Assembly (NCBI GenBank): GCA_937958695.1
Contig: CALGNK010000019.1
Span: 1 to 58,693, forward strand
Length of the DNA stretch: 58,693 bases
Source: an uncultured bacterium
GTDB taxonomy: Bacteria > DUMJ01
Reading direction: 5' to 3'
Shown here: in pieces, positions 1 through 58,693 of the stretch
Layout: the number at the start of each line of letters is the position of its first letter
Numbering within the stretch: position 1 is the first letter of the stretch
Program-made: the position numbers and the translations under genes
Notes under the pieces: generated by a model
What the model saw: only the letters and a program-made list of their open reading frames with translations
What the model was told of the DNA's origin: nothing
Database searches by the model: none

Positions 1-206
1 AATAATATTTGAAATGTATGAAATGATGATAGCGGAAATACGATTGTATATGATTCACCAAAAGCATGAGTTGCAGCTATTTATAAGACATTATCAAACA
101 GGTATTTAGGTCATTATACGATGATGAGTCAATTATCCAGATTTGGTAATAAGAATTGATCTATTTATGCATCTGATCCAGTCAATCGACAAAAGAATAT
201 CTTGAG

Positions 207-986
207 ATGTTCAATGATATTAAGTTTACTTTTCTTCCAAATTATAGAGAGGAAAATGATCCTTACGCAGATGCTTGGGGAAAGATTTCTCCTTGGGAAA
301 GAGAAATGTTACCTGAATGGATTAGAGTATATTATGCTATGGTAACAAATCTAGATTGGAATGTAGGAAGATTGATAAGATTTATTGACGAATTAGGATT
401 GAAAGATAATACTATTTTTGTATTCACCTCTGATCACGGAGAGTTATTTGGTGCTCATGGTAGAAGGGCAAAAAATATTTTCTATGAAGAAGCTGTTAGA
501 GTTCCATTTATAATTCGTTGGCCTCCAAGGATCCCTGCAGGTTACGTTAGTGATGTGTGCCTCAATACTCCAGATATTATGCCGACATTACTATCTTTAA
601 TGGGGCTTCCAATACCAGAAGAAGTAGAAGGAATGGACTTATCACATTGTATACTTGGAAAGGAGGGTCCAGAGCCTGAAGCTGCTTTTATGATGGGAAC
701 TGGTGCTGTTGCAGATTGGGAGGATGGACATGAGTGGCGAGCATTAAGAAGTAAACGTTATACTTATGCTATATATAGAGTTGATGGTAAGGAATTTCTA
801 TTTGACAATATAGAAGACCCATATCAGATGAGGAATTTGGCTGAAGATCTAGGATATAAAGATATACTAGAATATTTTAGCAAATTACTAAAGAGGAAGA
901 TGGAAGAGCTTGGAGATGTTTTTGAAGCTTCTACTTGGTATAGAGATAACTGGACAAGAGACCGTATAATATTGATACCTAAATAA
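207..986 (+). pseudogene. Sulfatase, C-terminal fragment (5' half lost)
   Basis: The open frame encodes the C-terminal part of a type I sulfatase (alkaline phosphatase superfamily). TSDHGELFGAHG at residues 74-85 supplies the metal ligands D76 and H77, and a lysine follows at about 89. The N-terminal third of the family, with the formylglycine motif C/S-x-P-x-R, is absent. In the same frame a TGA lies at 174-176. Bases 177-206 still read as sulfatase-like (KEYLEMF), so the homology starts upstream of the first ATG. Bases 1-170 show no intact reading frame and look decayed. Without the formylglycine residue, sulfate-ester hydrolysis is not expected. I read this as a pseudogene. If the window edge cuts a longer gene, the stop at 174 still separates the two parts. 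Confidence 0.75.
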
Positions 987-991
987 ACAAT

Positions 992-2347
992 ATGGATAGT
1001 CGACCTAAATTACACTTTACCCCTTTACAGGGTTGGATGAACGATCCTAATGGTTTGGTTTATGTAGATGGCTTTTATCATCTTTTCTATCAGTATCATC
1101 CGTTTTCTACAGTTTGGGGACCGATGCATTGGGGTCATGCGATAAGTAGAGATTTGATACATTGGACCCATCTTCCGATAGCCTTAGAACCAGATGAGTT
1201 GGGCTTTATCTTTTCTGGAAGTGCTGTTTTTGATAAGGATAATACCTCAGGTTTTGGTGATGGGGAAAGAAGGCCTATAGTTGCTATATTTACACATCAC
1301 AACGAATTAAGAGAGTGCCAGAGCATAGCCTGGAGTCTTGACTATATGAATTTTACTAAGCATAGCCAAAATCCTGTTATTGAGAATCCTGGTATAAAGG
1401 ATTTTCGTGACCCAAAGGTTTTTTGGTATGAAGAAGGAAGATATTGGTGTATGGTTGTATCTGCTGGAGATAGAGTATATTTTTACAGGTCAAATAATTT
1501 AAAAAATTGGGAGAAAACTGGTGAATTTGGACTAGGGGGTAACTATGCCCTTGGTGTATGGGAGTGTCCTGACTTATTTCCATTAGAGACATCTAAGGGA
1601 GATCTAAAGTGGATATTAGTAGTAAGTATGGGGATGAGTGCAGAGCTAGGAGGTTCTAGAACTCAGTATTTTATCGGTCATTTTAACGGTGAGAACTTCG
1701 TAGGCCTAGATTCTTTTGATGAACTTAAATGGATAGATCAAGGACCTGACTGTTATGCAGGTAATACCTTTAATAATACTCTAGATGATAAGAGAATTTT
1801 TGTGGCTTGGAATATGAATTGGATTTATGCTAATAGGGTACCTACCGATAATCATAGGGGAGTTATGGGATTTCCTAAAGTTTTAAGTCTTGTTGATACA
1901 CCTCTGGGTCTAAGGTTATCCTTCGATTTTGTAGATGCCCTTAATTATATAAAGAAGAGAGTGGAAGTTATTCAGAGATCTCTAGAAATAGATGTCAATA
2001 CTTTTTGCATTGAAGGAATAGCTGATGGAGAATTTACTATTCGATTTACGAATGATAAGGAAGAGGTATTAAGTTTTGGAATTGATAGAAGTAATAGATT
2101 CTTCGTTGATCGTAGAAAAGCTGGGATATCAGATTTTTCTGAATATTTCCCAAATATCTATTATGCCCAGCGTATCTTTACAGGTAGATCTCATTTTAAG
2201 GCCTTATGGGATGTATATACTCTTGAGATATTGGCAGATGATGGAACTATTAATATGAGTATTAATGCTTTTCCTAGTAAGGGATACACTAAAATTTTTA
2301 CCGAAGGTAGCATAACAGGAGAATTTTACACCTTTAAAGACATTTGA
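992..2347 (+). CDS. GH32 beta-fructosidase (sucrose/fructan hydrolase)
   Basis: A 451-aa glycoside hydrolase family 32 enzyme that cleaves terminal beta-fructosyl residues from sucrose or fructans. The family motifs are present: WMNDPNG at 15-21 (nucleophile D18), FRDPK at 138-142 (transition-state Asp) and WECPDLF at 190-196 (acid/base E191). The five-bladed propeller is followed by a short C-terminal beta-sandwich. No signal peptide is visible, so it is probably cytoplasmic and acts on imported sugars. It starts 5 bases after the sulfatase remnant and has no recognisable Shine-Dalgarno sequence (upstream is AT-rich), so expression may have relied on coupling to the now broken upstream gene. 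Confidence 0.9.
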   Translation: MDSRPKLHFTPLQGWMNDPNGLVYVDGFYHLFYQYHPFSTVWGPMHWGHAISRDLIHWTHLPIALEPDELGFIFSGSAVFDKDNTSGFGDGERRPIVAIFTHHNELRECQSIAWSLDYMNFTKHSQNPVIENPGIKDFRDPKVFWYEEGRYWCMVVSAGDRVYFYRSNNLKNWEKTGEFGLGGNYALGVWECPDLFPLETSKGDLKWILVVSMGMSAELGGSRTQYFIGHFNGENFVGLDSFDELKWIDQGPDCYAGNTFNNTLDDKRIFVAWNMNWIYANRVPTDNHRGVMGFPKVLSLVDTPLGLRLSFDFVDALNYIKKRVEVIQRSLEIDVNTFCIEGIADGEFTIRFTNDKEEVLSFGIDRSNRFFVDRRKAGISDFSEYFPNIYYAQRIFTGRSHFKALWDVYTLEILADDGTINMSINAFPSKGYTKIFTEGSITGEFYTFKDI

Positions 2348-2358
2348 TACAATCTCTT

Positions 2359-2709
2359 CTAGAAAAATCCTAATAAAGGTCTGTATGGGTTGTTAATTTG
2401 GGGAGAAATTACCGAAAAGTTACCTTTTAAAACTCTTTCTGCTAGCCATTTACACAAAGGCTCTATCGGTTCTTTAAAACTTTCTATGCCCTCTAGAGAT
2501 AAATAGGTAAAGCTATCTACTTCGAATCCATCAGGCTTAAGGTTATTGCTTAGAGGACTACAGAGGAATACAATTCCTATCCATTGGATGTCCCTTTGCC
2601 TGTCTTGCAAAGAGGACTTTATTATCTTTTAAGACTATACCGCTACACATATACCCCTTCTTATACGATTCATAAGTAATCCCTCCTATAGATAAATGGA
2701 TATAAGGTT
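2359..2709 (-). pseudogene. Nudix hydrolase remnant lacking the Nudix box
   Basis: Two overlapping minus-strand frames together resemble a small Nudix protein. The first (about 2709 to 2561) reads GYMCSGIVLKDNKVLFARQ, a typical first strand pair, then hits a stop. The second (2610 to 2359) reads like the C-terminal half (GFEVDSFTYLSLEGI, then WLAERVL). The expected GX5EX7REUXEEXGU catalytic box between them is missing, so an internal deletion of some tens of codons with a frame change is inferred. It lies just downstream of the EamA gene and was probably the last gene of that operon. An active product is not expected. Confidence 0.65.
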
Positions 2710-2714
2710 CTACA

Positions 2715-3560
2715 TTATATATTTTTCTTTTTTATTGTCGGTATAGAGTATCTCAGTATGACAGAAATTAATATTATCGATCCACCTATAAAAGCCCATC
2801 TACCTGGAGTTTCTCCCATAACTAGAAAGACCCATATTGGATTTAATATTGGCTCAATAATAGGTATCAATATTGCCTCTAGGGCGGTTACCTCTTTTAT
2901 TGCTATAGAGTAAAGTATATATGATAGCCCTAATTGAACCGTTCCTAGTAGGATTATCCCTATCCAGCTAGACCCTGTAGGACTAGAGTTAAGCATGAAC
3001 GGTAGTCCAATTATTGCTGTTAGAATATTTCCTAAGAGTGTAGATTCTATTGGAGATTCATCCTTCTGCTTTCGCATAAAGATTATATATAGGGCAAAAG
3101 CTATACCACTTAGGATAGCAACAATATTTCCGAATAAATTTCCTGGTTGCAGTTCGTCAAGAAAGAAAAGAAACATACCAAAAATTACAACCGCAATTGT
3201 TATCCAGTCTGCTAAAGTCGTTTTCTCTTTTAAGATTACAGAACCAAGTATCGCTACATAAATAGGTGCTCCGTACTGTAATAATATTGCATTAGCAGCT
3301 GTGGTGAGTTTATTTGCAGATACGAATAGTATTACAGTTCCTGCATAAAAGATAGCAGCTAAGATTTGATCAGAAGACCATGTAAATCTTGGCTTTCTGA
3401 TATATGCTATTATGAGTAGAGAAGAGATGGCACTCCTAGCTCCAGCTATAGCTATAGGATTCCACTTTACAGATTTTATAAGTACTCCGCCTAGACTCCA
3501 AAGCACTGCTGTTATTATTAGATAGATAATAGCTCTAGTTCTCTTTTCCATTCTATTCAA
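2715..3560 (-). CDS. EamA/DMT-family membrane transporter
   Basis: A 281-aa protein of the drug/metabolite transporter superfamily with about ten hydrophobic segments in two EamA repeats, the usual size for this family. It starts near IIYLIITAVLWSLGGVLIK and ends in a basic KKKNI tail, as expected for an inner-membrane permease. Its start overlaps the 3' end of nanE by 8 bp, so the two are translated together. The neighbouring NanE and sugar-isomerase genes suggest it exports or imports an amino sugar or related metabolite. Substrates cannot be read from sequence in this family. Confidence 0.88.
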   Translation of the reverse strand: MNRMEKRTRAIIYLIITAVLWSLGGVLIKSVKWNPIAIAGARSAISSLLIIAYIRKPRFTWSSDQILAAIFYAGTVILFVSANKLTTAANAILLQYGAPIYVAILGSVILKEKTTLADWITIAVVIFGMFLFFLDELQPGNLFGNIVAILSGIAFALYIIFMRKQKDESPIESTLLGNILTAIIGLPFMLNSSPTGSSWIGIILLGTVQLGLSYILYSIAIKEVTALEAILIPIIEPILNPIWVFLVMGETPGRWAFIGGSIILISVILRYSIPTIKKKNI

Positions 3561-4248
3561 AGAAAGGAAGTCCTTTCATCCCAAGTACAAATTTTCTGGC
3601 AATAAGTTGCGGTCTTGTTATGGCAGAACCAACAACTACTGCATAAGCTCCAAGGTCTAACGCATATCTTGCCTCTTCTGGCCTCCATATATTTCCTTCC
3701 ATAATTATAGGAATTGGAATCTCTTTTACTAGAGACCTTAATAGCTTAAAGTTTGGTCTTTTATCTGTTTTTGTGTATTCTGTATATCCTGAAAGTGTTG
3801 TACTTATTAGATCTGCTCCTGCCTGATATGCTAAGATTCCTTCTTCTAGGGTGGATATGTCAGCCATAAGTATTACATCAAATCTTTTCTTTATCTCTTT
3901 TATAAACTCGTTTCCCATATATCCTTCAGGATGTAGTCTTTTTGTTGCATCTATCGCTACTATATCTGCTCCAGCTGAGATCACCATCTCTACATGTCTT
4001 AATGTAGGAGTAATATAAGGTTCATATCTAGGTATACTCTCCTTATAGATCCCTATAACAGGTAATGGGACTGTCCCTTTTATGGCTTTTATATCAGATA
4101 CTCCATTAGCCCTTATACCTACCGCTCCAGCCTCAAAGCTTGCCCTAGCAAACGCAGACATTACACTAGAGCCATACATAGCATCTCCAGGATAAGCCTG
4201 GCAAGAGACAATAAGTCCATTCCTTAATCTTTCTATAACTTCTTTCAT
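3553..4248 (-). CDS. nanE: N-acetylmannosamine-6-phosphate 2-epimerase
   Basis: A 231-aa TIM-barrel enzyme of the NanE family, which converts ManNAc-6-phosphate to GlcNAc-6-phosphate in sialic acid and ManNAc catabolism. Family features are ALIVSCQAYPGD-like sequence near the N-terminus, VGIRANGVSDIKAIK, DIVAIDATKR and the C-terminal GAYAVVVGSAITRP phosphate-binding loop. The length is typical. It lies between a TIM-barrel isomerase (3-base gap) and EamA (8-bp overlap). No sialate lyase (NanA) or ManNAc kinase is in the window, so the pathway is only partly visible here. Confidence 0.92.
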   Translation of the reverse strand: MKEVIERLRNGLIVSCQAYPGDAMYGSSVMSAFARASFEAGAVGIRANGVSDIKAIKGTVPLPVIGIYKESIPRYEPYITPTLRHVEMVISAGADIVAIDATKRLHPEGYMGNEFIKEIKKRFDVILMADISTLEEGILAYQAGADLISTTLSGYTEYTKTDKRPNFKLLRSLVKEIPIPIIMEGNIWRPEEARYALDLGAYAVVVGSAITRPQLIARKFVLGMKGLPFFE

Positions 4249-4251
4249 AGT

Positions 4252-5094
4252 CTATTCTAAGCTCTCTAGTATCTTTTTTGTATTACTTATACTCTTCTCT
4301 ACCCCGTACTTGGAGTCTTCTGGTCCTTCATATTCAAGGGAGAGATATCCTCTGTATCCTGCACTGTATAATATCTTTAACACTTCAGGTAAATTTACCT
4401 CGCCTTCTCCAGCTACAGTTCCTATAAGTCTTACTCCTTCTAATCCATTGTAGGCTTCACCTTCATAATCAAGGGGAACCTTCTTAAAGTCTTTTAGATG
4501 AACGTGAACGGCAACATCTGCGAGGTTTTTTACTGCATCTATTGAGCTTTCTCCAACTAATAAAAAGTTACCTATATCTACAGTTGCTCTAAGATAGTTA
4601 GAACCAACTAGTTGGATTATCTCTCTTACCTGGCTACTCTTGCCAGCTAAGAGCCCGTGATTCTCTAATGCTAGTATTACATTGTGTTTTTCGGCATATT
4701 TTGCGCTTTCTTTAAGTCCTTCTATTATCCATTCTTTCGCTTGTTCATATGTAAAAGGAGGCTTTAAGTCCCCACTAAAGACCCTTACTATCTTACTGTT
4801 GAATTCTATAGCCATATCTACTCCAACTTTTATCTTATCTACTTCTAAGCTTCTCTCCTCTTTAGTCTCTTTGACAAAATTGTTACTTACAGCATAAGCA
4901 GATACCTCTAAACCATATTTAGCTAAAGCCTCTTTTACCATTGGTAGTTCCTTTTCTTTATCCTTCCAGAAAAATTCTAGAAGTTCAACTCCATCTATCC
5001 CTAAACTACCTATGTACTCAATAAACCCTACTGTGTCCATTTCTCCTTTCCTATAAAGTTTATGTAAACTCCACATACTAACTCCTAGTTTCAT
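4252..5094 (-). CDS. Sugar phosphate isomerase/epimerase-like TIM barrel
   Basis: A 280-aa member of the xylose isomerase-like TIM barrel (AP endonuclease 2) family. It has the expected N-terminal LGVSMWSLHKLY, a central ALENHGLL segment, VDIGNFLL, HVHLKDFK and the C-terminal YLSLEYEG, which carry the metal-binding Glu/Asp/His residues. Members interconvert keto and aldo sugars or inositols, and the substrate is not predictable here. A good Shine-Dalgarno (AAGGAGG) precedes the ATG. It probably starts an operon that continues through nanE and eamA. Confidence 0.85.
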   Translation of the reverse strand: MKLGVSMWSLHKLYRKGEMDTVGFIEYIGSLGIDGVELLEFFWKDKEKELPMVKEALAKYGLEVSAYAVSNNFVKETKEERSLEVDKIKVGVDMAIEFNSKIVRVFSGDLKPPFTYEQAKEWIIEGLKESAKYAEKHNVILALENHGLLAGKSSQVREIIQLVGSNYLRATVDIGNFLLVGESSIDAVKNLADVAVHVHLKDFKKVPLDYEGEAYNGLEGVRLIGTVAGEGEVNLPEVLKILYSAGYRGYLSLEYEGPEDSKYGVEKSISNTKKILESLE

Positions 5095-5116
5095 ATCATA
5101 ATCCTCCTTTTTTTAG

Positions 5117-5845
5117 TCATTTTTCTCCCCAAAGCATAGTAAATCTTGATACACATGGGATAGGTCCCTTTTTTAAGTCTTCTTCCATCCTATCTATTCC
5201 ATTTCTAAAGGCTTCTTCGCTTATCAGGTTCAGTGAAGAAAAGGACTTTTCTCTATAGGCACCCATATCGGTTAGGTAATAGTAATATTCTGTCATCTCC
5301 TCTGTAATACTATTGAAACCTACATCTCTCATTATACTTTTTAATCTTTCTATGGGGGGGAACCTTTTTAGGTCTACCTCTAACGTCTCAGGAAAATAAA
5401 GAGTTAGTGGCCTTCGATTACGGAGTATCCATTCAGAATCTGTAACCGTTACTATAACTCCGCCATATTTTAAGACTCTGTAAGCCTCTTTATAGTATCT
5501 TTTATGGTCTTTTATATGATGTATTACATTTATAGAGAAGACAAAATCAAAAAATTCATCAGGGAAGTACAGATTTGTTGCATCTTGTACTTCAAAATTT
5601 ATATTCATTGTTCTCTTCCTTGCAATGGATAGCATCTCTTCGGAGATATCTATTCCCCATGCTTGACAATCTTTTAGAAATTTTAAGGCAATTATATAGT
5701 TTCCAGTTCCACACCCTATCTCTAAGACCCTTGAATTTCTGTCTATTCTGGTTAAGAGGCTTTTCAAAACCCCTGGATGTATCTCTCTATACTTTGCATA
5801 TGAATCAGCTATCTTATCAAAACTGAATTCCTCTTTTTTGGTCAT
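5117..5845 (-). CDS. Class I SAM-dependent methyltransferase
   Basis: A 242-aa Rossmann-fold methyltransferase (Methyltransf_11/25 type). Motif I is VLEIGCGTGNYI at about residues 40-51, an acidic residue follows in WGIDIS, and the FDFVFSINVIHHI post-motif is present. I chose the ATG at 5845 over an adjacent TTG at 5848 because it is better spaced from the AAAGGTGA Shine-Dalgarno. The acceptor substrate is unknown. The gap of about 22 bases to the TIM-barrel gene is compatible with the same transcript. It is divergent from nfnA. Confidence 0.87.
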   Translation of the reverse strand: MTKKEEFSFDKIADSYAKYREIHPGVLKSLLTRIDRNSRVLEIGCGTGNYIIALKFLKDCQAWGIDISEEMLSIARKRTMNINFEVQDATNLYFPDEFFDFVFSINVIHHIKDHKRYYKEAYRVLKYGGVIVTVTDSEWILRNRRPLTLYFPETLEVDLKRFPPIERLKSIMRDVGFNSITEEMTEYYYYLTDMGAYREKSFSSLNLISEEAFRNGIDRMEEDLKKGPIPCVSRFTMLWGEK

Positions 5846-5930
5846 CAAATTTTCACCTTTTAATACTCTTTTAATACTTCTGTGTTATTATATCATAAAT
5901 TAGAGTTAGTAAAAGGAGTTATAGAGGGAT

Positions 5931-6758
5931 ATGTATAAGATAGTGGATAAAAAGAGACTCTCAGATAATGTTGTGCAAATGGTTATAGAGGCACCTTTGA
6001 TTGCTAAGTCTATAAAACCAGGACAATTTATCATTATTATGGTCTACGAGAAGGGAGAGAGGATTCCTCTTACAGTAGTCACCTCCGATAAGGAAAAAGG
6101 ATTAATCACTATAGTATTCCAAGAGGTAGGTAAGACTACTAAGTTATTAGGGAAAAAGGAGATAGGGGAAGAGCTTTACGCCGTTATGGGTCCTAACGGA
6201 AATCCATTCCCGATAAAATATTATGGTAATATAGTCTTAGTAGCAGGTGGTGTAGGTGTTGCAGAAGTAGTTCCAATAGCAAAGGCATTAAAAGAGGTTG
6301 GTAATTATATCACTACTATAGTTGGGGCTAGAACTAAAGATCTTTTATTCTTTACTGATGTACTTGGTTCTATAAGTAATAAGTTATATATAACTACAGA
6401 CGATGGGACATATGGGATAAAAGGTTTGGTTACTTTACCCCTTAAAGAATTACTTGATAATACTCATATAGATATGGTTTTAGCTGTAGGACCAACGATA
6501 ATGATGAGGGCAGTTTCAGACCTAACTAGAGGTTATAATGTAAAGACTTATGTAAGTCTTAATCCTATTATGATTGATGGGACTGGTATGTGCGGAGGAT
6601 GCAGAGTTACGGTGGATGGGAAGACTAAGTTTGTTTGTGTTGATGGTCCTGAGTTTGATGGACATCTAGTTAATTTTGATGAGCTTATGATGAGACAAAA
6701 AACCTATATAGAACAGGAAAGATTAGCTCTTAAGTTACTGGAGGAGAAGAATGCCTAG
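5931..6758 (+). CDS. nfnA: NADH-dependent ferredoxin:NADP+ oxidoreductase, small subunit
   Basis: A 275-aa FAD/NAD-binding reductase of the dihydroorotate dehydrogenase electron-transfer/NfnA type. The flavin-binding beta-barrel is at residues 1-95, with a ferredoxin-reductase-like NAD domain (VLVAGGVGVAEVVPIAKAL) in the middle. A C-terminal cluster region, GTGMCGGCRVTV with a further Cys after KTKFV, is the expected [2Fe-2S] site. NfnAB couples NADH and reduced ferredoxin oxidation to NADP+ reduction by electron bifurcation in anaerobes. Its stop overlaps the start of nfnB by 8 bp. Confidence 0.88.
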   Translation: MYKIVDKKRLSDNVVQMVIEAPLIAKSIKPGQFIIIMVYEKGERIPLTVVTSDKEKGLITIVFQEVGKTTKLLGKKEIGEELYAVMGPNGNPFPIKYYGNIVLVAGGVGVAEVVPIAKALKEVGNYITTIVGARTKDLLFFTDVLGSISNKLYITTDDGTYGIKGLVTLPLKELLDNTHIDMVLAVGPTIMMRAVSDLTRGYNVKTYVSLNPIMIDGTGMCGGCRVTVDGKTKFVCVDGPEFDGHLVNFDELMMRQKTYIEQERLALKLLEEKNA

Positions 6759-8130
6759 ACGTACTAGAGTTCCAATGAGAGAACAGAACCCTGAAGATCG
6801 AATTAAGAATTTTGATGAAGTTGCTCTGGGATATAGCGAAGATGAAGCCCTATTAGAAGCTGATAGATGTCTAAATTGTCCAAAGCCTAGGTGTATTGAA
6901 GGTTGTCCTGTAGGGATAGATATTCCTGCTTTTATATCTCTTATAAAGGAGAGAAAATATAGAGAGGCTTATAGAAAGATAAAAGAGAGGGATAGTCTTC
7001 CAGCTATTACTGGTAGGGTATGCCCTCAGGAAAATCAGTGTGAGAAGACCTGTGTATTGGCTAGGACAGGAGAACCTGTAGCTATTGGTAGATTAGAGAG
7101 ATTTGTTGCTGATTATTGTGTAGAGGATATACAAGAAATAAAAAAGGACCCTCCTAATGGTAAAAGAATTGCAGTAGTTGGTTCTGGCCCAGCGGGTCTT
7201 ACGGTTAGTGCTGATCTTGCCAAGCTTGGTTATTCAGTTACCCTTTTTGAGGCGTTACATCTTCCCGGGGGTGTCTTGACGTATGGAATTCCAGATTTTA
7301 GACTTCCAAAAGACATAATAAAGAGAGAATTTGATTATGTAAGAGCTCTTGGGGTAGAATTTATTCCAAACGTAGTAGTGGGAAAGACGATACTTTTGGA
7401 TGAACTTTTAAAGGATTATGGTGCTGTATTTATTGGTTCTGGAGCTGGCGCCCCTGTATTCCTAAATGTTCCTGGAGAAAATCTACTAGGTATATATTCA
7501 GCTAATGAATTCCTATCTAGAATAAACCTTATGAGGGCACATCGTTTCCCTGAATATGATACGCCACTTAGAATAGGGAAGAAGGTCTTGGTTGTAGGTG
7601 GTGGTAATGTTGCTATGGACTCTGCAAGGGTTTCTAGAAGACTTGGAGCAGATGTTACAATTCTTTATAGGAGGTCTAGAGAAGAACTTCCAGCTAGATT
7701 AGAGGAGATAAAAAGGGCAGAGGAAGAAGGTATTAATTTTGTTTTCCTTGCTACCCCCCTAGCTTTTAGTGGTAATAATGGTTGGGTAGACACAGTAGAG
7801 TGTCAGGAGATGGAGTTGGGAGAACCAGATGAAAGTGGAAGAAGATCTCCTATACCTAAGAAAGGTTCTACTTTTACTCTAAAGGTGGATACCGTCATTA
7901 TTGCTATAGGTAATAGACCTAATCCTATTATTGCTAAGACTACACAAGGACTAGAGATTGGTCGTCATGGAGAAATTATTGTAGACCCTATAACTGGAAA
8001 GACGTCTAAAGTTGGAGTTTTTGCTGGTGGCGATATAGTAAGCGGTTCTGCTACTGTAATAGAGGCTATGGGAGCTGGAAGAAGATCTGCAATGGCTATG
8101 CATAAGTACTTAACTACTAAAGTCTGGTAG
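6751..8130 (+). CDS. nfnB: NADH-dependent ferredoxin:NADP+ oxidoreductase, large subunit (glutamate synthase small-subunit-like)
   Basis: A 459-aa protein of the GltD/NfnB family. The N-terminal half carries two cysteine clusters (CLNCPKPRCIEGCPVG at about 41-56 and CPQENQCEKTC at about 91-101) for [4Fe-4S] centres. It then has an FAD GxGxxG fold (VVGSGPAGLT) and an NADP fold (VVGGGNVAMD), ending with GVFAGGDIVSG. This family is often annotated as gltA/gltD. The adjacent NfnA-type partner and the lack of a large glutamate synthase subunit favour the bifurcating transhydrogenase. Confidence 0.9.
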   Translation: MPRRTRVPMREQNPEDRIKNFDEVALGYSEDEALLEADRCLNCPKPRCIEGCPVGIDIPAFISLIKERKYREAYRKIKERDSLPAITGRVCPQENQCEKTCVLARTGEPVAIGRLERFVADYCVEDIQEIKKDPPNGKRIAVVGSGPAGLTVSADLAKLGYSVTLFEALHLPGGVLTYGIPDFRLPKDIIKREFDYVRALGVEFIPNVVVGKTILLDELLKDYGAVFIGSGAGAPVFLNVPGENLLGIYSANEFLSRINLMRAHRFPEYDTPLRIGKKVLVVGGGNVAMDSARVSRRLGADVTILYRRSREELPARLEEIKRAEEEGINFVFLATPLAFSGNNGWVDTVECQEMELGEPDESGRRSPIPKKGSTFTLKVDTVIIAIGNRPNPIIAKTTQGLEIGRHGEIIVDPITGKTSKVGVFAGGDIVSGSATVIEAMGAGRRSAMAMHKYLTTKVW

Positions 8131-8145
8131 TAGACTTGCTATAAC

Positions 8146-8196
8146 ATTAATTCTCTTAAGATTTCTTTCCCATATTTATCGAACTTGAGAATTAAT
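8146..8196. repeat. Inverted repeat upstream of the fmdB-type operon
   Basis: ATTAATTCTC (8146-8155) is repeated inverted as GAGAATTAAT (8187-8196), with a 31-base loop and a few more pairs possible with a bulge. The right arm overlaps the -35 region of the promoter at 8185-8214. It could be a protein-binding site or a weak terminator for nfnB. No U-tract follows, so a terminator is less likely. Confidence 0.4.
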
Positions 8197-8243
8197 ATCT
8201 TTAGGTGGTAAAATATTTCTATAGATATCAAATAGATATCAAA
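8185..8243 (+). promoter_or_regulatory. Promoter with tandem 11-bp direct repeat (response-regulator box candidate)
   Basis: A -35 element TTGAGA (8185-8190), an 18-base spacer and a -10 element TAAAAT (8209-8214) predict a start near 8221. Immediately downstream, TAGATATCAAA occurs twice in perfect tandem (8222-8232 and 8233-8243), an exact 11-bp period. OmpR/PhoB-family regulators bind direct repeats with this spacing, and such a regulator is encoded 220 bases downstream. Position at +1 to +22 suggests autorepression. This is inferred from pattern only. Confidence 0.5.
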
Positions 8244-8263
8244 ATGGGTGGAGGTGATAGTAG

Positions 8264-8494
8264 ATGCCATTCTATGTGTATAGATGTGAAGGATGCGGTA
8301 GAGAGTTAGAAGTATTTCAGAGTATAAATGATAGGCCTTTATTACAGTGCAATGAATGTGGTGGAACGCTTAAAAGACTTATATTTCCACCCACAGTGAT
8401 ATTTAAAGGAACAGGTTTTTATTGCACAGAGAATAGAAAAGGAACTCCGCCTAAGGAGGAAGAAAGTGGCGGAAAAGATTCTGATAGTAGATGA
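8264..8494 (+). CDS. FmdB-family zinc-ribbon protein
   Basis: A 76-aa protein that begins MPFYVYRCEGCG, the FmdB/CxxC_CxxC_SSSS signature. Cys pairs at C8/C11 and C29/C32 form a zinc ribbon, and a charged, Ser/Gly-rich disordered tail follows. The family was first named as a putative regulator of formamidase genes. Its molecular role remains unclear. A strong GGAGGTGA lies 7 bases before the ATG. The last 29 bases overlap the downstream response regulator, so expression is coupled to the two-component system. Confidence 0.88.
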   Translation: MPFYVYRCEGCGRELEVFQSINDRPLLQCNECGGTLKRLIFPPTVIFKGTGFYCTENRKGTPPKEEESGGKDSDSR

Positions 8495-9155
8495 TGAAAG
8501 GCCGATTGTAGATTCTATAAAGTATACTTTATACAGAGAAGGATATGATGTAGTGGTATCTTACGATGGGGAGGATGCCTTAGAGAAGTTTAAGAAGGAG
8601 AATCCTGACCTTATCATATTGGATATAATGCTCCCAAAATTAAGTGGATTGGAGGTTTGCCGAATTATAAGGCGAACCTCCAATGTACCTATAATAATGC
8701 TTACCGCTAAAGGGGAAGATATGGATAGAGTTATAGGATTAGAGTTAGGAGCTGATGACTATGTTTCTAAACCCTTTAGTATGAGAGAGTTGGTCGCTAG
8801 GATAAAGGCAGTTTTGAGACGTGCAAAACTTCCAGTGACTTCAACAAAGATAAAAGAAAAATTAGAGTTTGATGATGTAGTTATAGATGTAGTAGGAAGA
8901 ATTGTTACTAAAAGAGGTAAACAGATAGATCTTTCACCAAAAGAGTTTGATTTATTAGTTGCTTTGGCAGAGAATGAAGGTCGTGTTATGAGTAGAGAAT
9001 ATCTTTTAACTAACGTTTGGGGGGAAGATTTTTATGGAGATGATAGAACCGTAGACGTCCACATAAGATGGCTTAGAGAGAAGCTTGAGGATGATCCTAG
9101 CAATCCCAAATATATTCAGACGGTAAGGGGGATAGGGTATATATTAAGATCTTGA
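8466..9155 (+). CDS. OmpR/PhoB-family response regulator
   Basis: A 229-aa two-domain regulator. The receiver domain (1-118) has acidic D9/D10, the phospho-acceptor D53 in LIILDIMLP, and the switch Lys in DDYVSKPFS. A winged-helix Trans_reg_C domain follows (about 130-228), including NEGRVMSREYLL and DVHIRWLREKL. The start is a GTG inside the 3' end of the fmdB-like gene. The stop overlaps the TTG start of the kinase gene by 4 bp (TTGA). It most resembles PhoP/WalR-type regulators. The signal is not predictable. Confidence 0.93.
   Translation: MAEKILIVDDERPIVDSIKYTLYREGYDVVVSYDGEDALEKFKKENPDLIILDIMLPKLSGLEVCRIIRRTSNVPIIMLTAKGEDMDRVIGLELGADDYVSKPFSMRELVARIKAVLRRAKLPVTSTKIKEKLEFDDVVIDVVGRIVTKRGKQIDLSPKEFDLLVALAENEGRVMSREYLLTNVWGEDFYGDDRTVDVHIRWLREKLEDDPSNPKYIQTVRGIGYILRS
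8649..8683 (+). other. Strong intragenic RNA hairpin in the response regulator gene
   Basis: TTGGAGGTTTGCC (8649-8661) faces GGCGAACCTCCAA (8671-8683) across a 9-base loop. This is a 13-bp stem with a single T/G wobble. It lies within codons for the receiver-domain region just after the phospho-acceptor and hides an SD-like GGAGG. Seen directly; any function is speculative. Confidence 0.6.
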
Positions 9156-10471
9156 GGAATTTATTAGTTAATTTTATATTACCAGCTTTAATACTCTATA
9201 TTGCTTTCTATTTAATAATATTATCCTGTTTACCATACAGATATCTTATAGGGGGAGTTATTCTTATATTTACTGTAAGTTCGTATTATTTTCTTTTCCG
9301 AAAGATTAAGACAATCTTAGACAGGATACTTCTTAACCTTAAAGGGCTACCTCTTTCCGGTAATATCTCTACCATAGGGATTCTAGAGTTAGACGAGAGT
9401 ATAAAAGAAATAAACGACTACATAAACAGATTTAAGGAGGAGAATAAGCTCTATTCAAGGTTATTTCAGAGTACACAAGAAGGGGTTATAGTGGTAAATA
9501 AGAATAAAGAGGTCTTAAGAATGAATCCTACTGCTCTAAGATTACTAAATATAGATTCCTCTCAGAGTTTAGAAGGACGTCAGCTTATAGAGGTCATATG
9601 GAACTACACACTAGATGAGATGACAGGAAAGGTTATAGAAACGGGAGATGTCTTTTCTAGAGAGATCTCATTCGATCATCTTAATAATCGCATATTAGAT
9701 GTAACAGTATCTCCTTTATTCAATGAGAAGGGCGAGATAAGAGGAGCTATTATAGTTTTTGCTGATATAACAGAAAAGAAGAAGTTGGAGAAAATTCGTC
9801 AAGACTTTATAAGTAACGTTTCCCATGAGCTCAAAACTCCGCTTACCTCTATTAAGGCTATGGTGGAAGTCTTACTAGAAGGTGGAGCAGATGATAGTAA
9901 GCTTAGAAAAGATTTTTTGGAAAATATAAATCAAGAGGTAGACCGTTTATCTAGGTTGGTGAATGATCTTCTCTTACTTTCCAGATTAGAATCAGATAAA
10001 GCTTTCCTAAATCCAGTTCCAACAGATTTTGTGTCTCTAGTAACTAGAACTGTATCTAGATTTCAGCCTAGGGCTATGAAAGAGGGTCTTACCTTAACTC
10101 TCGATATAAAGGGGGAAATCCCTCCAATAAAGGTTGATGTAAACTATATAGACCAGGTTATAAGTAACCTTATTGATAATGCTATTAAATATACCCCCTC
10201 AGGTGGAAAGATAGACGTGTTAGTTGAGGACCTTGGAAAAGAGGTAAAGGTTTCTGTAAAAGATACTGGCATAGGAATCTCTAAGGAGGACCTACCTAGA
10301 GTATTTGAGAGATTCTATAGGGGAGATAAATCTAGAAATTTAAGCTTGGGCGGGGTAGGACTTGGTTTGTCAATAGTAAGGCATATAGTTGAGGCGCATG
10401 GAGGTAAGGTTGGGGTGGAGAGCAGTCTTGGGAAAGGAAGTACATTCTATTTTATACTCCCAAAAGGATAG
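9152..10471 (+). CDS. PAS-containing sensor histidine kinase (PhoR/WalK-like)
   Basis: A 439-aa membrane kinase that partners with the preceding regulator. Two N-terminal hydrophobic segments (about 7-27 and 31-49) have almost no extracytoplasmic loop, so the signal is likely sensed in the membrane or through the PAS domain (about 103-210, EGVIVVNKNKEVLRMN). The HisKA box FISNVSHELKTPLTS carries phospho-His H225. HATPase_c motifs follow: NLIDNAIKYTP (N box), DTGIGIS (G1) and GVGLGLSIV (G2). The start codon is TTG and overlaps the regulator stop. The 3' end overlaps the convergent rdgB gene by 20 bp. Confidence 0.93.
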   Translation: MRNLLVNFILPALILYIAFYLIILSCLPYRYLIGGVILIFTVSSYYFLFRKIKTILDRILLNLKGLPLSGNISTIGILELDESIKEINDYINRFKEENKLYSRLFQSTQEGVIVVNKNKEVLRMNPTALRLLNIDSSQSLEGRQLIEVIWNYTLDEMTGKVIETGDVFSREISFDHLNNRILDVTVSPLFNEKGEIRGAIIVFADITEKKKLEKIRQDFISNVSHELKTPLTSIKAMVEVLLEGGADDSKLRKDFLENINQEVDRLSRLVNDLLLLSRLESDKAFLNPVPTDFVSLVTRTVSRFQPRAMKEGLTLTLDIKGEIPPIKVDVNYIDQVISNLIDNAIKYTPSGGKIDVLVEDLGKEVKVSVKDTGIGISKEDLPRVFERFYRGDKSRNLSLGGVGLGLSIVRHIVEAHGGKVGVESSLGKGSTFYFILPKG

Positions 10472-11030
10472 CTGAAAATAGTTTTCTTAAAGCCTTTCCT
10501 CTATGACTTACCTGATCTTTTTCTTCCGAAGAAGCCTCTCCAAATGTTTTCCCAATTTCTGGATAGTAAAATATAGGGTCATACCCAAAACCACTTTTCC
10601 CTCTAAGTTCTTTTATTATGTATCCCTCACAGGTCTCTTGAGTTACATGTATTATATCTTTTTCATCAATAAGACATACTGCGCATACAAACCTAGCCTT
10701 AAACTTTTCCTCTTGCATATCTTTTATCTGGGTAAGTAGTCTTTCAATATTACTCTTATAGTTTCCATCTTCGGAGAATCTAGCGGAAAATATCCCAGGT
10801 GCCTTACCTAGCACATCTACCTCTAGTCCTGAGTCATCAGATAGAACTGGAACCCTAAACTCCTTATAATAAGCCCTAGCTTTTAGAATGGCGTTCTCTA
10901 TAAAGTCTCTACCTGTTTCTGTTACCTTTATACTATAAGGTGCGGGGTTTATATCCACATCAAAATCTTTTAGTATTCTATTGAATTCTCTTACTTTATC
11001 TATGTTTGAAGTCGCTAATATTATCCTCAT
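10452..11030 (-). CDS. rdgB: XTP/dITP pyrophosphatase (RdgB/HAM1 family)
   Basis: A 192-aa house-cleaning nucleotidase that removes non-canonical purine nucleotides (XTP, dITP). Signatures are ILATSNIDKVREF at the N-terminus, LSDDSGLEVDVLGKAPGIFSARF in the middle, GFGYDPIFYYPE and SHRGKALRKL at the C-terminus. The length matches the family. The start overlaps the stop of the GNAT gene by 4 bp (ATGA), so the two are co-translated. Confidence 0.95.
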   Translation of the reverse strand: MRIILATSNIDKVREFNRILKDFDVDINPAPYSIKVTETGRDFIENAILKARAYYKEFRVPVLSDDSGLEVDVLGKAPGIFSARFSEDGNYKSNIERLLTQIKDMQEEKFKARFVCAVCLIDEKDIIHVTQETCEGYIIKELRGKSGFGYDPIFYYPEIGKTFGEASSEEKDQVSHRGKALRKLFSAILLGV

Positions 11031-12139
11031 GTATAATTCAACCCGTAATCTACAAGTGGCATTGGGAATAAAGCCTTTAGGGCTCTGTTTATTTGGAGTT
11101 CTTTAGGTATTTCTATTTTCCTTTCAATAGAACCAAATAGAAGGATAGGTAGGTCGTTCTCTTCTATCCGAACTGTTTCATTTTTAAACCTTAGTGTAAT
11201 TGGAGGATTAAATTCTATACCAAAATCGCAATATTCCTCTCCTAACATCCTTCTAAAGTAGTCATCCATCTTTTTTATAAGACCTTTTGGATTTATTACC
11301 TTTATTGTACCTTCAAAGCCTCTATCCTCACCCTTGATACCTAATTTCTCTAAGGTGTATTTTATTTCTATATCAGAATTAAGTGTATCTAGAAGAATAG
11401 AATCTCTGTTATACATTTCTAAGATTGTATATAGCGCATCTAATATAGCAGACCTTGAGCCTCCGATCTCTTTTATATGTAGTATTTCTTCCTGTTTTTT
11501 AGGTAGTTGTAGGGCTACATAGCCTAGAGGGATATCATTACTTTCTATAATTAGTACCTCTCCAGGTCTATTGACTACCGTCTCACATCTAAGTAAGATT
11601 TTTAGCTCTTCATATGACCTTATGAATCTTACTGACTCTAACTCCATAATTCTTAAGAGCTTAGGTATATCTCTTTCATTAGCTTTTCTTACCTTTAAAT
11701 TGCTCTTCAAAAGTTTTGCCTTATCTATATGATAGGTCTTATAGAGACCAACGTTTATAGCTCCAAGCCTTCTATATAACCCTCTGCTACCAGATATGAG
11801 CATTATATCTACACCTTCTTGAAGACTCTTTAATATGCTATCCTGCATAAGTAAAGTGGCAAACCCTCTACCTCTATAATCCGGGTCTGTTGCTACTGAT
11901 CCAATCATACAAGCTTTTATTCTGGTTCCAAGTAACATTACGTCCGAAAACAACATCCCTACAAGGGAGACTATTTTATTGTCTTCTTTTATAATTCTTA
12001 GATTCTCACTGTTTTTCTCTGAAAATAATAGTGGATATTCTCTACCCATGTCCCCCTCAAGATTACCTCTGAAGATTTTATTCGATAATCTTATTATCTC
12101 TTCTAATTCCTCTACTCTTGCACCCCTAGGTCCTTCCAT
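11027..12139 (-). CDS. GNAT-family N-acetyltransferase with extended C-terminal region
   Basis: A 370-aa protein whose N-terminal 150 residues form a GNAT domain (IGSVATDPDYRGRGFATLLM carries the acetyl-CoA loop R-x-x-G-x-A). A second GNAT-like half and a C-terminal region resembling the sterol carrier-like domain of Eis-type acetyltransferases (RRMLGEEYCDFGIEF onward) follow. The acceptor is unknown. It is the middle gene of an adh-gnat-rdgB run, with a 9-base gap to the alcohol dehydrogenase gene. Confidence 0.82.
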   Translation of the reverse strand: MEGPRGARVEELEEIIRLSNKIFRGNLEGDMGREYPLLFSEKNSENLRIIKEDNKIVSLVGMLFSDVMLLGTRIKACMIGSVATDPDYRGRGFATLLMQDSILKSLQEGVDIMLISGSRGLYRRLGAINVGLYKTYHIDKAKLLKSNLKVRKANERDIPKLLRIMELESVRFIRSYEELKILLRCETVVNRPGEVLIIESNDIPLGYVALQLPKKQEEILHIKEIGGSRSAILDALYTILEMYNRDSILLDTLNSDIEIKYTLEKLGIKGEDRGFEGTIKVINPKGLIKKMDDYFRRMLGEEYCDFGIEFNPPITLRFKNETVRIEENDLPILLFGSIERKIEIPKELQINRALKALFPMPLVDYGLNYT

Positions 12140-12148
12140 ATCCTTCCC

Positions 12149-13186
12149 CTAATCTATTGGTTTTAGTAGAACCTTAAGCCCTTCTCTATTTTCAACTAGC
12201 TCAAACCCCTTCTGCCATTGATCTAGAGTGAGTTCATGTGTTATAAGTTTCTCTAACTCTATGATCTTTTTATCCATAAGTATAAGACATTTCTCCCATA
12301 CGTCCCAGTTATGACTAAATGTAAAGTTAACTGTAACCGCTTTTGAGATCAATGGATCAAGAGAGAATCCTAAAGGACTTGGCCCCCATCCTATCTTATT
12401 TATCTGACCTGCCGGTCTTACTAAATCTATTGCCAACTTGAATGTTTCGGTCACCCCTGCACAATCTACTACTATATCTGCTCCGTAACCATCCCTTGCT
12501 TCTAGTATATACCTTTTAGCCTCTTCAGAATCCATAAATACTTCAGTGGCTCCAAACTCTTTAGCTATTTTTAGACGTTTCTCATCCTCTGGCGTCCCTA
12601 TAACTACTATATCACTAGCCCCCATAATACTTGCAACCTTGGCGGATAGTATGCCTATAGGTCCAGGCCCTATAACTGCCACAAGGTCTCCTGGCTTTAT
12701 GTTCGAATGTTTTACTAAAGAGCTATAAGCTACGCAGAAAGGTTCTGTTAGCGCTGCCTCTCTAAGACTTACGTTTTTAGGTAATCTATGTAATATTCGA
12801 GTAGGAACTCTTACATATTTAGTAAAGGCACCATCAACATGGAACCCGTAACCTTTTCTCTCCCTGCATATGTGATAGTTATTCGTTCTGCATAGTATGC
12901 ATTTCCCACAATAGTCAGCGTGTGTCTCTGCGGTAACCCTTTCTCCTACTTTGAACTCCTTTACCTCCTTTCCAACCTCTTCTATAACTCCTGAAAACTC
13001 ATGGCCTAAGATAACAGGCACATTAATCGTATAGTTAACCCTATTATGGTGTACATGGGGGTCACTACCACATATACCTGCATACTCTACTTTAACAAGA
13101 ACATCATTTGGTCCAATCTGTGGGGTGGAGACATCTCTTAACTCCGTTGCTCCATCTTTAAATTCATACTTTACCAGTGCTTTCAA
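12149..13186 (-). CDS. Zinc-dependent alcohol/polyol dehydrogenase (MDR family)
   Basis: A 345-aa medium-chain dehydrogenase. Catalytic zinc ligands lie in GICGSDPHVHH and GHEFSG (GHE motif). Four structural zinc cysteines are in CGKCILCRTNNYHIC, and the NAD-binding loop is VIGPGPIGILSAKVA. The sequence is closest to sorbitol, threonine or galactitol dehydrogenases. I place the start at a TTG at 13186, because the upstream in-frame GTG at 13195 is inside the GGAGGTGA Shine-Dalgarno sequence. It is divergent from the fucosidase, so fucose or polyol metabolism is a reasonable guess. Confidence 0.87.
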   Translation of the reverse strand: MKALVKYEFKDGATELRDVSTPQIGPNDVLVKVEYAGICGSDPHVHHNRVNYTINVPVILGHEFSGVIEEVGKEVKEFKVGERVTAETHADYCGKCILCRTNNYHICRERKGYGFHVDGAFTKYVRVPTRILHRLPKNVSLREAALTEPFCVAYSSLVKHSNIKPGDLVAVIGPGPIGILSAKVASIMGASDIVVIGTPEDEKRLKIAKEFGATEVFMDSEEAKRYILEARDGYGADIVVDCAGVTETFKLAIDLVRPAGQINKIGWGPSPLGFSLDPLISKAVTVNFTFSHNWDVWEKCLILMDKKIIELEKLITHELTLDQWQKGFELVENREGLKVLLKPID

Positions 13187-13300
13187 ACTTATCACCTCCA
13201 GTATAAGCTCAATGAATAATTATCCTAATTATACCATATTCTCTTATTCCTTTATGGTTGTAAAGATAATATAGACTTTTTAGAAAGATTGTAGTATATT

Positions 13301-13312
13301 GTTATCGATAAC
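13301..13312. promoter_or_regulatory. Perfect 12-bp palindrome upstream of the fucosidase (LacI-type operator candidate)
   Basis: GTTATCGATAAC is a perfect palindrome with a central CG, the usual form of LacI/GalR-family operators. It lies 22 bases upstream of the GH29 ATG and just downstream of a possible -10 (TAGTAT, 13292-13297), a position suited to repression. No LacI-type regulator is in this window, and I found no second copy. Confidence 0.5.
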
Positions 13313-13334
13313 TACTTTGTAAAGGAGGGAAAGT

Positions 13335-14726
13335 ATGGAAGGACCATTTAAGCCTACCTGGGAATCTTTAGAGAATTATCAAGTTCCTCAGTGGTATCTT
13401 GATGCAAAGTTTGGAATCTTTATACACTGGGGGGTATATTCAGTTCCAGCCTTTGGAAATGAATGGTATCCGAGGAATATGTATAGACAAGGGAGTCGAG
13501 AGTTTGAGTATCATATAAAAACTTATGGGCATCAGAAAGAGTTTGGTTATAAAGACTTTATCCCAGTGTTTACTGCTGAGAAATTTGACCCAGATAAATG
13601 GGCAGACTTATTTTTGAAATCAGGTGCAAAGTTTGTAGTTCCAGTTGCCGAACATCACGACGGATTTGCTATGTATGATTGTAGTTATACAAAGTGGAAT
13701 TCAGTTAAGATGGGTCCTAAGAGAGATATCATAGGAGAACTGGCTAATGCTATACGTAAAAGGTATCTCGTTTTTGGCGTCTCTTACCATAGGGCAGAGC
13801 ATTGGTGGTTTTTCCATGAAGGTATGAAGTTTGATTCTGATGTAAGAGATCCAAGATTTACAGACTTTTATGGACCTGCTCAACCAGAAACTACACAGCC
13901 AAACGAGGAGTTTTTAGAAGACTGGTTAAATAGATTATTTGAGCTTGTGGATAAATATCATCCTCAGATAGTCTGGTTTGATTGGTGGATAGAACAGCCT
14001 GCATTTGAGCCTTATCTGAGGAGATTTGCTGCCTATTATTACAACAGGGGTTTTCAATGGAATAGAGGAGTTGCCATAAATTATAAAAATCAGGCATTTC
14101 CAAGAAAGGCAGCAGTATTTGATGTTGAACGTGGGCAACTAGGTGATATAGATCCGTATTTCTGGCAGACAGATACGTCTGTATCTAAGAACTCCTGGGG
14201 ATATATAAAAGACCATGACTACAAGACTTCAGAATGGATTATCTGCGACTTAGTAGATATAGTAAGCAAAAATGGAGCCCTCTTATTAAACATTGGTCCA
14301 AAACCTGATGGCACTATTCCAGAGCCTGAAGAGAAGATTTTACTTGAGATAGGGCAGTGGCTCTTAGTTAATGGTGAGGCTATATATGGGACAAGACCGT
14401 GGAAGGTATATGGAGAAGGACCGACAAAGGTTATTCATGGTTCTTTTGCCGACACAAAGAGGAGTGAGTTTACAGGGCGAGATATAAGATTCACTACAAA
14501 AGGAGATGTTCTATACGCTGTAGTTCTGGGTAAACCTGAGAGGGATGAGATATTAATACAATCTCTAAGTTCAAATCTAAAGCTATTTAATAAAGATATA
14601 AGTGATGTGAAAATATTAGGTGTAAATGAGAAGATAACCTGGGTTAGAAGTGAAGAGGGATTAAAGGTAAAGCTTCCTGAACATTTAGATACAAGGTTTC
14701 CTTTTACACTAAAGATTATTACGTAA
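13335..14726 (+). CDS. GH29 alpha-L-fucosidase
   Basis: A 463-aa enzyme releasing terminal alpha-L-fucose from glycans. Hallmarks are KFGIFIHWGVYSVPAFGNEW near residues 28-47, the VAEHHDGFAMYD loop, and the nucleophile Asp in IVWFDWWIE at about 215. A C-terminal beta-sandwich begins near residue 350. There is no signal peptide, so it is probably intracellular. A strong AAAGGAGGGAAAG precedes the ATG. It is monocistronic and is followed by the MITE-like palindrome. Confidence 0.94.
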   Translation: MEGPFKPTWESLENYQVPQWYLDAKFGIFIHWGVYSVPAFGNEWYPRNMYRQGSREFEYHIKTYGHQKEFGYKDFIPVFTAEKFDPDKWADLFLKSGAKFVVPVAEHHDGFAMYDCSYTKWNSVKMGPKRDIIGELANAIRKRYLVFGVSYHRAEHWWFFHEGMKFDSDVRDPRFTDFYGPAQPETTQPNEEFLEDWLNRLFELVDKYHPQIVWFDWWIEQPAFEPYLRRFAAYYYNRGFQWNRGVAINYKNQAFPRKAAVFDVERGQLGDIDPYFWQTDTSVSKNSWGYIKDHDYKTSEWIICDLVDIVSKNGALLLNIGPKPDGTIPEPEEKILLEIGQWLLVNGEAIYGTRPWKVYGEGPTKVIHGSFADTKRSEFTGRDIRFTTKGDVLYAVVLGKPERDEILIQSLSSNLKLFNKDISDVKILGVNEKITWVRSEEGLKVKLPEHLDTRFPFTLKIIT

Positions 14727-14738
14727 TGATAGAAAAAC

Positions 14739-14838
14739 TAGTACCGGAAGTACCAGAAGAACCATCTTTTTAGAACAATTTTTCCGGCCTATATAGAAAT
14801 TGTTTGAAATACGTGGTTCTCCTGGTACCGTGGTACTA
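14739..14838. mobile_element. MITE-like 100-bp imperfect palindrome with TA ends
   Basis: The left arm (14739-14764) begins TAGTACCGGAAGTACC, and the right arm (14814-14838) ends GGTACCGTGGTACTA. Aligned as inverted repeats, the two 25-26-base arms match at about 21 positions. Inside them AACAATTT and AAATTGTT form a further inverted pair, so almost the whole 100 bp can fold into one hairpin. Both ends are TA, the duplication produced by IS630/Tc1-type transposases. No coding frame is present. It could instead be a large terminator or REP-like structure for the fucosidase gene. The remaining spacer (14839-14930) shows nothing else clear. Confidence 0.55.
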
Positions 14839-14930
14839 TGTAAGGTGATTGATAGATAAGTAGAATGAGTACAGGTCAGTATGCTGGGATATTGATTTTG
14901 CAGAAAAATTTGGTATACTATTTATAGGTT

Positions 14931-15008
14931 CGGGGCGTGGCGCAACTTGGCTAGCGCGCTTGGTTTGGGACCAAGAGGTTGAAGGTTCAAATCCTTTCGC
15001 CCCGACCA
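14931..15008 (+). tRNA. tRNA-Pro (UGG)
   Basis: The acceptor stem CGGGGCG/CGCCCCG, a D-arm, the anticodon stem CTTGG/CCAAG with loop TTTGGGA (anticodon TGG), a T-arm with TTCAAAT loop and encoded CCA (15006-15008) are all visible. It is first of four clustered tRNAs. Confidence 0.96.
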
Positions 15009-15010
15009 AT

Positions 15011-15087
15011 GCGCCCATAGCTCAGGTGGATAGAGCAACAGACTTCTAATCTGTGGGTCGCGGGTTCGAGTCCTGCTGGGCGCGCCA
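15011..15087 (+). tRNA. tRNA-Arg (UCU)
   Basis: The acceptor GCGCCCA pairs with TGGGCGC. The anticodon stem ACAGA/TCTGT holds loop CTTCTAA (anticodon TCT). The T-loop is TTCGAGT and CCA is encoded at 15085-15087. It reads AGA/AGG codons, which are heavily used in this window. Confidence 0.96.
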
Positions 15088-15089
15088 TT

Positions 15090-15167
15090 GGTGAATGTAG
15101 CTCAATTGGTTAGAGCGCTGGACTGTGGATCCAGATGTTGGGGGTTCGAGTCCCCTCATTCACCCCA
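15090..15167 (+). tRNA. tRNA-His (GUG)
   Basis: The acceptor GTGAATG pairs with CATTCAC. The extra 5' G at 15090 opposes discriminator C15164, the diagnostic G-1:C73 pair of tRNA-His. Loop CTGTGGA gives anticodon GTG, and CCA is encoded at 15165-15167. Confidence 0.96.
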
Positions 15168-15174
15168 TTTTATT

Positions 15175-15251
15175 GCGCCTGTAGCTCAATTGGATAGAGC
15201 AGCGGACTTCGGATCCGCTTGTTGGGGGTTCGAGTCCTCTCAGGCGCGCCA
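15175..15251 (+). tRNA. tRNA-Arg (UCG)
   Basis: The acceptor GCGCCTG pairs with CAGGCGC. The anticodon stem GCGGA/TCCGC holds loop CTTCGGA (anticodon TCG). The T-loop is TTCGAGT and CCA is encoded at 15249-15251. A second arginine isoacceptor in the cluster. Confidence 0.95.
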
Positions 15252-15344
15252 TCTGAAGTTTATTGGTTATAATTATATATTCTGTACACTTTCTCTTTAA
15301 CCCATAAATCAAGGTTTTAGATTTCAGGATATAAACTCTAGGGA

Positions 15345-15363
15345 TTAAATCCTATGCTATAAT
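15345..15363 (+). promoter_or_regulatory. Extended -10 promoter with small inverted repeat
   Basis: TGCTATAAT gives an extended -10 (TATAAT at 15358-15363). GGATTAAATCC, just upstream, is a short inverted repeat that could be an operator. The -35 is weak. It would drive the Fe-alcohol dehydrogenase run starting at 15427. The rest of 15252-15426 shows nothing recognisable. Confidence 0.4.
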
Positions 15364-15426
15364 AATTTCAAACCATTAATATATTTATGACCTATTTTGT
15401 AAAATTAAGCTTTAGGAGGAATAAAC

Positions 15427-16527
15427 ATGAGATATTTGGAGCTACCTCAAGTTATTATGTATGGAATTGATAGCATCGATTCCTTAGGTGAGGAAGTTAA
15501 AAAGATAGGTTCAAGACCTCTTATCGTTTGTGGTAAGACTTCTGCTAAAAAGAGCGGAGCTTTAGATAGAGCTATAAGCTCTCTTAAGAGGCAAGGTTTA
15601 GCTCCAGAGATTTTTGGAGAGGTTAATCCTGAGCCAGAGGTAGGAGATGTTGAAAGAGGAACCGAATTTGCTAAGTCTTTTGGGGCAGATGTTATAATAG
15701 GGATCGGTGGTGGAAGTTCTATGGATGTAGCTAAAGGGATAGCGGTCTGCTTAAAAACTGGGAAATCTATTACAACATTAAAAGGGGAAGAGATAAGAGA
15801 ATCTTTACCAGTAGTAAATATTCCTACTACTGCTGGGACTGGTAGCGAAGTAACCCGGTTTGCTGTCTTTACAGACCCAACGGTAAAGGAAAAATTTGTA
15901 GTAAAAGGACCAGGTATAGTTCCCAAAGTGGCTATAATTGATCCCTCTTTAACGTATTCTATGCCTCCTAGTGTAGCTGCAAGTAGTGGTATAGATGCCC
16001 TTTCCCACGCTGTAGAATCTTTTATGTCCAACAGGTCTACACTTACTACCGATATGTTGGCATTATCTGCGATAGATTTTATAAATAGATATCTAGAAGA
16101 ATCTGTTAATACAGGTAGCCCTTCTGCGAGAGAAAAGGTCTCTTATGCCTCTTTCTGGGCTGGTATGTCTTTTAATAATTCTTCTGTAGTTTTGGTCCAT
16201 GCCATGTCAAGACCTTTAGGTGCCTTCTTCCATATTCCTCATGGAGTGTCTAACGGGATATTGCTACCACATGTGGTTAGATTTAATGCTCCAAATATTG
16301 GAGATAAATTAGATGCGTTGAAAAAGGTTTTTGGTAAGGACCCTTGGGATAGGATATCAGAACTTCTTGAAAGGGTAAGTCTTCCCACTAGGATATCTCA
16401 GTTCGTTAAAGAAGATATAGACTTTTCTCCTCTAGTAGAACAGGTTCTTAACAATGCTAGTACCTTTAATAATCCTAGACCAGTAAGTAGAGAGGATGTA
16501 TTTAGACTTTATAAAGAAGCTCTTTAA
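15427..16527 (+). CDS. Iron-containing alcohol dehydrogenase
   Basis: A 366-aa group III alcohol dehydrogenase (Fe-ADH family, butanol dehydrogenase-like). It shows the nucleotide-binding GIGGGSSMDVAKGIA, the PTTAGTGSEVTRFAV loop and the metal-binding GIDALSHAVESF and HIPHGVSNGILLP histidines. It probably reduces aldehydes to alcohols in fermentation. TAGGAGGA lies 7 bases before the ATG. It opens a long run of closely spaced genes (5-base gap to csaB). Confidence 0.92.
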   Translation: MRYLELPQVIMYGIDSIDSLGEEVKKIGSRPLIVCGKTSAKKSGALDRAISSLKRQGLAPEIFGEVNPEPEVGDVERGTEFAKSFGADVIIGIGGGSSMDVAKGIAVCLKTGKSITTLKGEEIRESLPVVNIPTTAGTGSEVTRFAVFTDPTVKEKFVVKGPGIVPKVAIIDPSLTYSMPPSVAASSGIDALSHAVESFMSNRSTLTTDMLALSAIDFINRYLEESVNTGSPSAREKVSYASFWAGMSFNNSSVVLVHAMSRPLGAFFHIPHGVSNGILLPHVVRFNAPNIGDKLDALKKVFGKDPWDRISELLERVSLPTRISQFVKEDIDFSPLVEQVLNNASTFNNPRPVSREDVFRLYKEAL

Positions 16528-16532
16528 TTATT

Positions 16533-17576
16533 GTGAAGCGACTTTTATTAGTTGGTTATTTTGGGTTTGATAATTTGGGAGACGAGTTGTTACTTGTCTC
16601 CCTTTTAGAATACCTTAGGGAAAATCTATCAGATATAGAGCCAATAGTCTTGTATGGTAAGACTTTATCTGAAGTGTATGGTGCTAAGGTGGTACCAAGA
16701 AGGTATCTTGTTAATGGTATAAGAATGTCTGATGGAATATGTTTTTCTGGAGGAAGTATTCTTCAGGATGTAACAAGTATAAGGAGCTTGCTCTACTATC
16801 TAGGGATTATTTTACTCTCTTTTATTATGAAAAAACCAGTAATAATGGTTTCTCAGGGTATTGGACCTTTTAGAACTATTTTAGGGAGAAAACTTTTAAA
16901 GATTATTAATCTTGTTTATTCTATAAGTGTTAGGGACAAAGATTCTTTAAGTATTTTAAGAGAATTTGGTATATGTAAACCGAAGAGGTACCTTGGAAAT
17001 GACCTTGTCTTATATCTAGATTTAGAAAAGTTCAAGAAACCTTCAACAGAAAAGAAAGGGGATATCCTTATATCGGTAAGGGAATTTCCTAACTTTAAAG
17101 AGGAAGAATTTCTGAAAGCATTAGTCAGATTTAAAGAAAGGTATAATTTAGATATTGCTATACTAGTTACTCATAGGTTGGAAGATAGAAATATATCTGA
17201 GAGGTTTGCTAAAAGGCTTAACTGCAGTTTGATATCTTGGGAAGACCCTTACTCTGTATTTTCTCTTATGTCCTCTTTTAAGTTTATTATTAGTATGAGA
17301 CTTCATCCTCTTATTCTTTCTTCTCTTTTGAATATACCATTTCTGGGGATTGTTTACGACCCTAAGGTGAGGTCTTTTATTTCTCATTTCCCTAACGCTT
17401 ACATTTTAGACGTAAATAGTAATCTTGATGAAGTAGAGAATAAACTTTCCCTATCTTGGGAAAACAGAGATCTTATAGCTTCGGATATATTGAGGTTTAA
17501 AGAAGAGATCATAGACAAGGAGGAAACTTTTAGACCATTGTATGACTTATACGATGTTTGGTTTAAAGATAGATAA
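16533..17576 (+). CDS. csaB: CsaB-type polysaccharide pyruvyl transferase
   Basis: A 347-aa member of the polysaccharide pyruvyl transferase family (GT-B-like fold). It begins LLLVGYFGFDNLGDELLL, has the GGSILQDVTS and ISVRDKDSLSIL motifs, and ends in the conserved region with SMRLHPLILSS. CsaB adds ketal pyruvate to cell-wall polymers, which can serve as S-layer (SLH) anchors. The start is GTG with little Shine-Dalgarno. The last 35 bases overlap the WecG/TagA gene. Whether this organism has an SLH-anchored layer cannot be seen here. Confidence 0.88.
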   Translation: MKRLLLVGYFGFDNLGDELLLVSLLEYLRENLSDIEPIVLYGKTLSEVYGAKVVPRRYLVNGIRMSDGICFSGGSILQDVTSIRSLLYYLGIILLSFIMKKPVIMVSQGIGPFRTILGRKLLKIINLVYSISVRDKDSLSILREFGICKPKRYLGNDLVLYLDLEKFKKPSTEKKGDILISVREFPNFKEEEFLKALVRFKERYNLDIAILVTHRLEDRNISERFAKRLNCSLISWEDPYSVFSLMSSFKFIISMRLHPLILSSLLNIPFLGIVYDPKVRSFISHFPNAYILDVNSNLDEVENKLSLSWENRDLIASDILRFKEEIIDKEETFRPLYDLYDVWFKDR

Positions 17577-18267
17577 TGTTAATAGAAAAGAGGCTCTTAA
17601 ATACGTAGAGAGATTCTTTGAGGAAGATAGGTTTCACTATATTGTTACTTTAAACCCAGAAGGAGTAGTCATAGCCCAAGATAATAAACTTTTTAATTCC
17701 GTTATAAATGAAGCTGACTTGGTAGTAGCCGATGGAAGCTGGCTGGTCAGGGCAGTTAGATTTTTAGGGGGAATTATAGGAGAAAGAGTGGCAGGTATAG
17801 ACTTACTTTTAGATATGCTTAATCTATGTAAGGAAAAGGGTTATTCTGTATATCTTCTTGGAGCTAAAGAAGATATTGTTATATCTGCTAAGAAAAGATT
17901 GGAAGATACGTTTCCTGGGATAAGAATTTTAGGTTTTCATAATGGATATTTTAATACCGAAGAAGAGGTAATGATATTGGAAGAGATAAAATCTCTTAAG
18001 CCAGACCTTTTAGTGGTAGGTTTGGGTATGCCTAAGCAGGAAATTTGGATAAATAGACATAAAGATTTGCCAGTGAAATTGGCGATAGGAGTGGGTGGAA
18101 GTTTTGATGTAATCAGTGGTGACATCCCTAGGGCGCCATATTGGATGCAGGTTATAGGTTTAGAGTGGTTTTATAGAATCTTAAAAGATCCTAAACGTAT
18201 AAAGAGATTGTCTTTTATTCCGAAGTTTTTCTTACTAGTTCTAAAGAGTAAGTTTGGTGTAGTATAA
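17542..18267 (+). CDS. WecG/TagA/CpsF-family glycosyltransferase
   Basis: A 241-aa GT26 enzyme that transfers a (often N-acetylmannosaminyl) sugar to a polyprenyl-linked acceptor in envelope polymer synthesis. Signatures are LNPEGVVIAQDN, ADLVVADGSWLVRA, GERVAGIDLL, GLGMPKQEIWI and the C-terminal RAPYWMQVIGLEWFYR. An ATG at 17554 is an equally good start. It sits with csaB and lptF in an envelope cluster. Confidence 0.91.
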   Translation: MTYTMFGLKIDNVNRKEALKYVERFFEEDRFHYIVTLNPEGVVIAQDNKLFNSVINEADLVVADGSWLVRAVRFLGGIIGERVAGIDLLLDMLNLCKEKGYSVYLLGAKEDIVISAKKRLEDTFPGIRILGFHNGYFNTEEEVMILEEIKSLKPDLLVVGLGMPKQEIWINRHKDLPVKLAIGVGGSFDVISGDIPRAPYWMQVIGLEWFYRILKDPKRIKRLSFIPKFFLLVLKSKFGVV

Positions 18268-18274
18268 TGTTATT

Positions 18275-19354
18275 ATGAAGATACTAGATATTTATCTATT
18301 TAAAGAGGTATCATCACCATTTTTGTTTGGAGTGCTTGGTTTTTCCCTTATATTATCCGCTAGTCTTCTTTTTAATCTTGTTGATCTGTTTATAAATAGG
18401 GGAGTTCCTCTACTTAATATAATAAAGATACTATTCTATGAACTTCCTGGGGTGCTAACGATAAGCTTTCCTATTTCTGCCCTATTTGCTACCTTGCTTG
18501 GTTTAAATAGATTGGCTAGAGAAGGGGAAATAACTGCCCTTAGGATAGGTGGTATAAGGCTAACTAGGATATTCTTACCTGTTGTAGTATTTGGCATAAT
18601 AGTAAGTATAGGGAATTTTGGTATAAGTGAGTTTATAGCTCCTTGGTCGGTTCATCAAGGAGAAACTCTTATAAGGGAGGCTATATTTAAGGATCCTCTA
18701 CCACTTATACAGAGTAATGTCTTTTTTAAAGCACCAGATAATAAATATGTTTACTTAGCTAGATATGACCCTAGTACAAGGATGGGGAATAATATATTGC
18801 TATATTCTCTAACTGGTAGCTCTGCTCCCCAGGTAATATCAGCCAAAAGGGTTAGAGTAGAGGATAAGGTATGGATTTTGGAAGATGGTGCTATTCATTA
18901 CTATGATAATGAAGGAATTATAAGCCTACAGAGTAGATTTGAGAAGCTTTCTCTTGATCTTAGTGTTGATGTTGGGAATTTTTATAAGGGTCAGAAGACT
19001 ACTGAAGAGATGAGCGCTAGAGAACTAAAGGAGAGAATAGATGCCTTTAAAAAATCTGGTATTGATACACGTAACCTTGAGGTTGATTATCATTTAAAGT
19101 TTTCTATGGTATTTGCTGCTGCTATACTCTCTCTACTTGGTGCTCCTATTAGTATTCTTCCTGTAAGAGGTGGTAAATACTATGGGTTAAGTACAAGTCT
19201 TATTATAGTGTTTATATATTATATTATTCTTGCCCTAGGAAGGGCTTTAGCCAGAAATGGTATATTTTCTCCAGTAATTGGAGTATGGCTTCCAAATATT
19301 ATTGGCTTTACCGTTGGTACATTCCTTATGTTTTATAAGGAGAAGAGGGGATAG
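18275..19354 (+). CDS. LptF/LptG-family lipopolysaccharide export permease
   Basis: A 359-aa YjgP/YjgQ-type permease of the Lpt ABC transporter that moves LPS to the outer membrane. It has three N-terminal transmembrane segments, a periplasmic jellyroll domain (about 120-260) and three C-terminal transmembrane segments. The start DIYLFKEVSSPFLFGV is typical. Its presence implies a diderm envelope. No second permease, LptB or LptC is in the window. Confidence 0.9.
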   Translation: MKILDIYLFKEVSSPFLFGVLGFSLILSASLLFNLVDLFINRGVPLLNIIKILFYELPGVLTISFPISALFATLLGLNRLAREGEITALRIGGIRLTRIFLPVVVFGIIVSIGNFGISEFIAPWSVHQGETLIREAIFKDPLPLIQSNVFFKAPDNKYVYLARYDPSTRMGNNILLYSLTGSSAPQVISAKRVRVEDKVWILEDGAIHYYDNEGIISLQSRFEKLSLDLSVDVGNFYKGQKTTEEMSARELKERIDAFKKSGIDTRNLEVDYHLKFSMVFAAAILSLLGAPISILPVRGGKYYGLSTSLIIVFIYYIILALGRALARNGIFSPVIGVWLPNIIGFTVGTFLMFYKEKRG

Positions 19355-19355
19355 A

Positions 19356-19991
19356 ATGTTTAAAAATAGAGTTGATGCTGGTATGAAGTTGGGATTTGCT
19401 CTTCTAGAGTCTAATATAGAAGATCCAATTATTTTGGGAATCCCTAGAGGTGGAGTAATAGTAGCAGTAGAAGTTTCTAAGATTCTAAAGGCACCTTTAG
19501 ATATAGCAATAGCAAGGAAGATTGGTGCTCCATTTGATAAAGAGTATGCTATAGGAGCTATAAATTCATTAGGAAATGTGATTCTTAATGAGGCAAGTAT
19601 AAGAGAACTGGGGATATCTAATGAATATATAGAGAAGTCTGTAAAAGAGGAGCTAGAAGAGATAAAAAGGAGACTTACTATATATAGAGGAGAGAGGGAT
19701 AATATAGATGTAAAGGATAAATCAGTTATCATAGTAGATGATGGATTGGCTACTGGTCTAACAATGCTTTCTGTGGTAAATGGAGTGAAGACTAAAAGTC
19801 CTAAAAGGACAATAGTTGCTGTTCCTGTAGCCCCGTATGAAGCGGTTAAGAGATTGGAAAAAGAGGCAGAAGTAATTGTCCTATATGTACCGGAATATTT
19901 TTATGCGGTTGGTCAGTTTTATGAGGATTTTCATCAGATTACTGATGAAGAAGTTATATCTGCTTTAAATTCTGTATGGATGGAGATGTAA
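19356..19991 (+). CDS. Phosphoribosyltransferase (COG1926-like)
   Basis: A 211-aa type I phosphoribosyltransferase-fold protein. The N-terminal half has [15 protein letters not shown] and [17 protein letters not shown], and the PRPP-binding loop is [15 protein letters not shown] start it at the ATG at 19356, which has AAGGAGAAGAGGGG just upstream. A longer frame to 19278 lies entirely inside lptF. The base substrate is unknown. It is followed directly by deoB, so pentose phosphate handling is a plausible shared theme. Confidence 0.86.
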
Positions 19992-19992
19992 A

Positions 19993-21153
19993 GTGAGAGT
20001 ATTTCTTATAGTTATGGATGGAGTTGGTATAGGTGAACTTCCTGATGCTTATGAGTACGGAGACCAAGGTAGTAATACCTTGGGGAATACTGTAAAGGCT
20101 GTTGGTAATATCAATATTCCTAATCTTTTGAGTTTAGGATTGGGAGAGCTTTTAGAAGAATTACCCAAAATCTCTAACATTGTAGGTGCTTATGGAAAGA
20201 TGATAGAGAAATCGGTTGGAAAGGATACCCTTATAGGGCATTGGGAGATGATGGGTATTGTAACAACTGAGGACTTTCCAACATATCCTAATGGTTTCCC
20301 AAAAGAGATTATATCTAGATTTGAGCATGAGATTGGAAGAAAGGTTTTAGGCAATAAGCCTGCCTCTGGAACAGAGATTATAAAAGAGCTTGGAGAATTA
20401 CATATAAAGACAGGATACCCTATAGTATATACATCTGCTGATAGTGTCTTTCAGATAGCTGCCCATGAGGATGTTATACCTGTAGAAGAACTTTACAGAA
20501 TCTGTCAGATAGCTAGAAGAATACTAACAGGAAAACATAGGGTAGCTAGAGTTATAGCTAGGCCATTCCTTGGCGAACCTGGAAATTTTTATAGAACAGA
20601 TAGGAGAAAGGATTTTTCTCTTCCTCCACCACAAGAGACTATTCTAGATGTACTTAGTGATAATGATGTAATAACTATAGGATTAGGGAAGATAGAGGAT
20701 ATCTTTAGTGGTCAGGGATTAGTTGAATCAAATCATACCCATAATAATGAGGAAACGATGAATGCTATCCTAGATATAGAGAAAGCGAGAAATGGGAATT
20801 TACTAGTTTTTGCCAATCTTTCTGATTTCGATACTATCTATGCCCATAGGAATAACCCTAAAGGGTTTGCAGAGGCGATAGAATGTTTTGATGTTATGTT
20901 GGGAGATGTATTGAAGAATCTTAGAGAAGAAGACTTACTCATAGTTTGTTCAGATCATGGTAATGATCCCACTACTCCTAGTACTGACCATTCTAGGGAA
21001 TACACTCCACTTTTAGTTAGAGGTTTAAATAACCTCCCCAAGTTTTTAGGAATAAGAGAAACCTTTGCAGATATAGGGGCTTGTTTATTAGAGTTTTTTG
21101 GCATTAAAACTCAGAAATTTCCAGGGAGGAGCTTTTTGAATGAGCTAAGATGA
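19993..21153 (+). CDS. deoB: Phosphopentomutase
   Basis: A 386-aa metalloenzyme of the alkaline phosphatase superfamily that interconverts ribose-1-phosphate and ribose-5-phosphate (also deoxyribose forms). Signatures are [13 protein letters not shown] at the N-terminus, [33 protein letters not shown] and [18 protein letters not shown] with the metal-binding D/H residues. The start is GTG one base after the previous stop. The length matches the family. Confidence 0.96.
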
Positions 21154-21857
21154 TACTTATTGGGTGTTGTGGATGGGGTTATCTGAGAATACCTCAAGAT
21201 TTAAAGACTTCCTTTAAATCAGTTCTTTCCTATTATTCCTCTCTATTTAACCTAGTTGAAGTAAACTCTACTTTTTATAGTGTCCCTAGGTTATCTACTG
21301 CAAAGAGATGGAGAGAAGAGGTGGATTCTGATTTTTTGTTTACAGTTAAAGCTTCAAGAATTATTACCCATATAGATAAATTCTCTACTGAAAAGAGTCT
21401 TGAGCTTATATCCTTTTATATTGAGTTTTCTAAAGAATTGGGTGCTCCTATATTACTATTCCAGTTACCGTCCACATTTCCAAAGAAAAATATGGACGAT
21501 TTAATTCAGGTCTTAAAAAACTTTAAAGATGTTCACGTAAAATTTGCTTTAGAGGCGAGAAATCTAGATATCTATGAACGTGAGGAATTTTCAAGGGTTA
21601 CTGATACTATTCCAGTCATAGACCCATTTACAGTTTTAGATTCTAATTTTAGACCGAGTCCTATGTTTGATACTTTCTATTTTAGATTACACGGAGCCCC
21701 TCCCGGAAAGATAATTTATAGATACGATTATACTGATAGTGATTTAGAACGGCTTTTATTTTACTTAGAACCAATAAAGGGCTATAATGTTTATGTACTT
21801 TTTAATAACACCGAGATGTATAAAAATGCTTTGAGGTTTAAGGAGATGGTCTCTTGA
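21150..21857 (+). CDS. DUF72 (YecE-like) protein
   Basis: A 235-aa TIM-barrel protein of the DUF72 family. It begins [15 protein letters not shown] and has [15 protein letters not shown] and [12 protein letters not shown] motifs, with FYFRLHGAP near the C-terminus. Biochemical function is not established for this family. It overlaps deoB and the radical SAM gene by 4 bp on each side, so all three are translated as a block. Confidence 0.9.
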
Positions 21858-22864
21858 TGAAAGAGGCAATGTTCTATGAGAAACTAAAAGATGGTCTAGT
21901 TCGCTGTATTCTATGTCCTAGATACTGTGTTATAAGACCTGATAGTCGAGGATACTGCGGTGCTAGGATAAATAAAGAAGGAACACTTTATACCCTAACC
22001 TACGGATTGGTGAGTTCTATAGCAAATGATCCGATAGAGAAGAAACCTTTATTTCATTTTTATCCAGGTTCGCTTGTTCTCTCTTTAGGCACTTTTGGTT
22101 GCAATATGCGTTGTCCTGGATGTCAGAATTGGGAGATCGCTCATGTTGATCCTTCAGGTTTCCCGAATCTTTCACCGAGAGAATGTGTAGAACTTGCTAT
22201 TAGAGAACGTTCTAAGGGTATAGCTTGGACATATAATGAACCTACTATATGGTTTGAGTATACGTATGAAACAGCTATACTTGCTAGAGAGAAAGGTTTA
22301 TATACTGTTTATGTAACCAATGGATATATAAATCAAGAGCCATTAGATACTATAGCAAGTTATCTCTCTGCCTATCGAGTAGATGTAAAGGCCTTTAAGC
22401 CTGATGCTTATAGTAAAATAGCTAATGTCAAAGATTTTCAGCCTATTCTTAACTCTGCTATAAGGGCTAAGAAAAACTGGGGAATACATGTAGAGATAGT
22501 AACAAATGTTACTCCTACTATAAATGATGACGATGAACAGCTCAGAGGTATTGCAACTTGGATTAGAGATAACCTGGGTTCTGAGACTCCTTGGCATGTA
22601 ACTAGATTTATTCCTCATTATGAACTCAGAAATCTATATGCTACTCCTTTACCTACCCTCGAGAAAGCTTATGATATAGGAAGAAAGGCTGGACTTAGAT
22701 ATGTTTATATAGGTAATGTGCCAGGACATAGATACGAAAATACATATTGTTATAATTGTAATAGTCTCCTCATAGAGAGATTTGGATTTTCTATTGAAAA
22801 ATACCTTTTGGAAGATAATAAATGTCCCACCTGTGGAGCAAAACAGTATATAATTGAGGGGTAA
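21854..22864 (+). CDS. AmrS-type radical SAM enzyme (PflA-like)
   Basis: A 336-aa protein of the AmmeMemoRadiSam radical SAM group. The N-terminal CILCPRYCVIRPDSRGYCG metal-binding region precedes the radical SAM motif CNMRCPGC (about 79-86). The C-terminus carries CYNCNSLL and CPTCGAK, a zinc-ribbon-like pair. Partner genes (Memo, AMMECR1) are absent here. The modification target is unknown, and older annotation calls it pyruvate formate-lyase activating enzyme. Confidence 0.88.
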   Translation: MMKEAMFYEKLKDGLVRCILCPRYCVIRPDSRGYCGARINKEGTLYTLTYGLVSSIANDPIEKKPLFHFYPGSLVLSLGTFGCNMRCPGCQNWEIAHVDPSGFPNLSPRECVELAIRERSKGIAWTYNEPTIWFEYTYETAILAREKGLYTVYVTNGYINQEPLDTIASYLSAYRVDVKAFKPDAYSKIANVKDFQPILNSAIRAKKNWGIHVEIVTNVTPTINDDDEQLRGIATWIRDNLGSETPWHVTRFIPHYELRNLYATPLPTLEKAYDIGRKAGLRYVYIGNVPGHRYENTYCYNCNSLLIERFGFSIEKYLLEDNKCPTCGAKQYIIEG

Positions 22865-22875
22865 TAATAGAATAC

Positions 22876-22920
22876 TTTACTTTTTATCTTTATGTGTTAT
22901 AATATACCCGTAGGGGGTAT
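22876..22920 (+). promoter_or_regulatory. Promoter overlapped by a CsoR/CstR-type operator
   Basis: TTTACT (22876-22881), a 16-base spacer and a perfect -10 TATAAT (22898-22903) are followed at once by ATACCC-GTAGG-GGGTAT (22904-22920), an inverted repeat that matches the known CsoR/CstR/FrmR operator class (ATACCC...GGGTAT). The operator covers the predicted start site and the G-rich ribosome-binding site of the repressor gene at 22923, so the encoded repressor should control itself and the genes behind it. Confidence 0.75.
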
Positions 22921-22922
22921 TT

Positions 22923-23159
22923 ATGGAAAAAGAAGTTTATAACAGATTGGCAAGAATTGAGGGGCAACTAAGAGGCATATATGAAATGATAAGATATGAC
23001 AGACCTTGTAAGGATATACTTATTCAGCTTTTTGCTGTTAGGTCCGCGCTTGATAGTTTAACTTCTCTTATAGTCAAAAACTATTTAGAACATTGTAAGA
23101 GCGAAGAGCTTAGTATAGATGAGTTAAGTGAGATTTTAGAGTTATTAATAAAGTATTAA
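22923..23159 (+). CDS. CsoR/CstR-family metal- or sulfur-sensing repressor
   Basis: A 78-aa all-helical DUF156 repressor with RLARIEGQLRGIYEMI and the family cysteines C29 and C58, spaced as in CsoR and CstR. In copper-sensing CsoR a His lies four residues before the second Cys. Here that position is Tyr54 (NYLEHC). The pattern of two Cys without the His is that of CstR, which senses persulfides. The downstream genes are thioredoxin-type, not copper transporters. I infer a thiol or sulfane-sulfur sensor, though another metal is possible. Confidence 0.85.
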   Translation: MEKEVYNRLARIEGQLRGIYEMIRYDRPCKDILIQLFAVRSALDSLTSLIVKNYLEHCKSEELSIDELSEILELLIKY

Positions 23160-23176
23160 TAGGACGGTGAGTTGAT

Positions 23177-23617
23177 ATGAAGATAGGAAAGAAGATATTA
23201 TATATAAATATTCTTTTGTTGCTTATATTCTCTTTTATAGCTGTTTTAGCGAGTATATCTCTAGCTAATACGACTAATAGTAAGTTACCGAAAGATATAA
23301 TAGATGAGCTTTTAAAGAGCAAGAGACCATTTGTTATAGATTTTTATGCTGATTGGTGTCCTCCATGTCAGGCTATGATACCTATAATGGAGAAATTAGA
23401 GAAGAAGTATAGAGGCAAAGTAGAGATAGTTAGAGTAAATGTAGATTTATCTCAAAACAGGTCTCTTGTAATTAAGTATAAAGTGGTCAGTATACCAACA
23501 TTTGTATTTATTAACAAAAAAGGAGAAGTTACTAATATAATAATAGGATATAGAGAAATGGAGGTTATGGAAAATGAGTTTAAGAAACTCTTACAACAGG
23601 ATAAAAGCAGTAGATAG
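23177..23617 (+). CDS. Membrane-anchored or exported thioredoxin-like protein
   Basis: A 146-aa protein with an N-terminal hydrophobic signal or anchor (about 7-30) ending ASISLANT and a thioredoxin domain with active site WCPPC (C61, C64) and cis-Pro in VVSIPTFVF. It probably works outside the cytoplasmic membrane on disulfides. The last 44 bases overlap the cytoplasmic thioredoxin gene. It lies just after the CsoR/CstR-type repressor, so thiol-stress control is likely. Confidence 0.88.
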   Translation: MKIGKKILYINILLLLIFSFIAVLASISLANTTNSKLPKDIIDELLKSKRPFVIDFYADWCPPCQAMIPIMEKLEKKYRGKVEIVRVNVDLSQNRSLVIKYKVVSIPTFVFINKKGEVTNIIIGYREMEVMENEFKKLLQQDKSSR

Positions 23618-23918
23618 TTCTAATTTTGATTCTGAAGTTTTAAATTCGACTATTCCAGTGTTAGTAGATTTTTGGGCTGAGTGGTGTATGCCATGTAAGA
23701 TGTTGAGTCCCATAGTTGAAGAGATAAGTCAAGAGCTTTCTGACAAGCTTAAAGTAGTTAAGGTAAATGTTGATGAAAATCCAGATCTAGCTACAAGTTA
23801 TGGTATACAGGCAATACCGACCCTTTTAGTCTTTAAAGATGGAAATGTTGTAGGGGAGATAGTTGGGTATGTCTCTAAAAAAGCGCTTAGAGATAAACTT
23901 GAGGAGGTTATAGGATGA
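23574..23918 (+). CDS. trxA: Thioredoxin
   Basis: A 114-aa cytoplasmic thioredoxin with FWAEWCMPCKM (C38, C41) and cis-Pro in GIQAIPTLLVF. WCMPC differs from the usual WCGPC and may shift the redox potential. The ATG lies inside the preceding gene, and the stop overlaps trxB by 4 bp, so the redox pair is translationally coupled. Confidence 0.92.
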   Translation: MSLRNSYNRIKAVDSSNFDSEVLNSTIPVLVDFWAEWCMPCKMLSPIVEEISQELSDKLKVVKVNVDENPDLATSYGIQAIPTLLVFKDGNVVGEIVGYVSKKALRDKLEEVIG

Positions 23919-24847
23919 ATGAGGCGGATCTTATTATTGTGGGTGGAGGGCCTGCTGGATTAACCTCTGCTATATATTCTGCTAGGGCGCTTATAGATAC
24001 TGTTGTTATAGAGAAGATGCTTCCTGGGGGACAACCTATCCTTACATCTTTTATAGAGAATTATCCGGGATTTCCTGAAGGTATAAGTGGACCAGAACTT
24101 GCTGAAAGGTTAGAATCACAGGCTAGAAGATTTGGGGCTAAAATTATAACTAGTCAGCCTGTAGAAGAGGTTTTACAGGTTGATAAGGGATTTGAGATAA
24201 AAACTGAAGAAGGATCATTCTTTAGTAAAGCAGTTATAATAGCTACAGGAACCTCCCCCCGAAAATTAAATGTTCCTGGTGAAGAGACTTTTACAGGCAG
24301 AGGGGTTTCTTATTGTGCAGTATGTGATGGGGCTTTTTATAAGGATAAGGTAGTGGCTGTAGTCGGTGGGGGAGATTCCGCAATAGTCGAGGCTATATAT
24401 CTGACACGTTTTGCTAGTAAGGTGTACGTAATACACAGGAGAGATCAATTAAGAGCAGAAAAGATATTACAGGAGAGAGCTTTTGCCAATTCTAAGATAA
24501 CCTTTATCTGGAATACCGTAATTCAAAGTATAGAAGGTGGAAAGAAGGTAGAGTTACTAAAACTTAAGAATTTAAAGACTGAAGAAGTTTCTGATCTCCC
24601 TGTAGATGGCTTATTTGTTTATATAGGTAGTATTCCTAACTCGTCTATGGTTAGAAACTTAGTCGAATTAGATGAGAATGGTTTTATTATTACTGATAAT
24701 TCTATGAGAACTAATATTCCTGGTCTTTTTGCTGCAGGGGATGTAAGGAGCAATACGTTTAGACAACTGGCCACTGCTGTAGGAGATGGAGCTATAGCAG
24801 CAAATAGTGCCGAAAAATATCTAGGAGAGCTAATTTGGAAGCGTTAA
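23915..24847 (+). CDS. trxB: Thioredoxin reductase
   Basis: A 310-aa low-molecular-weight flavoprotein reductase. The FAD fold is IVGGGPAGLTSAIYSARA, the redox active CAVC sits in VSYCAVCDGAF (about 134-144), the NAD(P) fold is AVVGGGDSAIVEA, and the second FAD motif is GLFAAGDVRS. It passes electrons to TrxA. It overlaps uppP by 13 bp. Confidence 0.95.
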   Translation: MNEADLIIVGGGPAGLTSAIYSARALIDTVVIEKMLPGGQPILTSFIENYPGFPEGISGPELAERLESQARRFGAKIITSQPVEEVLQVDKGFEIKTEEGSFFSKAVIIATGTSPRKLNVPGEETFTGRGVSYCAVCDGAFYKDKVVAVVGGGDSAIVEAIYLTRFASKVYVIHRRDQLRAEKILQERAFANSKITFIWNTVIQSIEGGKKVELLKLKNLKTEEVSDLPVDGLFVYIGSIPNSSMVRNLVELDENGFIITDNSMRTNIPGLFAAGDVRSNTFRQLATAVGDGAIAANSAEKYLGELIWKR

Positions 24848-25608
24848 GAGTTGTTACTCTTGGGATGATTCAAGGTTTAACAGAGTTTATCCCTGTTAGT
24901 AGTTCTGCCCATCTTATTATTGTAAGAGAGCTTTTACGTTGGGAGGATATGGGGTTAAGTTTTGATATGGCTATTCACCTTGGCACCCTATTAGCCCTTA
25001 TCGTATATATGAAGAGAGACTGGTATAAGATTTTAACTAGAGATAGATATCTCTTATTTTTGGTTATTTTAGCTACAATTCCAGGAGCTATCTTTGGTTT
25101 CTTGCTAGAGAATATAGCAGAGGCTTACTTTAGGTCGTTATCCCTTATTGGTATAGCTATGAGTATGTTTGGAATTGTCCTTTTTGCTGTAGATAGATTG
25201 AGTAAGCACAATAGAAGCCTAGAGTCTATAAGAATAAAAGATGCTATAATAATTGGGTTTAGCCAGATTTTGGCATTAATACCTGGTGTATCTAGGTCTG
25301 GTGCTACTCTTACCGGAGCTTTTCTTTGTGGTTTTAAAAGGAGCGATTCCGCAAGGTTCTCCTTTTTGTTGTCAGTTCCTATTATAGGTGGGGCAGGTTT
25401 GGTTTCACTGTTGAAGATTTTTAGAGAACCTTCGCCTTCTTTCTCTATCTCTGGACTATTTTTAGGGATTATAACAAGTTTTGTCTTCGGTTATATTGCA
25501 GTCCATTTTATGCTTAATTATCTTAGGAGACACAATACAAACATTTTTGTCTATTATAGATTGATATTGGGCTTATTTCTTATCATATTTAGTTTAATAA
25601 AAGGTTAG
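24835..25608 (+). CDS. uppP: Undecaprenyl-diphosphate phosphatase
   Basis: A 257-aa BacA/UppP integral membrane phosphatase that recycles undecaprenyl diphosphate to the monophosphate carrier. Hallmarks are GLTEFIPVSSSAHLII near the N-terminus and PGVSRSGATLTGA in the second half. The start is TTG within the trxB end. It leads a block of polyprenyl-related genes. Confidence 0.95.
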   Translation: MEALRVVTLGMIQGLTEFIPVSSSAHLIIVRELLRWEDMGLSFDMAIHLGTLLALIVYMKRDWYKILTRDRYLLFLVILATIPGAIFGFLLENIAEAYFRSLSLIGIAMSMFGIVLFAVDRLSKHNRSLESIRIKDAIIIGFSQILALIPGVSRSGATLTGAFLCGFKRSDSARFSFLLSVPIIGGAGLVSLLKIFREPSPSFSISGLFLGIITSFVFGYIAVHFMLNYLRRHNTNIFVYYRLILGLFLIIFSLIKG

Positions 25609-25619
25609 GAGGTAAGACT

Positions 25620-26267
25620 ATGAGAGTTGTAGACCTTTCTTTACCAATTTATAATGAGATGCCTGTTTATCCAGGTGACCCTAAGGTGTTTTTTATGAAA
25701 TATAGAAGTATAGATGCCAATGGATACAATCTTACTCAGATTTTATTTGGGACTCATACTGGAACTCATCTTGATGTTCCCTTACATTTCGTTCCAGGTG
25801 GATCTAGTATAGATAAAGTCCCTGTTGAAAGCTTTATGGGAGAGGCCTATGTAATAGACCTAAGTTACAAAAAGGCGGAAGAGGAAATTACACTAGAAGA
25901 TCTAATTCCTTACGGAGACAAGATATATCCAGGAGTTAAGTTACTTTTAAGGACGGATTGGTATAAGGTTCTACCTGATAATAGGTATTTTAAAGAGCAA
26001 CCTCGGATAAGTTATGAATTAGCTCTATGGTTAGTTGAGAAGAAGGTTTCTCTCTTGGGTTTAGAGACTCCTACCATTAATCCAGTAGATAATAAGAGAC
26101 TACATCAAACTTTACTTTCTGGAGGAATAATACTAGTAGAAGCACTTGCCCATCTAGATGAGTTAAAGAAAGACAAGGTCTTCTTTATAGCCCTACCCCT
26201 TAAAATATTAAGTGGAGATGGTTCTCCAGTTAGGGCAGTTGCTATAGAAGATTTTTATGCTGGATGA
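25620..26267 (+). CDS. Cyclase-family (kynurenine formamidase-like) metal hydrolase
   Basis: A 215-aa member of the cyclase family (PF04199), which includes kynurenine formamidase and isatin hydrolase. It has DLSLPIYNEMPVYPGDP at the N-terminus and the metal-binding GTHTGTHLDVPLHF. The substrate is unknown. No kynurenine pathway genes are nearby. Its end overlaps the UbiA-family gene by 11 bp, so it may supply a function to the polyprenyl pathway, or simply share its transcript. Confidence 0.86.
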   Translation: MRVVDLSLPIYNEMPVYPGDPKVFFMKYRSIDANGYNLTQILFGTHTGTHLDVPLHFVPGGSSIDKVPVESFMGEAYVIDLSYKKAEEEITLEDLIPYGDKIYPGVKLLLRTDWYKVLPDNRYFKEQPRISYELALWLVEKKVSLLGLETPTINPVDNKRLHQTLLSGGIILVEALAHLDELKKDKVFFIALPLKILSGDGSPVRAVAIEDFYAG

Positions 26268-27144
26268 CTCTGTATTAGTCAATATTATAAAGAGCTTAAG
26301 ACCAAAGCAATGGATTAAGAATCTTTTAGTATTTGCTGGATTAGTATTCTCTCAAAATCTTTTTAATCTAGAGGCATTCTTAGTCACTATATATGCTTTC
26401 TTTATCTTTTGCTTCGTATCTGGTTCTATATACATCCTGAATGATATAATAGACCTTCCCTTTGACCGATTTAATCCTTTAAAGGTAAAGAGGCCTATTG
26501 CTAGTGGTAAACTTAAAGTTCCTTATGCTAAATTGAGTATCTATATATTAATCCCGCTTTCTCTTCTCTTTGCCTATTTATTAAAGTATCAATTTTTTCT
26601 AGTGGTTTTGTCATATGTGGTTCTCCAGATCTTTTATTCTTTCTATCTAAAGAACGTACCTATACTTGATATCTTTGCTATTGCTTTTGGTTCTGTATTG
26701 AGAGTAGTAGGAGGGGCTATTGTCATAAATGTAACAATCTCTTCTTGGTTATTAGTGTGCACGATCCTATTAGCGTTGCTACTTGCTCTTAGTAAGAGGC
26801 GATATGAGTTGATCGCTTTTGAAGAAGAAGCTAAGAGTAAAAGAAAGGTTCTCGGAGAATACAATACGTATCTTTTAGATCAAATGATATCGGTGGTTAC
26901 ATCTTCTGTATTAATTACCTATAGTTTATACACTATGTCAGAGGAGACTGTAACGAGATTTGGAACTAGAGACTTGATTTTTACTATTCCATTTGTCTTA
27001 TACGGAATATTTAGATTTCTCTATCTCATATATAGAAAAGACCTTGGAGATAGCCCTGAAGGTTTACTCCTCTTGGATAGACCTTTATTGATAAATGTTT
27101 CTCTTTGGATTATAACTGTACTAATAGTGATATACTTATTGTGA
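26257..27144 (+). CDS. UbiA-family polyprenyl-phosphate phosphoribosyltransferase (DPPR synthase-like)
   Basis: A 295-aa UbiA prenyltransferase-fold membrane protein with about eight transmembrane segments. YILNDIIDLPFDRFNP followed by KRPIASGKL gives the NDxxD and DR-x-NP-x-K-x-RPIASG motifs of decaprenyl-phosphate phosphoribosyltransferases, and KRRYELI and GLLLLDRPLL match that subfamily too. It would join PRPP to polyprenyl phosphate at the membrane. DprE1/DprE2, which turn the product into an arabinose donor in mycobacteria, are not in the window. Confidence 0.86.
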   Translation: MLDDSVLVNIIKSLRPKQWIKNLLVFAGLVFSQNLFNLEAFLVTIYAFFIFCFVSGSIYILNDIIDLPFDRFNPLKVKRPIASGKLKVPYAKLSIYILIPLSLLFAYLLKYQFFLVVLSYVVLQIFYSFYLKNVPILDIFAIAFGSVLRVVGGAIVINVTISSWLLVCTILLALLLALSKRRYELIAFEEEAKSKRKVLGEYNTYLLDQMISVVTSSVLITYSLYTMSEETVTRFGTRDLIFTIPFVLYGIFRFLYLIYRKDLGDSPEGLLLLDRPLLINVSLWIITVLIVIYLL

Positions 27145-27155
27145 GGTCTTGTATT

Positions 27156-28232
27156 ATGAAAAGATCAAAAGTGGTTGTTTTAAAGACTAAACCAGAAAGT
27201 GTTTTAGAAGATTATTCTAGACTTATGAAATTACTAGATTACAGCTCTTTTCTTTCTAAAGATATAGATATAATAATTAAACTTAATCTCTCTTGGACAA
27301 AGTATTTTCCTGGCTGTTCTTCCTCCCCTTGGCAGTTAGAAGGGGTTTTAAAGACTCTTTTGGAGGATGGTTATTATAAAGATAAGTTATTTCCTGTTGA
27401 AAATAAGACTGTTGTAACAAACCCTATAAAGGGTGCTTTAAACAACAAATGGTTACCAATCCTAGAACGTTATGGATTAAAGTTTATACCATTACCCACT
27501 ACTAAGTGGATAAGGTACAACTTTAAAAGTAAGCTTTTAAGATTGAACGAAATCTTCCCTGATGGTTTTGAGATTCCAGAGATGTTTATAGGTAAGAATA
27601 TCATACATCTTCCTACGATAAAGACTCATGGGCATTCTATCACTACAGGTTCTATAAAGAATGCCTTTGGAGGTTTGTTAAAGGAAGTGAGACATTACTG
27701 CCATAAGTATATACACGAAGTGCTTGTTGATTTAATGATTATACAAAAGGAGATACATCCTAATATTCTTACAGTAATGGATGGTACTGTATGCGGTGAT
27801 GGGGCAGGACCTAGAACTATGATACCGAGGATAAAAAATTACATCCTTGCAAGCTTTGATCCTGTGGCTATAGATACTGTAAGTGCTAAAATGATGGGTT
27901 TCGAACCATTAGAAATCCCTTATATAAAGATGTGTCATGAGATGGGTTTAGGAATTGGAGACGTAAAAGAAATAGAGATAGTGGGGGAGGATATTTCTAA
28001 TGTTAACTTTGGTTTTAGAGTAAGAAGAAGTCCCATTATACTAGGAGACCAATTGGTTAGGAAGGGACCTTTAAATTTCCTTGAAAAAATCTTATTATAC
28101 TCTCCATTAATGGTTCTTCCTATAATGGCATCAAATATCTATCATGATTATATATGGTATCCTACTATCGGAAGATTAAGGATAAAGAGCTTTATGGAGA
28201 CAGAATGGGGTGACTTATTTAAAAAATATTAA
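27156..28232 (+). CDS. DUF362 domain protein
   Basis: A 358-aa protein with DUF362 features: N-terminal VVVLKTKPE, IIIKLNLSW, HLPTIKTHGHSITTGSIKNAFG and VMDGTVCGDGAGP. I start it at the ATG at 27156, because the longer frame to 27105 is inside the UbiA gene. The ferredoxin-like cysteine clusters of some family members are not obvious. The function is unknown; it may act on a lipid-linked or redox substrate in this run. Confidence 0.82.
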   Translation: MKRSKVVVLKTKPESVLEDYSRLMKLLDYSSFLSKDIDIIIKLNLSWTKYFPGCSSSPWQLEGVLKTLLEDGYYKDKLFPVENKTVVTNPIKGALNNKWLPILERYGLKFIPLPTTKWIRYNFKSKLLRLNEIFPDGFEIPEMFIGKNIIHLPTIKTHGHSITTGSIKNAFGGLLKEVRHYCHKYIHEVLVDLMIIQKEIHPNILTVMDGTVCGDGAGPRTMIPRIKNYILASFDPVAIDTVSAKMMGFEPLEIPYIKMCHEMGLGIGDVKEIEIVGEDISNVNFGFRVRRSPIILGDQLVRKGPLNFLEKILLYSPLMVLPIMASNIYHDYIWYPTIGRLRIKSFMETEWGDLFKKY

Positions 28233-28246
28233 CAAGGGAGGTTTAA

Positions 28247-30043
28247 ATGGAAGAAAGTTTGAATAGAATTTTAGATAGTAAGATTTTGTTCCTTTTAGTT
28301 TTAATATTAAGTATAGGTTATCTCTATGGAAATATAAGGATTGGTTATAACATATATGATGAGGGCATAGTAGTTTATGGTGCAAATCGTATATTAAAAG
28401 GGGACATCCCCTATAGGGACTTCTGGACAATGTATGCTCCTGGACAGTTCTATGCCATAGCCTTACTTTTTAAACTTTTTGGAACAAACCTATTCGTTAC
28501 TAGAATATATAGCGCTACTATAAACCTTCTAATAGTCCTTTTGGTCTATTTTACTGTAAAAAAAGTTTCTGGGCATAGACTAGCTATACTTGCGTTTATA
28601 CTATCTACCCTATGGATGGGTGGCTGGGGATTGTTCCATTCTTCTCCTACTCCAGCAGGGACATTTTGGAGCCTCTTTAGTATATTCTTTGTTGTTGATT
28701 TTCTCTGCAATAGAAATTATTCTAGCCTTTTTACTGGAGGAATTGTTACAGGTATAACGGCTATATTTAGACATGATATAGGTGGTTATACATTCATATC
28801 TTCTAGTATAGTTTTAATTCTCTATGTTTATCTAAGGATATCCAATAGGGGTATTAGGGAGACCTTTAATCTCTGGGTTAGATATCTAGTAGGAACTATA
28901 GTAGGTTTTGTTCCCTTTGGGCTTTATCTTCTGTCGAAGGTACCTATCAAGGATCTTATTTTTGACCTTATAGTCTTTCCTGCCAAAATCTTTCCTAGGG
29001 TTAGAGATCTTCCCTATCCACCATTTGATTTTAGCTTTTATTCCTTTTTGTTCTATTTCCCAATAATTATCTATATGATTGTTGGTATATTCATACTTCT
29101 AAACCTATCCAGATGGAAAGACCTTAATGGAAGAGAATGGAGTGTCGTTCTTTTCTGGATCCTAGGAGTCTTCTTTTTTAATCAGGCTCGTGTAAGGTCT
29201 GACGTGCCTCACCTTCTTCCGACAATTATACCTGCTATAATGCTACTGCCATCTTTTTATAGTAGTAAGCTCTCTTCAATATGGGAAGGAGATTATTTTA
29301 TTAAGGTATTTACTCTATTTATCTCATTCCTTCTGACACTCTCACTCTACAGGAATGCACTAAGAAGTTTTGCTGTTACAGTATACATATTACCTGTAGT
29401 TTTTGGGACAATTTTAATTCTTGCCAATTATATATATGCCAATCTAAGCAATATCTCCATAAGAAGCGTCTTAAAACTTTCCTTCCAAGTTTTATCAGTG
29501 ATACTTTGCTTTTTTATTGTATTTTCTTTTGTAAAAAAGGAACTTAAAGACTTACCATTTTGGGTCTTTGTTTCTTTCTCTAAACCAGGTCTAGTTCCTT
29601 CTCAACTTGACAGATCAAGAGGTATATATGTCTTCGAGAATCAGGAATATTTTCTCTCTACAGCTATCAAATTTATCCAGGCTAATACAAAACCAGATGA
29701 ACTCATTTTTGTTGGAAACTCTAGACATGATAAAATTTTTGTAAATGACGTAATGTTTTATTTTTTGTCTGAGAGGCATAGTGCAACTAAATATCATGAA
29801 CTTCACCCAGGATTGGCTAATACTGAAGAGGTACAGCGAGAAATAATAGATGAACTAAAGAGGAATAATGTTAAATTTATAGTTCTATGGAGTGGAGCAG
29901 AAAATGTTAATGAACCTAATGAGAGCGCTATAAGTTCTGGTGTAACCGTAATTGATGACTTTATAAAAATGAACTATGTTCCTATTATGTATTTTGGACC
30001 GTATAAAATCTTACAAAAGTTAACAGTAGGTGATGTAGGTTGA
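28247..30043 (+). CDS. GT-C-type membrane glycosyltransferase
   Basis: A 598-aa integral membrane protein with about 10-12 transmembrane segments and a soluble C-terminal domain from about residue 440. The first extracytoplasmic loop has YDEGIVVYGANRILKGDIPY, the acidic D-E/D motif of GT-C enzymes that use polyprenyl-phosphate sugars, followed by RDFWTMYAPGQFY. The acceptor is unknown. Its place between the DPPR-synthase-like protein and an SMR flippase candidate suggests use of the lipid sugar made here. Confidence 0.8.
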   Translation: MEESLNRILDSKILFLLVLILSIGYLYGNIRIGYNIYDEGIVVYGANRILKGDIPYRDFWTMYAPGQFYAIALLFKLFGTNLFVTRIYSATINLLIVLLVYFTVKKVSGHRLAILAFILSTLWMGGWGLFHSSPTPAGTFWSLFSIFFVVDFLCNRNYSSLFTGGIVTGITAIFRHDIGGYTFISSSIVLILYVYLRISNRGIRETFNLWVRYLVGTIVGFVPFGLYLLSKVPIKDLIFDLIVFPAKIFPRVRDLPYPPFDFSFYSFLFYFPIIIYMIVGIFILLNLSRWKDLNGREWSVVLFWILGVFFFNQARVRSDVPHLLPTIIPAIMLLPSFYSSKLSSIWEGDYFIKVFTLFISFLLTLSLYRNALRSFAVTVYILPVVFGTILILANYIYANLSNISIRSVLKLSFQVLSVILCFFIVFSFVKKELKDLPFWVFVSFSKPGLVPSQLDRSRGIYVFENQEYFLSTAIKFIQANTKPDELIFVGNSRHDKIFVNDVMFYFLSERHSATKYHELHPGLANTEEVQREIIDELKRNNVKFIVLWSGAENVNEPNESAISSGVTVIDDFIKMNYVPIMYFGPYKILQKLTVGDVG

Positions 30044-30387
30044 TATATCTGATTCTTTTTTTATCCCTTATATTTAATGCGTTAGCTAATGTGGCTATAA
30101 AGGCTGGTATGAGAAGTTATTCTGGAGGTATAAATTTGGATTTTATTTCTTATGTGATAAAGAATCCTGCTATTATTATTGGACTTTTCTTTTTTGGTTT
30201 GGCATTTATTGGATATAGCTTCGTATTATCTAAAATGCAGTTAAGCATAGCTTATCCTATAATGACTGGAGCGGGTTTTCTATTTGTATCTATCTTTTCT
30301 TTAGTCTTATTTAATGAGTCTTTTAATCTATTAAAGATCTTTGGAATATTATTTATCTTTATTGGTATAGTCTTTTTATCCAGATAG
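30040..30387 (+). CDS. SMR/EamA-like small membrane protein (lipid-sugar flippase candidate)
   Basis: A 115-aa protein with four transmembrane helices, related to EmrE/ArnE-ArnF half-transporters. Features are NALANVAIKAGM at helix 1 and SIAYPIMTGAGFLFVSIFS in helix 3. The TTG start overlaps the previous stop. Relatives include drug exporters and flippases for aminoarabinose-polyprenyl phosphate. The context after a GT-C enzyme favours the latter. Confidence 0.78.
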   Translation: MIYLILFLSLIFNALANVAIKAGMRSYSGGINLDFISYVIKNPAIIIGLFFFGLAFIGYSFVLSKMQLSIAYPIMTGAGFLFVSIFSLVLFNESFNLLKIFGILFIFIGIVFLSR

Positions 30388-30393
30388 TTGTGT

Positions 30394-30399
30394 TATAAT
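30394..30399 (+). promoter_or_regulatory. Candidate -10 element for the Gfo/Idh gene
   Basis: A perfect TATAAT lies 38 bases upstream of the ATG at 30437, in the 49-base gap after the SMR gene. The -35 region is only T-rich. It may give the Gfo/Idh-isomerase pair its own transcript. Confidence 0.4.
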
Positions 30400-30436
30400 T
30401 AGATTTGAAATAATTTTGAAGAAGGAGGGAAGCTTT

Positions 30437-31495
30437 ATGCCTGAAAAGTTAAAAGTTGGTGTTATTGGTGCTGGAAGGATAGCGGAGATGAGACATATTC
30501 CAGAGTATCTAAGTAATAGAAATGTAGAATTAGTTGCTATAGCAGATATCGATAAGGTTCAGTTGGAGGAGATGGGTAAGAAGTTTAATATCACTAAGCT
30601 ATATATAGATTATAAGGAAATGCTAAAGAAAGAGAAGTTAGATGCAGTAAGTGTATGCACTCCAAACTATCTACATGCTCCTATAACTATCGATGCACTC
30701 AATCATGGTCTACATGTACTAGTTGAAAAACCTATGGCTACATCTTTAGAAGAGGCGGATAAAATGATAGAAGCAGCAGACAAAAATAAGAAGATTCTTA
30801 TGGTTGGACATAATCAGAGACTAGCTCCTGGACATCAGATAGCTAAGAAGATAATGGAAAGTGGCATGCTTGGTAAGGTTAATATGGTAAGGACGGTCTT
30901 TGGCCATGCTGGTCCTGAATTCTGGAGTCCTAGAGGTAAATGGTTCTTTAATAAGAAAGAGGCTTTTGCTGGTGTTATGGCAGACTTGGGTATACATAAG
31001 GTAGATCTTGTGAGATGGCTATTAGGACAGGAAGTAAAAAGAGTTTCTGCATTTAAAGCTACTCTAGAAAAAGCAGGCGATGTTGAGGATAACGGTGTAG
31101 CTGTTATGGAGTTTGAAGGTGGAACTCTAGGAATACTTCAGGTGAGCTGGACCCTCAAACCCGGTGAGGATAACAGCACTATATTCTATTGTGAAAAAGG
31201 TATGCTTAAACTCTTTGCTGAACCAGATAAGCCTGTAGTAGTAAGTTTAAGAGAAAAAGGTGATTACATGCCTAATTTTGCTAGAGGCGATATGTCTTTT
31301 TCTCTTCCACCTATGCAGACGAATGAGGTTGGAGGACAATTTAGCAGTGGAGTAATAGATTACTTTGTAGAGTGCGTATTAGAAAACAAGAAACCATTTA
31401 TATCTGGAGAAGAGGGCAGAAAGTCTTTAGAGATAGTTATAGCAATCCTTAAGTCTGCTGAAACAGGAAGTGTTATAAATCTTCCATTAAAATAG
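30437..31495 (+). CDS. Gfo/Idh/MocA-family oxidoreductase
   Basis: A 352-aa NAD(P)-dependent dehydrogenase. The Rossmann domain begins VGVIGAGRIAEMRHIP, the catalytic-site motif is VLVEKPMATS, and D/H residues lie in DLGIHKVDLVRWLLG. I chose the ATG at 30437 with AAGGAGGG 5-6 bases before it. Such enzymes oxidise sugars or inositols at C2-C4. It is followed by a sugar isomerase, a common pairing in sugar or inositol catabolism. Confidence 0.92.
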   Translation: MPEKLKVGVIGAGRIAEMRHIPEYLSNRNVELVAIADIDKVQLEEMGKKFNITKLYIDYKEMLKKEKLDAVSVCTPNYLHAPITIDALNHGLHVLVEKPMATSLEEADKMIEAADKNKKILMVGHNQRLAPGHQIAKKIMESGMLGKVNMVRTVFGHAGPEFWSPRGKWFFNKKEAFAGVMADLGIHKVDLVRWLLGQEVKRVSAFKATLEKAGDVEDNGVAVMEFEGGTLGILQVSWTLKPGEDNSTIFYCEKGMLKLFAEPDKPVVVSLREKGDYMPNFARGDMSFSLPPMQTNEVGGQFSSGVIDYFVECVLENKKPFISGEEGRKSLEIVIAILKSAETGSVINLPLK

Positions 31496-31507
31496 GAGGT
31501 GGTTGCT

Positions 31508-32479
31508 TTGAAGTTAGGAGTTTTTACCGTTTTATTTCAAAATCTACCTCTAGAAGAGGCTTTGGATAAGGTTGTCTCTTATGGGCTCTCTGCAGTGGAG
31601 ATAGGATGCGGAGGATATCCTGGGAATGCTCACTGTAAACCTTCCGAGTTACTAAAAGATAAGTCAGCTATAAAAAGTTTTAAAAGACTCTTTGAAGAGA
31701 GAAATCTCATTATAAGCGCATTAAGTGTTCATGGGAATCCATTGCATCCTCAAAAAGAGATAGCCCAACAATTTCATCAGGATTGGCAGGATACTGTCAG
31801 GCTAGCTAGTGAGTTAGAAGTTCCTGTTGTTATAACCTTCTCGGGTTGCCCGGGGGATTCTGAGAATTCTAAGTATCCAAACTGGGTAACATGTGCCTGG
31901 CCTCCAGACTATTTAGCAATCCTAAAATGGCAATGGGAGGAAAAGATTATTCCATACTGGCAGAAAGAAGCTGATTTTGCCAATTCTTATGGAATAAAGA
32001 AGATAGCCTTAGAGATGCACCCTGGTTTTGCCGTCTACAATGTAGATACACTTTTGAAACTTAGGAGGGCAGTGGGACCTTCTATAGGGGCAAATTTTGA
32101 TCCAAGTCACCTATTCTGGCAGGGGGTAGACCCAATTTCTGCCATTAGAGTACTAGGTAAAGAAAATGCAATATTCCACTTCCATGCTAAGGATACCTAT
32201 ATAGATCCTATTAATACCGCTATAAATGGAACATTAGACAATAAGCCCTATACTCAGGTCTTAGAGAGATCTTGGATATTTAGGAGTGTAGGTTATGGCC
32301 ATGACTATAAGGTCTGGAAGGATATAGTGAGCACCTTGAGAACTGTAGGATATGATTATGTGCTTAGTATAGAACATGAGGATGGCCTTGCATCTATAGA
32401 AGAGGGATTAAAGAAGGCTATTACATTCCTTAAAGAGGTTATATTAGAAGAGCCACCTGCGGTTCCTTGGTGGACATGA
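31508..32479 (+). CDS. Sugar phosphate isomerase/epimerase (IolE-like TIM barrel)
   Basis: A 323-aa xylose isomerase-like TIM barrel. It begins LGVFTVLFQNLPLEEAL, with KKIALEMHPGF, IGANFDPSHLFWQG and FHFHAKDTYI carrying metal ligands, and YVLSIEHEDGL near the end. I set the start at the TTG at 31508, because AGGAGGT (31494-31500) is then 7 bases upstream. The GTG at 31499 would sit inside it. It is co-transcribed with the Gfo/Idh gene. Confidence 0.88.
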   Translation: MKLGVFTVLFQNLPLEEALDKVVSYGLSAVEIGCGGYPGNAHCKPSELLKDKSAIKSFKRLFEERNLIISALSVHGNPLHPQKEIAQQFHQDWQDTVRLASELEVPVVITFSGCPGDSENSKYPNWVTCAWPPDYLAILKWQWEEKIIPYWQKEADFANSYGIKKIALEMHPGFAVYNVDTLLKLRRAVGPSIGANFDPSHLFWQGVDPISAIRVLGKENAIFHFHAKDTYIDPINTAINGTLDNKPYTQVLERSWIFRSVGYGHDYKVWKDIVSTLRTVGYDYVLSIEHEDGLASIEEGLKKAITFLKEVILEEPPAVPWWT

Positions 32480-32507
32480 GGGGCAGTTTTACTGCCCCTT
32501 TATTTTT
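32480..32507 (+). terminator. Rho-independent terminator after the isomerase
   Basis: GGGGCAGT (32480-32487), loop TTT and ACTGCCCC (32491-32498), followed by TTTATTTTT. The stem begins on the base after the stop codon. The T-tract overlaps the last codons of the convergent herA-like gene. Confidence 0.9.
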
Positions 32508-34224
32508 CTCCTGAACCTTTCTCTATATCTTTTTCTATTTCTCTTATTATGTCTATTTCTGATATCATAAAGTCCTTATCTATATATCCAGTTTCTATAC
32601 TTTCTTGGTATCTTGTTGCCCAAGCAGGCATAGGAAATTGGACAAGAACAGTCTGAGGCACATCAGGTTGATATACAAACATCTGACCCGGGGTTAAGTA
32701 TTGAACGCGCTTTTTATTTAGAGAACCTAGATATCCATAAACGCTATGTTCAGCTTCGCTAGTATCCATATTACCGCATATCCTTATAGATGCATTTGAT
32801 ACCACCCTATGAGCTACCTCGCTGGCTGTCTGTTGTGCACCTATAAGTATTATTCCTAAACTTCTACCTCTTTCTGCTATGTCTAAGACTATGTCAGCTA
32901 TAGGACTATCTCCATTTATTGGAGCATATTTATTCAACTCATCCAGTACTATAAATATTAAGGGCCAGGGAGTACCGGTATTCTCTTTCTCTGTTACTAT
33001 TGATTTAAGTATTGCTCCTACTGTAAAATATTTTGCCCTATCAGATAATCTATGTATATCTACCACATTTACCTGAGCCTTACGCCAATCTATACTGTAA
33101 GATTTTATATCTTCAAATGGTAAAGCCTCTGGAACAATTAGGGAACCTATCTCCTGTTCTGCTCTATATAATCTTCTCATAAAGGCGTCCCTAGTTCCAG
33201 TAGCTACTCTCTCCATTATGCTTTCTATCTTTTCTTCTAGAGTTTGGATTACACTTCTAAGAGATTGAAAGCCTAGTCCTTCTCTTATTTCTTCGTTAAG
33301 CCATTTTGTTGCCATCCTTATTGCCAGATACAACTGACTTGTATCTGAGAGTTCTTTTGGAGAAAAAAGATACCACAGTAGGTCATCTTCTACTATTTCT
33401 TTTATGGTCCAGGCAAATATATTAACCCCTTCTATTCTACTTTCTGTATTTGGTAATAGCGCTTCATACTGTCCTCTTTTGGATCTAGGGGGCGCATAAA
33501 ATTGGACATTTTCGAATGGTCTAGCAGGTAACCCCATAGCCTCATACATCCTTCTATCCTTTTCACTCAGTTTTGTATTGGGTTTGTCTAAAAATAGAAG
33601 GTCTTCCCCTTTTACATTGAATATAATAGCATGAGTATTTGCCGATCCAATATCAGGATAAGCTTCTGTTACATCTCTTATACTTGAGAAATAAGAATAA
33701 AGCAGGAACGTGGCATAAGACGTCTTTGTAGCCACTCCGCTTTTCCCACTAATATTTACATGACCTCCTTTTATCCCTAAAAGAAAATCAAGATCTAGAT
33801 AAGCGGGGGCATTGTTCGATAAAAGACCGCATGGAATCTTCTTCTTTTCCATCTTATCAAAGTACAGGGCTAGCTTTGTCTCTTCTGTATCGGCCAATTT
33901 TACTTCTGAACCAGGTCTAGGTGGAACCTTAGGGCTTGTTCCATCTTCAGCTAGAGTTCTAGTTACTACTATGTGGCAGTAATAGGTAAGGTTTGCGTCA
34001 AATAGACCTTGAGCATGAAATCTTGCCTGCTCATTAGTTTCTAAACCCTCTAATCTTGATATAACCTGATCAACTATTCCATAGAATGTTACTCTTCCAA
34101 ATCTTGGATATTCACTAGTAGTAACTATTATGTCATCTACTTGAAGTGACTGATTACTGTCAACTTCTATATAGAACTCAAATGGTGTTGCATCTTTAGT
34201 CCCTAAGACTATTCCGACTCTCAT
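32500..34224 (-). CDS. herA: HerA-like ATPase (HAS-barrel DNA translocase)
   Basis: A 574-aa hexameric-type ATPase. The N-terminal HAS-barrel (about 1-95) begins VGIVLGTKDATPFEFYIEV, then comes a RecA-like core with P-loop region NISGKSGVATKTS (about 155-170), Walker B LIFIVLDELNKYAP and a QQTASEV sensor segment. The P-loop lacks the usual GK[ST]: TKT stands where GKT/GKS is expected. HerA works with NurA in DNA end resection. It starts one base after the nurA stop, with GAGGAGG inside the nurA end. Confidence 0.88.
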   Translation of the reverse strand: MRVGIVLGTKDATPFEFYIEVDSNQSLQVDDIIVTTSEYPRFGRVTFYGIVDQVISRLEGLETNEQARFHAQGLFDANLTYYCHIVVTRTLAEDGTSPKVPPRPGSEVKLADTEETKLALYFDKMEKKKIPCGLLSNNAPAYLDLDFLLGIKGGHVNISGKSGVATKTSYATFLLYSYFSSIRDVTEAYPDIGSANTHAIIFNVKGEDLLFLDKPNTKLSEKDRRMYEAMGLPARPFENVQFYAPPRSKRGQYEALLPNTESRIEGVNIFAWTIKEIVEDDLLWYLFSPKELSDTSQLYLAIRMATKWLNEEIREGLGFQSLRSVIQTLEEKIESIMERVATGTRDAFMRRLYRAEQEIGSLIVPEALPFEDIKSYSIDWRKAQVNVVDIHRLSDRAKYFTVGAILKSIVTEKENTGTPWPLIFIVLDELNKYAPINGDSPIADIVLDIAERGRSLGIILIGAQQTASEVAHRVVSNASIRICGNMDTSEAEHSVYGYLGSLNKKRVQYLTPGQMFVYQPDVPQTVLVQFPMPAWATRYQESIETGYIDKDFMISEIDIIREIEKDIEKGSGEK

Positions 34225-35202
34225 CTATACCTCCTCATAGGCTTGAGCTATCATCTTCCTTAAAGTAGCCCTTATATGCTCTACGGGGTGAAACATTGCC
34301 CTTAGTCTTCTTTCTAGACTCTCTAGTGGAGCTAGATTTTCTGGCGCTCTACTGCTTAATGTACTGCTACTTATTATATATGGTAAAAAACCCCCGGAAA
34401 ACTGAGCAAGTTCTTGAACCTCTTTCAGCTCTAAAGTATATGGAGCCTCTAATCTTACCAAACCAAAGAATGGAGATTCAAAATATTTTGGCTCCTTCAA
34501 CCTTAAATACCAAGAGTATTTAGGTGGCAGATTTTCGCTCGATTTAATGGTAAATATAGGAGTTCTTTCTCCTTTTTTCAGTTTTAGAACAACACTCCAA
34601 TATCTTTCGTCTAGGTAGGACTTCCTTATACTTTTTACAAATCCAAGAGTTACTCCAACCTCTGAAAATGGAACCTGAAGTGGTCCATCAGCAATTACGG
34701 TATAACCACTTCTAGAGAACTCATAGGCCGTCTCTCTTTCTCTTTCCCTCATTCTTTGGATAAATGTTCTATACAGACCCTCATATGTTCCATTATTTGC
34801 AAAGATTGGTATGTATTTAGCTCTTCCTACGATTAGTGTCTCTTTTATACGTATCTCTGGTGGTAAGACGATTACACATTCATTAATCCTTTTTGCTACC
34901 GTTCCCTTTTCTAGGCTAAAAGCCCCCACAACAAATTCTCCTAAAATGGCAGATCTTCCTGTGTTACCCAAAATGAGATGAGCATCTATCCTTCTTACCC
35001 CGTCTACTATAATTATCTTTTTTCTATAATCTACCCTATCTGTTTTAATAGGTACCCATTCGTCTTTGATTTCGGTATCGGTTTCTACTCCTCCAGGTTG
35101 GGTTTCATCTGGTATATTTACCGGTTCTTCTAAAGAATCATCCCACCATATCTGATGAGCTTGTAGATTTTTTATAAGGTCAACAGGTAAGATTTCACTC
35201 AT
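34225..35202 (-). CDS. nurA: NurA-domain nuclease
   Basis: A 325-aa protein that I assign to the NurA nuclease fold. It has IIVDGVRRIDAHLIL (first catalytic Asp, about residue 66) and a second acidic site VIADGPL (about 171). A late His-containing segment near FHPVEHIRATL is also seen. NurA degrades DNA ends with HerA as motor. The herA gene follows directly. The N-terminal 60 residues are acidic and Pro-rich. The sequence is diverged, so the call rests partly on context. Confidence 0.78.
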   Translation of the reverse strand: MSEILPVDLIKNLQAHQIWWDDSLEEPVNIPDETQPGGVETDTEIKDEWVPIKTDRVDYRKKIIIVDGVRRIDAHLILGNTGRSAILGEFVVGAFSLEKGTVAKRINECVIVLPPEIRIKETLIVGRAKYIPIFANNGTYEGLYRTFIQRMRERERETAYEFSRSGYTVIADGPLQVPFSEVGVTLGFVKSIRKSYLDERYWSVVLKLKKGERTPIFTIKSSENLPPKYSWYLRLKEPKYFESPFFGLVRLEAPYTLELKEVQELAQFSGGFLPYIISSSTLSSRAPENLAPLESLERRLRAMFHPVEHIRATLRKMIAQAYEEV

Positions 35203-35206
35203 ACAA

Positions 35207-35404
35207 TTATTTTCTCATTGAAACTGGCCTAGAGATAAGCTCGTGAAAGATAAAACTTCTTATTATGTCTTTTTGAGAAAAGAGATATGTCTCTTTTTCC
35301 TCTTTAACTGGTGCTTCTTCGTATCTCCATTTTTCTTCTACTTTTTCAGCGTGTTCTAAGCTTACCCCTTCTTGCGTTTCTTGTTCCTTTATCTCTTCAT
35401 TCAT
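35207..35404 (-). CDS. Small acidic protein of unknown function
   Basis: A 65-aa frame between floA and nurA. The ATG overlaps the floA stop (ATGA), and the stop is 4 bases before nurA. The first 45 residues are Glu-rich and likely disordered. The last 20 ([20 protein letters not shown]) look helical and amphipathic. I do not recognise a family. Tight coupling on both sides supports it as a real gene, and a linker or adaptor between FloA and NurA is a speculative role. Confidence 0.6.
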
Positions 35405-36387
35405 CTTTGTTCACCTTCCGAAGGTGGCGCCATCTTTGAAAATGATTCTCTCATAGATGTATCTGCCTGTATATTCCTAAGTTGATAGTAGTCAAAGACT
35501 CCTAATTTCCCCTCTCTAAATGCCTGTGCTATAGCTCTAGGAATTTCCGCTTCTGCCTCTACCACTTTTGCCCTCATCTCTTGAGTGTAAGCTCTCATTT
35601 CCTGTTCTCTGGCTACTGCCATTGCTCTTCGCTGTTCTGCTCTTGCCTGAGCTATTCTTTTATCCGCTTCAGCCTGATCTATCTGCAATCTTGCTCCTAT
35701 ATTTGCTCCTACATCTACATCTGCTATGTCTATAGAGAGTATTTCGAACGCAGTTCCCGCATCTAGGCCTTTTTCTAATACTGTTCTCGATATCTTATCA
35801 GGATTTTCTAATACCTCTTTATGTGACTCAGAAGAACCTATGGTTGTGACTATCCCTTCTCCGACCCTAGCTATTATGGTTGCCTCTCCCGCTCCGCCTA
35901 CCAGTCTTTCTATATTTGCTCTTACAGTAACCCTTGCCTTTACCTTTAACTCTATCCCATCTTTAGCGACCGCTGCAACTATTGGTGTTTCTATAACCTT
36001 TGGATTTACACTCATTTGAACAGCCTCTAATACATCTCTTCCTGCTAGGTCAATCGCTGCTGCTCTAGTAAAATTCAGTGGGATTCCTGCCCTTTCTGCT
36101 GCAATTATAGCGTCTACAACCCTATCAACATTTCCTCCTGCTAAATAGTGTGCTTCTAATTGATTTATATTTAAGTCTAGCCCAGCCTTTGTAGCCTTTA
36201 TAAGAGGTAACACTATCTTGTGTGGTGGTACTCTTCTTAGACGCATTCCTATAAGTGTTATAATACTAACTCTTACCGATGCAGCCACTGCGGAGATCCA
36301 TAACCCTAGGGGGACAAATTGAAAGAAAAGTATAAGAGCAATAACTATTACCAATATTGGTAACCAATAAGCAAATGTGATCTCCAT
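35401..36387 (-). CDS. floA: Flotillin-like protein FloA
   Basis: A 328-aa SPFH-type membrane scaffold of the FloA/YqfA family. The N-terminal membrane hairpin (about 5-48) is followed by a PHB domain with [20 protein letters not shown] and [22 protein letters not shown], then a coiled, Glu/Ala-rich helical region (about 225-290). It forms membrane microdomains. nfeD is directly upstream (18-base gap), the usual pairing. Confidence 0.94.
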
Positions 36388-36405
36388 AGAATTAACACCT
36401 CCTCT

Positions 36406-37689
36406 TTAAGAGATTTTTCTTACAAATATTTTATTACCAATAACCTTAGTTACAATAACTCTACTACCTGAAGGTATATACTCCCCTTCAGTAATGCAAT
36501 CATAACGTCTATTGTCTATCTCTACTATCCCCGATGGTCTTAAAAGAGTTACTGAAATACCCTCTTTGCCTATAAGATTTTGATCGATTGTAACTACAGT
36601 ATATCCTGCTTCTGTTTTTGTTGCTTCCTTTAGTGCTATCCTCTTCCATACAAAACTCTCAGGAAGGTATCTTATAAATAGTATGATGATTCCTAACATA
36701 AGAATACTAGCTAATATGATAGACCTTAAGGCATTTATTCCTCCACCCAAGACTAGATAGATACTTATGAATAATGCTATTATACCTGATATTCCAGGTA
36801 TGCCAAAGCCAGGTGTATGCAACTCTATTAAAAGTAGTATAATCCCTCCTATAAAGAGTAATATTGCTTCTATACCTGCAAGTCCTGCTAGATAGTTACC
36901 TACAAAGGTGAGAACTATAAGGGTGATCCCTAAGATTCCAGGTATACCAAATCCCGGAATCTGAAGCTCTACAAAGAGCAACATAAGACCACCAAGAAGG
37001 AAGAGAAAACTATAAGTAGGATCAGATGTTATCTGTGAGAACCTTTCAGACCAATTTAGATATTCATTTACTATCCTAGGTTCTTTTATCTTGAGAGCCT
37101 TCCATAACTCAGTATAGTTGTTTACTATAAAGTCTGCATATCCATATTTTTTTGCCTGACTTGCAGTTAATGTTAATAATTTTCCTCTTGGTTTGAGGTC
37201 TTTTATCTCTACACTTTGGTCTACCATTGCCTCAGCTATCTGAGGATTTCTCTTTCTCCTCTCTGCAGTAGCAGAAAATTCGGCCCTAAGAGCAGATACA
37301 TTCTTTTCCTCCATCGGCCTTGGTTCTGCAGCTCCCATAGAACCACTTTCAGTAAAAGCAATCTTTTCACAAGCTATCGCTATTAATGCCCCTGCTGACC
37401 ATGCTCTATTCTTTACATAAGCTATTGTAGGGATAGGAGAGTCTAATAGAGAATCTCTTATCTTTACTGCAGAATCTACCAATCCACCAAATGTTTCTAT
37501 CTCTAATACTATATATCTTGCTCTATCCTCAATGGCTTTGTCTATTCCTCTTTTTACGAGAGAATATACGCCTTCGTTTATCATTCCAGATACGTGTATT
37601 ATGTATATAGTATCATCAGGGTTACTGTATAACTTAGATTCTATAAGAATAAGTAAAAATAAAACTAACAATAAGAGTAACTTTTTCAT
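36406..37689 (-). CDS. NfeD-family membrane serine protease (long form)
   Basis: A 427-aa long NfeD: signal or anchor at 1-20, ClpP/SppA-like protease domain (about 28-210, catalytic Ser in NRAWSAGALIAIACEKI), a membrane block of several helices (about 225-345) and a C-terminal OB-fold (about 360-427). Long NfeD proteins cleave stomatin/flotillin partners. floA follows, so FloA may be substrate or partner. It opens the nfeD-floA-orf-nurA-herA operon. Confidence 0.92.
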   Translation of the reverse strand: MKKLLLLLVLFLLILIESKLYSNPDDTIYIIHVSGMINEGVYSLVKRGIDKAIEDRARYIVLEIETFGGLVDSAVKIRDSLLDSPIPTIAYVKNRAWSAGALIAIACEKIAFTESGSMGAAEPRPMEEKNVSALRAEFSATAERRKRNPQIAEAMVDQSVEIKDLKPRGKLLTLTASQAKKYGYADFIVNNYTELWKALKIKEPRIVNEYLNWSERFSQITSDPTYSFLFLLGGLMLLFVELQIPGFGIPGILGITLIVLTFVGNYLAGLAGIEAILLFIGGIILLLIELHTPGFGIPGISGIIALFISIYLVLGGGINALRSIILASILMLGIIILFIRYLPESFVWKRIALKEATKTEAGYTVVTIDQNLIGKEGISVTLLRPSGIVEIDNRRYDCITEGEYIPSGSRVIVTKVIGNKIFVRKIS

Positions 37690-37723
37690 TGCTTCCTCCT
37701 AGTTCTAATTATATCATGTCTAT

Positions 37724-38536
37724 TTATACATTCAAAATCATCCCATCATACGCAACTTTAAATCCGTATGGTTGTAGTACCTCTACCAATTCTTCGTATA
37801 ATAATCCTCCATTATGAGAGAAGTGAGTTGCTATGCATATACTTTTGTTGTTTATGCTTCCATATTTTTCTAATAGTTCCTTTGCCTCAATTATAGCCAT
37901 TATTCCCATATGTCCTTGTCTTTGGTTATTATTACCAAAGGTGCAATCAAAGATAGCCACATCTAGATAAAAATCTTTTAGTTTTTCCCATGTCCTTTCC
38001 GGATACCAACCTGAGTCATGTCCATAAAATATGGTCTTATTATCAATTTTAATAATGTATAATAAACTCTCTTCATCGGGGGCGTGATCTGCTGGTAGAG
38101 CAAGGAGGCTAAATTCGCCGCATTCTACCTTATCAAAGGGATGTATAGTATTTAATCTTATCTTTGCCTTTTCGCAGTCAATCCTTTCTTCTATTATCTT
38201 TGTCACTTTAGAATTTCCAAATATATCTAATATAGCATCCTCTGGTAGATGGGCAAATGGCTCCATTCGCATATGTAGCTCCTGAGGATAAAAATGATCT
38301 TGATGAGAATGAGTTATGAAGAGATATTTAATCTTACTTAGGTCTATGTTATGTCTAAGGCTATTTAGATACGTATCTGGCGTTAAGTCTATAAGGATCT
38401 TTTTATCTATAACCATCGAACTTCTAGTTCTTATGTTTTCTCCGCCAGAGTCTTTAGCCTTTTGACAGTATTCACAGGTGCAAAATACGCCAGGCCATCC
38501 TTCTGCTGCTGCAGTTCCTAAAAAGATTAGTTCCAT
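37724..38536 (-). CDS. Metallo-beta-lactamase-fold hydrolase (PhnP-like)
   Basis: A 270-aa MBL-fold protein. LGTAAAEGWPGVFCTCEYC carries Cys pairs typical of PhnP-like members. Metal-binding HSHQDH is at about 77-82, with ALPADHAPD and IFYGHDSGWYPE following and a final His in ATHFSHNGG. PhnP cleaves cyclic ribose phosphates. No phosphonate genes are present, so only a phosphodiesterase-type role is inferred. It stands 34 bases upstream of nfeD on the same strand. Confidence 0.86.
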   Translation of the reverse strand: MELIFLGTAAAEGWPGVFCTCEYCQKAKDSGGENIRTRSSMVIDKKILIDLTPDTYLNSLRHNIDLSKIKYLFITHSHQDHFYPQELHMRMEPFAHLPEDAILDIFGNSKVTKIIEERIDCEKAKIRLNTIHPFDKVECGEFSLLALPADHAPDEESLLYIIKIDNKTIFYGHDSGWYPERTWEKLKDFYLDVAIFDCTFGNNNQRQGHMGIMAIIEAKELLEKYGSINNKSICIATHFSHNGGLLYEELVEVLQPYGFKVAYDGMILNV

Positions 38537-38568
38537 TTTAGTCCCTCCTTATCAGGTTTCTTGTATTC

Positions 38569-38619
38569 TTGACATCATTTTGGTTTGTTCTAAAATGATA
38601 TCATAAAATCTTAGATTTT
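38569..38619 (+). promoter_or_regulatory. Promoter of the beta-mannosidase gene, with inverted repeat
   Basis: Perfect -35 TTGACA (38569-38574), 16-base spacer, -10 TAAAAT (38591-38596). Just after the predicted start, AAAATCT-T-AGATTTT (38605-38619) is a 15-bp AT-rich inverted repeat that could bind a repressor. ATGATATCAT overlaps the -10 end. GGAGGTGAG provides the ribosome-binding site. Confidence 0.7.
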
Positions 38620-38634
38620 TGGAGGTGAGAATCT

Positions 38635-41094
38635 ATGAAAAGTTTATCCTTAGACGGGGAATGGCAATTTATAGCAGAATCTGATAGCAAATGGTTACCA
38701 GCTCTGGTCCCTGGTGATGTCCATCTTGACCTATTAAGAAACAAGGTAATAGAAGATCCTCTATATGGAACTAATGCTGAAAATTGTAAATGGATAGAAG
38801 AAAAGACCTGGATATATAGAAAGATCTTTAATGTCCCTAAGGATTTTATCAAGAAGCGAGTAGAGCTAATCTTTAATGGGCTTGATTTAGATGCAGAGAT
38901 CTTTCTTAACGGAACAAAGATAGGAGAACATCATAATGCATTTATTCCTTATATGGTAGATGTTACTGGTCATATTAGGGAAGGGGAGAATGAGCTTTTA
39001 GTCTACTTGGATGTAGGCAAAAAGAGGGTAAAGGATAAACCATTAGAAAGGTATAACGTTGATGAGAGTTATTTGAGAATCTGGATGAGAAAGCCTCAGT
39101 TTGTCTTTGGATGGGATTGGGGTCCATATCTGCCAACCTGCGGGATATGGAGGAGTGTAGAACTAAAAAGTTATGAATATGTAGCCCTGCGCGATGTTTT
39201 TATAAAGCCTAAGTTTAAAGAAGATAAGGTAGAACTTATATTAGAGGTAGAATTAGAGAATGTTGCTGATGCGCCTGTTGAGATAGAGCTCTTTATGTCT
39301 CTTAAGGGGGAAGAAGAGGACGGTTTAGGAGAGAGGTTTATAGTTAATCCTGGTATAAGTAAGAAAACCTATTCACTTCTAGTAAATAACCCTAAGTTAT
39401 GGTATCCATCACCAATAGGAGAGCCATACTTGTATAACTTTAAGGTTACAGTCTCTAAAGAAAATAAAGAATTAGATTCTTATAATATGAAATATGGAAT
39501 AAGAGAGATAGAGCTTATACAGGAGCCGATAGAAGAAGGGGAGAGTTTTATAATCTCTATAAATGGTAAAAAGGTATTTTGTAAGGGGGCAGACTGGATA
39601 CCTGCAGATTCTATAATAGCTAATGTGTCCAAAGAAAAATATAAAAAACTAATAGAACTTGCTAAAGAGGCTAATTTCAATATGTTTAGAATCTGGGGTG
39701 GAGGTATCTATGAAGATCCATACTTTTACGAATTATGTGATGAAAATGGAATAATGGTCTGGCAAGATTTTATGTTTGCCTGCGCTCCTTATCCAGATGA
39801 TAATGAAGAATTTATGCAAGAGGTAGAAAGGGAAGCAAGGGTTATAGTAAAGCAATTGAGAAATCATCCATCAATAGTTATCTGGTGTGGCAATAATGAG
39901 AATCAGTGGATCCATTATATGGGTGCATGGGGAGGAAGGGAAACTAAGCTTTACGGTTCTAAGATATATGAAGAATTATTGCCAAGTATATGCAAAGAGC
40001 TAGATCCTACTAGACCTTATTGGCCCTCGAGTCCCTATGGAGGAGAAGATCCCAATTCAGAGGAGTGCGGAGATAGACACGCTTGGCAGTTAAGTATCCA
40101 GACAGATGACCCTTACGAGAGGGTGAACTATAAGCTTTATGCTCTAGATAAAGGTAAGTTTATAACGGAGTTTGGACAACTTGCGCCACCATTAATGAAG
40201 AGCCTTTTAGAATTTACTCCGGAAAATGAGATCTATATAGACTCTCCTACTTGGAAGTTCCACAATAATACGTTTGAAAGGGGAAATATAAAGGCTGCTT
40301 TAGAGAGATTTTTTATACCTCAAGAGAAACTTGATCTGGATGAATATCTCATAAGTGCACAAATGATACAAGCAGAAGCCTTAAAATTTGCTCTAGAACA
40401 TTGGAAAAGGCGTATGTTTGATACAGCTGGAGAGATATTCTGGATGTACTCTGACTGTTGGGGTACTACCGGATCTTGGGTGGTAGTAGACTATTACTTA
40501 AGGAAAAAGCCTTCCTATTACTATGTAAAGAGGGTCTTTGAACCTGTTTATGTATCTTTAAAAGAAGAGAAAAACAAGATAGAAGTTTTTGTAATAAATG
40601 AATTGGATAAAGATTTAATACTTGATTTAGAGTATGGCGTTAAGAGTTTTTTAGGAGACACTCTTTTAAAGGGTAAGGCGAAGTTAGAAGTAAAGAATTT
40701 GGGAAGTGTTAAGGTTGGGGAAATAGATACTAGTAGAATCCTTGACAAGGATAGGGATAGATGCTTTGTCTATGCGAAATTATATGAGAATGGACATTGT
40801 TTATCTTGGAATAGAATCTTCTTACTAGACTTTAAAGATTTATCAATGCCAATAACCAAGATATCATCTGAGCTTATAAAGCTGAAAGAAGGTAAATACA
40901 GACTCGAATTACTTACCGATAATTTTGCTTGGATGGTGCATCTAGAACTTCCAGACGATATTGATACAAACGATAACTACTTTGACATATTCCCAAATGA
41001 GAGATATTCAGTTATACTCTCTTCTTCAAGAGAAATAAGCTTGGGAGAAATTAGTATCTATACGTTGAATGATGTAATATCAAAACATAAATAG
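38635..41094 (+). CDS. GH2 beta-mannosidase
   Basis: An 819-aa glycoside hydrolase family 2 enzyme of the beta-mannosidase clade. It has an N-terminal jellyroll (SLDGEWQFIAESDSKW), a middle immunoglobulin-like domain and a TIM barrel (about 300-600) with acid/base Glu in IVIWCGNNENQW and nucleophile Glu in KFITEFGQLAPP. C-terminal beta domains follow. No signal peptide, so it probably hydrolyses imported manno-oligosaccharides. It has its own promoter and no co-directional follower. Confidence 0.95.
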   Translation: MKSLSLDGEWQFIAESDSKWLPALVPGDVHLDLLRNKVIEDPLYGTNAENCKWIEEKTWIYRKIFNVPKDFIKKRVELIFNGLDLDAEIFLNGTKIGEHHNAFIPYMVDVTGHIREGENELLVYLDVGKKRVKDKPLERYNVDESYLRIWMRKPQFVFGWDWGPYLPTCGIWRSVELKSYEYVALRDVFIKPKFKEDKVELILEVELENVADAPVEIELFMSLKGEEEDGLGERFIVNPGISKKTYSLLVNNPKLWYPSPIGEPYLYNFKVTVSKENKELDSYNMKYGIREIELIQEPIEEGESFIISINGKKVFCKGADWIPADSIIANVSKEKYKKLIELAKEANFNMFRIWGGGIYEDPYFYELCDENGIMVWQDFMFACAPYPDDNEEFMQEVEREARVIVKQLRNHPSIVIWCGNNENQWIHYMGAWGGRETKLYGSKIYEELLPSICKELDPTRPYWPSSPYGGEDPNSEECGDRHAWQLSIQTDDPYERVNYKLYALDKGKFITEFGQLAPPLMKSLLEFTPENEIYIDSPTWKFHNNTFERGNIKAALERFFIPQEKLDLDEYLISAQMIQAEALKFALEHWKRRMFDTAGEIFWMYSDCWGTTGSWVVVDYYLRKKPSYYYVKRVFEPVYVSLKEEKNKIEVFVINELDKDLILDLEYGVKSFLGDTLLKGKAKLEVKNLGSVKVGEIDTSRILDKDRDRCFVYAKLYENGHCLSWNRIFLLDFKDLSMPITKISSELIKLKEGKYRLELLTDNFAWMVHLELPDDIDTNDNYFDIFPNERYSVILSSSREISLGEISIYTLNDVISKHK

Positions 41095-41116
41095 GGGCGA
41101 TTCACGAATCGCCCCT
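41093..41116. terminator. Hairpin between convergent genes
   Basis: AGGGGCGATT and AATCGCCCCT pair around a CACG loop, starting inside the beta-mannosidase stop codon. On the plus strand no T-tract follows. On the minus strand ATTTATGTTTT follows, so it is more likely to end the DUF4139 transcript, or to act for both. Confidence 0.65.
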
Positions 41117-41137
41117 AAGGTAGAAAATAAGGGGAGT

Positions 41138-42547
41138 TTAGAACCTATACTCTGCTGTATATGTTACTTCTTTTTCTCCATTTTCAGGTACTTCAACCAC
41201 GTACTCTATCTTGTAGGCATCTATCTTTTTGTATTTATAGTTTGACTTTAGTATCTTCCAATCCCCCCATTGATGTTCTATGATGCTCACTTTAATAGGC
41301 TCTTCTTTGTGGTTTCTAATAATAATCTTGTATGTATCTTGATATATATTATTAGCTATTTTCTTATGCTCCATTATTCTTCTCTCACCTGCTATATCGA
41401 ATGTGGTTCCTATGAGTAGCTCTATTACTTCATCCTTTGGGGTATGGTCTATGAAATCCTCTCCTATAAACTGGAGGGTATCATCGTCATTTGTTTTGTA
41501 CACCCTTATCTTCCCTTTAGGTAGGGGAATGCCTAAGCCAGAGTCAGAGCTATTTTTGAATCCTATATAGACCGATACCTTAGGATTATAATCTAGTCCC
41601 TTCCAATTATCAAAGTAATAGTTTCTATAGAGTTTGCCATCATATACATATCTCTTCTCCATTGGGATATCTTGTACACTTAATAGAGAGATCTGCTTTG
41701 TTTGATTATTTTTTATCGTTGCCTTCCTTGTTAAGGTATACATGTGGTATTCGAAGAAACTTTTTTCTTCAAATTGGGGTAAAGTTTCAGCCATAATCGC
41801 CATCTTTAGCTCATCTACCTTATATGCCTCTTTCTCTAGATTTATCTCTCCTGCAATAAGCTTTACCTTTGCATATTCGTAGCTTACTCCTGACCTGTTA
41901 TCTATAGTCACCCAACCATTAAGAGATAGGATCTTCTCGTCTTTAGATATATTAGCTACATAATCTGCCTGCCAGTTTATACCTCTAGTTAAATAGCTAA
42001 GCTCAATGAGATGCATATTATTATCCAAGCTTTCTATCTCCCAGACTAAGGTGGGTCTTGTAATTAATCCCTCTAGTAACTGGGGAAACTCTATGTCTCT
42101 TATATTTTCCCTATCTATCATATAGATAGGTCCATTAGTTCTGTTTTGAGAAATGATAATGTGTCTACCATCATAACTTAATAGATATCCTTTATATATG
42201 GCGTTATCTCTTGTTATTACTTTTATCTCTTGATCAATATACTTATTAAGAAGTTTGTCAGAATTCACAAGGTCATATTCAAAGTTTTGTTCTATTATTC
42301 TGCAATCTTGAGTTTTAGTAAGAGACTTAAAGTGTACACTTGTAGTATCGATCCTAGAAGGAACATCAGAGACCTTTACTATATTCTTCCCTTTTTCCAG
42401 TTTTATTTCCCTTAAATCCCTTATTAAAGCTATGTCCTGATTGTAGATGGTTATATCGATTTCTTTTCTAATCATTTCATTCGCTGGTAAAGTTTTTATA
42501 AACGAAACAATAAATAAAAACACTAATACAAGCGCTAAAGATTTCAT
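41138..42547 (-). CDS. Secreted DUF4139-domain protein
   Basis: A 469-aa protein with an N-terminal signal peptide (about 1-24, hydrophobic ALVLVFLFIVSFI) and a DUF4139-like beta-rich body. Features are DITIYNQDIALIRDLREI, the central WEIESLDNNMHLIELSYLTR and RGINWQADYVANI, and a C-terminal DTYKIIIRNHKEEPIKV with EVTYTAEYRF. Its function is unknown; it is likely in the periplasm or at the cell surface. It is the only gene in its transcript and is divergent from the flagellin-like gene. Confidence 0.87.
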   Translation of the reverse strand: MKSLALVLVFLFIVSFIKTLPANEMIRKEIDITIYNQDIALIRDLREIKLEKGKNIVKVSDVPSRIDTTSVHFKSLTKTQDCRIIEQNFEYDLVNSDKLLNKYIDQEIKVITRDNAIYKGYLLSYDGRHIIISQNRTNGPIYMIDRENIRDIEFPQLLEGLITRPTLVWEIESLDNNMHLIELSYLTRGINWQADYVANISKDEKILSLNGWVTIDNRSGVSYEYAKVKLIAGEINLEKEAYKVDELKMAIMAETLPQFEEKSFFEYHMYTLTRKATIKNNQTKQISLLSVQDIPMEKRYVYDGKLYRNYYFDNWKGLDYNPKVSVYIGFKNSSDSGLGIPLPKGKIRVYKTNDDDTLQFIGEDFIDHTPKDEVIELLIGTTFDIAGERRIMEHKKIANNIYQDTYKIIIRNHKEEPIKVSIIEHQWGDWKILKSNYKYKKIDAYKIEYVVEVPENGEKEVTYTAEYRF

Positions 42548-42642
42548 AGAATTCTACCTCCCACTAATTTTTATTTAATTATACCATTAAAATCATGAGA
42601 TATTTATTCTCAAGAAAGGCACAATTTTTATGATATTTCTGT

Positions 42643-42648
42643 TATAAT
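42643..42648 (+). promoter_or_regulatory. Candidate -10 element upstream of the flagellin-like gene
   Basis: TATAAT in GTTATAATATTTG, 38 bases before the ATG. No clear -35 and no sigma-28 (GCCGATAA) or sigma-54 pattern is visible, so the gene looks served by the main sigma factor. Confidence 0.35.
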
Positions 42649-42686
42649 ATTTGCAATTTTTGAAATAATAGATTAAATGTAAGAAG

Positions 42687-44744
42687 ATGTATCTTAGTTA
42701 TTTAACACCCTTGAGACATTTAAATAATAGAGAGAATAGTATAAGGATTTCCTTAGAGAGATTGTCCTCTGGTTTAAAGGTTAATAAAGCTAGTGATAAT
42801 GCAGTGATCCTGTCTCTATCTTCGAAGATAAAACATCAGTCAAGTAGCCTTTCTACCGCTATAGATAATATAAATGATAGCCTTTCTGTTATTAGAACTT
42901 TAGATGGTGCCCTTTCTAAAATAAACTCTCTTCTCGTGAGGATGAGAGATCTTGTTTTAAAGATAAATAATGATGTCTATACAGACTTAGATAAAGAGAT
43001 ATTTAGAAATGAGATTAATCAGCTACTCTCTGAAGTAGATGCCATAGCTAGGAATACTAGATATAATACCAAATCTCTATTGGATGGGAATTCTTCTCTT
43101 GAGGTTATTTTTTTAGAAGGTAGAGAATACATAGAAAACCTTTCCATCTCTTATCCATTTACCGGTACTTACGAAATCTCTGTTAAAGATAGCGGAGAAG
43201 CAGTTAAAGTTGCTTTGCCTTTTAGAACTGCCCAGGATATTTCTCTTTCTACCTCTCTTTATAGCGCTTTAGAGGAGTCAGTTAGCGAAGATTATATAAA
43301 GACATTGTATATAACTAGTAATAATAAGACAGTAAAAGTAGACCTTGTTTTATCGTCTAATAATGGGGATACTGTTTCTTCGACTTTAGATAAGCTTAAT
43401 AGCGCTTTTTTAGAAGGGGGAATAGAGGTTACTGCCAGCTATGATTCTATTGGCAAGATGATGATTCTATCATCTAATGAAGTTGGTTCTAGGTATCAGA
43501 TAGATATTGAAGAATCAAATACGATAGAAAATGCTAAATCTTTTTCTAACGCATACGAAGTCTCTGCCTTAACAGCAGCTAATGGTTCTCTATCCTATCA
43601 AAAGCTTCTCTATGTAGATGGTGCTATCAAGGGTCCCAATGTGAATGGTGGAACCCTAGTTAAAGATTACTTTGCTTCTAATAGTGACGTAACTTTTACC
43701 TTTTTGGGTTCTCTTGGTAAAACTATTACTATAAATGTTTTAGGTACATATACCTTAGACTATGTAAGCTTGTTAATTAGAAATCGTTTAAGGACACTGC
43801 TTGGGATAGATGTTAATGTGCAATTCAATTCTATGTTAGATAGATTTATATTTACTTATTCTAATCCATATACACGATTAGAGGTAGATATATCAGATGG
43901 GATTTACAGTAAGACGTATGAAACTGTTGAGGCTAACGAAAATACCTTATTAGGGGATGTATTAGGATTACAAAATGGATTCATCCTTACTTTTTTTGAT
44001 AAGGATGGTTCTGTAGCGGATTTAGAATTTAATGCCTCCGATACGATTAAATACCTTATAGATGCTATCAACGATTTAGATATTGGTATCGTAGCTTCTT
44101 ATGATAGCGGTAAGATATACTTAGACCAGTCAGGAAGAGACTCTAAGATCTATAAGATAGAACAGAGGGGTTCTGACATATTTTATGTAGAAAGTAGGGT
44201 TATTCATATAGGTTATCCAATACTCAGTGAGGCTAAAGATATAGTAATTTCTGTAAATGATAAAGAGTATACATTTGATAGTAGAGAGATCAATTTAGAC
44301 TGGGGTAGATTTATCCTCAAAAGAGAATACCTTCAATCTTTAGTTAAGATTAAATTTCAAGTAATTTCAGGGCGTTTTATAATCTCTTTAGGCAAGGAAA
44401 CAGTAGATTTGATATTTCCAATAGTAACCTTAAAGAGTTTAGGGTTAGACAAGATAGATTTCTCTAGCAAAGATCTTTTAGATAAGATTGCTAATGCAAT
44501 AGATATTATCTCGAGGGAAAGAGCTAGAATAGGAGGAGTAGAAAATACTTTAAATGGAATCTTACAACAGAAAGATTTTTACAGGCAAATCCTTACCGAA
44601 GCTGAAGCTAGAATGCTTCTTTTAGAAATAGAAGAAGAGATAAGTAAACTGACTAAAGATAAGCTCTTGATACTCTTAGGGGGTATTTTAGCTGAGAATA
44701 CGTATACTCTTCTAAGAGAGATATGTAGTTTGGTTATTAAATAA
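42687..44744 (+). CDS. Orphan flagellin-like protein
   Basis: A 685-aa protein. Residues 1-140 match the flagellin D0/D1 N-terminal region (SLERLSSGLKVNKASDNAV, SLSVIRTLDGALSKI, ARNTRYNTKSLLDG). The C-terminus (about 590-685) has the matching helical region (DIISRERARIGGVENTLN). Between them, three or so flagellin-IN/hook-IN-like modules recur (YDSIGKMMILSSNEVGSRY, and YDSGKIYLDQSGRDSKIY). The end is LLREICSLVIK, not the usual Asn-Gln-Leu-Leu type, and no signal peptide is visible. No flagellar gene is near. Confidence 0.82.
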   Translation: MYLSYLTPLRHLNNRENSIRISLERLSSGLKVNKASDNAVILSLSSKIKHQSSSLSTAIDNINDSLSVIRTLDGALSKINSLLVRMRDLVLKINNDVYTDLDKEIFRNEINQLLSEVDAIARNTRYNTKSLLDGNSSLEVIFLEGREYIENLSISYPFTGTYEISVKDSGEAVKVALPFRTAQDISLSTSLYSALEESVSEDYIKTLYITSNNKTVKVDLVLSSNNGDTVSSTLDKLNSAFLEGGIEVTASYDSIGKMMILSSNEVGSRYQIDIEESNTIENAKSFSNAYEVSALTAANGSLSYQKLLYVDGAIKGPNVNGGTLVKDYFASNSDVTFTFLGSLGKTITINVLGTYTLDYVSLLIRNRLRTLLGIDVNVQFNSMLDRFIFTYSNPYTRLEVDISDGIYSKTYETVEANENTLLGDVLGLQNGFILTFFDKDGSVADLEFNASDTIKYLIDAINDLDIGIVASYDSGKIYLDQSGRDSKIYKIEQRGSDIFYVESRVIHIGYPILSEAKDIVISVNDKEYTFDSREINLDWGRFILKREYLQSLVKIKFQVISGRFIISLGKETVDLIFPIVTLKSLGLDKIDFSSKDLLDKIANAIDIISRERARIGGVENTLNGILQQKDFYRQILTEAEARMLLLEIEEEISKLTKDKLLILLGGILAENTYTLLREICSLVIK

Positions 44745-44762
44745 AGATTTAAATCTTTATTT
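44739..44762. terminator. 24-bp perfect palindrome spanning both stop codons (bidirectional terminator)
   Basis: AAATAAAGATTT is followed by its exact reverse complement, AAATCTTTATTT. The stop codons of both converging genes (44742-44744 plus, 44757-44759 minus) lie inside it. T-rich tails on each strand fit a bidirectional, AT-only terminator. Confidence 0.65.
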
Positions 44763-45608
44763 TTCTCCTGCCCTCCTACTCGGTGGTAGATATGGAACAG
44801 GAATAAATTCTACAGATGGCCGTCTCTGAGATGTCTGGGGGTATAAATCCATCAATTCATAAACTTCTGGTGGAATCTGATCTGCAACTGGTAGACCTAA
44901 CTCTTTAGCCTCTTCATATGTTATTGGATAATCGTGTGTCCATCTACCTTCACTTAAAACCTTAGCCAACTCTTTAGCCCTTTCCTCTGGCATCTTATCT
45001 TTTATTAGATTGTAGACCGTATTATATACCTGATTTATAGCCTTCCTAGCTATGTCTCCTAGGATTAGTGTTTGATCATCACGATTAGGATTTGGTTCCT
45101 CTAAGGCTTTTAGTATTGATGCTGCGGGATAAGACCCTCCTTGAGGACTTCCAAGTTGCGGATCTACCGGGCCTAAAACAGCGTTAGGGTCCATAATTAT
45201 CTCGTCTGCCGATAGGGCTATAAGGGTTCCACCAGACATTGCATAGTGAGGTATAAATACCGTTACCTTTCCTTTATGCCTCTTTAGTGCACAAGCTATC
45301 TGTTCAGAAGCAAGTACAAGTCCACCTGGGGTATGTAGTATAATATCTATGGGCATATCAGAAGGAGTCATTCTTATAGCCCTTAATACCTGTTCAGAAT
45401 CTTCTATATCGATATATCGACTTACTGGAAAACCAAAGAAGCTCATCGTTTCTTGTCTATGTATCATCGTGATTACTCTACTATGTCGTTTTACCTCTAA
45501 AGCCCTAATAGCCATCTGCCTTCTTACCTCTAATAATCTTTTCATTAATAGAGGGATGAACATCTGAATCATTATAAGTATCCATAGGATATTAAATATT
45601 AACCCCAT
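44757..45608 (-). CDS. SDH/SppA-type membrane serine protease
   Basis: A 283-aa ClpP/crotonase-fold protein of the serine dehydrogenase proteinase family (PF01972). It has an N-terminal transmembrane helix (about 5-20), IIDILHTPGGLVLASEQIA-like loop (HTPGG), catalytic Ser in HYAMSGGTLIALSADEI, then GPVDPQLG and a helical YEEAKELGLPV with a probable Asp/Lys. It probably acts in membrane protein quality control. Pro-rich C-terminus. Convergent with the flagellin-like gene. Confidence 0.88.
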   Translation of the reverse strand: MGLIFNILWILIMIQMFIPLLMKRLLEVRRQMAIRALEVKRHSRVITMIHRQETMSFFGFPVSRYIDIEDSEQVLRAIRMTPSDMPIDIILHTPGGLVLASEQIACALKRHKGKVTVFIPHYAMSGGTLIALSADEIIMDPNAVLGPVDPQLGSPQGGSYPAASILKALEEPNPNRDDQTLILGDIARKAINQVYNTVYNLIKDKMPEERAKELAKVLSEGRWTHDYPITYEEAKELGLPVADQIPPEVYELMDLYPQTSQRRPSVEFIPVPYLPPSRRAGEK

Positions 45609-45742
45609 AAAATATCACCTCCTAGATATTTTCTCTTGCTCTTATTTGATTATACGATAAGATATAAATTAATGGCAAATACCCGATAATTATAACTGTT
45701 ACTCTATATCTTACTAATTTTTTATCTTTTTTTCTTTTATGG

Positions 45743-45748
45743 TATAAT
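45743..45748 (+). promoter_or_regulatory. Candidate -10 element for the aldo/keto reductase gene
   Basis: TATAAT lies 38 bases before the chosen TTG start, in a 177-base divergent spacer (45609-45785). The -35 is only T-rich. Nothing else recognisable is in the spacer. Confidence 0.4.
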
Positions 45749-45785
45749 TTTAGTAAAAATAGAAAGTATGCTAGGAGGTAAAATA

Positions 45786-46769
45786 TTGCAGTATCGTAAG
45801 CTTGGATGGACAGATTTAGAGCTTTCTGTTATTGGTTTTGGGACCTGGGCTTTAGGTGGTAGTAGATGGAGGTATGGCTGGGGGCCACAAGATGATGAGG
45901 ATTCTATAAAAGCTATATGGAGAGCGATGGATCTAGGGGTAAATTGGATAGATACCGCAGCTATCTATGGGTTAGGTCATTCTGAAGAGATAGTAGGGAA
46001 GGCAATAAAAGGTCTATCAAAGAAGCCTATTATTGCAACTAAATGTAGTAGGGTTGTTGATAAGAATGGAAATATTATTGGAGACCTTCGTAGAGAAAGT
46101 ATAAGAAGAGAAGTTGAAGATAGTCTGAGACGTTTACAGGTTGATGTTATTGACCTGTATCAGATACACTGGCCTGATCCTGATGAGTATATTGAAGAAG
46201 CTTGGGTTACAATGGGAGATCTTATAAAGGAGGGTAAGATAAGATACGCTGGGGTATCTAATTTTAGTGTTGAGCAGATGAAACGTATAGCAAAGATACA
46301 CCCAATAGCTTCTCTACAGCCTCCTTATAGTATGCTTAGGAGAGATATAGAGAATGATATCTTACCCTATTGTAAGGAGAATAACATCGGGGTTGTTGTT
46401 TACAGTCCTATGCAGAAAGGATTATTAACGGGTAAATATAATGCTGAAACGGTAGCTAAACTATCTCCAGATGATCATAGACATAATGATCCCATGTTTA
46501 AAGAACCACAGTTAAGTATAAATGTAGAATTTGTTGAGAAGATGAAGAAGTTGGCAGAGAAATATGGAAAGACTCCTGCACAACTTGCCATTGCTTGGGT
46601 ATTGAGAAGGTCAGAAGTAACGAGTGCTATTGTTGGAATCCGAAATCCCTCTCAGATAGAGGAGGTTGCTCCTGCTGGTGATTGGAGCCTCTCTGAAGAA
46701 GATGTAAAAGTTATAGACCAATGGCTTAGAGAAAGGGATGAAAAATTATTAAAGATAGAAGTGAGGTAG
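45786..46769 (+). CDS. Aldo/keto reductase
   Basis: A 327-aa NADP-dependent AKR. It begins YRKLGWTDLELSVIGFGTWA and has the catalytic tetrad residues in WIDTAAIYGLGHSEE (Asp, Tyr), ATKCSR (Lys) and YQIHWPD (His). The C-terminal AIVGIRNPSQIEE binds cofactor. I set the start at a TTG at 45786, because AGGAGGT (45773-45779) is then 6 bases upstream. The ATG at 45768 lies ahead of that sequence. It is followed after 4 bases by the ASRT-like gene, so the two share a transcript. Confidence 0.92.
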   Translation: MQYRKLGWTDLELSVIGFGTWALGGSRWRYGWGPQDDEDSIKAIWRAMDLGVNWIDTAAIYGLGHSEEIVGKAIKGLSKKPIIATKCSRVVDKNGNIIGDLRRESIRREVEDSLRRLQVDVIDLYQIHWPDPDEYIEEAWVTMGDLIKEGKIRYAGVSNFSVEQMKRIAKIHPIASLQPPYSMLRRDIENDILPYCKENNIGVVVYSPMQKGLLTGKYNAETVAKLSPDDHRHNDPMFKEPQLSINVEFVEKMKKLAEKYGKTPAQLAIAWVLRRSEVTSAIVGIRNPSQIEEVAPAGDWSLSEEDVKVIDQWLRERDEKLLKIEVR

Positions 46770-46773
46770 AGTT

Positions 46774-47151
46774 ATGAGTAATGAGATTGGAGAATATGTA
46801 TGGCTTATACCAGATGCCTATCTTCCACCATATGGTGATCCTGAATTACCAAGTCATGAATCTACATGTATCTTAAACGTGAATAAGAAAAGCGCAAGGG
46901 TTAAGTTTACTTTTTACTTTGAAGATCAAGACCCAATAGAATCAAATGATATCGAAATTCCTCCGGAAAGAACCTTACATGTAAGATTAGATAAAGCTAA
47001 AGAACTTCTAGGGGTAGAGTTAAAGACCAATGTTCCTTTTGCTATTAAAGTAGAAAGTAATACACGAATAGTTGTTCAGCATTCGAGAATGGATACGAGA
47101 CAAGCTAATCTAGCTTATATGACTAGTATGGGTTATCCTGTAAGGACTTAA
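46774..47151 (+). CDS. Sensory rhodopsin transducer (ASRT)-family protein
   Basis: A 125-aa beta-sandwich protein of the family that includes the Anabaena sensory rhodopsin transducer (PF07100). I recognise YVWLIPDAYLPP, SHESTCILNVN, FYFEDQDPIE, LHVRLDK and VVQHSRMDTRQANLAYMTS. No rhodopsin gene is nearby. Family members in non-phototrophs are thought to bind small ligands, perhaps sugars. Pairing with an aldo/keto reductase points to carbohydrate metabolism. Confidence 0.88.
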   Translation: MSNEIGEYVWLIPDAYLPPYGDPELPSHESTCILNVNKKSARVKFTFYFEDQDPIESNDIEIPPERTLHVRLDKAKELLGVELKTNVPFAIKVESNTRIVVQHSRMDTRQANLAYMTSMGYPVRT

Positions 47152-47185
47152 CTTCTATAATTGATAGTTTTATATTTTACTCAGA

Positions 47186-47893
47186 ATGGAGAGGTTGAAA
47201 CCGCTTATTCTCCATTTTGATGATGTATACTTTTACCAGAATAGGTTAAGGTCTATTGGAAAAGAGATAGACCTTAGAGAGATAAGTGGGATAAGGTATC
47301 TTTGTCCAATAGAGAGGCTAGAAGAGATAGATAGAAAGATACCAAAATATAGAAGTTTTATAACGTTTATAGGGAGTGGAGATTTTCACTATATAACTTA
47401 TTTACTTCTTAGAAGAATAAGAGAACCCTTTAATCTCCTTGTAATAGATAATCACTTGGATATGAAAGAGACATTTGATGGATTTATAAGTTGTGGGTCC
47501 TGGTTGAGAAATGTCCTCAATAACACTTACTTGAGATACGTGTTTTATTTATCACTAGAGTTTATTGATGATTCTGATCGAGTTATTAAAGTAGGTAAAG
47601 ATTTAGAAGAATTATCATTGTATATCAAGATGGGCATACCTTTTTACATAAGTATCGATAAAGACATTTTAAATAACTCCATAATAGAGACTAACTGGGA
47701 ACAAGGTCATCTTAGTCTGGATGAATTATATAAAATTTTACTACATATAGCCATAGATAATATTCTCGGTATAGATATCTGTGGTGAACCAAAGCCTGAT
47801 CCGTTTAATCCATATATAAAAAAGAGCGAAGAGATAAATCTTAAGATTGTAAGTATGTTCCTTGAGAGGAAAGATAGAAGGATCCCTGCTTAG
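47186..47893 (+). CDS. Arginase-fold (ureohydrolase-like) protein
   Basis: A 235-aa protein with a diverged arginase/agmatinase-type metal centre: GSGDFHYIT (His), VIDNHLDM (D-x-H-x-D) and ISIDKDIL (D-x-D), then ETNWEQGHLS. The usual SxDxDxxDPxxxP is shortened, without the DP. Two-metal hydrolysis of a guanidino or related C-N bond is likely, but the substrate is unknown. The stop overlaps the convergent mnmA stop by 4 bp. Confidence 0.8.
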   Translation: MERLKPLILHFDDVYFYQNRLRSIGKEIDLREISGIRYLCPIERLEEIDRKIPKYRSFITFIGSGDFHYITYLLLRRIREPFNLLVIDNHLDMKETFDGFISCGSWLRNVLNNTYLRYVFYLSLEFIDDSDRVIKVGKDLEELSLYIKMGIPFYISIDKDILNNSIIETNWEQGHLSLDELYKILLHIAIDNILGIDICGEPKPDPFNPYIKKSEEINLKIVSMFLERKDRRIPA

Positions 47894-48963
47894 TCTTCTA
47901 TTATCCCCCCACCTACAACTACATCCCCATCGTAAAATACAGAAGCCTGTCCAGGTGTTACTGCCCTTTGAGGCTCCTTGAATCTTACCAGAGCTCTTTC
48001 TTCTGATACAGGGATAACTGTACAGTCTGTCTCATTGCTTTTATATCTTATCTTTACCTTTACCTCTATGGGTTCCTTAAGCTTCTCTATAGATATCCAA
48101 TTTAATTCGCTAACAAAGAATTCCTCCCTATAGAGCTCTTTCTCTTCTCCTACCACGATAGCATTTCTGTCAGGGTCTATATCTATTACATATAGAGGTT
48201 TTTCGCTCTGTATTCCCAAGCCCTTTCTCTGTCCTATGGTATAGTTCCATATACCCTTATGTTTCCCTAAGACCCTTCCATATCTATCAATTATAGGACC
48301 AGATGAGGACCTAACATTTAGTAACTCTCTATAATCCCCGCCGTAGAAGTCTTGGCTCTCTTCCTTGTCAGAAACAGTTAACCCTGCCTCTTTAGCTATT
48401 TTCCTTACCTCTTCCTTCCTGTAAGCCCCTAGTGGCAATAGTATCTTGCCTAACTGTTTTTGGGTGAGACCAAAAAGAAAGTATGACTGATCCTTTTTTT
48501 CATCTATCCCCTTTTTTAAGATAAACCTATTACTTTGATGGTTAAACTCTACCCTAGCATAGTGTCCTGTGGCAAAATAGTCAAACTCTATACCTAGAAA
48601 TTCTACCTTTTCTAGCAAAGCCTTAAACTTTATCATCTGATTGCATCTAATACAAGGATTTGGCGTCCTACCCTTGAGGTATTCATTTCTAAAGTATTCT
48701 AATACTGTCTTTTTATACTCATCTACTAGGTCTATCTCGTAGAAAGGTATATCAAGTATTTCACAGACCCTTTGAGCATCCTTTATGTCTTCAAGCTCTC
48801 CGGGTCCATAACAACCGTGTTTTCTTTTTGAATCAGAATAAGACCCTTCCCATATCTTCATACTAACACCAATGACTTCATAGCCCGCCTTTTTTAATAG
48901 GAGGGCAGAAACAGAAGAATCTACCCCTCCACTTAGTCCTACAACAACTCTTGGTTTAGTTAT
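47890..48963 (-). CDS. mnmA: tRNA-specific 2-thiouridylase MnmA (non-standard AUA start inferred)
   Basis: MnmA makes s2U at tRNA position 34. The first ATG (48861) would give 323 aa without the PP-loop. The same frame upstream encodes VVVGLSGGVDSSVSALLLKK, the essential ATP-binding motif. No ATG, GTG or TTG occurs between it and the in-frame TGA at 48972-48970, so I infer initiation at an ATA (48963), 6 bases after GGGTGA and 2 bases past the hisD stop. NPCIRCN carries the first catalytic Cys as CxxC. At the second Cys position (usual ...ICF) the sequence is SQDFYGGDY. It most resembles a CYGPGE/SQDF variant subfamily. Confidence 0.88.
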   Translation of the reverse strand: MTKPRVVVGLSGGVDSSVSALLLKKAGYEVIGVSMKIWEGSYSDSKRKHGCYGPGELEDIKDAQRVCEILDIPFYEIDLVDEYKKTVLEYFRNEYLKGRTPNPCIRCNQMIKFKALLEKVEFLGIEFDYFATGHYARVEFNHQSNRFILKKGIDEKKDQSYFLFGLTQKQLGKILLPLGAYRKEEVRKIAKEAGLTVSDKEESQDFYGGDYRELLNVRSSSGPIIDRYGRVLGKHKGIWNYTIGQRKGLGIQSEKPLYVIDIDPDRNAIVVGEEKELYREEFFVSELNWISIEKLKEPIEVKVKIRYKSNETDCTVIPVSEERALVRFKEPQRAVTPGQASVFYDGDVVVGGGIIED

Positions 48964-48965
48964 GG

Positions 48966-50234
48966 TTATTCACCCTTTCTTATCTCTAGAGACATTTTAT
49001 GAGCAGAGAACTCTTCTCTTTCTGCTATTATTTTTGCTAACTCAAAATCATCTGTAATTCTATTGTATTGTGTTATGTTTATTATCTTGAGGAAATCTAG
49101 GATACTTAATCCTGAACTAAACTTTGCTGAGCTTCCTGTTGGTAATATGTGACTTGACCCTGCTATATAGTCTCCTATAGCTTCTGGTGTTTTACTCCCT
49201 AAAAAGATAGTCCCTGCATTTCTGATTTTTTCAAGATAAATCCATGGATCCTCTATATGTAATTCTAGATGTTCTGGTGATATAAGATTTGCTATGTCTA
49301 TACCTTCCTCTATAGAATCTACTAGTACTACAGTACCCCAAGACTCCCAGGACTCTTTTGCTGTTTCGTAGGTAGATAACTCCTTTATCATCTTCTCTAG
49401 GTTCTCTATTACTTTATCAGCCAACTCTTGAGAATCGGTTATAAGTATAGACATAGCTAGAGGATCATGCTCTGCCTGTGATAAGAGGTCAATAGCTACA
49501 AATTCTGGTTTAGCCTTATTATCTGCTAGTATTACTATCTCACTAGGTCCTGGTATCATTTCTATACCAACATCTCCGAATACATATTTTTTGGCTGAGA
49601 CCACATATCTATTGCCAGGTCCTACAATCTTGTCTACTTTTGGTATTGTCTCTGTTCCGTATGCTAAGCTAGCTATAGCATGGGCGCCACCAAGCTTATA
49701 CACTTCGTATATGTTTAACAATTTACATACTGCAAGGACCTCAGGAACAGGTTTAGGTGTAGTAATTACTATTCTCTTTACCCCAGCAACCTGAGCAGGT
49801 ATAACTGCCATTATTACGGTTGACGGATAAGGGGCTTTACCCCCCGGAACATAAACACCTATACTTTCTAGGGGAACAATCATCTGCCCTGATAGTTTTC
49901 CTTCCTTTATGTAGAACCAGTTTTGAGGTTTTGGCATTCTTGTATAAAATTCCCTGATATTTTCTATTGCCCTATTTATGGCTGAAATAAAATCTTCTCC
50001 TACTATATTTATAGAATCTTCAATCTCTTCTTTCCCTACCTTAAAATCTTCTGGGGCGGAGAAGTTGGTATTGTCGAATTTATTAGAATACTCTATTAGT
50101 GCCCTATCTCCACGTTTCCTTACATCTTTTATTATCTCTTCTACAATAACACTTACCTCTGTAACTTCCTTCCTTGCCTTAAGTAACTCTTCCAGATCTT
50201 TTTTGTCTCTTATGATCCTATGTCTCAAAATCAT
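48966..50234 (-). CDS. hisD: Histidinol dehydrogenase
   Basis: A 422-aa enzyme catalysing the last two oxidation steps of histidine synthesis. Signatures are FYIKEGKLSGQMIVPLESIGVYVPGGKAPYP (split here by conserved blocks), KLGGAHAIASLAYGTE, KIVGPGNRYV, SQAEHDPLAMS (catalytic Glu/His) and SPEHLELH. Length is standard. No other his genes are present; it is in the tail of the purine operon, 6 bases after purF. Confidence 0.96.
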   Translation of the reverse strand: MILRHRIIRDKKDLEELLKARKEVTEVSVIVEEIIKDVRKRGDRALIEYSNKFDNTNFSAPEDFKVGKEEIEDSINIVGEDFISAINRAIENIREFYTRMPKPQNWFYIKEGKLSGQMIVPLESIGVYVPGGKAPYPSTVIMAVIPAQVAGVKRIVITTPKPVPEVLAVCKLLNIYEVYKLGGAHAIASLAYGTETIPKVDKIVGPGNRYVVSAKKYVFGDVGIEMIPGPSEIVILADNKAKPEFVAIDLLSQAEHDPLAMSILITDSQELADKVIENLEKMIKELSTYETAKESWESWGTVVLVDSIEEGIDIANLISPEHLELHIEDPWIYLEKIRNAGTIFLGSKTPEAIGDYIAGSSHILPTGSSAKFSSGLSILDFLKIINITQYNRITDDFELAKIIAEREEFSAHKMSLEIRKGE

Positions 50235-50240
50235 CTCTCC

Positions 50241-51620
50241 TTACTCTAATATTCCTTTTGTTATCTTTATCGCTTCTGGAATCTTGATACAGTAATCTCC
50301 CGTAAAACAGGCATTACAGAAACCTTTTGCTCCACCTCTGCAAGCCCTTAAAAGTCCATCTACACTAAGATACTCAAGGGTATCACTCCCTATATACTCT
50401 CTCACCTCTTCTATTTTCTTATATGCAGCTATTAATTGTCTTCTTTCTGCAGTGTCTATACCATAGAAGCAGGGATAGGTGATAGGGGGAGAGCTTACCC
50501 TCATATGCACCTCCCTTGCTCCAGATTCTTTAAGTAGATTAACTATCTGCCTAGAAGTGGTTCCCCTCACAATAGAGTCATCCACTAAGACTATCCTCTT
50601 TCCTTCTATAACCTCTTTTAATGGGTTAAGTTTTAACTTTACCCCTAATTCTCTCAACCTCTGATCAGGTTGAATAAATGTTCTCCCTATATATCTGTTC
50701 TTTATTAAACCCTCACTAAATGGTATACCCGACTGCTGGGAATAGCCTATGGCAGCTGGTATACCTGAATCGGGCACAGGTATAACTAGATCTGCATTTG
50801 CTGGCGATTCTTGAGCCAATATTCTTCCCATCTCTTGTCTTATCTCATGTACGAGCCTAGTCCCAAACTTACTATCAGGACGTGCAAAATATATAAGCTC
50901 AAATATACATAGGTGAGGATTAGCATTGGCAAAACGAATACTTTCTACTCCATTTTCATCTATTATTACTATTTCACCAGGTTCTATTTCTCTAATAAAC
51001 TTCGCTCCTACTATATCTAGTCCACAAGACTCTGATGATAATATATAGCTTCCATTGAATCTTCCAAGGACAAGTGGTCTTATCCCATAAGGGTCCCTTA
51101 TCCCTATAAGCTTATCCTTGGTAAGAACTACCAATGTATATGCTCCTTGAAAGGATGGAAGGACTTTGAGTAATGCGGATACTATATCTCCATGGTAATA
51201 TACAGAAATCTTTTTTGCCATCAACTCTGAATCTGATGTTCCATAGACTCTTATACCTTCTTTATCTAGTTCTCTTTTTAGCTCTACAGTATTGATAAGA
51301 TTCCCATTATGGGCTATAGCCAAAGGATGTTCTCCCGGTACTAGTATCGGCTGGGCATTTAACTCTATGCTTGACCCTGTAGTAGAGTATCTGACATGTC
51401 CTATGGCTATATCTCCTTTCAAGATGTTTAATATCTTCTCATTGAATACTTGGCTTACCAGTCCCATCTCTTTATAGCATACAATATCTCTTCTGTCAGA
51501 TACCGCTATCCCTGCGCTTTCTTGTCCCCTATGTTGGAGGGCAAAGAGTCCAAAATACGTTAGTCTGGCAACATCTGTATTAGGACTGTATATACCAAAT
51601 ACTCCGCAATAATCTTTCAT
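50241..51620 (-). CDS. purF: Amidophosphoribosyltransferase
   Basis: First committed enzyme of purine synthesis (PRPP + Gln). The protein begins [12 protein letters not shown], so the nucleophile Cys is residue 5 and a four-residue propeptide would be removed. The PRPP site is VLVDDSIVRGTTS. Cysteines in CRGGAKGFCNACF and an upstream Cys match the [4Fe-4S] form of the B. subtilis type. I chose the ATG at 51620 (ATGA overlap with the purL stop) over the in-frame ATG at 51650. Confidence 0.96.
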   Translation of the reverse strand: MKDYCGVFGIYSPNTDVARLTYFGLFALQHRGQESAGIAVSDRRDIVCYKEMGLVSQVFNEKILNILKGDIAIGHVRYSTTGSSIELNAQPILVPGEHPLAIAHNGNLINTVELKRELDKEGIRVYGTSDSELMAKKISVYYHGDIVSALLKVLPSFQGAYTLVVLTKDKLIGIRDPYGIRPLVLGRFNGSYILSSESCGLDIVGAKFIREIEPGEIVIIDENGVESIRFANANPHLCIFELIYFARPDSKFGTRLVHEIRQEMGRILAQESPANADLVIPVPDSGIPAAIGYSQQSGIPFSEGLIKNRYIGRTFIQPDQRLRELGVKLKLNPLKEVIEGKRIVLVDDSIVRGTTSRQIVNLLKESGAREVHMRVSSPPITYPCFYGIDTAERRQLIAAYKKIEEVREYIGSDTLEYLSVDGLLRACRGGAKGFCNACFTGDYCIKIPEAIKITKGILE

Positions 51621-53797
51621 TTCATCCATCTCTCTATCCCACCACTCCATTCTTTTTTAAGGGTTTCTATATCTAAATTAATTACATCATTGCTGTTTAT
51701 TTTTATACTAAAGTTATTCCTAGTAACCTTGCCTATCTTTTTTATGGGTAAATCTTTAAAGAACTGTTCTATCTCTTTCTCTCTACTCGAATCTACAGTT
51801 ATTATAACTACAGGTTGTGCTTCTCCAAAGAGAATCTCTTCTATAGTCTTTTCTGTTTCGATATTGGCTTCTATACCTAAATTGCTCCATATACTGCACT
51901 CTGCTAGTGCTATTCCTAGTCCTCCTCTTGATACGTCTTGAGCACTATTGATTAATCTACTTTTTATCGCTTTAAATAGAAGATCCTCTAACTTAACTTC
52001 TAATTCTAGATCAAATGAGGGTTTTCCTCTTACCTCTCCTAATAGTTCCTCTATAAGGAGAGAACCACCGAGATTACCTGGCTCTCCAAGAATGTATATA
52101 GTATCCCCTTCTTTCTTAAACTCAGGGGTACAGATTGTCTCTGCATTCTCTATTTTACCTAACATACCAACTACAGGTGTAGGATATACTGTATAATTTT
52201 CTGATTCATTATAAAAGCTTACATTTCCACCTATAACTGGTATATTTAATCTCCTTGAGCATTCACTCATACCCTTTACTGCCTCTACAAAATACCATGC
52301 AATCTCAGGGTCTTCTGGATTTCCAAAATTTAGACAGTCAGTTATTGCTAAGGGTTCTGCACCAACACAGATGAGATTTCTTGCAGATTCTGCTACTGCC
52401 ATCATACCACCTATATAGGGATCTAGATAACAGTATCTTCCTTCTCCGTCTGTAGTTATACCTAGAAGGTATGGCTTACCTTTTACTCTTAGTATGGAAG
52501 CTCCTCTTCCAATACTTACAGTATTTGTCTCTACCATATGGTCATACTGTTCGTAAACCCAGCTACTCGAGCTACAATTTGGTGATCCCAATAATCTTAA
52601 TAACATATTCTCATAATCTTCAATCTTAGGTACATTCTCTATTATTTGTATCTCTTTAAGTTTTTCTGGTTCTTTTGTTATCAAGTCGTAAGCTGGAACT
52701 TTCTCTGTAAGTAGGTCTATAGGCAACTCTCCTACTATCTTGCCGTTTTCTCTTACCCTTACAATTTTCTCCTCTATGACGTGTCCTATTATAGCAAAGT
52801 TAAGCCCCCATTTTTCAAAGATAGGTCTTATCTCTTCTTCTCTGCCTTTCTCTACACAAAGAAGCATCCTCTCCTGAGATTCTGAGAGCATAATTTCTTC
52901 AGGTTTCATCCCTCTTTCCCGCTGAGGAACTTTTGTTACCTCTATTTCTACACCTACCCCTCCTCTATTTGCCATCTCCACAGAAGAGCTAGTTATACCG
53001 GCTGCACCCATATCTTGGATACCTATAATGGCATCGCTCTTTTCTAGTGCTTCTAGTATTGCCTCTATTAAGAGTTTTTCCATAAATGGATCTCCTGCCT
53101 GAACTGCAGGTCTTCTCTCAATAGAATCACTAGTTAACTCTAGGGAGGCAAAGGTAGCTCCATGGATTCCATCTCTTCCAGTCGAAGCTCCTACCAATAC
53201 AAGGCTATTTCCTACCCCAACAGCCTTACCACTTTTAGGTTTACCTTTTAATAAGCCTATACACATAACATTTACTAATGGATTTTCTGTATATGGCTTC
53301 TCAAAAACTAACTCTCCGCCAACTGTTGGAACTCCTATACAGTTTCCATATCCAGCAATACCACTTACCACTCCCGAGAAGAGGTAACGTGTCCTAGGAT
53401 TCTCTAATAGTCCAAATCTTAAAGAGTCTAATAGAGCTATTGGCCTAGCCCCCATAGCTAAGATATCTCTCACTATTCCTCCTACTCCTGTAGCTGCACC
53501 TTGATAGGGTTCTATAGCGGAAGGATGATTATGACTTTCCATCTTCATAGCTAGGGCTAATTCTTCGTCTAATTTTATAATCCCTGCATTTTCTCCTGGT
53601 CCTTGCAGGACATGTGGTCCAGTTGTAGGGAATAGCTTTAGTATCTTTTTAGAATGTTTATACCCACAGTGTTCAGACCACATAACAGCTATCATACCAA
53701 GTTCTAAGTCATTAGGTTCTCTTCCTAATATGGACTTTGCTAACTCATATTCTTCTAGACTCATTGATATCCTTTGCAATTCTTCCCTTGTCCTCAT
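51617..53797 (-). CDS. purL: Phosphoribosylformylglycinamidine synthase, large subunit
   Basis: A 726-aa small-type PurL that converts FGAR to FGAM with PurQ and PurS. It shows two AIR synthase-like halves, with [16 protein letters not shown] near residue 37, [29 protein letters not shown] in the first half, and [15 protein letters not shown] and [13 protein letters not shown] in the second. The start overlaps purQ by 4 bp. Confidence 0.97.
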
Positions 53798-54444
53798 ATC
53801 GACCTCACTATAGATTTAAATATTCTTAGTCCATCTTCTGATCCAAGTATCTTTTCACTGCACCTTTCAGGATGAGGCATAAGGCCAAAGACATTTCCTT
53901 TTTCATTTACTATACCTGCTATATTATCTAGAGCTCCGTTAGGATTTTCTCCATAATATCTTAGAACCACTTGTTTTTTTACCTTAGAAAGGTCATCTAT
54001 ATAATAATTTCCCTCATTGTGAGCTATGGGCATCCTAACTATTTCACCTTTTTTAAACTCAGATGTGAATGGAGTATCATTGCGCTCTACGATAAGATTT
54101 ACATACTTACATATAAATCTCAAACTTTTATTCCTTCCCAAAGCCCCAGGAAGTAATCCTGCTTCTGTAAGTATCTGAAAGCCATTACATATACCAATTA
54201 CTAGCCCCCCTTTTTCTGCAAATTCTCTTATGCTGGACATAATAGGAGAAAATCTAGCTATAGCTCCTGCTCTTAGATAATCTCCATAAGAAAATCCTCC
54301 CGGAAGGACTACACAGTCTATTCTTTTTAGCTCATATTCTCTATGCCAGATAAATCTTACTGGTTGATTTAGAATATCCTTTATCACATAGTAGCAGTCT
54401 CTGTCGCAGTTTGTGCCGGGAAAGACAACTATTCCAAAGTTCAT
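53794..54444 (-). CDS. purQ: Phosphoribosylformylglycinamidine synthase, glutaminase subunit
   Basis: A 216-aa class I glutaminase. It begins [17 protein letters not shown] and has [19 protein letters not shown], the nucleophile Cys in [11 protein letters not shown] and the His-Glu dyad in LMPHPERC. I chose the ATG at 54444, which overlaps the purCS stop and matches the family N-terminus. A longer frame to 54501 lies inside purCS. It supplies ammonia to PurL. Confidence 0.96.
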
Positions 54445-55397
54445 TCTATCCACTCCCATTCGTAATCTTCCATAACCGGATTTGCTAGTAGTTCTTTGCA
54501 CATCTTTTCTATCCTTTCTGGTTCATCTATCTTCCTATCAATCTTTAATTCTAAAAGTTTCCCAACTCTAACTTCTGTTACTTCGTTAAATCCTAATGAC
54601 TTAAGCGCATTTAGTATAACAGAACCTTGTGCATCTAGAATGCTTGGCTTTAGTCTTATAAGTATTCTAGCTTTTGACTCTATCGGGGTATTTATAACTC
54701 TTTCTTTTACCTCTTTATAAGCCTCTTCGACTCCTCCAAGATCCTTTCTAAATCTATCCTTATCCCAGGATGTAGTAGTTCCCAGTTCCCATAGTCTACA
54801 GGTATCTGGAGATATCTCATCCGCTAGATATATATCGCCTTGAGGGTCTTTACCAAATTCGAACTTCATATCTATCAATTCTAGATGACATCTTTTAAAG
54901 AAATCTATAAGTATGTTATTTGTAGCTAGCGACATCTCTTTTATAGTCTTAAGCTCTTCTTCCGTGGCAAGCCCTAGTGCTAGTATGTGGTCTTCATTTA
55001 TCATTGGGTCGTGGAGTTCATCACTTTTGTAGCAAAACTCTAACACAGGTCTTTCTAATTCCTTTCCTACATCTAAGCCAAGTCTCTTAGCCATACTACC
55101 TGCTACTCTGTTCCTTATAATTACCTCTACCGGGAAGATTCTTACACTTTTTACTAGCATCTCCCTCTCATTAAGTCTCTTAATATAGTGATTTTTTATT
55201 CCTTTTATGGTTAGTAGTTCAAATATCTTACTAGATATAATACAATTAGCTTCTCCTTTGCCAGATATTTCTGCTTTTTTTAACCCGTCAAAGGCAGTTG
55301 CAGTATCCTTAAATTCTATAATAAGTTTATCCTCTTCTATAGTGCTGTATACCCTCTTAGCTTTTCCTTCATAGAGGAGTTTAACCTTCTCAATCAT
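54441..55397 (-). CDS. purC: PurC-PurS fusion: SAICAR synthetase plus FGAM synthase PurS subunit
   Basis: A 318-aa protein of two domains. Residues 1-237 are SAICAR synthetase ([46 protein letters not shown]). Residues about 240-318 form the small PurS subunit ([52 protein letters not shown]). The linker is short (NTPIESK). PurS bridges PurL and PurQ. It opens the purCS-purQ-purL-purF-hisD-mnmA operon; GGAGGGA precedes the ATG. Confidence 0.95.
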
Positions 55398-55440
55398 CTA
55401 AAATTCCCTCCTTATTTTTTTTATTTACCACAGAAAGGAT

Positions 55441-55469
55441 ATTCTACTAGAGTTTAATTATCAATTCAA
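55441..55469 (-). promoter_or_regulatory. Candidate promoter of the purine operon
   Basis: On the minus strand TTGAAT (55464-55469), a 17-base spacer and TAGAAT (55441-55446) give a plausible sigma-A promoter about 37 bases upstream of the purCS ATG. I see no guanine or other riboswitch fold and no obvious PurR box in 55398-55508. Confidence 0.5.
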
Positions 55470-55508
55470 CTATGAATATTCCCTGTAGATATATAGTACA
55501 ATTATACG

Positions 55509-55542
55509 AAAATAAAAAAGCCCACAGGGTATCCTGTGGGCT
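55509..55542 (-). terminator. Rho-independent terminator after the GH3 gene
   Basis: On the minus strand AGCCCACAGG and CCTGTGGGCT (55519-55542) form a 10-bp stem with a 4-base loop, followed by TTTTTTATTTT. It lies 17 bases past the GH3 stop. Confidence 0.92.
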
Positions 55543-55558
55543 AGAAATAGAAGGAAAG

Positions 55559-57838
55559 TTACTTTACTTCAAATGTTCCTTTAAGCCTTATGTCTTCTGA
55601 AGAACTTCCAACTAATACCTCAAAGATTCCTGGTTCAACTACTAGTTCCATATCTGCATTGAGGAATTCCAAATCCTCTCTAGTTAATGTAAACGAAATT
55701 GATTTTTTCTCTCCTACACCGAGGGTTATTCTCTTAAATCTCTTTAGTTCTTTTACTGGTCTAGCAATGCTAGAAAATTCATCATGTAGATAGAGTTGGA
55801 CTATCTCATCACCCTTATATTTCCCAATATTCTCTACATCTAGAGAAATGGTAACTTCTCCATTTGGAGATATAACTTCAGGTGTAATTCTAAGATTGCT
55901 GTATCTAAACTGGGTATAACTTAATCCATATCCAAATGGAAATAGTGGTTGGGGCCCTCTGAGGTCTACATAATCATCAACTCTTCCTGATGGTTTATAG
56001 TTGTAGTATAAGGGTAACTGACCTGTAAACTTGGGGAAAGTTATAGGTAACTTGCCACCAGGGTTATAATCACCAAATAGGATGTCTGCTATTGCTGTCC
56101 CTCCCTCTTCACCAGGATACCATGCTTCAAGTATTGCCTTTACTCCACTAATCCAGTTCATCATAGTTATGGCGCTGCCATTTATAAGAACGACTATTAC
56201 TGGAGTACCTGTATTGCATATCTCTCTTATGAGGTCTTCTTGAACTCCTGGTAGGTCAAGGTTACATCTATCTCTCTGTTCCCCCTCTGTTTCAGGTACA
56301 GAGTTTCCCATAAATAGTATTGCAACATCACTCTTCTTAGCTATTTCTATAGCCTCATCGAATCCTTTCTTAGAAGTATCATTTAGACCACATCCTTCGG
56401 CAAAATACACCTTGACATCTTTTCCAATCTTATTCTGTATCCCTTCTAGTGGGGTTACTACCTTTATGCCAAATCCACTATAACCGCCTAGTCTAGGAAC
56501 ATTAGCGTTTGGTCCAATAACCGCTATAGATTTTATGTCATTACTTAATGGAAGAATCCCTTCGTTTTTAAGTAAGACCATAGATTCTCTAGCAGCCCTT
56601 AATGCTAGCTCTCTATGTTCTTTGCTGTCACATATCTTTTCGGCATATTCTGGGTCAACAAATGGGTTGTCAAATAATCCAAGCCAGAATTTTACTCTCA
56701 GCACTCTTCTAACCGCCTCATTTACTACATCTTCCGATAGTCTTCCTTCTTTAACAAGTCCAACTATCTCCTCAAAACATTCGCTCTCTGGTAGTTCCAT
56801 ATCTAATCCTGCTTCTAGAGCCAACTTAGCTGCCTCCGCTTTAGACCTTGCAACCTTATGTTTTGTCAATAGATGCATCACTGAACCGTAGTCTGACACA
56901 ACATAACCTTTAAATCCCCATTCTTTTCTTAATAGATCCGTTAAAAGCCACTTATTAGAAGAACATGGAATACCATCTAGAGAGTTATATGCAGCCATAA
57001 TAGAAAGTGCATTTGCCTTTTCTATACTTGCTTTAAATGCAGGGAAGTAGATTTCCCTCAGTAATCTTTCAGAGAAGTGGACCGCGTTACTATCCCTTCC
57101 ACCATCCCCTACAAAGTTTGCTGCATAATGTTTAGGGGTTGTAACAACCTTCTGCTCTTGAAGTCCCTTTATAAAGGATACCGCCATAAGTGATGCCAGG
57201 TAAGGATCTTCTCCGTAAGTCTCTTCAGTTCTTCCGCACCTTGGGTCTCTGGCTATATTTATTGTAGGTGAAAGCGCCTGATGGATACCCCTTGCCCTAG
57301 TTTCTTTACCTATAGCAGTAGCTACTTCATACATAAGCTCTGGATTCCATGTGCTTGCCATAGCGATAGATTGAGGAAAACTTGTAGACCCTTTAGCCAT
57401 ACATCCATGTAGACATTCATCATGTATAAGTATAGGTATCTTTAATTTGCTGTTTTCTAGAATATATTTCTGCATCTCGTTTGCAAGCTTCGCTCCCTCT
57501 TTAGGCGAGAAGGGCCTTAAGGCACAACTTAGTTCTCCTATAGGATATTTTTCAGTGTCTCCTTCTAGGACTATCTCTTTCCATTTTTTCTGCCATAGAT
57601 TTCTAGATATAGCCTCTACAAGGCTTCGATCTCTAAATAGTTCACGAAATACAACATCAAACTTTCTAGCCTGTTCTGGCTCTAATCCTTCAAAGATGTC
57701 AGCTAGAGATTTCCAGATGTGTAGAATCCTAGCCTTGAGCTGACCGACCTTTTCCTCTAATGTCATTCTAGAGAGTAGGTCTTCAATCCTCTCTTCAATC
57801 GAAAGTTCTGGATTTAGATAGCCTACTTTTTCTTCCAT
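55559..57838 (-). CDS. GH3 beta-glycosidase (beta-glucosidase/xylosidase type)
   Basis: A 759-aa glycoside hydrolase family 3 enzyme. It has an (alpha/beta)8 domain with KYPIGELS, DECLHGCMAKGSTSFPQ, TPKHYAANF and the nucleophile Asp in GYVVSDYGSVMHL. An (alpha/beta)6 sandwich with ETEGEQRDRCNLDLPG follows, and a fibronectin-III-like C-terminal domain (about 650-759). No signal peptide. It probably degrades oligosaccharides from xylan or glucan. Only 22 bases separate it from the upstream GH fragment, so the pair was likely one operon. Confidence 0.95.
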   Translation of the reverse strand: MEEKVGYLNPELSIEERIEDLLSRMTLEEKVGQLKARILHIWKSLADIFEGLEPEQARKFDVVFRELFRDRSLVEAISRNLWQKKWKEIVLEGDTEKYPIGELSCALRPFSPKEGAKLANEMQKYILENSKLKIPILIHDECLHGCMAKGSTSFPQSIAMASTWNPELMYEVATAIGKETRARGIHQALSPTINIARDPRCGRTEETYGEDPYLASLMAVSFIKGLQEQKVVTTPKHYAANFVGDGGRDSNAVHFSERLLREIYFPAFKASIEKANALSIMAAYNSLDGIPCSSNKWLLTDLLRKEWGFKGYVVSDYGSVMHLLTKHKVARSKAEAAKLALEAGLDMELPESECFEEIVGLVKEGRLSEDVVNEAVRRVLRVKFWLGLFDNPFVDPEYAEKICDSKEHRELALRAARESMVLLKNEGILPLSNDIKSIAVIGPNANVPRLGGYSGFGIKVVTPLEGIQNKIGKDVKVYFAEGCGLNDTSKKGFDEAIEIAKKSDVAILFMGNSVPETEGEQRDRCNLDLPGVQEDLIREICNTGTPVIVVLINGSAITMMNWISGVKAILEAWYPGEEGGTAIADILFGDYNPGGKLPITFPKFTGQLPLYYNYKPSGRVDDYVDLRGPQPLFPFGYGLSYTQFRYSNLRITPEVISPNGEVTISLDVENIGKYKGDEIVQLYLHDEFSSIARPVKELKRFKRITLGVGEKKSISFTLTREDLEFLNADMELVVEPGIFEVLVGSSSEDIRLKGTFEVK

Positions 57839-57860
57839 ATTTTAACCCTCCTAAAATATA

Positions 57861-58331
57861 TTATCTTCTCATCGCCTCTTTTAATACTTCTATTAAATAT
57901 GTCCTCTTTACACAGTTAGAGAATTCAAATGCCAAATGGTGCATCTTTTCTATCTCTTCAGCTGTCATATCTGCAAACTGAAGTGCATATAACGGGGTAA
58001 GGAAGTTACTGATAGCACCACATATAGTACGGTCACCTAATGTCCTAGTAAGAGATGTATAATCTAAACTATAGTCCTTTAGCTCTTCAGCTACTGTTTG
58101 AGCTATGAGTTCGATCATCTTGGCTGTTTCTATGGCAAGTAACCCATGTCCTCTTGAAGTCCACGAATCAAGTCCTAACTTTTCTTTTAATTTAAGTATG
58201 GGTTTAATCCTTTTCAAGTATTCACAATCTTCTTTAGGAACTATAAGCCCTTGGACTCCTACGTCTTTATAGGTCCATATAGTCCAATGTTGTTCATATT
58301 TATTGAATACCTCTAGTTGTAGACGTCGCAT
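57861..58331 (-). pseudogene. Glycoside hydrolase C-terminal fragment (cellulase/GH5-like)
   Basis: The frame encodes about 156 aa that resemble the end of a clan GH-A glycosidase: FNKYEQHWTIWTYKDVGVQG is the last barrel strand, followed by a helical tail with SWTSRGHGLL. The catalytic barrel with acid/base and nucleophile Glu is missing. Upstream of about 58331 the sequence changes to the transposase-like remnant, so the 5' part was lost or displaced. The exact family (GH5 or similar) is uncertain. Confidence 0.7.
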
Positions 58332-58693
58332 ACATTTGAGACTCCGGATAAAATTTTAACATATAATCAATTGGAGATAAATACCCTAAGCTTTTATGAG
58401 CCCTCTTAGTATTGTACCAGATTATATAATCTATAATGCCCTTGTTTAACTCTCCTACACCATAATCTATCAGGTAGATGTTTTCATCTAGAAACTCTTC
58501 CTGTATGCTCCTATTAAATCTTTCTATGTACCCATTTATCTTTGGATTCCTTGGATATATAAATCTATATTCTATCCCTTTCTAACTTCTTGAAAAAGTC
58601 TAATGCATTATCAATGCTAAGGCTCCTATATGCTTGTGAAAAAACAAACTTTATCTTTATATCTATAGCATTAATTATGTATACCCTTATACC
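58300..58693 (-). pseudogene. Decayed transposase remnant (IS481/IS3-like, rve integrase core)
   Basis: On the minus strand, YPRNPKINGYIERFNRSIQE is followed by WYNTKRAHKSLGYLSPIDY, the C-terminal DDE integrase core signature (catalytic Glu in YIERFNR). Upstream in a different frame, KFVFSQAYRSLS leads to DFFKKLERDRI and a stop near 58577-58582. The expected TDNG(S/P)EF catalytic segment is missing, so at least one deletion with frameshift is inferred. The last in-frame stop is at 58300-58302. The element continues beyond the window edge. Confidence 0.8.

Follow-up and report, generated by a model that had tools for sequence, protein, structure and literature searches.

A dispersed palindrome in an uncultured bacterium is a probable orphan copy of a stem-loop replication origin

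The closest described counterpart of the element analysed here is the replication origin of plasmid pRN1. According to the accessible part of the original report, replication depends on a 100-nt stem-loop located 54 bp after orf904; on its own and at another position, this stem-loop restores replication, and structures like it are mentioned for other pRN plasmids and phage BIP-1 (PMC4234260). Excerpts of an independent study likewise describe this 100-bp stem-loop as essential (PMC3869888). A second counterpart is found in the streptococcal phage Sfi21, whose sequence record annotates, 3′ of the primase gene, a 302-bp "origin of replication ... phage inhibitory sequence". In the available sections of a report on this origin region, additional copies of it block the accumulation of invading phage DNA (PMC6356513). 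For the PICI satellites of Gram-negative bacteria, the origin is stated, in the part of the text at hand, to lie downstream of the primase gene (PMC10111431). Within the portions of the open PMC literature consulted, no description was found of iterons in the pRN1 stem-loop, nor of orphan chromosomal copies of such an origin.

The DNA considered here, termed the window, is the whole 58,693-nucleotide stretch of an uncultured bacterium (contig CALGNK010000019.1). Between the stop of an alpha-L-fucosidase gene and a cluster of four tRNA genes, it contains an imperfect palindrome of 100 bases (Table 1). Folded as RNA, positions 14729-14848 form one long imperfect hairpin of -41.3 kcal/mol (z -5.7; none of 200 dinucleotide shuffles as good), the base of which lies approximately at the two ends of the palindrome. 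As DNA, the fold of 14735-14842 has a z of -5.2, and again none of 200 shuffles is as good. The inverted-repeat score of this copy, taken in a 400-base stretch, exceeds those of all 100 shuffles. The palindrome is absent from the list returned by a general repeat finder, probably because its arms are broken by mismatches. An earlier note, made from the sequence alone, had described a near-complete palindrome at 14739-14838 with TA at each end and a single copy in the window; the two folds confirm it as an imperfect hairpin, the TA dinucleotides are its outermost pair, and the count for the window is right, with a second copy elsewhere in the same genome. Directly 3′ of the inserted stretch lie a promoter-like sequence and the tRNA genes in the order Pro-Arg-His-Arg (14892-15251), and the start of this cluster is conserved in both congeneric genomes, G001 and G002.

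Table 1 Features of the window copy and its surroundings
Feature	Positions	Strand	Basis or remark
Alpha-L-fucosidase gene	13335-14726		
161-base stretch with a 14-base counterpart in G001	14729-14889	.	Empty site, G001:C140 6543 to 6558
Element proper, imperfect palindrome/stem-loop	14739-14838	.	RNA and DNA folds; covariance model match of 92.4 bits
Left arm, three 9-bp-spaced boxes TACCGGAAG, TACCAGAAG, AACCATC	14742-14766	+	Spacing common to sister copies
AT-rich centre with conserved CTATATAG	14767-14809	.	Invariant alignment columns
Right arm, three inverted boxes TACGTGGTT, CTCCTGGTA, ACCGTGGTA	14810-14835	-	
Right-hand tail	14839-14880	+	Common to the second G000 copy (G000:C3:11695-11822) and to the fragment G000:C3:60744-60794 (minus strand)
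Four-tRNA cluster	14931-15251		Promoter-like sequence ahead of the cluster starts at 14892

The palindrome is probably an orphan copy of a stem-loop replication origin of the pRN1/streptococcal-phage type, and an origin function of the family would follow from its likeness to pRN1 and Sfi21. In this family, each arm carries three boxes at a spacing of ~9 bp, inverted round an AT-rich centre. The boxes of the window copy are eroded, with an arm repeat that by itself gives a p of 0.45 (0.11 in the second copy of the same genome), compared with p ≤ 0.007 in the three G002 copies and 0.042-0.06 in the two G001 copies. It nevertheless matches at 92 bits a covariance model that was built from this copy and its six sisters, and its classification rests on the family.

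Three genomes of one genus were compared: G000, from which the window derives, G001 (MAG SKW194, JAOACC01) and G002. A DNA search of G000 returns two copies, the window copy on C19 and a second at G000:C3:11695-11781 (91% over 87 bases). Similarity between the two extends to 14880 (86% over 14752-14880), so that what is repeated in this genome extends beyond the palindrome. The large (~100 nt) stem-loop of the pRN1 type is present in the window copy and weak in the C3 sister, the DNA fold of which has a z of -2.0 with 5 of 200 shuffles as good. Pieces of the LacI-type gene of C3 recur at G000:C51:147-565 and G000:C9:1-146 with 97-99% identity; these pieces lie at or near contig ends and probably reflect a repeat or an assembly break. 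With the covariance model, seven copies are found across the genus (G000: C19 and C3; G001: C133 and C40; G002: C386, C203 and C37), each reported on both strands because it is a palindrome. No eighth copy appears at E ≤ 1 in the three genomes, among the 150 of 336-392 candidates scored per genome. When 40 genomes (the three of the genus and 37 from other parts of the domain) were searched with the G000 query, matches were confined to G000 and G001; this search also missed the G002 copies, which were recovered with other queries, and could therefore miss distant copies. DNA similarity searches of phage and plasmid records and two exact patterns run on viral contigs returned no copy, and the viral contigs gave one weak match to the primase discussed below.

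Five of the seven copies, including that of the window, have no primase-helicase gene alongside and are here called orphans, and each of these is missing from the corresponding site of at least one relative. The junction between the fucosidase gene and tRNA-Pro is without the element in G001, where it is shorter by a net 147 bases, and in G002 other DNA, also without the element, follows the fucosidase gene. The sites of the other four are empty as well: C3 in G001, C133 in G000 and G002, C203 in G001 and C37 in G000. For the G000:C3 and G001:C133 sites, which aligned poorly because of how the pieces were cut, the flanks were compared by eye; in the remaining comparisons of orphan sites, the flanks lie on different contigs. 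The sole site common to two species is G001:C40/G002:C386. Identity between copies is 99% within G001, 95-99% within G002 and 86% within G000, compared with 72-86% between genomes. This excess within genomes indicates that the copies were made, or homogenised, after the species split. The element is dispersed and is not a terminator of the fucosidase gene.

Such dispersal is what a MITE moved by a transposase, of IS630/Tc1 or other type, would also produce, and this is the main rival explanation, although it is considered unlikely. Like MITEs, the seven copies are short, palindromic and intergenic, and TA or TTAA can be written at some of their ends; the place beside the primase-helicase gene would then be one old insertion. 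A TA duplication can be written at the window site, where the flanks in the empty-site alignments are too diverged to settle the point. Both orphan copies of G002 (L045:2500-2620 and L046:2480-2600) are bounded on each side by TTAA, a possible 4-bp target duplication. In contrast to MITEs, the family has no constant ends: the G000 pair shares ~42 extra right-hand bases, the G001 pair ~13, and the two G002 copies end at TTAA. Moreover, a MITE leaves unexplained both the 9-bp boxes and the recurrence of such stem-loops beside other DUF5906 genes. One observation speaks against an origin and for some mobile-type unit. The 42-base tail of the G000 copies recurs without the palindrome as a 51-base fragment at G000:C3:60744-60794 (minus strand; L155:545-595), which is 80% identical to the last box and right-hand tail of the window copy; such a lone tail, which brings the places with this tail in G000 to three, is expected of a broken MITE copy and is left unexplained by an origin. 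The fragment lies upstream of a reading frame that, by eye, resembles ribosomal protein S15. The two readings are compatible: what a transposase moved could itself have been an origin. The earlier note had suggested a non-autonomous IS630/Tc1-type element, to be recognised by further copies or an empty site in a relative and refuted by conservation 3′ of the fucosidase gene. Its mobile-element reading stands as far as the copies (two in G000, seven in three genomes) and the shortened G001 junction are concerned, and conservation at that place is seen in neither relative. The IS630/Tc1 assignment finds no support in the TTAA-bounded pair and the ends that differ from genome to genome, and the anatomy and gene context of two sister copies point instead to an origin.

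That gene context is provided by the two copies that share a site. The stem-loop begins 24 bases (G001:C40) or 27 bases (G002:C386) after the end of a gene for a D5_N and DUF5906 primase-helicase, a P4-family primase (TIGR01613). By Pfam, the G001 protein of 689 residues carries Prim-Pol, D5_N and DUF5906 domains, as does ORF904 of pRN1, and the G002 protein of 450 residues retains D5_N and DUF5906 without Prim-Pol. In G002:C386 (L044:1166-2518), the shortened frame is still open and adjoins an intact stem-loop; this protein may need a primase from elsewhere. The two proteins are 80% identical over 450 residues, with a dN of 0.13 and saturated dS, which points to selection for function. The plasmid relatives of the G001 protein include the replicases of pRN1 and pHEN7 (34-37% over the C-terminal 276 residues) and, for the N-terminal part, that of Caldicellulosiruptor pATHE01 (40%). 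The pRN1, Javan385 and Sfi21 proteins have a C-terminal Pox_D5 domain. Pfam detects no C-terminal DNA-binding domain (Pox_D5 or winged helix) in either protein of the genus, so that their DNA-binding part is putative. A profile match to ORF904 among solved structures was discounted, as the profile itself contained ORF904; a weak match of the same profile to RFX5, at its C-terminal part, had an E of 0.00098. In G000, the same neighbourhood, marked by a HEPN-MNT pair and a glycerol kinase gene, holds a 32-residue scrap of the gene (L055:2494-2601, G000:C7) that adjoins the intact HEPN-MNT pair, and the covariance model places no element beside it among the 150 of 336-392 candidates scored per genome. 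The HEPN-MNT pair is intact in G001 also and is broken in G002:C386 (L044:2640-3200), where similar DNA contains only frames of fewer than 50 residues. Against an origin, it must be weighed that the linkage is one orthologous locus in two species.

Compared with the described origins, the family shares with pRN1 a ~100-nt stem-loop directly after a Prim-Pol, D5_N and DUF5906 replicase gene, a 9-bp-spaced repeat in each arm and an AT-rich loop. It differs in the sequence of the boxes and in the lack of an adjoining replicase at the window copy. A position directly 3′ of a Prim-Pol/SF3/winged-helix replicase, as in pRN1, is partly reproduced at two of the seven copies and is absent at that of the window. 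The Sfi21 origin is also 3′ of the gene for a DUF5906 protein and consists of inverted 8-bp repeats round an AT-rich centre; unlike the family, it is phage-borne, spans a longer stretch (167 nt) and, in the sections available, is reported to protect against phage through increased copy number (PMC6356513). The placement of the origin downstream of a primase gene is shared with the PICI satellites, as given in the excerpt cited above (PMC10111431), whereas no integrase or satellite gene was recognised by eye beside the primase-helicase gene of the genus.

To place this arrangement in a wider frame, a PF19263 search of 386 genomes was used, which gave 29 positive genomes and 33 matches, 30 of them with loci (27 genera). 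The 400 bases 3′ of each gene (fewer at contig ends) were tested, and a stretch passed if its inverted arms exceeded all 100 shuffles and an arm repeated itself at a lag of 7-12 with p ≤ 0.05. Ten of the 30 DUF5906 loci passed, compared with 1 of 174 pieces taken from elsewhere in these loci (Fisher 1.1e-8), in a test that was devised once the pattern had been seen in some loci and was thus not blind. Without the two loci of the genus, the counts are 9 of 28 and 1 of 162 (p 8.5e-8), the other 19 genes outside the genus failing the joint test; inverted arms alone occur in 12 of 30 and 2 of 174. A first run had given 11 of 30, the difference being the G001 locus (C40), with a p of 0.048 then and 0.06 later. 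The lags of the nine passing loci outside the genus are 8 (four loci), 9 (two), 10 (two) and 11 (one). The only control that passed both parts is at L115: a strong inverted repeat, with internal repeats of 10 bp, that lies within a DUF5906 frame at its 3′ end. At L121, a stem-loop with GTGTGTCTG-like boxes lies ~320 bases after the DUF5906 gene, outside the 400-base stretch, and was not counted. Orphans were also sought in 12 genomes with 11 stem-loops. Eleven of these genomes showed their own stem-loop (G385 showed none), and none of the 11 contained a clear orphan copy, with only part of the candidates scored in two genomes. A second near-full copy was seen in one genome only (G230:C1, 96%), where it is situated 3′ of another DUF5906 match, the second in that genome. 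Orphaning may therefore be peculiar to the genus of the window.

The same two tests were applied to 13 plasmid and phage records chosen by the authors. Inverted arms beyond all 100 shuffles are present in ten, and three pass both tests: pRN1 (lag 9, p 0.014), pSR11 (lag 9, p 0.004) and Javan385 (lag 8, p 0.022). Two are borderline at lag 9, pHEN7 (p 0.06) and a Halomarina plasmid (p 0.08). A stem-loop without significant repeats is seen in pRN2, pSSVx, pDL10 and the Alicyclobacillus and Lacticaseibacillus plasmids, and no significant stem-loop was detected in pIT3, pATHE01 and pGEOTH02. High scores also occur in control pieces of pRN2 (20.0) and pATHE01 (17.5); the values of 21.5 for pRN2 and 22.0 for pSSVx among the controls come from the tested stretch itself, which the circular record presents a second time. 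The Sfi21 origin passes both tests at lag 8 with a p of 0.002.

A transcribed structured RNA or a bidirectional terminator would account for the very stable fold, for the three of 30 stem pairs in the alignment of copies that changed on both sides with pairing preserved, and for the position of the G001:C40 copy between convergent genes. This explanation is nonetheless very improbable: divergent genes flank at least three of the copies (G000:C3, G001:C133 and G002:C203), the site is not conserved in the relatives, and between 14600 and 15450 no terminator is predicted on the plus strand and one on the minus strand, against 0.9 expected. The large structured RNA that the earlier note had offered as an alternative gains nothing from Rfam, in which no family reaches its cut-off over the element (the best, mir-2513, scores 24 bits against 89). 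An intrinsic terminator of the fucosidase gene was considered separately and rejected, as the plus strand has no terminator-like site (a stem followed by a T run) and the site is not conserved. Least likely of all, and barely credible, is a binding site for a chromosomal regulator or nucleoid protein: both G000 copies lie near fucose-related genes (the alpha-L-fucosidase gene, and that of a FucU/RbsD-type protein beside the LacI-type reading frame) and the window copy lies just ahead of the promoter-like sequence, but no fucose gene was recognised by eye in the reading frames adjoining the relatives' five copies, and ~100 bp with six boxes far exceeds the length of a LacI operator.

If the element is an orphan replication origin, its history and mode of action may be pictured as follows. 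In its home context, the stem-loop stands 24 or 27 bases after the D5_N/DUF5906 primase-helicase gene, and the C-terminal part of the encoded protein would bind the 9-bp-spaced boxes of both inverted arms. The helicase would then open the AT-rich centre, where priming would begin. Copies would have been placed at other intergenic sites within each species, the copying presumably running from the home locus outwards, and this placement would be more recent in the two species with a retained gene. In G000, only a scrap of the gene is left, and the two copies still present have drifted apart. The eroded boxes of the G000 copies fit a loss of constraint once the primase was lost. Since G000 retains only this scrap, the window copy has most likely become an inactive relic.

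A further proposal is that orphan copies are kept or made as decoy origins and, more generally, that DUF5906 replicases share one origin code of 8-11-bp boxes inverted round an AT-rich centre directly after the gene; this is regarded as quite doubtful. The decoy reading is suggested by the protection attributed to copy number in the available text on Sfi21 (PMC6356513). As decoys, the orphans would titrate the replicase of plasmids, satellites and phages that enter the cell and use the same boxes, or would cause it to mis-prime. This would be a natural chromosomal counterpart of the protection that Sfi21 origin DNA in multiple copies is reported to give. A number as low as two or three per genome speaks against strong titration. 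The stem-loop origin of pRN1 has been set apart because it is said to lack iterons. The present comparison suggests that pRN1, Sfi21 and a share of unstudied origins follow one plan, with inverted short boxes round an AT-rich centre directly after a DUF5906 replicase gene. Such a plan, if real, would make it easier to find the origins of plasmids, prophages and satellites that are still uncharacterised, and it allows a test of which part of the protein recognises the boxes. Finally, the scatter of orphan origins on a chromosome raises a question as to their nature: relics, short mobile elements of a new kind, or decoys.
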